Virus record (IMG/VR): IMGVR_UViG_3300005590_000060 | Coordinates: 1-34,087 of that record | Source of the DNA: a virus | Length of the DNA stretch: 34,087 nucleotides | Strand: one strand, 5' to 3' | Part shown: in pieces, positions 1 through 34,087 of the stretch | Layout of the letters: every line of letters begins with the position of its first letter | Position numbering within the stretch: position 1 is the stretch's first letter | Made by a program: the position numbers and the translations under genes | The notes under the pieces: generated by a model | What the model was told of the DNA's origin: nothing | The model's input: the letters and a program-made list of their open reading frames with translations, nothing else | Database searches by the model: none

Positions 1-131
1 TGAGCGCCAGCATCTATCCAGTTGTACACGGTCTGGCGACTGGCGTTCATCTTCTTGGCAAATGTAGCAACACTCTGATGTTCGTTCTTTATTAAGTCGA
101 TTGTTAATTCGACGGGTTCGTGGTTATTCAT
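1..131 (-). CDS. Helix-turn-helix DNA-binding protein, N-terminal fragment
   Basis: The frame opens with ATG at 131-129 and runs off the left edge, giving 43 residues of a longer or small protein. It starts MNNHEPVELTIDLIKNEH and continues into SVATFAKKMNASRQTVYNW (about residues 20-38), which has the spacing of a helix-turn-helix with a recognition helix after the Ala-Ser turn. Such proteins in phages are Cro/CI-like regulators or small transcription factors. It is the last minus-strand gene seen at this end, downstream of the pentapeptide-repeat gene, so it probably belongs to the same early operon. The missing C-terminus prevents a family assignment. The reading is direct; the role is inference. 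Confidence 0.6.
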   Translation of the reverse strand, partial: MNNHEPVELTIDLIKNEHQSVATFAKKMNASRQTVYNWIDAGA

Positions 132-161
132 AAATTCCAATACTTTAAGTTAGGGAACCTC

Positions 162-177
162 AGCCCTGTTAAGGGCT
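162..177. terminator. Small hairpin between HTH gene and pentapeptide gene
   Basis: AGCCCT and AGGGCT form a 6-bp stem around a GTTA loop in the 54-base gap after the pentapeptide-repeat gene. It lies downstream of that gene in the minus direction, but no run of T follows, so it is at best a weak terminator or an RNA-processing hairpin. Confidence 0.3.
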
Positions 178-185
178 TGACTGGG

Positions 186-743
186 TTAAACCTTCGTCGG
201 TTTACATGGTGATAGTTCAATGGTTTTGAAGATGTAGTCCTTCCACTTCATCCACCAATCAAGCGCATCATCATCCATTAAGTTAATAGCCTTATCGCTA
301 AACTGCTTCCATTCTTCAATGCTGTGTCGTTGGCAGCCAATTTGCAGAACTTTATCTGTGTATGTGATAGACCACATTTCAAGTTGCAGGCTCTTAATAT
401 GACACATATTACCCACTACACCGATCAGGTTTGCACCGCTTAGGTTTGCACCGCTTAGGTCTGCACCGCTTAGGTCTGTACGACGCAGGTTTGCACCGCT
501 TAGGTTTGCACCGCTTAGGTTTGCACCGCTTAGGTTTGCACCGCTTAGGTTTGCACCGCTTAGGTCTGCACCGCTTAGGTTTGCATCGCGTAGGTTTGCA
601 TCGCGTAGGTCTGCATCGCTTAGGTCTGCATCGCTTAGGTCTGCATCGCGTAGGTCTGCACGCTCACCGACTTCAACGTTGTTCAACCACTTAACATGAT
701 TCTGTAGGACGTTGTTCAATTCTTCTTGTGTGTACTTTTTCAT
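186..743 (-). CDS. Pentapeptide-repeat protein
   Basis: The 185-aa product has a short N-terminal region, then about fifteen consecutive pentapeptides of the type A(D/N)LSG or ADLRD from about residue 28 to 106, then a non-repeat tail of about 80 residues rich in Trp ([12 protein letters not shown]). Pentapeptide repeats fold as a right-handed quadrilateral beta helix. Some, such as Qnr and MfpA, mimic DNA and bind gyrase, but many phage members have no known role, so none is assigned. AAGGA lies 8 bases before the ATG, inside the end of the upstream 69-aa gene, which suggests translational coupling. The repeat is nearly identical at the DNA level (15-base unit), so copy number may vary. Confidence 0.85.
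427..663. repeat. 15-bp tandem repeat encoding the pentapeptides
   Basis: About fifteen copies of a 15-base unit, in plus orientation TTGCACCGCTTAGGT with C/T, ACC/ATC and CTT/CGT variants. They encode the pentapeptides on the minus strand. Adjacent copies often differ at no or one position, which suggests recent expansion by slippage or unequal recombination. The unit is a multiple of three, so gain or loss keeps the frame. Confidence 0.9.
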
Positions 744-747
744 GGTG

Positions 748-957
748 TTATTCCTTAATACTTTTTAAAACGTCATGAGCGTCTAATTCCATACCATGAT
801 TTAAGGTATGATCAACGCCTTTAATTTCTACAGTCATTTTCTCACCATACACACCGTGTAAATCGCTACATTCATCACAATCAAAATGCAATATGGCATT
901 GTACTTTTTCAAAAGCTCATATAGTTCAGTTTTAAAATTTTCAACGTTATTACTCAT
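748..957 (-). CDS. Small hypothetical protein, 69 aa
   Basis: An acidic 69-aa protein with a helical N-terminus ([16 protein letters not shown]) followed by [20 protein letters not shown], which has two cysteines in DCDEC that could bind metal. I do not recognise a family. A good ribosome binding site, CAGGAG, lies 7 bases before the ATG at 957. Its start overlaps the stop of the upstream 40-aa gene (ATGA), and its stop is four bases before the pentapeptide gene, so the three are probably one operon. Confidence 0.7.
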
Positions 958-1076
958 GGTGTTACTCCTGCTATATATTGCGTCTTTGTATCGGTGGCGT
1001 GGTTCATCGTCTCTATTGCGTCGATGAGGCCGTGGGCGGTTGTTAATATGGCTAGTATCGTTAGGGCTTTGATCAT
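954..1076 (-). CDS. Short protein with hydrophobic N-terminus, 40 aa
   Basis: A short frame from ATG at 1076-1074 to TGA at 956-954. It starts MIKALTILAILTTAHGLIDA and has a polar C-terminal half. The N-terminus looks like a signal peptide or a single membrane segment (ALTILAIL). Support for its reality: TTAGGA lies about 9 bases before the ATG, and its stop overlaps the next gene start in the ATGA form used throughout the minus-strand genes. It fills most of what would otherwise be a 190-base gap. No family is recognised; a small membrane or lysis-related peptide is possible. It could also be chance. Confidence 0.5.
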   Translation of the reverse strand: MIKALTILAILTTAHGLIDAIETMNHATDTKTQYIAGVTP

Positions 1077-1112
1077 TTTTAATAATCCTAAACTGAAATA
1101 ATGCAAAGTAAG

Positions 1113-1130
1113 GCCGTGCAGATACACGGC
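1113..1130 (-). terminator. Hairpin downstream of the 165-aa gene
   Basis: GCCGTG and CACGGC form a 6-bp GC-rich stem with a 6-base loop, 20 bases after the stop of the 165-aa gene in the minus direction. It is followed by CTTACTTTG, which is only weakly T-rich, so it may be a partial terminator or attenuator inside the minus-strand operon. Confidence 0.35.
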
Positions 1131-1149
1131 GTGATAATGTAGGTGAATA

Positions 1150-1647
1150 TCATTTAATCGGTGTAACCATGTACTTCTTATTGTGTGCGCTCACCGGTAC
1201 CAGCTCGTAAATGTCCACACCGGAAAGAGCGCGCCCATTGATTTCCTTAATACAGTTAATCTCGAAACCAATGACGTTCAAGATACGGCGCATACATCCA
1301 AAGCCGCACGCACCGTCTACATAAGCCGTCTTAGCCTCACGCTTCCAATACAGACCATAGAAGGCGTGATCCTTCATTGACTGGACCGGTGACTTAATGG
1401 AAGCATCGCGGAAGCGCTTAGCCAACTTGTCTAACTCAGGTTGAAAGTGAGTCATTAGGAACTCACCAAGGCATTTACCAGTGCGGTCGTAACCTGTGCC
1501 GGTAGCATGTGTGATCTTAGTATCGTTACGGTCCAGCAGGGCAACGCTACCGTTACCACGACATGTCCACTTGAACTGTAGCGGGGTTAGATTGCGGTTC
1601 TGATTCAGGAATGCTTGCTGAGCTGCTTTTGTTAATAGTGTGTTCAT
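1150..1647 (-). CDS. Hypothetical phage protein, 165 aa
   Basis: The first minus-strand gene after the control region. The product begins MNTLLTKAAQQAFLNQNRN and has a glycine/cysteine-rich patch VDGACGFGCMRRIL near residue 115. It has no membrane segment or signal peptide. I do not recognise the family. Being the promoter-proximal gene of the minus arm, it is likely an early-expressed takeover or regulatory protein; that is inference from position only. The ribosome binding site is weak (GCGAGAA, about 6 bases from the ATG). A candidate promoter lies at 1683-1711. Confidence 0.7.
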   Translation of the reverse strand: MNTLLTKAAQQAFLNQNRNLTPLQFKWTCRGNGSVALLDRNDTKITHATGTGYDRTGKCLGEFLMTHFQPELDKLAKRFRDASIKSPVQSMKDHAFYGLYWKREAKTAYVDGACGFGCMRRILNVIGFEINCIKEINGRALSGVDIYELVPVSAHNKKYMVTPIK

Positions 1648-1682
1648 ACTGTTCTCGCTGTGTTGTTTGTTTTGATGAGTGC

Positions 1683-1711
1683 AGTATCGTCCATCTGATT
1701 TGACATGTCCA
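1683..1711 (-). promoter_or_regulatory. Candidate sigma-70 promoter of the minus arm
   Basis: On the minus strand, TGGACA (1711-1706) is followed after exactly 17 bases by GATACT (1688-1683). It matches the consensus at 5 of 6 and 4 of 6 positions. Transcription would begin near 1676, about 30 bases before the ATG at 1647. The -35 box overlaps the palindrome GACATGTC at 1702-1709, a possible operator. Confidence 0.45.
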
Positions 1712-1807
1712 GAACTTTTTACAGTTAATATTGGTCAATATGCGCCTACTTTCACCGGTATAATGTTGTGGCTCGTGTATAAATGAAGAATGACACCAAT
1801 CGAGGTA

Positions 1808-2297
1808 TGTACAGAGGCGCAAAATGTCTTCTGTACATTCTCTGTACATGTTTGTGATGAAATGCGTCATTTTATAAATGTTGCGAGAAATGGCGGTGAA
1901 ATGCGTGAGACTGTTGTACCAAATGTGCTGGATTGTGACAGTGTTGCGGGAAATGGCGGCGAACGGTCGCAATTGGTTAAAAAGTATACGAATGTGCTGA
2001 AAAATGTTGTACAGATATGTACAGAGAATGTACACTTTCTCTGTACAAGCTACAGGCCGCATGAGCCGTGGGCTGTAGAGGTTTTTGGAAATTCTGCGCC
2101 AAAACGTCTGTACAATAGGTCCTGCTTAGTCTCCCAAGGGCTACAGAGGAGGTTGTACAGATAGCGGATTTTTTGGGGGGTTAGCAAGTTAAGATTAAAG
2201 CATATAGGTAAAATCAGGATTTACGGTGTTTCGCGGCTTCTCTGTACAAGTGATGCGAGCGGTGTAAATGCGGTGAAATGCGTGAAACATGTGTACC
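1808..2297. repeat. Array of TGTACA palindromic sites
   Basis: TGTACA occurs at 1808, 1832, 1843, 2008, 2018, 2029, 2042, 2109, 2154 and 2243, with TGTACC at 1915 and 2292. Several are flanked by TCTC on the left or GAGA on the right, so the fuller motif is close to TCTCTGTACA. The spacings in the clusters are 11, 10, 11 and 13 bases, about one helical turn, as expected for a protein binding cooperatively along one face of DNA. Ten copies in under 450 bases is far more than chance (about 0.1 expected with equal base use). Confidence 0.8.
1881..1963 (+). repeat. Pair of 20-bp direct repeats
   Basis: TTGCGAGAAATGGCGGTGAA (1881-1900) and TTGCGGGAAATGGCGGCGAA (1944-1963) match at 18 of 20 positions and start 63 bases apart. 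A related copy, AAATGCGGTGAAATGCGTGA, starts at 2267 and resembles the segment at 1888-1907. They lie between clusters of TGTACA sites and could be iterons or a second operator type. Confidence 0.6.
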
Positions 2298-2317
2298 ATG
2301 TTGCATAATAGCAGAAG

Positions 2318-2348
2318 TTGACATTTCAATCGCTGTGTGGTTGATACG
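2318..2348 (+). promoter_or_regulatory. Weak candidate promoter before terminase small subunit
   Basis: A perfect TTGACA (2318-2323) lies 75 bases before the start of the small terminase gene, but the best -10 partner is GATACG (2343-2348), with a long spacer of 19 bases and 3 of 6 matches. It may need an activator, perhaps the protein that binds the TGTACA sites. No good alternative was found. Confidence 0.25.
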
Positions 2349-2398
2349 GTGGGTAATGGGCGATACAATTTCCAAAAACATTACAGGGTGGACGAACC

Positions 2399-2923
2399 AT
2401 GGGTCGCAAGTTTGAAGTGAAAGACTTCATCGGTATTGATATACACGCGAAGCACTTTAACTTTGCGATTGAATACAGCAAAGACTTTAATGCACGTCGT
2501 GCGGCTGCTGTGTGCGGCTATGCGCCGGAATCAGGTTATACATTGTCAGAACGTGAAGACGTGCAGACCGTTCTATCGGTGATAGCGTCAAAGCGTCTGG
2601 AGTCGTCGCACATCGACGCTGAGTGGGTACTCATGGAAGCGGTAGATAATCATTTGATTGCGAGGCAGAGCGATAACATAACCGCCAGCAATACAGCACT
2701 GAATCTGATTGCGAAACATACCATGGTGGATGCATTGGCAAGTGATAAGCTGAACCTCAATGTACAGGGTGATAAAGAGATCCGCGATAGACTCATGAGA
2801 GCGCGTCACAGAGTAGGAGGCGCTGAACCTACACCAATACACCAAGAATCAGAGAACGGTCCGCAGCAGGGCAGCAGTGGAGCCTCAGGCACCGATTCAA
2901 CCAATGACGTGAGCTTTTTTTAA
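2399..2923 (+). CDS. terS: Terminase small subunit
   Basis: The 174-aa protein recognises phage DNA and hands it to the large terminase for packaging. Its N-terminal half contains the helix-turn-helix signature of the family (FNARRAAAVCGYAPESGYTL, about residues 31-50). The middle has the pattern AEWVLMEAVDN ... TALNLIAKHTMVDALAS seen in Terminase_2-type small subunits, used for oligomerisation. The last 35 residues are a flexible Gln/Ser/Gly-rich tail. GGGTGG lies about 8 bases before the ATG. The stop overlaps the terL start (TAATG), so the two are translationally coupled. It begins directly after the TGTACA-rich control region, a natural place for its DNA target. Assignment rests on motif pattern and position. 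Confidence 0.85.
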   Translation: MGRKFEVKDFIGIDIHAKHFNFAIEYSKDFNARRAAAVCGYAPESGYTLSEREDVQTVLSVIASKRLESSHIDAEWVLMEAVDNHLIARQSDNITASNTALNLIAKHTMVDALASDKLNLNVQGDKEIRDRLMRARHRVGGAEPTPIHQESENGPQQGSSGASGTDSTNDVSFF

Positions 2924-4479
2924 TGAATCCATTGAATCAGGCTATGCACATTGCACCGCAGAATGACTTCTTCGAACCTGGTCAAATGGATATTGTGCTG
3001 GCGGATGAATGCGCACGTTTCCATCATGATCCGCTGGGCTGGGTAATGTGGGCGTTTGACTGGGGCTACGGTGAGCTTGAAGGCTTCGACGGTCCTGATA
3101 CATGGCAGATAGAATTCCTCAGTCAGTGGGGTGAATCACTACGCAATAATCCATTCGACGGTGTGACACCTAAAGACCCATACAGGGACGCCACTGCATC
3201 CGGTCACGGTATCGGTAAATCGGCAATCAGTTCATGGATTATTCTGTTCATCATGAGCACACGACCTTATTCGAAAGGCATCGTTACTGCGAATACAGGG
3301 GACCAACTGCGCACTAAAACATGGGGTGAGTTGGGTAAATGGAAGTCTCGTTGCATCGTGGGTCACTGGTTCGAGTACAACAATGGTAAAGGCTCCATGA
3401 ATCTCTATCACAAGTCATGGCCTGAATCATGGCGTGTGGATGCGCAAACCTGTAGAGAAGAGAACAGCGAAGCATTCGCTGGACTGCATGCGGCAAACTC
3501 AACACCATTCTACTTATTCGATGAAGCATCAGCAGTGCCCGATAAGATCTGGGAAGTTGCGGAAGGTGGTCTGACGGATGGTGAACCGATGTTCTTCGTA
3601 TTCGGTAATCCGACACGTAACACGGGTAAATTCCGTGACTGTTTCACACGACAGAAGCATCGGTGGAACACCAGACAGGTAGACAGTCGCACGGCCAAAA
3701 TGACGAACAAAACGCTGATTGAAGAATGGCGGAATGACTGGGGTGAGGACTCCGACTTCTTCAGGGTGCGTGTGTTGGGACGTTTTCCACGTGCAGGTGA
3801 TATGCAGTTCATCGGCACAGATATGTGCTTTGATGCAATGAAGCGCAATGCCGGTCGTTACCTTGGTACAGATCCTTTAATCTGCGGTGTTGATCTGGCA
3901 CGCGGCGGCGATGACAACTGTTTTATCTCATTCAGGCGTGGACAGGATGCTAAGTCAGAAAAGACGTACAGAATACCGGGCGAGAACTCACGTGATTCAA
4001 TGAAGGTTGTGAGTAAGTTAACCATGCTGTTTGATCGACATAAGCCGGACGTGATCTTTGTCGATGTCGGTGCAATGGGTGGACCCATCGGTGATAGGCT
4101 GCGTCAGTTGGGTTATCACGTTGTGGATATTGGCTTCGGGTGGAAAGCTGACAATGAGAAGGAATACGCGAACAAGGCTTCTGAGATGTGGGGTCGTATG
4201 CGTCAGTGGATCATACGCGGTGGATCAATTCCTGATGAATCTGAATTAGAACAAGAACTCACCGCACGTGAATACCAACATGACGCGAAAGACCGCATCA
4301 TGATTGAACCTAAGAAAGAAATGAAGAAGCGTATAGGTCATTCGCCCGACTGGGCTGATGCATTGGCGCTGACATTTGCGCAAGAAGTACCGTCTAGGGT
4401 GTTACCGCGTGGACACTTGGATAAAGCACCAGGTGCACGGGTGAAACAGATAGAACATGACCCGCTTGCAGACATGTAG
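2923..4479 (+). CDS. terL: Terminase large subunit
   Basis: The 518-aa packaging motor and nuclease docks on the portal and pumps DNA into the head. The ATPase half has a Walker A loop GHGIGKS (94-100), the Walker B strand and catalytic acid in FYLFDE (196-201), and a coupling motif FGNPTRNTGKF (about 228-238). The C-terminal RNase H-like nuclease shows the first acid in GVDLARGGDD (about 323), a second in VIFVDVGAMGG and the last in DWADALALTF. Length and motif order are normal for the family, and no key residue is missing. It starts on the A of the terS stop (TAATG). It is followed by a 57-base gap. Confidence 0.95.
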   Translation: MNPLNQAMHIAPQNDFFEPGQMDIVLADECARFHHDPLGWVMWAFDWGYGELEGFDGPDTWQIEFLSQWGESLRNNPFDGVTPKDPYRDATASGHGIGKSAISSWIILFIMSTRPYSKGIVTANTGDQLRTKTWGELGKWKSRCIVGHWFEYNNGKGSMNLYHKSWPESWRVDAQTCREENSEAFAGLHAANSTPFYLFDEASAVPDKIWEVAEGGLTDGEPMFFVFGNPTRNTGKFRDCFTRQKHRWNTRQVDSRTAKMTNKTLIEEWRNDWGEDSDFFRVRVLGRFPRAGDMQFIGTDMCFDAMKRNAGRYLGTDPLICGVDLARGGDDNCFISFRRGQDAKSEKTYRIPGENSRDSMKVVSKLTMLFDRHKPDVIFVDVGAMGGPIGDRLRQLGYHVVDIGFGWKADNEKEYANKASEMWGRMRQWIIRGGSIPDESELEQELTAREYQHDAKDRIMIEPKKEMKKRIGHSPDWADALALTFAQEVPSRVLPRGHLDKAPGARVKQIEHDPLADM

Positions 4480-4536
4480 CGGTGTGATACACTCTCAATT
4501 AATTTGTCAAGTCTAATAACAAACAGGACTGATTTA

Positions 4537-4740
4537 ATGTGCATGAGTTCACCGCGGGCACCATCGCCGCCGCCTAAATTACCTGAAGCGCCGACGCCAC
4601 CAGACGCCAGTGCATCACAAGCATCACAGACCGACCGTCGTCGTGGTCAGGGTGTTGCATCCACCATCTTAACCAGTCCCCGCGGTGTAACAGACACAGC
4701 GTCCGGCACCGGTGCGGCTAAGACACTGCTAGGTAGCTGA
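4537..4740 (+). CDS. Small proline-rich phage virion-region protein, 67 aa
   Basis: Translation is best started at ATG 4537, preceded by AACAGGAC; an upstream ATG at 4504 in the same frame has no ribosome binding site. The product begins MCMSSPRAPSPPPKLPEA, then has a basic patch (DRRRGQG) and a conserved-looking ASTILTSPRGV, and ends AAKTLLGS. Short proteins with an N-terminal Met-Cys, a proline-rich stretch, S-T-(I/V)-L-T and a terminal K-T-L-L-G are common among head and tail genes of podophages, usually without known function. It may be a minor structural protein. The cysteine at position 2 is not part of a lipobox, since no signal peptide is present. Confidence 0.75.
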   Translation: MCMSSPRAPSPPPKLPEAPTPPDASASQASQTDRRRGQGVASTILTSPRGVTDTASGTGAAKTLLGS

Positions 4741-4741
4741 T

Positions 4742-6421
4742 ATGTCAACAGGCGCAGTGTTACTGGATACAACGCGATACGTCAGGATTAATAAAGGATT
4801 GAACCCGCTGTTATTACAGGCGTCGCGTGACACAGTGCGTATTGTGTTCAGTGAGTTTAGACCTTCGTTAGGTAATGATGCGTTTCATTCACTCGGTGGA
4901 GCAGATGAACCGTTGCAACTTCCATACATTGATACAAATGTATGGGCGTTGGCGATGACGAATACGAGTAGTCTAATTGTGACAGAGTTCACGCAATCAG
5001 CTATAAGTGAACTACCTAAAACTGCATTCGGTGAGTTATCCGTAGCCGAACCTACACCGATTATGCAGATCTCAGCTCAATATGGCCTCACTGACGAGGT
5101 GATGACGATAGTCGATAATGGTGCAACTACATTCAACGGCGATAGTTTATTCAATGTGAGTACTGGAACAGACCCATTAGGGTTGGCATCATTGAATACA
5201 AAAAAACAACTAGCATATAAACCTGGTCAAGGTGCTTTAGCTAGATTTACTTCCATATTCTCAACAGGTGTACCCGACAGTTTGCAAGCTGCCGGTTTAA
5301 TAAACTCAGAAGATGCATTCGCATTTGGATACCTCGGTGACACGTTCGGTATTATTTATTCACGCGGTGGTAAAACAGAGCATCAGGAGTTGACGGTATC
5401 CAGTGCTGCCACCGGTAGCGAGACCGCAAATGTAACGGTTAACGGTGTGGTGTATTCGGTACCACTAACGGCAGGTACAACGAATCACAATGCACAAGAA
5501 ATAGCCGCCAGCTTAACAACACAAGTACCTAACTTTTTATTCTCAGCGAATAATAATGTAGTTTCGTCTATGGATTTGTTACCTGTACCGAATGTCATTT
5601 ATGCATTTACAAGTACAACGGCTGTTGCTGCATGGGAGCAACAGCAAGCCGGTGTAGAACCTGTGATAACGTTAATACCTCAAACAACGTGGAACCGAAA
5701 CACGGTTCAATGGTTGGACCCTACGAAAGGGAACGTGTATTCAATATCTATTCAATATCTGGGTTTCGGTAATATTCAGTTCTACGTTGAAGATGAGATA
5801 CACGGCGGACCTGTATTGGTGCATCAAATAGAATATGCTAATAAAAATGTAATACCAAGTGTAGGTAATCCCACATTCAGAATAGGCTGGCTGGCTAGGA
5901 ATTTAGGTAACAATACAGACCTAATAGTGAGCGGTGCATCTGCCGCCGGTTTCGTGGAAGGTGATAATGTAATAGACACATTACCGCGTGCTGTTGAATC
6001 TGTAACGACTGATATTGGTACAACTCAAACCAACGTCATCACTATCAGGAATCGGTTTCATTTCGGTGATAAGATTAATAGGGCTGATATAGTTCCATTA
6101 ATGTTATCAATGGGGACTGAGGGGAATAAAGGTGCGTTTTTTCGCCTAGTTGCTAATGCTGAATTTAACGGCGATGTAAATTTCAATTATATTGACGAAG
6201 CTAATTCGGTTGCAGAAGTGTCAACTGACACTGTTGAATTAGTACCCGATTCAGGTAGATTCATTGCGTCATTCCTGGTGACTCAACAAGGTAGAGTTGT
6301 AAGCTCTAATGATTTTAAAACACGAATATTCCCAGATGATCAGCTTACACTGTCGGCATCTGTAACAGCTACACCGGCGGCAGTTATGACGGGCGCAGCC
6401 GTGTGGCAAGAGGAGCTATAA
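4742..6421 (+). CDS. Virion structural protein, possibly head fibre or decoration
   Basis: A 559-aa protein between terminase and portal. Its N-terminal 85 residues include FHSLGGADEPLQLPYIDTNV and ALAMTNTSSL, a pattern I associate with structural proteins of phages; this is from memory. The middle, about residues 325-410 (NTVQWLDPTKGNVYSISIQY to DLIVSGASAAGF), is a beta-rich segment with features such as FYVEDEIHGGPVLVHQIEYANKN, which I also associate with virion and fibre-like proteins. No enzymatic motif is seen. AGGT lies close to the ATG, and the gene abuts the portal without a gap. About half of its Arg codons are AGA/AGG (9 of 18 by my count), unlike the portal, where CGN dominates. 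A surface-exposed, exchangeable protein is plausible. Confidence 0.6.
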   Translation: MSTGAVLLDTTRYVRINKGLNPLLLQASRDTVRIVFSEFRPSLGNDAFHSLGGADEPLQLPYIDTNVWALAMTNTSSLIVTEFTQSAISELPKTAFGELSVAEPTPIMQISAQYGLTDEVMTIVDNGATTFNGDSLFNVSTGTDPLGLASLNTKKQLAYKPGQGALARFTSIFSTGVPDSLQAAGLINSEDAFAFGYLGDTFGIIYSRGGKTEHQELTVSSAATGSETANVTVNGVVYSVPLTAGTTNHNAQEIAASLTTQVPNFLFSANNNVVSSMDLLPVPNVIYAFTSTTAVAAWEQQQAGVEPVITLIPQTTWNRNTVQWLDPTKGNVYSISIQYLGFGNIQFYVEDEIHGGPVLVHQIEYANKNVIPSVGNPTFRIGWLARNLGNNTDLIVSGASAAGFVEGDNVIDTLPRAVESVTTDIGTTQTNVITIRNRFHFGDKINRADIVPLMLSMGTEGNKGAFFRLVANAEFNGDVNFNYIDEANSVAEVSTDTVELVPDSGRFIASFLVTQQGRVVSSNDFKTRIFPDDQLTLSASVTATPAAVMTGAAVWQEEL

Positions 6422-8116
6422 ATGTCAAACGATCAGACTGAAATAGATAAATATAATAAACGACTTGAGTCGATGAAGTCTGAACGTTCAACGTTCATCA
6501 GTCTTTACCGTGATCTGTCAGACTATCACCTATCATATCGTGGTCGTTTTCTAACGTCTGACCGTAATAAGGGTTATCGACGTAACACGAAGCAATTCAA
6601 TAACAAATCACGAATGGCGGTTCGTACATTGGCGTCAGGTATGATGTCAGGTATTACGTCGCCAGCACGCCCATGGTTTCAACTGGGTACCGGTGATGCT
6701 GACTTGAATGAATCAGCCGCCGTGAAGCGATGGCTTCATGATGTTCAGTCCACTATGTACCGTGTGTTCAGTCAGTCGAATCTCTATAACTCATTACATG
6801 CTATCTATTCTGAACTGGGTGTATTCGGTACTGGCGCCATGGGTGTATTCACTGATTTTGAAAACGTGATTCATTGTGTCCCTTATACAGTGGGTGCTTA
6901 CGTCATTGCGCAGAACGGTAAGAATCAGGTAGATACGTTCTACCGTGAGTATGAGTTGACCGTATCTCAACTGGTGAAAGAATTCGGGTTGAAGAATTGT
7001 AGCCAACATGTACAGGAGCTTTGGCGCACGGGTAAAACTGAATCATGGATACAGGTTGTTCATGCGGTTGAACCTAATGATAACCGTGACCAGATGTCAC
7101 CATTAGCCAGCGAGAAGTCTGTGCGTTCTGTTTACTACGAGAAGCCTTCAGCACAGTCACGTGGAATGCGTAATGAGAATGGCGCCTTTCTGCGTAGATC
7201 AGGTTTTGATGATTTCCCAATCATGGTACCGCGTTGGAACCTAACCGGTGAAGACATCTACGGTACGGATTGCCCAGGTATGGATGCATTGGGTGACACC
7301 AAGGCGTTACAGCTGGGTGAGAAGCGTAAATATCAAGCGTTGGATAAAGTAGTGAGTCCACCGCTACAGGGTCCGTCCACCATGCGAGAGCAGATTAGTA
7401 ACGGTGGGTTAGCACCGAATGAGATTGTCTGGACAAGTAATACAACCGACAAGTTGTCACCGATTTACGATTACCGTCCTGATCTGAACGCAATGATGGC
7501 AATTAATAACGAATCAGAACAGCGTGTGTCACGTGCATTCTATGAAGACTTGTTCTTGATGATTGCCAATTCAGACCGTCGTCAGGTTACAGCTCGTGAG
7601 ATTGCAGAGAAGCAGGAAGAGAAGCTTCTGATGCTGGGTCCAGTACTTGAGCGACTTCATACTGAATTACTTGATCCATTAATAGACCGTACATTCAACA
7701 TCCTTCAACGTGCTGGCGTACTACCTCCGCCGCCGATTGAGCTACAAGACAAAGAGTTGCGTGTCGAATATGTATCAGTGTTGGCGCAAGCACAACGTAT
7801 GGTAGGTGTTGGCGCCATTGAGCGCACTGTTGGTTTCGCTGCGAACCTTGCAGGTATGTGGCCTGAAGCGCGTCATAAGATCGACGCAGCACAAGCGGTG
7901 GATGAATTCGCACAAGCGATGGGTATTAACCCAAGCATCGTTCGATCTGATGATGAAGTTGAAGCAGCTAATGCACAGGATGCTCAGAATGCAGCACGAG
8001 CGGCGGCAGCGGAGCAGGGTCAACAGTTGGCGGATACTGCGAAGACAGTTTCAGAAACGAGTGTTCAAGAAGGTAACGCTCTTAATACATTACTTGAGAA
8101 CTCAGGGTTAGCGTAA
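6422..8116 (+). CDS. Portal protein (T7 gp8-like head-tail connector)
   Basis: The 564-aa portal forms the dodecameric ring at the head vertex through which DNA enters and leaves and to which terminase and tail bind. The family signature is clear in SRMAVRTLASGMMSG followed by ITSPARPWFQL (about 63-88), then long helical segments and, near the C-terminus, an Ala/Gln-rich coiled region (AAEQGQQLADTAKTVSET). Length matches the T7-type connectors (about 535-560 aa). The ATG directly follows the previous stop and the next ATG directly follows its TAA, so the gene sits in a tightly packed late operon. Confidence 0.92.
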   Translation: MSNDQTEIDKYNKRLESMKSERSTFISLYRDLSDYHLSYRGRFLTSDRNKGYRRNTKQFNNKSRMAVRTLASGMMSGITSPARPWFQLGTGDADLNESAAVKRWLHDVQSTMYRVFSQSNLYNSLHAIYSELGVFGTGAMGVFTDFENVIHCVPYTVGAYVIAQNGKNQVDTFYREYELTVSQLVKEFGLKNCSQHVQELWRTGKTESWIQVVHAVEPNDNRDQMSPLASEKSVRSVYYEKPSAQSRGMRNENGAFLRRSGFDDFPIMVPRWNLTGEDIYGTDCPGMDALGDTKALQLGEKRKYQALDKVVSPPLQGPSTMREQISNGGLAPNEIVWTSNTTDKLSPIYDYRPDLNAMMAINNESEQRVSRAFYEDLFLMIANSDRRQVTAREIAEKQEEKLLMLGPVLERLHTELLDPLIDRTFNILQRAGVLPPPPIELQDKELRVEYVSVLAQAQRMVGVGAIERTVGFAANLAGMWPEARHKIDAAQAVDEFAQAMGINPSIVRSDDEVEAANAQDAQNAARAAAAEQGQQLADTAKTVSETSVQEGNALNTLLENSGLA

Positions 8117-8356
8117 ATGGATCAACAAATCATCAATAAAGATAACTGCATTCAGATGATGAGATCACCACAAGCACGTTCATTCATTTATCAGTATTTA
8201 AACAGTGTCAATGCTTTTGTTGACACTTTTAATCCTGATCCGTACATTCATGCTAGAACTGCTGGAATGCGTGCGGCAGGTTTGGTGATGACCCAAATGT
8301 TAAAAGAGTACGCACCTGAAGAATATAATTTAATGATACGGGAACAACATAAATGA
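8117..8356 (+). CDS. Bbp19-like small virion-module protein
   Basis: A 79-aa protein directly after the portal. The segment SPQARSFIYQYLNSVNAFVD, then TFNPDPYIHARTAGMRAAGL and VMTQMLKEYAPE follows the pattern of the Bbp19-like family, named for a Bordetella phage BPP-1 protein encoded between portal and scaffold. Its molecular role is not established. The same order here (portal, this gene, scaffold, capsid, Bbp16-like) supports the call. It overlaps the scaffold gene start by ATGA. Confidence 0.65.
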   Translation: MDQQIINKDNCIQMMRSPQARSFIYQYLNSVNAFVDTFNPDPYIHARTAGMRAAGLVMTQMLKEYAPEEYNLMIREQHK

Positions 8357-9009
8357 GTGATGACGTTGATGTAGCACCTGCTGAAACAGATGCTGGCACT
8401 AATAATGATTCGTTACTGACCGGTGATAATGTGGATGAATCCACAACAACGGGTGACGAATCTAACGAATCCACATCAGAAGGTGAAGGCTCTAATCCAG
8501 AAGGTGAAGGCTCTAATCCAGAAGGTGAGGTTAGCGATAAGTCCGACGAACCACTGACTGTCGAATCATTCACTGCACCGGAAGGTATGGAGCTTGATCA
8601 AGGCCTGATGAACGAAGTATTACCTTTGTTCAACGAAGCAGGACTTAGTAAAGAACAGTCACAAAAGTTAGTCGATGCTTACGCTGGTAAAATCCAAGCG
8701 GTCGAGCAGGCTCGGTTGGATACATTCACTCAACAGAAGAAGGAATGGGTTGAACAGTCCAAGACCGACTCTGAGTTCGGCGGTGATAGTTTCAATGAAA
8801 ATATCGCAGCAGCTAAGAGCGCAATGGATAAATTCGGCACACCGGAACTTACGAAGTTGATGGATGATTTTGGAGTGGGGAATCACCCTGAAATGATTCG
8901 TTTCATGGTGCGTGTGGGTCGTCAGACTCAGGAAGATGTGCCAGGTGGCGGTACTCCACAAAGCGACGGTAAAACTGCCGTTGATGTTCTTTATCCAACT
9001 CAATCTTAA
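8353..9009 (+). CDS. Scaffolding protein
   Basis: The 218-aa protein is very acidic over its first 75 residues, with a GEGSNPE repeat, then a helical part with NEAGLSKEQSQKLVDAYAGK (about 94-113) and AIDs typical of phage scaffolds such as QKKEWVEQSKTDSEFGG. Scaffolds fill the procapsid and guide coat assembly, then leave before packaging. Its position just before the major capsid gene is the classical one. It starts inside the end of the Bbp19-like gene (ATGA). No protease motif is visible, so a pure scaffold is favoured. Confidence 0.8.
   Translation: MSDDVDVAPAETDAGTNNDSLLTGDNVDESTTTGDESNESTSEGEGSNPEGEGSNPEGEVSDKSDEPLTVESFTAPEGMELDQGLMNEVLPLFNEAGLSKEQSQKLVDAYAGKIQAVEQARLDTFTQQKKEWVEQSKTDSEFGGDSFNENIAAAKSAMDKFGTPELTKLMDDFGVGNHPEMIRFMVRVGRQTQEDVPGGGTPQSDGKTAVDVLYPTQS
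8479..8530 (+). repeat. 21-bp tandem repeat in the scaffold gene
   Basis: Two exact 21-base units (8479-8499 and 8500-8520, beginning GAAGGTGAAGGCTCTAATCC) and a partial third encode the heptapeptide EGEGSNP in the acidic disordered N-terminus of the scaffold. Exact duplication indicates a recent slippage event that keeps the frame. Confidence 0.85.
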
Positions 9010-9027
9010 TAATAAGAGGAAATTGCT

Positions 9028-10023
9028 ATGGCCGTTTTAGGCAATACAATGATTGATCTAATCGACAAATACAGTCGTGAAGATCCGAACGGACAGGTGG
9101 TGAAAATCATCGAAATGCTTGCACAGGTTAACCCTGTGTTAGATGACGCCATCATGATGGAATGTAATAAGGGTACAACCCACATGCATACCGTCCGTAC
9201 CGGTTTACCTGCTGTAACATGGGGTAAGCTTTACAAAGGTATCCAACAGTCCAAGTCTAAGACCGCACAGGTTGAAGACACCACAGGTTTCGTAGAAGGT
9301 TTGAGTACAGTTGATACTCGACTACTTGACTTAGGTAATGAAGGTGCGATTCGCCTAAGTGAAGCACAGTCTTACCTTGAAGCCATGTCGCAGGAAGTAG
9401 CGACTAAACTATTCTACGGTAATACCGCTGATGATCCTGAAGAGTTCTTAGGCTTTGCACCGCGTTTCAATGACAAGTCTGCACCGAACGGTGGTCAGAT
9501 CATCGACGCAGGTGGTACGGGTTCTGATAACACGTCTATATGGTTCGTATCATGGGGTGATAACCAATGCTCCATGTTGTATCCGAAAGGTTCTCAAGCC
9601 GGTGTACAGCGTAAAGACATGGGTGAGCAGCGTGTCACTGATGGCGACGGTGAAGCGTACTATGCCAAAGAAGAGAAGTTCACTTGGCACGCAGGTCTTG
9701 CTGTTAAAGATTGGCGCTATGTGTCTCGTGTCGCAAACATCGACGTGAGTGATATGGCGGCTGGTTCTGTGAAGCTTTACGACTTCATGCGTAAAGCATA
9801 CTACAAACTGCAAACTCGACGTGTACCAGGTGGTAAACTAGCCATCTACTGTAACCGCGATGTACTTGAAGCATTGGATGCTTTGGCTACGAACGCAGGT
9901 GCAAGTGATAGTTTTGTTCGTCTGAAGCCGATGGAAATCGAAGGTAAGGAGGTAATGACTTACCGTGGTATCCCAATCCGCGAAACAGATGCGTTGATCA
10001 ACACTGAGGCACAAGTGGTTTAA
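9028..10023 (+). CDS. Major capsid protein
   Basis: A 331-aa coat protein of presumed HK97 fold, similar in type to the BPP-1 Bbp17 group. Visible landmarks: an N-terminal helix (TMIDLIDKYS), the segment PVLDDAIMMECNKGTTHMHT, RTGLPAVTWGKLYKGIQQSK (about 56-75), SYLEAMSQEVATKLFYGN (E-loop/A-domain boundary), and the C-terminal A-domain strand MTYRGIPIRETDALI. It is preceded by AAGAGGAAA, about 7 bases before the ATG and the strongest ribosome binding site in the late operon, fitting an abundant product. Scaffold upstream and cement protein downstream support the identification. A hairpin overlaps its stop codon. Confidence 0.9.
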   Translation: MAVLGNTMIDLIDKYSREDPNGQVVKIIEMLAQVNPVLDDAIMMECNKGTTHMHTVRTGLPAVTWGKLYKGIQQSKSKTAQVEDTTGFVEGLSTVDTRLLDLGNEGAIRLSEAQSYLEAMSQEVATKLFYGNTADDPEEFLGFAPRFNDKSAPNGGQIIDAGGTGSDNTSIWFVSWGDNQCSMLYPKGSQAGVQRKDMGEQRVTDGDGEAYYAKEEKFTWHAGLAVKDWRYVSRVANIDVSDMAAGSVKLYDFMRKAYYKLQTRRVPGGKLAIYCNRDVLEALDALATNAGASDSFVRLKPMEIEGKEVMTYRGIPIRETDALINTEAQVV

Positions 10024-10033
10024 TACCACTTGT
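10011..10033 (+). terminator. Hairpin over the capsid gene stop codon
   Basis: ACAAGTGGT (10011-10019) and ACCACTTGT (10025-10033) form a perfect 9-bp stem around the loop TTAAT, which includes the stop codon. No run of T follows, so it is more likely an mRNA stability or processing element, or a partial terminator, that adjusts expression of capsid versus downstream genes. Confidence 0.5.
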
Positions 10034-10055
10034 CCACTAACAGAAGGATAAAATT

Positions 10056-10484
10056 ATGATCTTATCTCAACAATTGTTATTCAGTGATGATCAAGCCGTC
10101 ACTGCTACAGCAATCTCAACAAACGTGGTTGACCTAGGTGTACCGGGTACACCATACGGTGCAGTCGCACCGATTAATCAAGATGTGGGTAAGGGCACTC
10201 CTGTACCGATTTTGATTCAAGTGACTGAAGATTTTGATAATCTTACGTCGTTGGAAGTCACCATTGAAACCGGTGATAGTGCAGCCCTCGGTGATGCGCG
10301 TGTATCTGAAACTATCTTGCTAGCTAACTTAGTGGCAGGTAAGCAGACGTGCATCCAGGTTCTACCGAACTGCATTAATAAGCGTTATCTCGGTGTACGT
10401 TACACTGTGACGGGTACTGCACCGACGACTGGTAAGATTACAGCGAGCATCACTGCTGGTAATCAGACTAACTTCACTGGTTAA
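10056..10484 (+). CDS. Bbp16-like capsid cement (decoration) protein
   Basis: A 142-aa beta-rich protein. Its start, MILSQQLLFSDDQAVTATAI followed by STNVVDLGVPGTPYGAVAP, and the later segments VPILIQVTEDFDNLTSLEVT and YLGVRYTVTGTAPTTGKITA match the pattern of the Bbp16 family. In BPP-1 this protein forms the cementing layer on the capsid surface. AGAAGGA lies about 7 bases before the ATG. It lies between two hairpins and directly after the capsid gene, as in related phages, so dosage parallel to the capsid protein is expected. Confidence 0.85.
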   Translation: MILSQQLLFSDDQAVTATAISTNVVDLGVPGTPYGAVAPINQDVGKGTPVPILIQVTEDFDNLTSLEVTIETGDSAALGDARVSETILLANLVAGKQTCIQVLPNCINKRYLGVRYTVTGTAPTTGKITASITAGNQTNFTG

Positions 10485-10492
10485 TCGACCAC

Positions 10493-10520
10493 GAATCAGG
10501 GACTTAACGGTCCCTGATTC
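10493..10520 (+). terminator. Strong hairpin after the cement protein gene
   Basis: GAATCAGGGAC (10493-10503) and GTCCCTGATTC (10510-10520) form a perfect 11-bp stem with a 6-base loop, 9 bases after the cement gene stop and 20 bases before the next start. It is not followed by T residues. It could be a terminator of unusual type or a 3' end stabiliser for the capsid/cement mRNA. Confidence 0.55.
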
Positions 10521-10539
10521 CCACATTGAGGGATAACAA

Positions 10540-10764
10540 ATGCCACAATATAAAGTTAAAAGTATTGGGTTTTATGACGGTAAGCTTTATGACCCTGAGG
10601 GTAAGCGTAAAGTGTTAAACACTGTTAAGCCGTTCCCAAAAGGTAAGACCCCATCTTGGTTGGAACCATTAAGTGCAACTAAGAAGCCTGTCAAGAAGCC
10701 TACTAAACCTGTAACATCACCTGAACCAGATTTCGGTGCGAGTTCGACCGTAGAAACAGTTTAG
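10540..10764 (+). CDS. Small hypothetical virion-region protein, 74 aa
   Basis: The start is supported by GAGGGA, 7 bases before the ATG. The N-terminal half (KSIGFYDGKLYDPEGKRKVL) looks like a small beta domain seen in short phage proteins between capsid and tail-tube genes. The C-terminal half is Lys/Pro-rich (TKKPVKKPTKPV) and probably disordered. No function is assigned; a minor head-tail joining protein is possible from position alone. Confidence 0.65.
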   Translation: MPQYKVKSIGFYDGKLYDPEGKRKVLNTVKPFPKGKTPSWLEPLSATKKPVKKPTKPVTSPEPDFGASSTVETV

Positions 10765-10777
10765 GAATGGGTGACTT

Positions 10778-11425
10778 ATGGCTTCAGAAGTTGATATTTG
10801 CAATATAGCACTTTCGAATATTCGCGCTAAGACGATCAACTCGTTGAATGAGAACAGTCTACAAGCTCAAAATTGTAAGCTGTTTTATCCAATACTGAGG
10901 GATCAGCTTTTAGAAGACACACCGTGGCAGTTTGCACATAAATCGAAGCCATTAAGTCTCACCACATTAGTGAACTTCAATTGGAGGTATGTCTATCAGT
11001 ACCCGATTGATTGCATTCGTATCAATAAACTGATGATTGATTACGAAGGTATCCGTGATGAAACCTTCGGTAGTACTCGTAAAGTTCAATATGAAGTGAT
11101 GAATATTGATGACATGAAGGTCATCGTATCTGATCAACAGTGTTTACATATCGATTATCGAGCTAAAATCACAGATGTGAATCTATTCAGCAATCTGTTC
11201 AGAATGACGTTATCACATTTATTAGCGTCTGAGATTGCAATACCTATCATCGGTGCTGAGATGGGTCGTCAGTTGCGATCCGATAATTACCAGATTTATG
11301 AAACATACCTTAACTCAGCAATCGGTAGTAATAATAATGAACGTCACATAGCTGTACCTGAGAGTGAGTTCATCACCACTCAAGGTACAGACAACACTCG
11401 ATGGGAGCGGTGGCCGAATGGCTGA
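10778..11425 (+). CDS. Tail tubular protein A (T7 gp11-like adaptor)
   Basis: A 215-aa adaptor that docks under the portal as a dodecameric ring and connects it to the tail nozzle. Recognisable pattern: SEVDICNIALSNIRAKTINS, LFYPILRDQLLEDTPWQFAH (about 38-57), then YVYQYPIDCIRINKLMI. Length is close to T7 gp11 (196 aa). AGGAATGGG precedes the ATG. Its end overlaps the start of the next gene by eight bases. Confidence 0.9.
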   Translation: MASEVDICNIALSNIRAKTINSLNENSLQAQNCKLFYPILRDQLLEDTPWQFAHKSKPLSLTTLVNFNWRYVYQYPIDCIRINKLMIDYEGIRDETFGSTRKVQYEVMNIDDMKVIVSDQQCLHIDYRAKITDVNLFSNLFRMTLSHLLASEIAIPIIGAEMGRQLRSDNYQIYETYLNSAIGSNNNERHIAVPESEFITTQGTDNTRWERWPNG

Positions 11426-13736
11426 AACAATACAACGTAGTTTCACAGGCGGTGAGATAACCCCTGAACTCCAGTCAAGAGCTGACATGGTTAAATACAT
11501 GACAGGTCTGAAGCGTTGTGAGAACTTCATCATTAAACCACAGGGTGGCGCCTTCAGTAGACCCGGTACACGTTTCATCGGTGAAGTTAAAGATTCATCA
11601 AGGCGTAGCAGATTAATCCCTTTCCAGTTCAATGAAGAACAGACATACGTTCTGGTCTTCGAACGTCAGTCAATACAGTTTATAAAGAATGGCGCTTACA
11701 TTTTAGATGGCGGCGGTCCTAATCGTTACGAATTATTCACACCATATCTTTCGACACAGTTGAGTGAGCTGAGTTACACCCAATCAGCTGATGTTATTAC
11801 CATTGTGCATCCTGATCATGAGCCGCGTAACCTATCAAGATTGGCTGATGATAGTTGGACACTGACAACGATTGACTATGCACCGACAGTCCCATCACCG
11901 GTATTAGATGATCAAGCTGCTGTTGGTACAGGGATAACTGCTATCACTAATGCGAACCCCGCTGTACTAACAGTTGGTAGTACCAGTCTGTATACGACCG
12001 GTGATAATACGTTCATCGCCGGTGTCGGCGGCATGACAGAGCTGAATGATAATGTTTATACAGTTACGGTTATAGACCCTACGACTATGTCTATTGACGT
12101 GGATTCCACTACGTTCGGTACCTATACATCGGGTGGTATTGCTTATGCAGATGGCGGTATTGGTACTGGTGGAGCCGGAGCCGGTGACTATGACAAAGAA
12201 TACTCATATGTTGTTACAGCCGTTGATGAGAACGGTGTAGAATCGTTGCAATCTAACACAGCGTCAATAACTACAAAGTCATTGAGTCAGACTGCATATG
12301 TTCGCTTACGATGGGATGCAGTACCTGAAGCTGACTATTACAGGGTTTATAAAGATACCTCTGCTATTTCAAATGTGTTCGGATGGATCGGGGATGTTGA
12401 TGGTATACAGTTCCGTGATTACAATGTTGCACCGATTACAAGTGATGCTCCTCCACAGGATCGTGACCCATTTATAACACCTGGAAACCGTCCCAGTACG
12501 GTAACGTATTTCCAACAACGTCAGATTTTTGCTAATACGTTTAATGAACCTCAGACCGTGTTCACTACGCAGACCAACAACTTCAGATCATTACGTGTAT
12601 CGTCACCGACGAAAGCAGATGACGCAATCACGTTCACCGTTGCCAGTCAGTTAGTGAACGAGATTAAACATCTAATCAGCTTAGATTCATTAATATTGCT
12701 TACATCCGGTGGGGAATTCAGAACGACAGAAGGTCAGGATCAAGTACTTACACCATCAACAGTCGGTGTGCGTGCTCAGTCGTATAATGGCGCTTCATCA
12801 ACTAGACCTGTGATCGTCAATGACACAGCTCTGTACGTTCAAGAGAAGGGCAACAAGGTTCGTGATCTGCGATATAGCTTCAATGATGACCGCTTCTCAG
12901 GGACCGATCTATCAATCATGGCTCAACATCTTGTAGAAGGTTACACCATTGAAGAGATGAGCTATGCCGATGAACCTTATGGGATAGTATGGCTCACACG
13001 CAATGACGGTGTGTTACTGGGTCTAACCTATCAACGTGAGCATCAGGTATGGGCGTGGCATCAGCATAGTACAACAGGTTCATTTGAATCAGTTGTGACA
13101 GTCAGTGAAGGTGGTCGTGATGCCACATACGTAACAGTCCTTCGCCCAATAGACGGGCAGTTAGTTCGATATGTTGAACGCATGGAACCAAGGTTTGATG
13201 ATCAACCTGAAGACGTTTTTTGTGTGGATTCAGGACTATCCTATGACGGTAATCCTGCTAGTACTTTCTCAAATTTAGAACATCTCGAAGGTTCAGAAGT
13301 TGCAATCGTAGCGGATGGCGTGGTGATCAAAGGTAAAACCGTATCAGGTGGTCAAGTAACTTTAGACCGTGATTACAGTAAAGTGAGTATAGGTTTAGCG
13401 TATACACCGGTCATGGAAACCTTAGACATCGATACCAGTTCAATGGTTGAGACGTTGAAGACACGACGCGTCAGTATAGGGCGTGTCACGTTAGAGACGT
13501 TGAATTCACGCGGTGGATGGGTCGGCGGTCGTAATGATGACGGTTCATACCCTGATATGGTTGAGATCAAACCGCGGTACGACAGTGATAATTATAACGC
13601 TATGTCGCTGCGATCCATCAAAGCTGAAGTGATTATTAATTCAAACTGGCAACAGACGGGTGGACTTCGCATTGAACAACGTGACCCAATGCCTTTGGCG
13701 ATTACATCAATCATTCCTGAGTTGGACCTAAGCTAA
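11418..13736 (+). CDS. Tail tubular protein B (T7 gp12-like tail nozzle)
   Basis: A 772-aa nozzle protein forming the tip of the short tail. The chosen start is ATG 11418 (MAETIQRSFTGGEITPELQS), preceded by GGGAGCGG; the frame is open further upstream, but that part overlaps the adaptor gene. The segment CENFIIKPQGGAFSRPGTRF (about 32-51) is typical of these nozzles. Two inserted beta domains are seen: one around residues 174-240 resembling the FCCH-type domain found in phage tail proteins, and a fibronectin III-like domain around 258-345 (YSYVVTAVDENGVES ... YYRVYKDTSA). These surface insertions are common in marine phages and may mediate contact with fibres or cell surface. Confidence 0.88.
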   Translation: MAETIQRSFTGGEITPELQSRADMVKYMTGLKRCENFIIKPQGGAFSRPGTRFIGEVKDSSRRSRLIPFQFNEEQTYVLVFERQSIQFIKNGAYILDGGGPNRYELFTPYLSTQLSELSYTQSADVITIVHPDHEPRNLSRLADDSWTLTTIDYAPTVPSPVLDDQAAVGTGITAITNANPAVLTVGSTSLYTTGDNTFIAGVGGMTELNDNVYTVTVIDPTTMSIDVDSTTFGTYTSGGIAYADGGIGTGGAGAGDYDKEYSYVVTAVDENGVESLQSNTASITTKSLSQTAYVRLRWDAVPEADYYRVYKDTSAISNVFGWIGDVDGIQFRDYNVAPITSDAPPQDRDPFITPGNRPSTVTYFQQRQIFANTFNEPQTVFTTQTNNFRSLRVSSPTKADDAITFTVASQLVNEIKHLISLDSLILLTSGGEFRTTEGQDQVLTPSTVGVRAQSYNGASSTRPVIVNDTALYVQEKGNKVRDLRYSFNDDRFSGTDLSIMAQHLVEGYTIEEMSYADEPYGIVWLTRNDGVLLGLTYQREHQVWAWHQHSTTGSFESVVTVSEGGRDATYVTVLRPIDGQLVRYVERMEPRFDDQPEDVFCVDSGLSYDGNPASTFSNLEHLEGSEVAIVADGVVIKGKTVSGGQVTLDRDYSKVSIGLAYTPVMETLDIDTSSMVETLKTRRVSIGRVTLETLNSRGGWVGGRNDDGSYPDMVEIKPRYDSDNYNAMSLRSIKAEVIINSNWQQTGGLRIEQRDPMPLAITSIIPELDLS

Positions 13737-14204
13737 GTGCTTGAATTTAAACAACCTACTGAAGATATGTTACAGTTCATCGCAGACAATATGCGTGACG
13801 CTGATATTGATGAAGTACGTGCTGCAAGCAATAAAGACCCAATCACCGCTGTAACTGAGGGTGTGCGGGTTTCGGACTTCTCATCGGTAGCTGTCATAAA
13901 TGGTGATATAGTTGCTGTCATGGGTGTTGTTAAGAACAGTACTTTAACTGACAATGGTATCGCGTGGTTACTGGGTACCGTGTTTGTCGATAAACACCGG
14001 CGTGAGTTTCTTGAGAATTCGCATAAAGTATTGAATGCCATGTTAGATGTGTGCCCTGAATTGTCTAACCATGTACATGCTAAAAATAAAATAAGTGTTC
14101 GTTGGCTGAAATGGTTAGGCTTTAATGTAAAAGAACCTAAACCTTTCGGTGTGAATGGTGAACTATTCCATGAGTTTAAAATAAGGAAAGGTTGTAATGT
14201 GTGA
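13737..14204 (+). CDS. T7 gp13-like internal virion protein A (GNAT-like fold, DUF2833)
   Basis: A 155-aa protein starting at GTG, which directly follows the nozzle gene stop. Features match DUF2833: GDIVAVMGVVKNS, GIAWLLGTVFVDKH (about 75-88), FLENSHKVLNAMLDVCPELS, and KISVRWLKWLGF (about 115-126). The family has a GNAT acetyltransferase-like fold. T7 gp13 is needed for correct virion assembly, but no enzymatic activity is shown for it, so none is claimed. It precedes the gp14-, gp15- and gp16-like genes in the same order as in T7. Confidence 0.85.
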   Translation: MLEFKQPTEDMLQFIADNMRDADIDEVRAASNKDPITAVTEGVRVSDFSSVAVINGDIVAVMGVVKNSTLTDNGIAWLLGTVFVDKHRREFLENSHKVLNAMLDVCPELSNHVHAKNKISVRWLKWLGFNVKEPKPFGVNGELFHEFKIRKGCNV

Positions 14205-14751
14205 ACCGACTACCATCGCTATTGCAGCTATCGCCACGTCACAAGTTATGCAAGGGTACGCTGCTAAACAGCAGGGTGAGTTTGAAGATGACGTTTCTCG
14301 TTACAATGCGCGTCAGATGGAAAACCAAGCCACTCGTACTCGTAATGTCGGTATAGATGAGGAAATGAAGCACCGTGAGAAGGTAGCTCAGTTAACTTCT
14401 ACACAGCGTGCTCAGTTAGCCGCATCCGGTGTTGATATCGAGAGTGGTTCAGCACTTGCACTCCAAGAAGATACAGCGACACTCGGTGAAGCAGATGCGT
14501 TACGTATTCGTAGTAACTTTGCAGACCGTGCTGCATCACTTGATGATCAAGCTGATATTACACGCGCACAAGGTCGTGCAGCTCAGACAGCAGGTCAGCG
14601 TGCATTTGCAGGGTCTCTACTCAGCGCAGGTGGTACGGTGGCTGGTAAGTGGTATACACCGACTAGTTCAGCCACCAGCTCAACAGCATTCACGACCACC
14701 ACGGGAACACCTGTCGCTACTAACTCTACACTGACCTATACAGGTGGTTAA
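14197..14751 (+). CDS. T7 gp14-like internal core (ejection) protein
   Basis: A 184-aa protein beginning MCEPTTIAIAAIATSQVMQG, a short hydrophobic helix, followed by long charged helices (residues 25-125, many Gln, Arg and Ala) with LAASGVDIESGSALALQEDT, a pattern typical of gp14 equivalents. The C-terminal 40 residues are Thr/Ser-rich. In T7, gp14 is ejected first and forms a pore in the outer membrane. AAGGAAAGG precedes the ATG, which overlaps the previous gene by eight bases. Confidence 0.8.
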   Translation: MCEPTTIAIAAIATSQVMQGYAAKQQGEFEDDVSRYNARQMENQATRTRNVGIDEEMKHREKVAQLTSTQRAQLAASGVDIESGSALALQEDTATLGEADALRIRSNFADRAASLDDQADITRAQGRAAQTAGQRAFAGSLLSAGGTVAGKWYTPTSSATSSTAFTTTTGTPVATNSTLTYTGG

Positions 14752-14753
14752 TT

Positions 14754-16349
14754 ATGCCTAAAGTCGTACAGTACACCGGTTCACAGGTATCACGTCAGGT
14801 AACACCCGGTGCTCGTGCCGGTAGCGTTGCATCAGGTACTTTCGGCTTAGGTGCTGTCACTGAAGGTGCGCGTGATCTGGCCCTCGGTGTCGCTCAAGCA
14901 AAACAACGTGTCAATACAACGGCGGCTGAAGAGGCGGCTGTTAAGTTTGAACGCGATAAAAACGATATGTTCTTCAACCCTGATAGTGGTTACTTCAATA
15001 CACAGGGTCGCAATGCATATGATACCGCCGGTACGATGCAACAGGAATTGGTCAAACTTCGTGATACATATGGTGACACATTAGAGAGTGAGGAGGCGCG
15101 TGCAGCCTATAACCGTGCAACTGATGTTCAACTAATGCGTTCAAATGTTGACATACAACGTCATGCGTCTAAAGGTTTACAGGCTTGGGAAGTTGCAACA
15201 ATTCAATCTCAAACCGAGAACACCATTGAAAGTGCATCACTATATTACAATCAGCCTGATCGTTTAAAAGTACAACGTCAGTTAGGTCGTCAAAGTGTCA
15301 TCGACTCTGCTGAACTACGTGGAATCGGTGCTGAAGCAACCAATGAAGAATTGCAAACGTATAACTCATCATTCAGTGCGTCGATAATTAATGCGGCGAC
15401 ACGTAATAGCGCCACTGAAGGTAAAGATGCATTGGATCAGTACGGTGATGTATTGGAACCAGCAGACCTTCAGAAGATTGAAAACAACATAGCAAAGAAA
15501 GAAAAGTCTGAAAAAGAAGCAACCGACGCTGCTATGACTATGACCATATCGAATGGACTGGTGGACCGGTTAGATGACCGTGGTCAAATCAATGAAGAGA
15601 TTAATAAAATTGAAGACCCTCAGTTACGTTCTAAAGTGCGTCGTGAGACGATGTGGCAACTGGATCAGAAGAAGAAGGCGCAGGATGAACGCCGCGGTGC
15701 TATCTATGAAGACGTTGAGAATGCATTAATTGACGGTCGTTCTGTTGAATCATGGATTACAAGTAACCCTGAGAGTTGGGAATTACTATCACCGAAACAG
15801 AAACGCACAATAATGTCTGGTAAGACTATTATAACCAATCACGCTAAATTGAGTGAACTGTTGTTGAAACCTAAGAATGAATTAGCGAGGGTGGAACCTT
15901 CAGATCACTTTACAGAATTAGCTCCAGGTGATCGAATCAAACTCATTAATGCAGTGAAGGCTGCTAATGGTGAACGTGAAGAAGATCCGGTGGGTCGTAC
16001 ACGAGCTGCACAGACCTCAGCCACGATGTCGCAGATGTTCGGTAAACCTTATCGCAACTTATCACGTAGTAAACAGCAGGCTTGGAATACGCTGTACAGT
16101 GAGTTAGATAACGAGTTGAAATACCGCGAAGGTCAGAAAGGTGGACTTCTTACGTCACAAGAGTACACAGGCATGCTTAATGACTTCACTCGTAAGGTTG
16201 TAGAGGAAGGTGTATTATGGGATTCTGAGATTGATGTGTTAGACGTACCGTCTGAACATGTACCGACGATAAGCAGGTTCTTACGTGACAACGATCTACC
16301 TGTTACATCTGATAACATTATAAAAGCATACAGACAAGCGAGTGAATAA
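14754..16349 (+). CDS. T7 gp15-like internal core (ejection) protein
   Basis: A 531-aa, mainly helical, charged protein without membrane segments. The N-terminus is Gly/Ala/Arg-rich (SQVSRQVTPGARAGSVASG). The segment KNDMFFNPDSGYFNTQGRNA (about 64-83) is a motif frequently seen in gp15-type core proteins, and long coiled helices follow (KIENNIAKKEKSEKEATDA). In T7, gp15 forms the periplasmic tube of the ejectosome with gp16. Length is somewhat below T7 gp15 (747 aa). Its stop overlaps the next start (TAATG). Confidence 0.8.
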   Translation: MPKVVQYTGSQVSRQVTPGARAGSVASGTFGLGAVTEGARDLALGVAQAKQRVNTTAAEEAAVKFERDKNDMFFNPDSGYFNTQGRNAYDTAGTMQQELVKLRDTYGDTLESEEARAAYNRATDVQLMRSNVDIQRHASKGLQAWEVATIQSQTENTIESASLYYNQPDRLKVQRQLGRQSVIDSAELRGIGAEATNEELQTYNSSFSASIINAATRNSATEGKDALDQYGDVLEPADLQKIENNIAKKEKSEKEATDAAMTMTISNGLVDRLDDRGQINEEINKIEDPQLRSKVRRETMWQLDQKKKAQDERRGAIYEDVENALIDGRSVESWITSNPESWELLSPKQKRTIMSGKTIITNHAKLSELLLKPKNELARVEPSDHFTELAPGDRIKLINAVKAANGEREEDPVGRTRAAQTSATMSQMFGKPYRNLSRSKQQAWNTLYSELDNELKYREGQKGGLLTSQEYTGMLNDFTRKVVEEGVLWDSEIDVLDVPSEHVPTISRFLRDNDLPVTSDNIIKAYRQASE

Positions 16350-19300
16350 TGAGTAATGGGACTCTTAACCTAGACAATGTTGACTTAGGTGCATTCGGTC
16401 CCACTGACTTAGACCCTACCCCTGATGTAGGACAGGAGACAGAAGAATATTCACTAAGCACCCACGCCACATCCACAATGAGTCAAGCACTTCAAGTTGA
16501 TGCTGACTCATTCGCTAAAGCACAACAACTGAGTCGCGTATCCGGTGTTCCACGCGGCGCGGTCGAGACAGACCCTAAGTCTGTCGAAAGTAATCTCAAA
16601 TTGAGTAACATTGACTTTAGTACAATGTCTCAGCGCTCACCGAACACTTCTCAATTCTTAACTGATTTCACCAACGCCACTATCGCTCAAGATGACATCG
16701 ACGCTATGCAGGTTGCTGAAGACATTTTCAGATCTGTACCTGCGGGTTTAGTACGTGGTATCGGTATGGGTGTCGAGGGTGTCGGTCGTACCATTGAAGC
16801 CGGTAGTCGTCTTACGGGCCGAGCATTACTCAATGTACTCCCTGAAGGTGCTGAGAGTTTCATATTCCAAACTGAAGAGACACCTGAACTGCTTTCTGAA
16901 TTCAATGAACTGGTGAACATAGCTGGCCTGTTTCGCGATCAAGGTGCGTTACTTCAGTCACAAGCTGAAGACATTGCAGATGTACCTGAAGATCGTGTCA
17001 ACTTAGCCACCGAGATTGCTGAAGGTGTTGGTCAGGTTGGGGGTCAGATAGCCGCCACACTGGTGAATCCATCTCTAGCATTGGGTTTAATGTTCGGACA
17101 AGGCGTTCAAGAGCAGGGTGAGCGTCAGGAAGCGTCAGGAACAGAAGGTCAGGATGCTATCGCAGACTTAGCACTGTTAGCCGGTGGCGGCGTGACTGCG
17201 GCTACTGAGAAGCTCGGTATCGATGCATTGCTCAACAGAGTACCACCGAAAATTAAAAACGCGGTCGCACGTCAGATTGCTGATATATCTATTGCCGGCG
17301 GCGTGGAAGCGGTTCAGGAAACAGTTGAAGGTATTGCTCAAGGTCTACTAGAGCAGGTTACTACGAATCCTGATGCTGAGATATTTGAAGGACTTGACCA
17401 TGAAGCCATTGTAGCCGGCGGTACGGGTGCCGTGGTACGTGGGTTAATCAATGCACTGACACCGGGTCGTGTTCGATCTGCTGTTGATAATGACGCTCAG
17501 AACATCACACAAGGTCAAGTTGAACAAACCACGTTAGACGATCTGAACGCTGCGTTTAGTCAGATGGCAATGCAACAACGTGATCCTGAGACGTTGCGAG
17601 AATTCGTTAAGAAAGTCAATGGTGAAGAGAATACTGTATTTGTAGATGCGACTGCTACTGTCGAGTTTATGGCCGATAAGACGCCTGAAGATATTGCATC
17701 TGATCCAGCACTGCAACTGCTCGCATCACAGGTTGATGAAGCACGGGTATCCGGTGTTGCTGTCACCATACCTATGACTGAGTTTGCAACGTCATTCGCC
17801 GGTACAACCACATATGATCAATTACGTGACCATATGACAATGAACCCTGAATCCGTTCCACCTGTGAACGCTGAACAGGTTCAAGAAGAAACACGTACAT
17901 ATGTTGCTGAGTTGATGGCACAGGCTGAAGAGAACGTCAGTCAATATGTAGAGTCACAAAAGATTTATGAAGATGTGAAAGCACAACTGGTGGACACAGG
18001 TCGTGTGACACCGCGTAATGCTGGGATCATGGCTCGTATTGTACCTGCGTGGGCTGTGTCATACGCCAAAGCGAACGGGACCACAGTTGAAGAAGCTTAT
18101 CAGCGTTCGGGTCTGACCATTGAAGGCCCACAGACCGGTGAACGTGCCCGTCTTGAAGGTGAGCTTGAGCTGTTGGATCAAGACGTAATACAAGAGATCA
18201 ACACATTCACAACCAATGGTGATGTACAAGAACAGGCTATTCAGAACGTAGCAGATCAGAACGGTGTGAGTGTTGATCAAGTTGACGATACATTCAACGA
18301 GCAAGTCAGTGATGCGCGTTGGGAGCTTCAAAAAGAAGCTGATTCAGAATTAGTAAATCTAATTGAAAAAGTAGCCACCGATAACAACGTACCCGCATCA
18401 CAGGTAGCTGCTGACTTATATGCCACCGGTGAGAACGCACCTGTCACACCGCTTGCAAGACAGGTGATTGACCAATCAGCACCGGTTGAACCTGAGTTAG
18501 AACAAAAGAGTGAGTCAGATAAGAACGGTACCCGTGGGTATTATGATCCCGCTAACAGCGTGATCCGTCTCACTGAGTCATCGGACCTGTCAACATTCCT
18601 CCATGAGTTCGCACACTTCATGTATGAAATGGAGTTGAATGCAGACGGACCGATTAAAGCTGACATCCATAAATGGTTCAAACGTAATGCCGCCGATGTC
18701 GCGCTTGAAGCCGGTGGGTATGAGCCAAATACGACCATCACTCCACGACATGTTACTGAGTTCCTAGATAAAGGGACCACCGGTGATGCTCAACGTGACA
18801 TGGGTATACGTCGTGCAGTGCATGAACAATTCGCCCGTGGTTTTGAAACCTATCTGATGGAAGGTAAAGCACCGTCTACAGAGTTGCGTAATGCTTTCCA
18901 AACATTCGCAAGATGGTTGACTCAGATTTACAAAGTAGTACGTGGCAATCTACGTGTGAATATTGATCCTGAGATACGTCAGGTGTTCGACAGAATGTTA
19001 GCAACTGAAGAACAAGTTGAAGCGGCTAACGCTCGTGACAAGCACGCACCGTTGTTTGCAAATTCAGAAGTAGCTGAAAAAGCAGGTATGACTGCTGAAG
19101 AGTTCGGTGAATACAATGAGCAAATTGAAAAGACGAAAAACACCGATACTGAAAATCTACGTGAAAAATTGATTAAAGAAATCACCCGTACCACTAAGAA
19201 ATGGTGGAACGATGAGAAGAGTGATCTGATTGATGAGCAGTTGAAAATACTCAATGAAGAAAAAGTGTATCGTGCTCGTGACGCACTTCGTAATACAGAC

Positions 19301-22300
19301 GTTAAACTTGACCACGCTACTGTTAAGGAATTAGTCGGGTTTCAACGTACTAATAAACTAGGTCGTACTTCCACAGTCATCCCTACTAACCTACGTGGAA
19401 TGACAGCCAAAGGTCAGAAAGGTATTCACCCTGATGCTGCTGCGGCGATGTTTGATTATTCATCCGGTGCTGAGTTACTTAATGACTTAATGAACACACC
19501 GCCTATTGATCAAGTTGCTGACAGCAATGCTCAGACAATCATGCTTGAACGCCATGGTGACATTATGAATGATGGCACCATTGAGAAAGAAGCAGATGAA
19601 GCCGTTCATAATGAAGAACGCGGTAAGTTAATCCTTCAAGAGTTGAAGGCGTTACGTAAAGGTACAGGTTCACCGGTACTTGAACGAGCGACGGTGAAAC
19701 AGATTGCTAAAGAACAGATCAGCCTTCTGACGTATCGTGAGATATTCCCAGCTAAATATCGTAAGGCTGAAGTGACAGCCGCACAGGAAGCTGCTATTGC
19801 ACTTGCTGAAGGTGATGTTCAAAAGGCCGCTAACGCTAAAGCCCGTCAAGTTCTTAATTACTATCTCGGTATGGAAGCTCAGAACGCACGCAATGAGATT
19901 GACAGTATTGTTGACCGTATGGGTCGATTCAATAAGAAGTCAATACGTGAGTCCATTCAAAAGGCTGAAGGTGGTTATTGGGATCAGATTAAGAAGATAC
20001 TGAACCGTTTCGAGTTCCGTAAAACTGCGACACTGAAGTCAGTCGATGATCAAAACATCCCAGTCGGTGAGTGGGCTAAAGATAAGGTTGAAAACGCAGG
20101 TGACGGTCTGATGATCAGCAATGCTGTGTTAGATGAAACTTACCAAACGCATTGGAAGAACGTACCGTATGAAATCCTTCAGGGTATTGATGACACCGTG
20201 AAGAACATCGAACATGTTGCTAGGTATTCTAATAAGATTCAAGGAATGCAGGAGAAGGTTGACTTCAAGACCTATGTGAATCGTTGGACGGATCACATGA
20301 ATGCAGCACAGGATGACCGCTTCATACCTGTTGCTAGTATCGCTGATAAACCGGGTAAAGCAGTTAAGTATGGTCGTTGGGCGATGGCTCAAATGACTAA
20401 GATCCCATATATGGCTTCATGGTTAGATGGCGGTGAACGTGCAGGAATGAGTCACGATACGTTAGTACAACCATTCACCGATGCTTATAAGTCTGAAATG
20501 GATTTATGGAAAGAAGCCGGTGAACCTGTGATGAAGCTTATCGAAGGTCGTGATAAGAAGACAATGAAGCGTCATAACACTAAGTTCTATATACCTGAGA
20601 TCAAAGGGTCGGCGTTTCACACTGGTAATATCATGGGTCATGAGATACTTGCGGTTGCATTAAATACAGGTAACGAGCAAAACCTTCGCAAGATGTTACT
20701 CGGTGAAGAGTGGGCTGATCCTGAGTTTGAAGAACAAACCGTTAATATGGATAACCCACAGTTACAGGCTGTGCTGAAACACATGACTAAAGAAGACTGG
20801 GAGTTGGTTCAGAAGATTTGGGATCAGATGGACACACTATACCCACAACTGGCTGAAGTGCATCGTAAGACTACAGGTCTTGTTCCACCGAAAGTTGAAG
20901 CCTCACCAGTGGTTACACCATTCGGTACGTTCAAAGGTGGATACTACCCGCTGAAGTATGATCCTGATCGTTCCAACCGTGCGCAGGAGAATGAAGATAA
21001 GCTCAACGCTGAAACTGAATCCATGTTCGCCGGTAGCCTGAGTATACAAGCTGCTGTGAACACCGGTGCCACGAATGAACGTACAGGTTATTACGCTCCG
21101 ATTCGTCTTAGTTTGGATGTGGTACCTAACCACTTTCAAGAAACTATTCATTACATTACACACCATGACGCAGTGCGTCAGGTTAATAAGTTGATCCGCG
21201 ATGATAAGGTCACGAGTACAATTAAAGCGAAACTAGGTTCGGAAGAATATGCTCAACTTAAACCTTGGTTAAATGACATTGCTAAAGACGGTCGTGAAGC
21301 ACCCGTTAAGATATTCTGGGATAAAGTTATACAACGTCTACGTTTCGGTGTGACACTGGGTGCTATGGGCTTCAAAGCGTCTACAGGTATCATTCAGGTC
21401 AGTGGTTTATCCAACACCATTGCTGAAGTGGGTATTGGTCCAGTGACACAGGCTGCACGTACTATCTTACGATCCCCGCAGACCATTAAAGATTCATGGA
21501 ATTTTGCAGTCGATAACTCAAAGGTTATGGAAAACCGTGCTAAGACGATGGACCGTGAAATCAAGAATGCGATGCGTGCTATTGAAGGTAAGCGTGGTCT
21601 ACTCCCTGCAGCTCAAGAAGCATCTATGAAACACATCGCCTATATTCAAACGTATGTGGTTGATCTACCGTCATGGCACGCGGCGTACATCAAGTCGATG
21701 AATGAATACGGTGATGAGGCTCGTGCGTATAAGTACGCTGACTGGGTGGTTGAGAACGTCCAAGGCTCCGGTGTGACTAAAGACATGGCTCGCATCATGC
21801 GTGGTCAATCTGAGACAGGACGCATGTTCACCATGTTCATGACCTTCTTCAGTGCGTTATGGAACATGGAACGTGACCTTGTGAAAGGTGCTAAATCAGG
21901 TCGTTATTCAGTGACCAATGTGGCAGGTAAGGCTATGTTCTTATTCACCATTCCTGTTCTATTTGAGATGCTATTACGCGGTGAACTTGGTGGCGAAGAT
22001 GAAGAACCAGAAGAACAGCTTCAAAGTATGCTCGGTAAAGTGGCACTGTATCCTGTTCAATCTGTCCCTTTCATACGTGATATTGCTAACTCAGTGGGTG
22101 GTGACTTCGGGTACAATATGTCACCGCTGGCTTCAGTATTGGAGCAGGGTACTCGTTCAATACCTAAACTGGTTGAGAACAGTTTCACTGATGAAGAGAT
22201 CACAAAAGCTCAAGCGAAAGGTGCTACTAAGTTCATCGGTGCTGCCGTCGGGATACCCGGTGTCAGTCAGGCATGGGCTACAGGTGAACATTTGTATGAC

Positions 22301-22363
22301 GTAATTGAAGAAGGTGAAGACCTCACAATGCGTCAACTATTGTTCGGTCCTACTAAAGACTGA
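16349..22363 (+). CDS. Giant gp16-like ejection protein with metalloprotease motif
   Basis: A 2004-aa protein at the gp16 position (T7 gp16 is 1318 aa). Gp16 equivalents span the inner membrane and pull DNA into the cell. Hydrophobic, Gly/Ala-rich segments occur near residues 225-260 and 270-370. Around residues 725-890 is a domain with LSTFLHEFAHFMYEMEL, a zinc-peptidase HEXXH motif (H752, E753, H756), then HEQFARGFETYLMEGKAPST (from H825), the arrangement of the metallopeptidase found in large polyvalent phage proteins. The C-terminal part has helical segments with MFTMFMTFFSALWNMERD and LFTIPVLFEMLLRG (about 1830-1875). No lytic transglycosylase motif was found at the N-terminus. It may be processed or may cleave a host or virion protein on entry. 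Confidence 0.85.
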   Translation: MSNGTLNLDNVDLGAFGPTDLDPTPDVGQETEEYSLSTHATSTMSQALQVDADSFAKAQQLSRVSGVPRGAVETDPKSVESNLKLSNIDFSTMSQRSPNTSQFLTDFTNATIAQDDIDAMQVAEDIFRSVPAGLVRGIGMGVEGVGRTIEAGSRLTGRALLNVLPEGAESFIFQTEETPELLSEFNELVNIAGLFRDQGALLQSQAEDIADVPEDRVNLATEIAEGVGQVGGQIAATLVNPSLALGLMFGQGVQEQGERQEASGTEGQDAIADLALLAGGGVTAATEKLGIDALLNRVPPKIKNAVARQIADISIAGGVEAVQETVEGIAQGLLEQVTTNPDAEIFEGLDHEAIVAGGTGAVVRGLINALTPGRVRSAVDNDAQNITQGQVEQTTLDDLNAAFSQMAMQQRDPETLREFVKKVNGEENTVFVDATATVEFMADKTPEDIASDPALQLLASQVDEARVSGVAVTIPMTEFATSFAGTTTYDQLRDHMTMNPESVPPVNAEQVQEETRTYVAELMAQAEENVSQYVESQKIYEDVKAQLVDTGRVTPRNAGIMARIVPAWAVSYAKANGTTVEEAYQRSGLTIEGPQTGERARLEGELELLDQDVIQEINTFTTNGDVQEQAIQNVADQNGVSVDQVDDTFNEQVSDARWELQKEADSELVNLIEKVATDNNVPASQVAADLYATGENAPVTPLARQVIDQSAPVEPELEQKSESDKNGTRGYYDPANSVIRLTESSDLSTFLHEFAHFMYEMELNADGPIKADIHKWFKRNAADVALEAGGYEPNTTITPRHVTEFLDKGTTGDAQRDMGIRRAVHEQFARGFETYLMEGKAPSTELRNAFQTFARWLTQIYKVVRGNLRVNIDPEIRQVFDRMLATEEQVEAANARDKHAPLFANSEVAEKAGMTAEEFGEYNEQIEKTKNTDTENLREKLIKEITRTTKKWWNDEKSDLIDEQLKILNEEKVYRARDALRNTDVKLDHATVKELVGFQRTNKLGRTSTVIPTNLRGMTAKGQKGIHPDAAAAMFDYSSGAELLNDLMNTPPIDQVADSNAQTIMLERHGDIMNDGTIEKEADEAVHNEERGKLILQELKALRKGTGSPVLERATVKQIAKEQISLLTYREIFPAKYRKAEVTAAQEAAIALAEGDVQKAANAKARQVLNYYLGMEAQNARNEIDSIVDRMGRFNKKSIRESIQKAEGGYWDQIKKILNRFEFRKTATLKSVDDQNIPVGEWAKDKVENAGDGLMISNAVLDETYQTHWKNVPYEILQGIDDTVKNIEHVARYSNKIQGMQEKVDFKTYVNRWTDHMNAAQDDRFIPVASIADKPGKAVKYGRWAMAQMTKIPYMASWLDGGERAGMSHDTLVQPFTDAYKSEMDLWKEAGEPVMKLIEGRDKKTMKRHNTKFYIPEIKGSAFHTGNIMGHEILAVALNTGNEQNLRKMLLGEEWADPEFEEQTVNMDNPQLQAVLKHMTKEDWELVQKIWDQMDTLYPQLAEVHRKTTGLVPPKVEASPVVTPFGTFKGGYYPLKYDPDRSNRAQENEDKLNAETESMFAGSLSIQAAVNTGATNERTGYYAPIRLSLDVVPNHFQETIHYITHHDAVRQVNKLIRDDKVTSTIKAKLGSEEYAQLKPWLNDIAKDGREAPVKIFWDKVIQRLRFGVTLGAMGFKASTGIIQVSGLSNTIAEVGIGPVTQAARTILRSPQTIKDSWNFAVDNSKVMENRAKTMDREIKNAMRAIEGKRGLLPAAQEASMKHIAYIQTYVVDLPSWHAAYIKSMNEYGDEARAYKYADWVVENVQGSGVTKDMARIMRGQSETGRMFTMFMTFFSALWNMERDLVKGAKSGRYSVTNVAGKAMFLFTIPVLFEMLLRGELGGEDEEPEEQLQSMLGKVALYPVQSVPFIRDIANSVGGDFGYNMSPLASVLEQGTRSIPKLVENSFTDEEITKAQAKGATKFIGAAVGIPGVSQAWATGEHLYDVIEEGEDLTMRQLLFGPTKD

Positions 22364-22397
22364 TAATATCAACAACAATTAAAGCAGGGTTACAACC

Positions 22398-24818
22398 ATG
22401 ACCGTTACCAATACAACAATAACAGCAGGGCCGTACCTTGGTAATGGTCTAGCTGACACATTCAGCTATGCGTTCGGTATTCAAGATAAATCTGAAATCC
22501 GTGTGTTCGAGACCACCGATTCAGGTGTTGAAACTGAACTCATACTTGACACCGATTACACCGTGAATGGTGTCGGTGATGAAGCAGGCGGTACTGTCAC
22601 ACGTAACGCGGGTGCACTGCCTAGTAATTATCAGTGGTACATGCGTTCAGACTACCCTGAGACTCAGGAAACATCGTTCGAGTCTCAAGGCGCATTCTAT
22701 CCTGATATTCATGAAAGAGGGTTCGACAAACCTACACGACTCATCCAACAACTTCGTGACCTACTTAACCGTACACTGAAGGTGTCTGATTCATATACCG
22801 GTGACTACGACTTAACCATACCGAACCCATCTGAAAAAGATTTACTGCGATTCACTGATGATGGTATCGAAGGTTTAACTATCGGTGAAATCTTGTCTGA
22901 ATCAGATGCGATCATTTCCGACCTATCTATCCAGAATAATCGTATTATCAATTTAGGTCAGGGTAGTTCACCGAGTGATGCTGCACGTCTATCAGATATT
23001 GATAATGTACCTGTCACCACTGGTGAATATCAGACGTTCAATACCATATTCTTAGCTAAAGCTGCTGATTTACCAATCGGAGATGTGATTGACACCATCG
23101 GATATACAACAGTCAACGACGGCGCTGGCGGTAAATATCGTGTTGTAAACAGTGTACCTGGTAGGGATGATGGTGGTAGCTATCATGATATGACCAATGG
23201 GAATCAGCTTGAGTTGATTGTAGAAAGCAACACTGTTGATATTAAGCAGTTTGGGGCCATAGGGGATGACTCAACTCTAAATAGTGTGTTTATAAATAAT
23301 GCAATTTCCTTCATCCATTCGATCGGAGGTGGTTGCGTAATTGTACCTGTTGGGACATTCCTATGCGAGAATTCAGGGACTCTAAGTGCAGTGAGATTCT
23401 GTATAGAGATGAAAAGCAATGTTTTACTAAAAGGGTTTGGAAACGTATCAATCCTAAAGCAAGCCCCTAATCAAGACTCATCTGTATTAGTAGATGATAA
23501 TACTGTACAGACTGTAAACATGTCGATAAACGACCTTTTAGTGGATGGTAATGAGAGCAATCAAACAACTGGTGCAAGTGCTCTTTTCAATATTTGGATT
23601 AACAACAGTGATCGCTTGTATTTAGATAATGTATTTTCAAAAGACCCCGGCTCTTTTGGTTACAGGCTTCAGCTCTGCTCTAATCTATCTTTTGGTACAA
23701 TACAGAGTCTACATACAACATCAGAAACAACCGCTGATGGATTTCACCTAATTGACTGCACTGACGTTGTTGGCGATAAAGTCTTGGTAAATACGAATGG
23801 TGATGATGGATTTGTAATTGAGGCTAATGATCAGGATGTCCACGATATTTCCATCGGTGAGGTGGTTGTCACTGCCCCAGTAACAAGTACGGCAGCAGGA
23901 AAGGGCATATATCTGGTAAATAATGCTGCTAACGGATCAGCGGGTATACAAAGAGAAATTAGGAATATATCAATAGCAAATGCAGTAACACATAATTGCA
24001 AAGGTACGGGTTGTATATTAGAGCGTGCCGAGTTTAGAAATATTGAAATAAATCATACGGGATATTCTGACGGCGTTGGAGCTGGCTTCATTATTGGCGA
24101 TTCAAGCGGAACAGGGGTTACGGGTTTAGTTGAGAGTTGTAGGTTCTCATTCAAAAACTATAATGCACAAACAACAGGACTCCAAACCACAGTGGTTGAC
24201 GGAACCATTACGGGTAATATTATTGATCTTCAGATATATAACCCTGCGGATGGTCAAGTTGGCGGTGAGATAAAAGGAGATGAATGGATTGGCAACATCC
24301 AAGTAAATTACAATCCTAATAACGACAAAGTTACACAGCTACAACCAATCAGAATTACAACAAATGACAGTCAGTTTAATGTTGTAACTAAGGGTGGGAA
24401 CTCAGGCATTAGATTGAATGGTAGTAACAACACTATAACACCTGTAAGCATTAAGGATTTTACAACTAGAGATATTGAGGTGGTTTCTGGATCGGATAGC
24501 AACTCATTCTCGGGTGGGCTCCTTACAACATCAGTATCTGACTCAGGCACAAATACAACATTCTACAATGTTTTTGGTGCAACTAATGAGGGTGTTGTTC
24601 AAGACACTACCGAGGCGTCTGGAGGGATTTTAAATATTCCCCACGGGTTAATAAAATCGCCTACTGTATATAACGCTGGAATTGTTGGGGACAATTCCTT
24701 TGATGCCCAGATTCAATCTGTTAACTCGACAAATGTAGTGGTAAGAGTGCGAAACACAACCGACAATAGCGATGTAAACAGTACGTCGGTTGTTGTTTAT
24801 TGGAAGGCATCTATATAG
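22398..24818 (+). CDS. Tail fibre/spike, T7-type anchor plus beta-helix body
   Basis: An 806-aa receptor-binding protein. Residues 1-130 match the T7 fibre N-terminal anchor that binds the tail (GPYLGNGLADTFSYAFGI, TDYTVNGVGDEAGGTVTRNA, then DKPTRLIQQLRDLLNRTLKV). After a linker, IKQFGAIGDDSTLNSVFIN (about 280-298) opens a pectate-lyase-like right-handed beta helix with many Asn/Asp/Gly turns, up to about residue 700, and a small C-terminal domain. Such spikes often degrade capsule or O-antigen, but no catalytic residues can be assigned by eye. Arg codons switch from mainly CGN (10 of 12) before about 23200 to mainly AGA/AGG (10 of 13) after it, so the body was probably acquired by recombination. 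Confidence 0.85.
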   Translation: MTVTNTTITAGPYLGNGLADTFSYAFGIQDKSEIRVFETTDSGVETELILDTDYTVNGVGDEAGGTVTRNAGALPSNYQWYMRSDYPETQETSFESQGAFYPDIHERGFDKPTRLIQQLRDLLNRTLKVSDSYTGDYDLTIPNPSEKDLLRFTDDGIEGLTIGEILSESDAIISDLSIQNNRIINLGQGSSPSDAARLSDIDNVPVTTGEYQTFNTIFLAKAADLPIGDVIDTIGYTTVNDGAGGKYRVVNSVPGRDDGGSYHDMTNGNQLELIVESNTVDIKQFGAIGDDSTLNSVFINNAISFIHSIGGGCVIVPVGTFLCENSGTLSAVRFCIEMKSNVLLKGFGNVSILKQAPNQDSSVLVDDNTVQTVNMSINDLLVDGNESNQTTGASALFNIWINNSDRLYLDNVFSKDPGSFGYRLQLCSNLSFGTIQSLHTTSETTADGFHLIDCTDVVGDKVLVNTNGDDGFVIEANDQDVHDISIGEVVVTAPVTSTAAGKGIYLVNNAANGSAGIQREIRNISIANAVTHNCKGTGCILERAEFRNIEINHTGYSDGVGAGFIIGDSSGTGVTGLVESCRFSFKNYNAQTTGLQTTVVDGTITGNIIDLQIYNPADGQVGGEIKGDEWIGNIQVNYNPNNDKVTQLQPIRITTNDSQFNVVTKGGNSGIRLNGSNNTITPVSIKDFTTRDIEVVSGSDSNSFSGGLLTTSVSDSGTNTTFYNVFGATNEGVVQDTTEASGGILNIPHGLIKSPTVYNAGIVGDNSFDAQIQSVNSTNVVVRVRNTTDNSDVNSTSVVVYWKASI

Positions 24819-24910
24819 TGAACCTAACACTAACTCGACTAAATAGCGGCATAGACTCAACTATAGGAAGCCTTTGTATTGATCAAGGGTTTTTATCCGG
24901 GGTGATTTAA
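24818..24910 (+). pseudogene. N-terminal remnant of a DUF5675-type gene
   Basis: A GTG overlapping the fibre stop (TAGTG) opens a 30-codon frame, MNLTLTRLNSGIDSTIG followed by SLCIDQGFL, ending in TAATG shared with the next gene. This resembles the first strand pair of DUF5675 proteins (M-x-L-x-L-x-R, then T-I-G-x-L-x-I-D-G-x-F), which are usually about 120-150 aa and lie among phage late or lysis genes. The rest of the domain is absent, so it looks like a decayed or truncated gene, although the coupled start and stop suggest it may still be translated. The match is from memory of the family. Confidence 0.5.
24868..24894 (+). terminator. Possible intrinsic terminator after the fibre gene
   Basis: AAGCCTTTG and CAAGGGTTT can pair (with G-U pairs) around the loop TATTGAT, and the right arm runs into TTTTT. 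This is the only hairpin in the late operon followed by T residues. It lies within the DUF5675 remnant and 16 bases before the last plus-strand gene, so it would be partial. The G-U pairs make it weak. Confidence 0.35.
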
Positions 24911-25239
24911 TGGAAGCCATTGACATTAATAAAATCCAACTAGAACAAGCTAGTATTGAGCGAAAGTTGGATGAACATATTTTCGAGTCTAAGATGTATC
25001 GAGAACAGAACCAGTTAATGTTTGACCGTTTACTAGAAGCACAGAAGACCAACACTGAAGCAATCACTGAGTTGACGAAAGCAACTGCCGGTATTGTTGA
25101 AGCCTATCGAGCGGGTCAGGGTGTGATTAAAGTCGGCAGTGCTTTAGGTCGATTTGCTAAATGGTTATCGGGTATTGCTATAATCGGTGTAGCATTTAAG
25201 TGGATGTGGTCACACCTCGGTGGACCACCGTTTACTTAG
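24910..25239 (+). CDS. Holin-like protein: coiled coil plus C-terminal membrane segment
   Basis: A 109-aa protein with a charged coiled-coil N-terminus (IQLEQASIERKLDEHIFESK, about 8-27), a polar middle, and one hydrophobic segment near the end (LSGIAIIGVAFKWMW, about residues 86-100). Small proteins of this type occur at the end of late operons of marine podophages and are often annotated as putative holins. A holin would permeabilise the inner membrane at lysis, but only one membrane segment is visible and no endolysin is adjacent, so this is tentative. A spanin or tail-associated coiled coil is another possibility. It ends four bases into the convergent helicase gene. Confidence 0.5.
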   Translation: MEAIDINKIQLEQASIERKLDEHIFESKMYREQNQLMFDRLLEAQKTNTEAITELTKATAGIVEAYRAGQGVIKVGSALGRFAKWLSGIAIIGVAFKWMWSHLGGPPFT

Positions 25240-27695
25240 AAGAAGTTCACTTCAAGATCATTCGTTGTAATACCGCTACGGTAACGCTGTAGCGCATTCT
25301 TCAATCCTTCCTGATCATCGGTCTTACGCTCTAAAGCATCCACTACGGCTAAATCCACAGTGTCAGCACAGATGATCCTGATGATTGATACAGGACGGTT
25401 CTGACCCTGTCGATTAATACGACCGTTCATCTGTTCATAAAGCTCTAACGACCAGTTACACCCGAACCATACTAAAATACAACCCGACTCCTGTAGACCA
25501 TCTACGCCATGTCCCATTGACGCAGGATGACCGATCATAAGTTTGATACCACCATTGTTCCACTTGTTGATGATCTTCTCTGTGTCGGCTGATTTAGCGG
25601 CTGTCATGTTAACAGGGTTGTACTTTTTAAAACGCTTCATAATACGTTCAGCGTCAGACTTGAATGAATAGCTACATAGCACCGGTGATCCACCGGCTTC
25701 TTCTAACACTTCCTCAAGTGCATCCAGCTTAGCGTCATGCAGTACTTCGAACTCAGGTGACTCACTGCTGAGATAAGGACTTCCGTTACAGTTATGAGCG
25801 ATGAATATTTCACCATTTACACCACGTACTGTGAATCTATTACGCTTACCTGCATTAATCAGGTCGTAGGTTTTCTCGATCCGACTGGTAACAACAAGTC
25901 TTCTTCTCGCCATCCGTTCCTTATACGAGCGAATAACGTCACATCCTTGAACCCATAGCGACGTGCAGCCTGTGTCACTGTCATTCGACCCAACGGTGTC
26001 GTGATGAATGTGCTGTTCCGTTTGTTGTTTGACTGTCTGTTCTGAGTTGCCCATCTGCAATTGACCACATGATAATCCCCATCGTTGTCCAATCGTTCGA
26101 TCATTAAATGACTCTGATAACCATCCTGCATGTCTTCCCAGAAACGACTGAATGAATCGTACCATTCGTCGCACACCTGTATCCCGCGACCACCGTAGTT
26201 CGGGTAATCCTTGTCCTTCGGGTTGCGACATCGAGAACGCATGTTTATCCAGATGGTGTATTCCCTCGTAGGACTGCCATCCTTCTTTCGTGACATTCCG
26301 TGCGAACCCGTCACACTGATTATTGTCTCCCCGTGTCGGCAACCACAGCTTTTGACACCAGGTCTTCGGGGATTGCGTAAGTTCTGACCAATTGCTTTGT
26401 ACTCTTTTCCACAAACGCAGCGTACAAGCCACATTGCTCTCTTTCGCTTTCCTGTTGTGGAACCCGCTCTCTCCAAAACCGTCAGGTAGCCGAACACTTG
26501 TCCTGTTAAATCCTTCGCTGGCATCGCCATTTAAAACCTCACAAGCTTCTTTCCAACCTGAATCAGTCAACACCTTATGATCCGGTGTCATCCATACGCC
26601 GTCTAATTCTACTACGGTCTTACGGCCTTGGAAAGCTAAACTGTAGACGTTTACCCACTCGATACCGTCCCAGACCTTATCGCCTTTTTGAAACTGCTCT
26701 ATAGGTTTCCACCCTGAGTCAGTTAGAACTTCAGTACCTTCTGCTAAACAGAATTGGAGGCATTTATTAGATACCGCTGATCGACTGAATACTTCAATCT
26801 CAGCGCCGCTATCTAACTCAGCGAACATATCCTTCTCAACTTCGTCATACGCTTTACGTGCTTTGATCGGTAAATCTACCAGTAGGTTTGTCACTTTACA
26901 GTCGGGTAGATCGAGGTAATCATTAGCGTCCATCTTCTTAGTGATGTCGCTGATCTTTTCTTCAATAAATTGCTTACCCAGTTCAGTCGGTGTGTACTTC
27001 CACCCTGAATAATCTGACATGAAGTAACTGTCTTTAAAGTGTGTGATGAATTCACCGAGGCGTTCACCGCCATCTACTGCGAGGTATTGACCATGTAGAT
27101 CAAGATAACCGTTGCTGGCGGGTGTACCTGTCAGGCCAGTGCGGTACTTGAAATGTGGAATGATCTTACGCCAACCGGTGATCTTGATTTTATGTTCAGT
27201 ACCCCATTTGTCTTTACGGTCACGGGTACCACCTTTCATGCGTTTGGTGGTACTGTTCTTCAACTTCGACACTTCATCATATACAACCATGTCGAACGGG
27301 AACGGTTTACCTTGACTGATGTAGTAATGATCCAGTTGCTCTGCAAGCCAATTTAAACCTTCATAATTGACCAGGAAGATGTCAGCATCTGCGAACAAAG
27401 CACGAGTGCGTTTATCTTTATTCCCGTGAAGGATACTAAAGCGTAGATGCTTCGAGTGCTCCCATTTCTTAGCTTCACGCGCCCACACCGCTTGAATAAC
27501 TCGTAGTGGACCACATATCAATGTCTTCTTTACAGTACCTGATCTCATTCGATCTACAATTGAAGTGAGCGTTATCGCTGTTTTTCCAAGCCCCATACCA
27601 AGCCACAACATTGAATCATCGTATTGCAGTTGATGCATGACGCATTCTTTTTGGTATTCATGAAGCTGCCCCGGTGTTAATAATTGCTTTGTCAT
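25236..27695 (-). CDS. SNF2/DEAD-type helicase interrupted by an intein
   Basis: The 819-aa precursor contains a superfamily 2 (SNF2-like) helicase of about 499 aa after splicing. Extein motifs: Walker A GMGLGKTA (33-40), motif II in VVYDEVSKLKN (137-147), TGLTGTPASNG (186-196), then in the C-terminal lobe IGHPASMGHGVDGLQ (721-735) and the arginine-finger motif QMNGRINRQGQ (755-765). Between LQF (313-315) and CNGSPYL (from 636) lies a 320-residue intein. Such helicases accompany phage VRR-NUC nucleases and act in replication or recombination. The ATG overlaps the HNH/AP2 gene stop (ATGA). The 3' end overlaps the convergent holin-like gene by four bases. Activity presumably depends on splicing, since the intein separates the two helicase lobes. 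Confidence 0.9.
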   Translation of the reverse strand: MTKQLLTPGQLHEYQKECVMHQLQYDDSMLWLGMGLGKTAITLTSIVDRMRSGTVKKTLICGPLRVIQAVWAREAKKWEHSKHLRFSILHGNKDKRTRALFADADIFLVNYEGLNWLAEQLDHYYISQGKPFPFDMVVYDEVSKLKNSTTKRMKGGTRDRKDKWGTEHKIKITGWRKIIPHFKYRTGLTGTPASNGYLDLHGQYLAVDGGERLGEFITHFKDSYFMSDYSGWKYTPTELGKQFIEEKISDITKKMDANDYLDLPDCKVTNLLVDLPIKARKAYDEVEKDMFAELDSGAEIEVFSRSAVSNKCLQFCLAEGTEVLTDSGWKPIEQFQKGDKVWDGIEWVNVYSLAFQGRKTVVELDGVWMTPDHKVLTDSGWKEACEVLNGDASEGFNRTSVRLPDGFGESGFHNRKAKESNVACTLRLWKRVQSNWSELTQSPKTWCQKLWLPTRGDNNQCDGFARNVTKEGWQSYEGIHHLDKHAFSMSQPEGQGLPELRWSRDTGVRRMVRFIQSFLGRHAGWLSESFNDRTIGQRWGLSCGQLQMGNSEQTVKQQTEQHIHHDTVGSNDSDTGCTSLWVQGCDVIRSYKERMARRRLVVTSRIEKTYDLINAGKRNRFTVRGVNGEIFIAHNCNGSPYLSSESPEFEVLHDAKLDALEEVLEEAGGSPVLCSYSFKSDAERIMKRFKKYNPVNMTAAKSADTEKIINKWNNGGIKLMIGHPASMGHGVDGLQESGCILVWFGCNWSLELYEQMNGRINRQGQNRPVSIIRIICADTVDLAVVDALERKTDDQEGLKNALQRYRSGITTNDLEVNFF
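25791..26750 (-). other. Intein in the helicase (residues 316-635)
   Basis: The intein starts at Cys316 in CLAEGTEVLTDSGWKPIEQF (block A). Block B is WMTPDHKVLTDSGWK, with T370 and H373. Block F is EKTYDLINAGKRNRFTV (607-623), and block G is GEIFIAHN ending His634-Asn635, followed by the +1 nucleophile Cys636. All catalytic residues needed for splicing are therefore present. The intein-specific sequence is a mini-intein split into about 73 N-terminal and 30 C-terminal residues. The roughly 220 residues between them have no recognisable domain, because that DNA encodes an HNH endonuclease in another frame. The frame nevertheless stays open throughout, as required for the C-extein to be made. 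Confidence 0.92.
25859..26530 (-). CDS. HNH homing endonuclease nested out of frame in the intein
   Basis: A complete 223-aa nuclease on the same strand as the helicase but shifted by one base relative to it. It has a Cys-rich N-terminal part (CVCG at 38-41, SCGC at 61-64), HGM...YTIWINMRSRCRNP (78-104), YGGRGIQVCDEWYDSF (112-127), and the HNH core IERLDNDGDYHVVNCRWATQ (144-163) with NRQSNN. A helix-turn-helix-like C-terminus follows (MTVTQAARRYGF, from 183). All are typical of phage HNH homing endonucleases. GAGG lies 6 bases before its ATG, inside the intein frame, so it can be translated on its own. Its TGA falls inside intein block F. It probably cuts intein-less helicase genes to spread the intein. 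Confidence 0.9.
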   Translation of the reverse strand: MAMPAKDLTGQVFGYLTVLERAGSTTGKRKRAMWLVRCVCGKEYKAIGQNLRNPRRPGVKSCGCRHGETIISVTGSHGMSRKKDGSPTREYTIWINMRSRCRNPKDKDYPNYGGRGIQVCDEWYDSFSRFWEDMQDGYQSHLMIERLDNDGDYHVVNCRWATQNRQSNNKRNSTFITTPLGRMTVTQAARRYGFKDVTLFARIRNGWREEDLLLPVGSRKPTT

Positions 27696-28249
27696 AATGG
27701 TCTAACGCTTCCGTGATTTTTATGGAAATTGTAATAATTTTCAGCAGACTTTCTTACACAGACTGCTTCAAAGAAATCACTAAACTTACCTAGATATATT
27801 TGCTTCTGTTTTACTTTAATGTAGCTTTGCCATTTACAAGATGAAGTGTTCCATCCTACCCCGGTGACACCTGATGTATTATTAGATGCAATCCGTTTAT
27901 TCACACCATTCTCAATTCGATCCGCTTCACGAAGATTACACCATCTGTTGTCAGTACCATCACCGTTAATGTGATCAACCTCAACAGGTGTTGAACCCTC
28001 CATGTGTAAAAAAACCAACCGGTGAGCTTTACATGTGGAACCTTGTATCTTAATACAGACATATGATTTACCGCGTGAACCTTTGTGAACGATACCGACG
28101 ACATTCCCTGAGTGTTTAGCATTCCAACTACAATAACTTCTGTAACTCTTAAACCACTTTAGGTCACGCTTTTTCCATGTAAGAACACCGGTGTCAGGGT
28201 TGTAGTCTAATAATTCACGAACTATGTCTTGAGTCAGTTCAACCTTCAC
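27692..28249 (-). CDS. HNH endonuclease with AP2 domain
   Basis: A free-standing 185-aa homing-type nuclease. The N-terminus (LLDYNPDTGVLTWKKRD) and the HNH_3 core VEVDHINGDGTDNRWCNLRE (89-108), with the metal-binding H93 and N101/N105, are typical. The C-terminal DNA-binding AP2 domain spans about 124-176 (NTSGVTGVGW ... YLGKFSDFFEAVC). The start is GTG 28249, with GAGGA 5 bases upstream, overlapping the VRR-NUC stop; its own stop overlaps the helicase start (ATGA). It thus sits cleanly between two genes that are usually adjacent, consistent with insertion as a selfish element. Catalytic residues appear intact. Confidence 0.9.
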   Translation of the reverse strand: MKVELTQDIVRELLDYNPDTGVLTWKKRDLKWFKSYRSYCSWNAKHSGNVVGIVHKGSRGKSYVCIKIQGSTCKAHRLVFLHMEGSTPVEVDHINGDGTDNRWCNLREADRIENGVNKRIASNNTSGVTGVGWNTSSCKWQSYIKVKQKQIYLGKFSDFFEAVCVRKSAENYYNFHKNHGSVRPL

Positions 28250-28605
28250 ACCTCAGTCCTCTTCAACTTCTCATCGAGGTTATCAAGGTGATCATATGTC
28301 AGTGCATTAGATGCTTGTAGTGCAGGCTTCACCACACCTTCAATGAATATGTGCACATCGACTGCACCATATACGGTGTGCACATTAGCACCGACATCTG
28401 TCAACCTTTCGATCTCACGTTCTTGCACTTTAGATAACTTACCGTCAATGGTCTTCACCTCAACGAACCACACGTTACCATCTACAATACAGATGCGATC
28501 AGGAACACCGTCGCGACCCGGTGACACCCACTTGCGAGTGATACCACCAATCTTCTTAAACTCTGAATCAAGTAGCTTTTCTACTTTGTTTTCGCGGACG
28601 CCCAT
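28246..28605 (-). CDS. VRR-NUC domain nuclease
   Basis: A 119-aa PD-(D/E)XK nuclease of the VRR-NUC family. The catalytic pattern is complete: GVPDRICIV with D36, FVEVKT with E49 and K51, and the following KLSKVQ with Q61. Length is normal for phage stand-alone versions. These nucleases resolve branched DNA or act with the neighbouring SNF2 helicase in phage recombination or replication; the pairing is well known by gene order, the exact substrate here is inference. The ATG at 28605 has only a weak ribosome binding site, and the gene overlaps the preceding gene by 25 bases. Confidence 0.9.
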   Translation of the reverse strand: MGVRENKVEKLLDSEFKKIGGITRKWVSPGRDGVPDRICIVDGNVWFVEVKTIDGKLSKVQEREIERLTDVGANVHTVYGAVDVHIFIEGVVKPALQASNALTYDHLDNLDEKLKRTEV

Positions 28606-28919
28606 CTACTTTCACACCATTCGTTTATTTTTATTTTAATATTTTTAACATCACAAAAACTCACAAATCGTTTCCGAGTTTTGAAGTGTACATAACCATT
28701 CTTACAACGATTAATGTCGATAAGATCTAATTTCATTAGTCGTGACAAGATGCCACCGACATCCCTACGGTGAATACGACACAACATGTAAACGTCTATC
28801 CCCCGATGAAAACGATTAATCAACCTACGTTCTTCTTCTATTGTCCAACCCATTCCTATATTGAACAATGTGTTCTTTTTACATGTAGTTATATTATTAA
28901 ACTGTATTTTACGTTTCAT
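28581..28919 (-). CDS. Small DNA-binding protein, Myb/HTH-like
   Basis: A 112-aa basic protein. The segment MGWTIEEERRLINRF, then YMLCRIHRRDVGGILSRLMK (about 44-63) has the W-T-x-E-E and R-x-x-x-G-I-x-x-R-L pattern of Myb-like or resolvase-like helix-turn-helix proteins, which occur often in phage replication operons. The remaining C-terminal part is Lys-rich. It starts in TAATG with the preceding gene and overlaps VRR-NUC by 25 bases. DNA is noticeably more AT-rich than in the late genes. Role unknown. Confidence 0.7.
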   Translation of the reverse strand: MKRKIQFNNITTCKKNTLFNIGMGWTIEEERRLINRFHRGIDVYMLCRIHRRDVGGILSRLMKLDLIDINRCKNGYVHFKTRKRFVSFCDVKNIKIKINEWCESRWASAKTK

Positions 28920-29191
28920 TATCGTAACCTCTTACTTGAAATTACTAACGGTCTGACGAATATATCAATACCTATTAATCGACTACCATTTAAGAAATCA
29001 ATTATAGCTTTTTCATTGCGAGTGATTAGTATCATTTGAGCTTCTTCTCTTTTACGATCAGGGTAAATACCGTGCTGAAGTTCTTCGAGTAAATCGAAAC
29101 CTTGATCGACGGTTAAATTGATTGAAGTAGGTTTCATACGCAACTTCAAAAGTCTCAAGCGTTCTTGTTTAATCTGTTTAAGGATACCCAT
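28919..29191 (-). CDS. Hypothetical protein, 90 aa
   Basis: A 90-aa protein with a very basic N-terminal helix (LKQIKQERLRLLKLRMKPTS), a middle part (LTVDQGFDLLEELQHGIYPD), and a hydrophobic C-terminal part (IIDFLNGSRLIGIDIFVRPL). It has no recognised domain or signal peptide. GAGAAG lies about 11 bases before the ATG. Its stop overlaps the next gene start (TAATG), and it begins three bases after the DUF1653-like gene, so it belongs to the same operon. Confidence 0.65.
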   Translation of the reverse strand: MGILKQIKQERLRLLKLRMKPTSINLTVDQGFDLLEELQHGIYPDRKREEAQMILITRNEKAIIDFLNGSRLIGIDIFVRPLVISSKRLR

Positions 29192-29194
29192 AAC

Positions 29195-29401
29195 TCAATG
29201 CTTCTCTATTAATGTGAATGAGCGGAACCAGTCTTCAATAGGGCGTGACCAGATGTGACCGTTGCTTGAACCCTGATATACAACTACCGGTGTATAGTTC
29301 GGGTTCTGAGAATGTAGATTGGTCACAACTAATATTGAATAAAGATTTCCATTACTGTGTTGCCAAACTGTATTAGGTTGAATCTGTTCGAGGTCATCCA
29401 T
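29195..29401 (-). CDS. DUF1653-like small protein
   Basis: A 68-aa beta-strand-rich protein. NTVWQHSNGNLYSILVVTN, then TPVVVYQGSSNGHIWSRPIE and DWFRSFTLI follow the DUF1653 pattern (H-x-x-G-x-x-Y, V-V-Y, W-x-R-P). Proteins of this type are widespread in bacteria and phages and have no confirmed activity. It is preceded by a 43-base gap with a tandem 11-bp repeat, which may mark its own promoter. Confidence 0.7.
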   Translation of the reverse strand: MDDLEQIQPNTVWQHSNGNLYSILVVTNLHSQNPNYTPVVVYQGSSNGHIWSRPIEDWFRSFTLIEKH

Positions 29402-29421
29402 TATGATTGCTCTTGTTATTC

Positions 29422-29461
29422 AATGTATAACAAATGTATAACATCTAATGAGTACCGTCAA
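29422..29461 (-). promoter_or_regulatory. Tandem 11-bp repeat with candidate promoter
   Basis: On the minus strand TGTTATACATT occurs twice in direct tandem between the polymerase and DUF1653-like genes. Upstream, TTGACG (29461-29456) lies 15 bases before TATACA (29440-29435). The boxes are good but the spacing is short for sigma-70. The repeat period equals one helical turn, which suggests an operator. Confidence 0.35.
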
Positions 29462-31514
29462 CAAGAGGTTTAACTAATTTCTCAGCTTCACGTACATACC
29501 ATTCGATGTTAATGTCACGCTTCATCTCAGCAACGATGTCTTGATAATCCGTGATGTCACCGTCGTCGCCGTCAAAGTCTTCATTCATCACGCGACCTAT
29601 TAGACTTGGTAATTTGTTACACACTTCCACCGTGTAACCTGTATTGATCTCACTGATGCGGTCTTCGTATATTGATTTATTCTTGGTGTGGATGCGCTCA
29701 TCCCACACACCTTCACCAATCTCAGCCATCACCTGATTGTAGTAATCATCAGGTATACGTGTCGCACGTTTGTACTGACCGATTGGACCAGTAGCAGGCA
29801 TGACCTTACGTAAGATGTCACCGTCGTTGCTGATGTAGTAGCGAGTGATGTTCTGAATCTGTTCATCACCCCAGTACAACTTAGATGAGCGTGGAACCTT
29901 GGTACGCAGCATGAAGTCCATGATGTCGTCATGATTCATAATGAACTCACGAATGTCTTTACCATGGACCAGTGCAGCTTCAGCCGCCTTGGGTACGACC
30001 AGTGCTGAGTGATTCTGGTGCCAACCTAAGTCATACTCATATGCACCTTTACGCTTGACCTTACCGTCTGTGTACTCACCGGTGTAATTATTCACATCAC
30101 GAATGAACATGCGACTGTATTCAACATCTTCAAGTTCAAGCTTGGTCAACTGCTCCCACCATTTACAAACACTATGAACCCATTCCTTCAATCGACGTGG
30201 GTAACGGATCGTCAAACCATCAGTGTTGATTTGGATCATCTGAAGTTCAGAACACTTCATAAGGTTCTCAGCCAACATGCACAACGAAAGCTGACCATTG
30301 ATTGTAATTGCCATTGTGAACTGAGGGTCATAGAACGGTGAATACTTACTGTTGCTATCACCATACACACCGTTCAATGCCAGCTTCAGCATGGCGTTCT
30401 CAGCCGTACCTTTAGCATGACCCTTACGCTGGTTATACACATCTTCATAAATCGTGCAGAAGGTTTCACCGAGGTGAGCCGGTGCTAGTTTATTCTTGAT
30501 TGCGAGGTTCGGGTAATAAGACGCAACATCCCAGTCTTCGATAATCCAGTCTTCATCTGAGTACACAACCTGTGATTCAACTGACCCATGTATACCACCT
30601 GTACCGAAGTCGAATTGGAACCCGTCGATAGAACAGTTCACATCTTTAATGGAACCTTTAGTCTCAGTGATAACCTGCGCATTGAACCAGTTATGAATGC
30701 GCTGGAACTCAGGGTGTTCAAACTGTATGTAAGGTAGGATCACGTCACCGAGTGCAATGGAGTCACGCGGTGTTTGCTGAATGTGTTTCTTACCATCGAC
30801 GTAAGAGTAACAGCAGCCAGGTGAATGCTTCTCCAACTCCATGATGAAGTAGTCTTTACCAATCTTGGTATCATTGTGGTTCATGAAGTTACGATCATAC
30901 TTCTTAGTCAGTTCTTCGCGGAATCTGATTTGATCATGTGATTCATTGTAGAAGTCACACGTTGCTTTGATGTCGTGCCACATGTAATCAACAAGCACAT
31001 CGGCCTGCTCATTGTTTAACTCTAAACCCACATCGAATGGTAGGTCTTGAATAGAGTCCATGCGCATATTGAACTCAAGCATTTTCAAACTGGTTGATCG
31101 AGCTTGGTTATCGAAGTGGTGTATCTTAAATAAGTCTACCTGCTCAACAACCCAGTCAGATTCCCACACCATGTGAGCGAATCGTGCATTATGCGGTGCG
31201 TTGATGATCGACATGGCTTTGTTATAAATATCACCTGCTGTCAGTATTATATTACGTGACTGATATATGGTGTGCATGACAGGGTAGTCGAAGCCGAGGT
31301 TGTTATAACCTACCCAACGACAACCCTGCTGGTTGCAGATTTCCATGAACTGAACTAACGACTGATGATCGTTGCGATGGAAGCTGATTTCGAAATACCA
31401 TCGCTGACCTGTAACTGTGTGTTCAAGACCAATGGTGAAGATGTTGGGGTATGTCTCAATGTCATAAACGATGTCACCTGTTGTCACACCGTAGAGGAAG
31501 TCTGGGAGGTTCAT
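29445..31514 (-). CDS. Compact family-B-type phage DNA polymerase
   Basis: A 689-aa replicative polymerase with proofreading. Numbered from ATG 31514, exonuclease motifs are VYDIETYPN (D18, E20), WVGYNNLGFDYP (D76) and DYMWHDIKATCDF (D181). Polymerase motifs are DVASYYPNLAI (D329), KLALNGVYGDSNSKYSP (from 377) and INTDGLTI (D432), with GTGGIHG just before motif A, as in phage B-type polymerases. All catalytic acids are present. The frame can also start at GTG 31520, but GGGAG is better spaced from ATG 31514 and that ATG overlaps the upstream stop in the usual ATGA form. No primase or terminal protein gene is visible in the window. Confidence 0.88.
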   Translation of the reverse strand: MNLPDFLYGVTTGDIVYDIETYPNIFTIGLEHTVTGQRWYFEISFHRNDHQSLVQFMEICNQQGCRWVGYNNLGFDYPVMHTIYQSRNIILTAGDIYNKAMSIINAPHNARFAHMVWESDWVVEQVDLFKIHHFDNQARSTSLKMLEFNMRMDSIQDLPFDVGLELNNEQADVLVDYMWHDIKATCDFYNESHDQIRFREELTKKYDRNFMNHNDTKIGKDYFIMELEKHSPGCCYSYVDGKKHIQQTPRDSIALGDVILPYIQFEHPEFQRIHNWFNAQVITETKGSIKDVNCSIDGFQFDFGTGGIHGSVESQVVYSDEDWIIEDWDVASYYPNLAIKNKLAPAHLGETFCTIYEDVYNQRKGHAKGTAENAMLKLALNGVYGDSNSKYSPFYDPQFTMAITINGQLSLCMLAENLMKCSELQMIQINTDGLTIRYPRRLKEWVHSVCKWWEQLTKLELEDVEYSRMFIRDVNNYTGEYTDGKVKRKGAYEYDLGWHQNHSALVVPKAAEAALVHGKDIREFIMNHDDIMDFMLRTKVPRSSKLYWGDEQIQNITRYYISNDGDILRKVMPATGPIGQYKRATRIPDDYYNQVMAEIGEGVWDERIHTKNKSIYEDRISEINTGYTVEVCNKLPSLIGRVMNEDFDGDDGDITDYQDIVAEMKRDINIEWYVREAEKLVKPLVDGTH

Positions 31515-31834
31515 TGACACTTACTCCCAATCTTACTGTGAATAAGTACCTCACACATATCACGCAACGGGTTTGTATTATTCAGTTTCGAGAAGTCAAC
31601 ATACATTCCTATTTCAATTACTAAAGGTATTGTAAGATTATAATCTTCCAAGAAATCAAAATGCAGATCAGCGACTTCGTAAACCTTACTCTCGTGATAA
31701 TATTCAGCGTTGTGTTGTTTAATGTTCTTGTAATAATCATAATCAACTTCTTCCCTATAATCTGACGCTCGTTCTGGATATAACCATAACATTAATCTAT
31801 TAATTTCATCTTCAGTTAATTCTTTGATATTCAT
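31511..31834 (-). CDS. Hypothetical phage protein, 107 aa
   Basis: Started at ATG 31834, which overlaps the upstream stop (ATGA); an in-frame earlier start would overlap the preceding gene by about 90 bases. The product begins MNIKELTEDEINRLMLWLYP, then has YEVADLHFDFLEDYNLTIPL and PLRDMCEVLIHSKIG. The layout (N-terminal helix, then L-x-x-D-Y-x-x-x-x-P-L and a C-terminal helix) resembles small phage proteins of the ABA-sandwich or DUF2591 type, but not clearly enough to assign. Acidic and AT-rich. No function claimed. Confidence 0.65.
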   Translation of the reverse strand: MNIKELTEDEINRLMLWLYPERASDYREEVDYDYYKNIKQHNAEYYHESKVYEVADLHFDFLEDYNLTIPLVIEIGMYVDFSKLNNTNPLRDMCEVLIHSKIGSKCQ

Positions 31835-32070
31835 TCTATACCATCCAATGCCGCTTCTAATGTTGAGGTTGTTGATACACAAAAACCCACCGGAGTGTTT
31901 GGATACCACTGCACTGACCAAATCTCACCAGTCTTTAATGCTTTCTGTTTTTCTTCTTCCGATACCCAATCATTGAAAACATCTTCGACAGCTTGTTCTA
32001 TCGGTTCGTAGTTATTTTTATAATCATTATGGTAAATTAACATACCAGCTTTATGTTCGGGGAACTTCAT
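31831..32070 (-). CDS. Hypothetical phage protein, 79 aa
   Basis: A 79-aa protein. Its C-terminal part, GEIWSVQWYPNTPVGFCVST followed by TSTLEAALDGIE, is a pattern I have seen in many small phage proteins of unknown function. The N-terminus is LIYHNDYKNNYEPIEQ. It has ATGA overlaps with the genes on both sides, so translation is coupled. No catalytic or DNA-binding motif is seen. Confidence 0.65.
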   Translation of the reverse strand: MKFPEHKAGMLIYHNDYKNNYEPIEQAVEDVFNDWVSEEEKQKALKTGEIWSVQWYPNTPVGFCVSTTSTLEAALDGIE

Positions 32071-32405
32071 ATCATCACTCTCTTAGGAAATCTATCAAAG
32101 CCGTATCGCTTGGCCCTACTCATTGTTGATGTAATTATTCGCGCTTCAGACTGGAAGCATTTAGCTATATCAGCGGGGCCGAATCCCATGTTACGAAGCT
32201 CGAACATGTTAGCTACATCTTCAGCGTAGAATTGTCTGGCTTTACCACGCCCCATCGGATTGAACGGTGAAACCAATTTCAATTCAATCGCTTTCAACCG
32301 CACACTGTCATAAGTACGGTCAAGGATGAATGCGCAACTGGTGATGTCGAATTTCTGATAAAGACGCTTCAGTTCATTAATCTCAACACCAGTCCAGTCG
32401 CGCAT
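32067..32405 (-). CDS. DNA-binding protein with two HTH-like segments
   Basis: A 112-aa basic protein. MRDWTGVEINELKRLYQKFD, then SCAFILDRTYDSVRLKAIEL (about 23-42) is a Myb/GcrA-like helix-turn-helix (W at the start, L-x-R-T-x-x-S-V-R-x-K-A). A second helical set follows at about 60-95 (FYAEDVANMFELRNMGFGPA, then DIAKCFQSEA). Such proteins in phages may regulate transcription or resemble homing-endonuclease DNA-binding parts; no nuclease motif is present. It lies four bases from the Tad2 gene. Confidence 0.75.
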   Translation of the reverse strand: MRDWTGVEINELKRLYQKFDITSCAFILDRTYDSVRLKAIELKLVSPFNPMGRGKARQFYAEDVANMFELRNMGFGPADIAKCFQSEARIITSTMSRAKRYGFDRFPKRVMI

Positions 32406-32409
32406 CGTC

Positions 32410-32931
32410 TTACTCCACCAGTCCGATTACATACCAGTCTTCAGATAGCATGTCGGTTTGAGAAGCCAGCCAACCGACCACCATGGAACCGTCAGCGGCT
32501 TTCATGTCGATATGATCACCGATAGTAACAGGTGCCTCAAAACCACAGCGATCATAGAAGCTGTTAGGTTCAAGATTCTCAACCACGCGACCAGGGTTCA
32601 ACATGATCCACATATCAGCACCATTCCAACCTGCACGAGCAACCTTGAAGCCCTGCTTCATTGCGTCAATGGCATGTCCGAAACCAACACCTTGTTTGAT
32701 GTTACGGTACGCATTGTCGAACTGAGCTTTAGGGGACCATGAGATATAACCCTCGTGATCTGGGTGATTGGGTTTACCACCATCGGTGTACTCAACCAAG
32801 TAACCTTCATCCAGTGGATTTTCATTCGCAGGTAATTCCCAACCACGATACTCATTGTAGTCAGCACGGTTCATCGGATAGGCACGAACCACTTTCGTAC
32901 CGATGAATGTGTTTTCAATTGGTTCTAACAT
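32410..32931 (-). CDS. Tad2-domain (DUF2829) protein, possible anti-Thoeris factor
   Basis: A 173-aa protein with two parts. Residues 1-77 (KVVRAYPMNRADYNEYRGW ... GYISWSPKAQFDNAY) are a small domain common in phage proteins, ending in the S-W-x-P-K motif. Residues 84-173 match DUF2829: FGHAIDAMKQGFKVARAGWN, MWIMLNPG, HIDMKAADGSMVVGWLASQT and DMLSEDW. This domain is now known as Tad2, which sequesters the signalling molecule of the Thoeris defence and so blocks host abortive infection. Many DUF2829 proteins are untested, so anti-Thoeris activity is inference. The stop of the MazG-like gene upstream shares a base with its start (TAATG). Confidence 0.85.
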   Translation of the reverse strand: MLEPIENTFIGTKVVRAYPMNRADYNEYRGWELPANENPLDEGYLVEYTDGGKPNHPDHEGYISWSPKAQFDNAYRNIKQGVGFGHAIDAMKQGFKVARAGWNGADMWIMLNPGRVVENLEPNSFYDRCGFEAPVTIGDHIDMKAADGSMVVGWLASQTDMLSEDWYVIGLVE

Positions 32932-33347
32932 TAGTCGCCACCTTTATCTTCTTCTTGTAATTCGATTTTAATTTGACCCGACTCTTTATCAGCACGGGCT
33001 TGCGCGTCAGCGTTACTGTAACGACCGTCAGGATAACGCGTCATCAGTTTATCAGCGTTCATCGCCAACACTTCTTCACGGTTAATATTTAACGCTGCAC
33101 GAATGGCTTCAAGTGCGAACTCAATGTCACCGAGTTCTTCAAGCACGTTCATGTAGTCAAGGTCTTTACCGTAAATGGTGTGACGTTTGATTGCGTCCAC
33201 CAGTTCACCTGATTCACCTGCTAACAACATGACCATATGGTTCATATGAGCTTTGAACGGTGTAGTTTCTTCAATGATCTCTTCACCGGGTTTGATCAGT
33301 GCGTTAACCATTTCAGAATAATTCTCTTCTAATGTTTTATCAGTCAT
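32931..33347 (-). CDS. MazG-like nucleotide pyrophosphohydrolase
   Basis: A 138-aa all-alpha NTP pyrophosphatase. Metal-binding motifs are GESGELVDAIKRHTIYG (E45, E48) and NVLEELGDIEFALEAIR (E70, E71, D74), the E-x-x-E...E-x-x-D arrangement of the MazG superfamily. The last 35 residues are charged and probably flexible. Phage MazG proteins hydrolyse dNTPs or modified nucleotides, and some have been proposed to lower host ppGpp; the substrate here is unknown. It overlaps the HTH gene upstream and the Tad2 gene downstream. Confidence 0.85.
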   Translation of the reverse strand: MTDKTLEENYSEMVNALIKPGEEIIEETTPFKAHMNHMVMLLAGESGELVDAIKRHTIYGKDLDYMNVLEELGDIEFALEAIRAALNINREEVLAMNADKLMTRYPDGRYSNADAQARADKESGQIKIELQEEDKGGD

Positions 33348-33651
33348 GAATTAAATACCTTTTGAATTTATCTGTGACTTTATACACGCAGCAATTGCGT
33401 GCGGTTGTTCTTAACTTACTTGTGCGACCGTCGAGTGCAACACCATTAACGGTCTCCATTCTCATACGTTCAAGATAACCAGCGGATCTGAGATTTCCAA
33501 TATGGTAGGTCACATCTTTAACATCCCAGTTCAGAGCTTCAGCAATCTCAATAGTAGATGCTTCAATCTTACTGTGTATGAACAACAGAACGTATGTACC
33601 TAGCGGTGCGCGCCTCCAACCATTTCGAATCAACGCTAGTAGGTCATCCAT
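33340..33651 (-). CDS. Winged-helix DNA-binding protein
   Basis: A 103-aa protein. The segment YVLLFIHSKIEASTIEIAEA, then LNWDVKDVTYHIGNLRSAGY (about 40-59) and LERMRMETV is a winged helix: helix, turn, recognition helix (DVTYHIGNLRSAG) and wing. It ends KVTDKFKRYLI, as in small MarR/ArsR-like phage regulators. A candidate regulator of the minus arm or of the TGTACA sites, but nothing in the sequence links it to them. Start shares a base with the upstream stop (TAATG). Confidence 0.75.
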   Translation of the reverse strand: MDDLLALIRNGWRRAPLGTYVLLFIHSKIEASTIEIAEALNWDVKDVTYHIGNLRSAGYLERMRMETVNGVALDGRTSKLRTTARNCCVYKVTDKFKRYLIHD

Positions 33652-33842
33652 TATGACACCTTTAACATTCCACGTTCGATCTGACGCTTGCGACGAATGG
33701 TTTCATTCGACCCTCGGTGTGGTTTGTACTTACTATTACAATGTCGATAGTCACGAGCGCGACCTTGACGTTGAATCCCCTTACCACCCATCAAAGCCAT
33801 CACTAAAGATGTACGCAGTGTTGTTGCTAACTTACCAATCAT
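33651..33842 (-). CDS. Small basic phage protein, 63 aa
   Basis: A 63-aa, strongly basic protein. It starts MIGKLATTLRTSLVMALMGG and continues with RQGRARDYRHCNSKYKPHRG, then ETIRRKRQIERGMLKVS. The Arg/Lys richness suggests nucleic-acid binding, but no family is recognised. TTGAGAA lies about 9 bases before the ATG. It follows the SSB-like gene after a 50-base gap that holds a hairpin. Confidence 0.6.
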   Translation of the reverse strand: MIGKLATTLRTSLVMALMGGKGIQRQGRARDYRHCNSKYKPHRGSNETIRRKRQIERGMLKVS

Positions 33843-33861
33843 TTTATTATTCTCAAGTTGT

Positions 33862-33880
33862 GACCGGCTTAATGCCGGTC
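33862..33880 (-). terminator. Hairpin after the SSB-like gene
   Basis: GACCGGC and GCCGGTC form a perfect 7-bp GC-rich stem with a 5-base loop, in the 50-base gap after the SSB-like gene. On the minus strand it is followed by ACAACTTGAG, without a T run, so it may be a partial terminator or an mRNA 3' end stabiliser that raises SSB-like protein over its neighbours. Confidence 0.45.
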
Positions 33881-33892
33881 GTGTGATAGGTG

Positions 33893-34087
<195 letters not shown>

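Follow-up and report, generated by a model that had tools for sequence, protein, structure and literature searches.

What reads a dense array of short palindromes that lies before a small-terminase gene, and to what end? The array belongs to a virus contig (IMG/VR record IMGVR_UViG_3300005590_000060), of which a stretch of 34,087 nucleotides, referred to below as the window, was analysed. An earlier note on this DNA had proposed that a dimeric phage protein binds the sites cooperatively.

The TGTACA array lies between divergent arms

All ten TGTACA sites and both TGTACC variants that had been reported in less than 500 bases were found (Table 1), the former starting at 1808, 1832, 1843, 2008, 2018, 2029, 2042, 2109, 2154 and 2243 and the latter at 1915 and 2292. 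The window contains 19 TGTACA in total against 16.5 expected, which is not above chance overall; 10 of the 19 are packed into 441 bp and 9 are spread over the other 33.6 kb, so that the density of the array is not equalled elsewhere. The exceptional feature is the clustering of TGTACA, not its overall frequency. The maximum per 500 bp in 300 Markov sequences was 5, compared with 10 in the array, and in 5000 simulations of the 751-bp gap the maximum was 4.

The close spacings were measured as 11 bp (1832 to 1843) and 10, 11 and 13 bp (2008 to 2042), the same values as given before. The helical phasing read from them applies to the close sites and not to the rest of the array, where spacings of 24, 67, 45 and 89 are also present. 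The longer form that many sites were said to have in common, TCTCTGTACA/TGTACAGAGA, is present at 4 of the 10 TGTACA sites, and the second cluster holds a 10-bp inverted repeat, TGTACAGAGA (2018-2027) and TCTCTGTACA (2038-2047).

Table 1. Features of the array region, in positions of the window
Feature	Position	Strand	Basis
Divergent 165-aa ORF	1150..1647	-	no Pfam or PHROGs family
Whole array, 10 TGTACA + 2 TGTACC	1808..2297	no strand	motif count
Cluster 1, sites 1808, 1832, 1843 (spacings 24 and 11)	1808..1848	no strand	GTAC cores aligned in L005
TGTACC variant, between the two clusters	1915..1920	no strand	motif count
Element X, TTGGTTAAAAAGTATAC	1973..1989	+	cross-lineage element, between the window's clusters
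Cluster 2, sites 2008, 2018, 2029, 2042 (spacings 10, 11, 13 bp)	2008..2047	no strand	motif count
Lone TGTACA	2109..2114	no strand	motif count
Lone TGTACA, aligned to TGTACA/CGTACA of L005	2154..2159	no strand	motif count, alignment
Lone TGTACA	2243..2248	no strand	motif count
TGTACC variant	2292..2297	no strand	motif count
Sigma-70-like promoter match for terS (TTGATA, 17, TACAAT)	2341..2369	+	consensus match only
terS, small terminase, candidate reader	2399..2923	+	PF03592, phrog_51
terL, large terminase	2923..4479	+	sequence match

The array does lie between divergent arms, with the 165-aa ORF on the minus strand and terS on the plus strand. The sole match of this ORF in the viral contigs is an identical copy (L033/L161). 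The array is also overlapped by an ORF on each strand (1790-2164, plus; 1553-2062, minus). A PHROGs search with the plus-strand ORF gave no match, and we take both as mechanical. Promoter matches in the region number 3, against 1.7 expected by chance. A 10,777-base contig, L161, is identical to the window over 2202 bp and prolongs it leftward. Both arms beside the array look late, because the minus arm runs on in L161 to endolysin-like and Rz-like genes.

Relatives carry arrays of other words at the same place

L005 is the nearest relative found, with a TerS that is 69% identical in the best segment, and it has 13 YGTACR sites in the same gap; a search of related phages for TGTACA clusters, as the earlier note had suggested, is thus positive there. 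Six of the 12 GTAC cores of the window align to GTAC in L005, so that conservation is not lacking in this close relative, and the others are shifted, changed or in alignment gaps. Identical columns amount to 29 of 48 in the 12 cores and 329 of 651 outside; as a whole the cores are only slightly better conserved than their surroundings, and the case for conservation therefore rests on the blocks around clusters 1 and 2.

Of the 28 TerS relatives examined first, L005 alone showed a TGTACA cluster, and several others repeat different words in that place. The words repeated before terS in distant relatives, which are without TGTACA arrays, include GGTTGGC, TGTGCCG, GTGTCA, GTGTCC, CTTTAACG and others. 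In G004, AGGTTGGC occurs 8 times in the gap, as does TTGTGTCAT 9 times in that of G012, and neither occurs elsewhere in its genome; the array holds 6 of 6 genome copies of CTTTAACG in G035, 4 of 4 of TCTATCCC in G044 and 7 of 8 of TACTGTTGG in G041. TGTGCCG-type words were found in G005, G009 and G032, and GTGTCA upstream of terS at 9 places in Vibrio phage PS25B.1 (L154), an isolated relative, and 10 in 1.185.O. The GGTTGGC array upstream of terS in L309 has inside it a 25-bp inverted repeat with AGGTTGGCAGT and a spacer of about 40 bp.

With a single fixed scoring rule, 23 of 34 terS-upstream regions were positive compared with 13 of 772 equal-size control regions. Positives were called at a score of 9 and with 250 non-coding nt; the window (186 nt, owing to its overlapping mechanical ORFs) and G040 (167 nt) fail the non-coding rule and are counted negative. 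Among the control regions that passed, many consist of G+C-rich triplet-like repeats. As the 34 genomes are related, they are less independent than the Fisher value of 3e-27 implies. Weak or absent by score were G003, G006, G008, G022, G023, 1.021.A, G034, G037 and G042, among which G003, G006 and G023, below the threshold, show degenerate repeats by eye.

The gene on the upstream side differs in strand and identity across the relatives, and terS is constant. In several phages a gene of about 160-205 aa stands between array and terS; that of L154 matches an HNH endonuclease family. In G044, whose terL is 3.7 kb away from terS, the array stays beside terS. No array stands at this place in G042, which shares the primase family but whose TerL is unrelated and whose TerS match is weak. 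Being one case each, these two are indicative only that the array follows terS.

A common order was observed. The first cluster often includes two or three direct copies at 11-12 bp from one another; after about 80-200 bp comes a second cluster of inverted and direct copies, and single sites follow toward terS. Among 79 adjacent spacings of at most 30 bp in 22 sequences, 11-12 bp is commonest (23) and 10-13 bp accounts for 31, and right-facing direct pairs are exactly 12 bp apart in 12 of 29 cases; the words for this count were picked after the arrays had been seen. Exact matches to element X or its related forms (ACTTTTTAACC, GGTTACTTTTTGTAC, TGATCACTTTTT) were found in 11 of the 34 terS gaps, where about zero would be expected. 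The surprising part is the diversity of words at a fixed place.

A TGTACA triplet scan and a degenerate triplet scan of the viral contigs yielded at least 120 stretches each. The 68 arrays defined by a count rule share terminases, pentapeptide-type proteins and primase relatives as genes; no common reader gene was found among these 68, some of which are coding repeats. A DNA search of named phages with the window's gap gave no match, and the listings returned by literature searches for TGTACA palindromes, pac/terminase repeats and the P1 pac site contained no description of such arrays.

TerS is the best candidate reader

TerS scored 29.0 bits against PF03592 (cut-off 26.1), and profile searches matched it to the small terminases of SF6 (4zc3, E 3e-4; 3zqp, 6e-4) and Pam5 (21di, E 3e-13). 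Judged by these sequence matches, it belongs to the SPP1/SF6 small-terminase family. Its predicted model has an N-terminal HTH at residues 17-50 (helices 17-29, 32-38 and 43-50; pLDDT of the block 95-98). A fold search with the model returned nothing at E < 0.001, the small terminase of NV1 appearing only at E 2.5.

The small terminase, one of the readers named in the earlier note, is still the best candidate. The HTH and winged-helix proteins of the minus arm, also named there, are unlikely readers: neither the minus-arm ORFs 32067-32405 and 33340-33651 nor the small HTH gene at the left end of the window has a homologue in eight related genomes (blastp, E 1e-4), five of which score positive for an array.

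In their sequences, neither TerS nor the primase tracks the array words perfectly. The TerS of G008 is 93% identical to that of G009 and the two share 90% of the primase C-terminus, yet the G008 gap is without TGTGCCG; the array may be dispensable or may have been lost recently in G008, or a different reader may be at work. The terL frame of G008, of 875 aa, has two separate matches, which suggests an insert. The TerS of G034 is typical, and no array accompanies it. No visible tracking of the array word was found in the predicted recognition helix of TerS. Comparison of motif class with the TerS HTH, the primase C-terminus and TerL, with the G016 rows left out, was not decisive, and no class-specific gene stood out as reader when gene presence was compared across motif classes.

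The array is real and evidently constrained. The conservation in L005, the spacings of about one turn across lineages and the presence of both orientations support the view that it is a cooperative protein-binding array, as had been suggested. The dimeric part of that suggestion fares less well, the palindromic form being confined to this clade and the relatives having non-palindromic direct and inverted copies.

A proposed pac-like site and its rivals

We favour, with a probability of roughly 0.45, the reading that the array is a packaging-initiation (pac-like) nucleoprotein site linked to terS and used by TerS. A TerS ring, with HTH domains about one DNA turn apart, would nucleate on the clusters of short sites, 10-13 bp apart on either side of the conserved central element X. 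TerL would then be recruited and introduce the initial cut of headful packaging, and the complex may also dampen the terS promoter that lies immediately downstream. The array word would have been replaced in each phage lineage, with position and layout kept.

The pac-like reading is suggested because arrays of varied words sit upstream of terS (or of a small gene and terS), because terS stays constant while its upstream neighbour varies, because the G044 array remains with terS and G042, with its other terminase, has none, and because TerS matches PF03592 and the SF6 and Pam5 small terminases. It also agrees with the commonest close spacing, 11-12 bp, as adjacent HTHs in the small-terminase ring are about one DNA turn apart according to a section of PMC4737164. 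Fourteen contigs of at least 40 kb open at different places relative to terS, scattered as circular permutation would give, and the ends of three near-complete genome contigs have overlaps of 99-127 bp. The reading is not proven, because the word does not clearly follow TerS and G008 has no recognisable array in spite of its 93% identical TerS. The typical TerS of the arrayless G034 also speaks against it, as do the recognition helix without visible tracking of the word, the little preference for repeats that the SF6 DNA-binding domain itself shows in a section of PMC4737164, and epsilon15, whose TerS is of the same fold family and which is without a long gap before terS.

Several known systems are comparable. 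The pac site of phage P1 consists of TGATCA/G hexamers in several copies near the small-terminase gene; it is shorter than the window's array and is methylation-controlled. L006/L301 resembles it in having 7 TGATCA within 1.5 kb upstream of terS. The pac regions of SPP1 and SF6 likewise have sets of short repeats around the start of the small-terminase operon, with a homologous TerS (PF03592). Between these two related phages the words change at one and the same place and the cut region is conserved: according to PMC4737164, SF6 lacks the boxA repeats of SPP1 and has another repeat pair in the region, boxB at the cut is 90% identical between the two, and the small-terminase complex represses the operon. 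Unlike theirs, the arrays here lie entirely upstream of terS, with as many as 13 sites in both orientations over about 490 bp, many more words among relatives and a candidate packaging role. Repeats of an SPP1-type pac site would be expected to span the promoter and start of terS; those of the window lie upstream of the putative promoter and short of the terS start.

A replication origin is in our view improbable. In this model the sites would be iterons bound by an initiator of the phage, perhaps its SF3-type primase-helicase (L161 810-3437); A+T-rich stretches would serve for unwinding, and X for priming. The alpha origin of P4 is an iteron origin; the array differs from such origins in that its linkage is to terS and no dedicated initiator was identified. 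The array may resemble the oriL and oriR of SPP1, which in a part of PMC6316719 are described as direct repeats with an A+T-rich unwinding element, one of them in a late-gene intergenic region. The A+T content of the window's gap is about 0.57 (GC 0.44), and the A+T-rich stretches of relatives were judged by eye. Each of the eight complete relatives in the first comparison encodes the primase-helicase. A profile search relates this protein to the NrS-1 primase (6k9c, E 3e-14), which, by a passage in PMC8718748, starts at TTTGGTTA, resembling X. However, TTGGTTA by itself occurs 19 times in the gaps where 12.6 are expected, which is hardly an enrichment; only the longer X forms are enriched, and this NrS-1 primase motif was dropped as an array signal. 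The cumulative GC-skew minimum lies at or near terS in nine genomes, but per-strand analysis traced GC skew to gene direction, which leaves it without independent value as an origin signal; it too was dropped as origin evidence. Moreover, G042 keeps the primase without an array, and the array of G032 is not found in G008, although 97% of the primase C-terminus is common to both.

An operator or enhancer array for a phage- or host-encoded regulator of late-gene transcription is just as unlikely. Its place between divergent promoters or upstream of the terS promoter match, beside late-looking arms, would suit it, and the annotated repressor sites of epsilon15 (AY150271) include one for a phage-encoded regulator just before terS. 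Those sites are single, of 16-17 bp and genome-wide, however, and the window has no such repressor. No regulator gene co-occurring with motif class was found among the phage genes, the window's HTH genes are absent from the eight relatives, the sites stop about 45 bp upstream of the promoter match (last site 2292-2297; match 2341-2369), and a span of about 490 bp is long for an operator. Least probable by far is a repeat-prone hypervariable junction with no specific reader. In its favour, the gap lies next to a variable region, and contig ends are frequent there: among IMG/VR contigs with this TerS, 18 of 44 fragments end within 1.1 kb upstream of it, against 5.4 expected, a crowding that a border between conserved and variable sequence would also produce. 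Sites that are scattered, mostly non-tandem and in both orientations, the similar layout in unrelated words and the aligned GTAC cores in L005 argue against such a junction.

The array is best read as resembling known pac-type sites and as a variant among them in its word diversity, with origin and operator as live rivals. The arrays of relatives at the same place look like a fast-changing recognition site, probably for genome packaging. That one conserved protein, most likely TerS, has had its packaging address rewritten in each lineage, about ten scattered sites being replaced concertedly and the layout staying fixed, is a proposal that we regard as possible but doubtful; such a fast-diversifying packaging code might perhaps be driven by rivals or satellites stealing packaging. 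If the array is an origin or an operator instead, it would be an unusually fast-changing one. PMC11331095 describes the recognition of its own genome by a small terminase as subject to major debate. A fixed layout with many word changes before terS offers natural protein/site pairs for testing recognition, and makes this phage group suited to the study of specificity change and cross-packaging.

Other features of the genome

The terminase of this phage is epsilon15-like, and the phage encodes a DNA polymerase (phrog_1252), an SNF2 helicase and an 875-aa primase-helicase. Neither Rfam families nor tRNA were found in the window. The SNF2-type helicase gene (25236-27695, minus) contains an insert that has intein-like borders and an endonuclease/Hint-like match (phrog_93, aa 338-387); the helicases of the relatives 1.185.O and 1.021.A are shorter, about 499 aa. 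At 186-743 (minus), tandem DNA repeats encode a pentapeptide-repeat type protein and form the strongest repeat region of the joined genome. The end of the window, 33990-34087, is (GGAGCA)n, and the contig probably broke in a coding repeat, because a (PA)n-coding gene lies at a comparable place in relatives (G017). A Tad2-like domain of Thoeris anti-defence (PF11195, 82.6 bits) is encoded at 32410-32931 (minus).

Follow-up and report, generated by a model that had tools for sequence, protein, structure and literature searches.

The helicase gene, its intein and the nested nuclease gene

The window, meaning the whole 34,087-nucleotide stretch of viral DNA that was analysed (IMG/VR record IMGVR_UViG_3300005590_000060), carries on its minus strand a helicase gene interrupted by an intein, and within the intein lies a second gene, read in another frame, for a putative homing endonuclease. 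The features of this locus are as follows.

25236-27695 (-): SNF2/DEAD-type helicase ORF interrupted by the intein, 819 aa (Pfam SNF2-rel_dom E 2.9e-15; phrog_62 DNA helicase E 7e-122)
26751-27695 (-): N-extein, helicase residues 1-315, alignable as far as the junction with the Vibrio phage MZH0603 helicase, which has no intein
25791-26750 (-): intein, 320 residues, from C1 to H-N followed by C+1 (TIGR01445, Hint_2, family alignment, AF2 and Foldseek)
26538-26750 (-): N-terminal splicing region, blocks A and B (CLAEGTEVLTDSGW ... GVWMTPDHKVLTDSGW) (family alignment; pLDDT >90 for residues 1-70)
26537-26540 (-): Shine-Dalgarno (SD) sequence GAGG of the nested nuclease, read by the intein within E-V (sequence; SD analysis)
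25859-26530 (-): putative nested HNH-family homing endonuclease gene, 223 aa, +1 frame, ATG start (phrog_374 HNH endonuclease E 5.8e-59)
25862-26530 (-): overlap, also read in the intein frame as a poorly conserved linker (AF2 pLDDT <50; dNN/dNS ~1 in diverged pairs)
25791-25889 (-): C-terminal splicing region, blocks F and G (YDLINAGKRNRFTVRG ... FIAHN) (family alignment; pLDDT >90)
25239-25790 (-): C-extein, beginning C636-N-G-S-P-Y, with the stop codon at 25236-25238 (alignment to the intein-free helicase)

The intein spans helicase residues C316-N635 (320 codons) and is followed by C636. Its motifs are C-LAEGTEVLTDSGW in block A, GVWMTPDHKVLT in block B, YDLINAGKRNRFTVRG in block F and FIAHN/C in block G. 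The block A nucleophile C1 was invariant in 32 aligned inteins, as were T55 and H58 of the block B T-x-x-H motif. At the C-terminal H-N, N320 was invariant and H319 nearly so, and the +1 residue in the window is Cys. AF2, run on alignments built from IMG/VR rows and one genome contig, modelled intein residues 1-70 and 290-320 with pLDDT >90 and residues 98-178 and 214-284 with pLDDT <50. The splicing domain of the model has a Hint fold, with the Mtu RecA intein as the top Foldseek match (2in0, E 1.4e-4). Family searches of both frames, proposed in an earlier reading made from the sequence alone, returned TIGR01445 intein_Nterm (E 0.0017, below its cut-off) and Hint_2 for the intein and phrog_374 for the nuclease. 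That reading had also called for helicases with and without the intein, and the helicase of Vibrio phage MZH0603 (82% identical) provided the empty site, with the exact junction KCLQF|CNGSPYLS in a conserved helicase motif. The window element is, judged by its sequence, a class-1-type intein in an SNF2-type phage helicase, for which splicing is predicted.

The HNH ORF starts 1165 nt after the start of the helicase gene, a distance equal to 1 mod 3. GAGG sits 6 nt ahead of its ATG (26530-26528), and its TGA (25861-25859) lies within the Leu-Ile codons of block F (YDLINAG). Coordinates and profiles thus confirmed the layout first described by the sequence-only reading, namely an intact 223-aa HNH gene with a GAGG-ATG start and a stop in block F, placed out of frame inside a helicase intein with full splicing motifs. 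A canonical homing-endonuclease intein carries its endonuclease in frame; here it was in the +1 frame in the window and in frame in 0 of 90 relatives. AF2 modelled the window HNH protein with a pLDDT of 90.6. Searches of this protein against Pfam and NCBIfam gave no match, Foldseek with the model found nothing significant in the PDB, and a profile search gave I-HmuI alone (E 0.017). The nuclease family shares the motif xDRxDNxGxYxxxNCRW (HNH alignment A6, nested and free-standing members). The first His of the canonical H-N-H triad is Arg in all listed members of both kinds, so that catalysis cannot be deduced from the motif. Separately, a free-standing HNH_3 endonuclease gene (27692-28249, minus strand) lies directly upstream of the helicase start with a 4-bp overlap, beside a VRR-NUC gene (28246-28605), and similar nuclease genes flank the polymerase in Jerseyviruses.

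A family of inteins with nested HNH genes

We applied profile HMMs to 212 loci, drawn from IMG/VR, from phage records and from genome contigs, and required blocks A-B and F-G in one ORF for membership. This yielded 99 distinct family inteins, with the HNH gene in +1 in 44, in +2 in 46, in frame in none and absent from 9. The members were traced from few seed sequences, so the zero describes this sample and is no census, and E-values and counts ignore kinship among members. Three more +2 loci (L132, L137 and L152) have the NT region and HNH inside one long ORF. Insertion sites were found in PolA at or near motif B (mostly +2), in PolA at GGKLxEN|CxQA (+1), in SNF2-type helicases (+1) and in one terminase (+1); the inserts sit in conserved host motifs, in PolA beside motif B. 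Some PolA genes (L099 and L122) contain a pair of these inteins, the nuclease being in +2 in one and in +1 in the other, and L094 has one intein of each kind in separate contig units. The scan of genome contigs gave six loci only, one of them clearly of the dual-coded intein type, and in that search the family therefore looks phage-borne. One helicase ORF with a dual-coded intein (L012) also has, at its Walker A region (EPG|C...N|TGKT), a further intein-like insert that is in frame.

Members occur in the named phages APSE-1, APSE-2, Caulobacter GB2A, Shewanella SFCi1, Pseudomonas MR14, EBPR siphovirus 2, Vibrio 97.13, Streptococcus Javan255 and Gardnerella AB1, and Caulobacter phages RW, RLK and KcrB gave near-identical matches. 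A further 163 records (~160, Guernseyvirinae/Dhillonvirus) resemble the Jerseyvirus intein along 80% or more of its length, eleven of which were checked in both frames. Many Salmonella Jerseyviruses are without the intein, their polymerases matching at 71% coverage; in phage skrot, which was checked, the empty junction reads QIGKA|CELGLGYEG. Presence and absence thus segregate among close Jerseyvirus relatives, as a homing element would predict. In the Salmonella phage SE2 record (L215) the polymerase ORF is broken downstream of the intein, possibly by a sequencing error, and both the intein and HNH frames are intact.

Mini-inteins of the same family were found at the same sites, consistent with nuclease loss. 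In L144 and in the second intein of L130 (4630-5104) the nested HNH is truncated or degraded and the splicing blocks are intact, and these appear to be steps towards mini-inteins. At five PolA loci (L178 2774-3718, L180 2717-3712, L109 1864-2817, L120 135-1139 and L138 694-1668) the ORF of the N-half terminates, next comes a free HNH gene, and beyond it a short C-half begins anew (e.g. MLVPVYDIVNCGPRHRFVANGKLVHN|S), the three lying in different frames. From their sequences these look like naturally split inteins, and their HNHs form one clade (support 96). The HNH tree further separated +2 PolA (support 99), helicase +1 (98) and PolA-C-site +1 (77) clades. Forcing all nested HNH genes into one clade was not rejected (AU p 0.95) and even scored better, and the intein-core tree had too few columns to separate single from multiple capture.

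Maintenance of two frames and of an internal start

The sequence-only reading had put the chance of an open second frame at about 2 in 100,000, a value that we recomputed as (61/64)^225 ~2e-5. We shuffled the synonymous codons of the window HNH gene under a null that holds the HNH protein and its codon usage fixed and is therefore stricter than the equal-base estimate. None of 100,000 shuffles left the intein frame open, and the mean was 11.5 stops. T was avoided at all 61 junctions where a T-ending HNH codon would create an intein-frame stop, with T ending 46 of the 223 codons (p ~8e-7 if the junctions are independent). In the family, both frames were jointly open in 90/90 distinct inteins. 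The alternate frame was open in 41/41 and 18/18 nested genes, versus 1/70 and 0/70 free-standing HNH relatives, whose corresponding alternate frames hold a mean of 14.2 and 8.7 stops; synonymous shuffles predict 0.05/41 and 0.62/18 open. The sole free HNH gene with an open alternate frame (L051) has 65% GC and no intein. Openness persists between members that are 60-70% identical in DNA. Chance openness was rejected on the shuffle tests and on the comparison of nested with free-standing genes. Two findings had been named in advance as fatal to dual coding, a sequencing error and homologues with a broken intein frame. An error was rejected because the same layout recurs in 90 distinct inteins. 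Broken intein frames occurred in only two contiguous units (L091 and L125), both of whose contigs contain an ambiguous base in the affected region, and in the five split-intein-like loci.

That both frames are under selection, as had been proposed, held for the HNH protein and for the openness of the intein frame, but not for equal selection at the protein level. Across the overlap, diverged pairs gave dNN/dSN of 0.12-0.15 for the HNH frame, which is under strong protein-level purifying selection, and dNN/dNS of 0.94-1.47 for the intein frame. The control, the alternate frame of free-standing HNH genes, gave 1.02-1.17. Since the intein-frame ratio resembles that of a meaningless alternate frame, this frame is mainly kept stop-free across the overlap. 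The ratio fell to 0.63-0.65 in closer +2 pairs and the enterobacterial set, for which the closest control consists of two pairs only, so that the intein frame may be under weak constraint. In the helicase, PolA +1 and PolA +2 groups, blocks A-B and F-G vary chiefly at the third positions of intein codons, and the stretch between them at the third positions of HNH codons. Eleven inteins of Jerseyvirus, Kagunavirus and Dhillonvirus had zero indels across 897 nt. In these enterobacterial inteins, 92 segregating sites fell at HNH position 3 versus 42 and 19 at the others, and in the block F-G segment 13 of 14 fell at intein position 3. This pattern indicates that the constrained frame switches at the edges of the nested gene, and that the overlap encodes mainly one conserved protein and a stop-free linker, with which the low AF2 pLDDT in the overlap agrees.

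Nested starts, which were selected partly for SD strength, had a mean SD of -6.5 kcal/mol versus -3.4 kcal/mol for control ATGs in the same DNA, and 65% versus 13% reached -6 kcal/mol or lower. About a third of the members have weak SDs, many of them with GTG or TTG starts. In many PolA members block B itself forms the SD, the residues D-H-E-V-L-T being encoded as CAC GAG GTN CTN ACN with the ATG spanning the next codons (CAC-GAG-GTN-CTN-AC|N-ATG). The Glu codon was GAG in 17 of 19 inteins with a following HNH ATG and GAA in 11 of 13 without one (Fisher p 4e-5, with members related by descent and thus not phylogenetically independent). The two GAG exceptions without an ATG, mini-intein L139 and the nuclease remnant in L130, are expected if both have lost the nuclease gene. 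In the window, a stop in the HNH frame immediately precedes the ATG, and the stop-to-stop ORF starts at that ATG (L001 1500-2169).

Proposed mechanism, alternatives and known systems

We consider it highly probable that the window holds a mobile intein with its homing endonuclease encoded in a distinct gene that overlaps it; from the sequence we infer that the precursor splices, that the nuclease is initiated independently, and that it cuts its target and drives homing. Ribosomes in the helicase frame would translate blocks A-B, pass through the HNH gene out of frame, giving a disordered linker of ~200 residues, and go on through blocks F-G; the precursor would fold its Hint domain, excise itself and join the helicase parts. 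Other ribosomes would initiate at the internal Shine-Dalgarno/ATG just past block B and yield the HNH nuclease as a free protein. This nuclease would cleave alleles lacking the intein at the point where it inserts, and repair would copy in the whole element. Support comes from the intact motifs, the empty site, two frames open family-wide, selection on the HNH frame and on intein-frame openness, and a start signal within intein codons. The earlier proposals of a separately made nuclease whose gene the intein reads through, and of a dual-coding mobile element, are supported.

Several other explanations would account for an HNH gene at this position. Programmed ribosomal frameshifting near block B could fuse the nuclease to the N-terminal part of the intein; phages do use frameshifting, and nested ORFs are often open some way upstream of their start. 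However, the genes have their own ATG or GTG and SD, the synonymous choice of GAG tracks the presence of the ATG, and the stop directly upstream of the window ATG disfavours a fusion there, since a shift upstream of it could not yield one. We regard frameshifting as improbable, if the least so of the alternatives. The open intein frame could instead be a chance leftover of a transient, decaying state after an HNH gene entered a mini-intein, and mini-inteins and HNH-degraded forms do occur (L144, L150, L190 and others). Such a leftover is very hard to reconcile with the shuffles, with 59/59 open frames in the tested set and with openness kept down to 60-70% DNA identity.

The two remaining explanations dispense with protein splicing. 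Out-of-frame HNH inserts in phage methylases, not inteins, have been described (Arsenault, Gosselin, Gogarten 2025; PMC11855218), and an insertion of this ShiLan type might be tolerated unspliced. ShiLan is without splicing motifs, though, whereas here the HNH is out of frame and the motifs are complete, with C1, the block B T-x-x-H, block F and HN|C conserved; the window intein models as a Hint fold like the Mtu RecA intein, and the inserts occupy a conserved helicase motif or adjoin motif B in PolA. We give this explanation slightly less weight again. Least probable of all is removal of the insert as RNA, the HNH gene then belonging to a self-splicing intron. HNH genes within introns are common among phages, and the Sodalis phage SO-1 record reads 'type I self-splicing intron', but no Rfam match for a conserved ribozyme was found up to E 1 across the window gene, the intein blocks are complete and conserved with intein codon phase, and the frame is open in all members, which an intron would not need.

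For the mobile intein with an overlapping nuclease gene, textbook inteins provide the background: nuclease and splicing activities form one polypeptide, the endonuclease normally being an in-frame domain. With separate products from the same bases, nuclease dose, timing and decay could evolve independently of splicing, which is also the case in group I introns. The overlapping pair is also a rare one with clear demands, one protein being conserved and the other mainly required to be stop-free. The element is present in enterobacterial phages that can be cultured, and intein-free alleles occur there naturally, so that splicing, initiation at the internal start and homing can be tested directly. 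On balance we lean towards a widespread, previously unrecognised class of phage inteins, in which out-of-frame dual coding in two frames (+1 and +2) would decouple splicing from the nuclease, the nuclease ribosome binding site lies in block B codons, some lineages lose the nuclease, and a related nuclease clade is found in split inteins. A 2025 preprint by Gosselin reportedly concerns an intein of 'non-canonical architecture' and may describe related cases. Whether the arrangement had been described, which the sequence-only reading could not say, has a divided answer: our literature search found no out-of-frame HNH inside an intein, with bioRxiv 2025.01.02.630785 and Gorbalenya 1998 outside its scope and priority uncertain, but an overlap in APSE-1 is annotated and HNH inserts without an intein are published (PMC11855218).

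The ShiLan domain and the Pacc40 gp60 insertion (PMC11855218) likewise have an HNH out of frame in an insert that is open in the frame of the host gene; no intein, intron or SD was found there, whereas here an intein has intact motifs and an embedded SD. In APSE-1 (NC_000935), a family member, P46 'HNH endonuclease' overlaps the P45 DNA polymerase in +1; the record annotates the overlap without mention of an intein or dual coding, and the APSE-2 record omits the HNH. The intein-containing DNA polymerases of Jerseyviruses such as Salmonella phage Ent1 belong to the same intein family. The Ent1 record labels the intein 'encoding splicing domains' only, and the nested +2-frame HNH is unannotated in the Ent1, EnJE6, SETP3 and S55 records, so that a nuclease can go unnoticed in phage polymerase inteins whose records list splicing domains alone. 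In Sodalis phage SO-1, gp39 (L225 2076-2834) bears the annotation of a type I self-splicing intron within the polymerase gene and is apparently the HNH, in the +2 frame, of a dual-coded family intein. The fractured genes that Dassa et al. reportedly described in 2009, with split inteins around a free-standing homing endonuclease, resemble our family in having a free-standing nuclease gene between intein halves, but the intein is physically split there and forms one open frame here. Canonical large inteins with an in-frame LAGLIDADG or HNH nuclease (e.g. PI-SceI) share the class-1-type motifs, the conserved sites in replication genes, a nuclease between blocks B and F and the empty sites; in the present family, by contrast, the nuclease gene occupies a different frame and has a start and a stop of its own, and the in-frame product is a poorly conserved linker.
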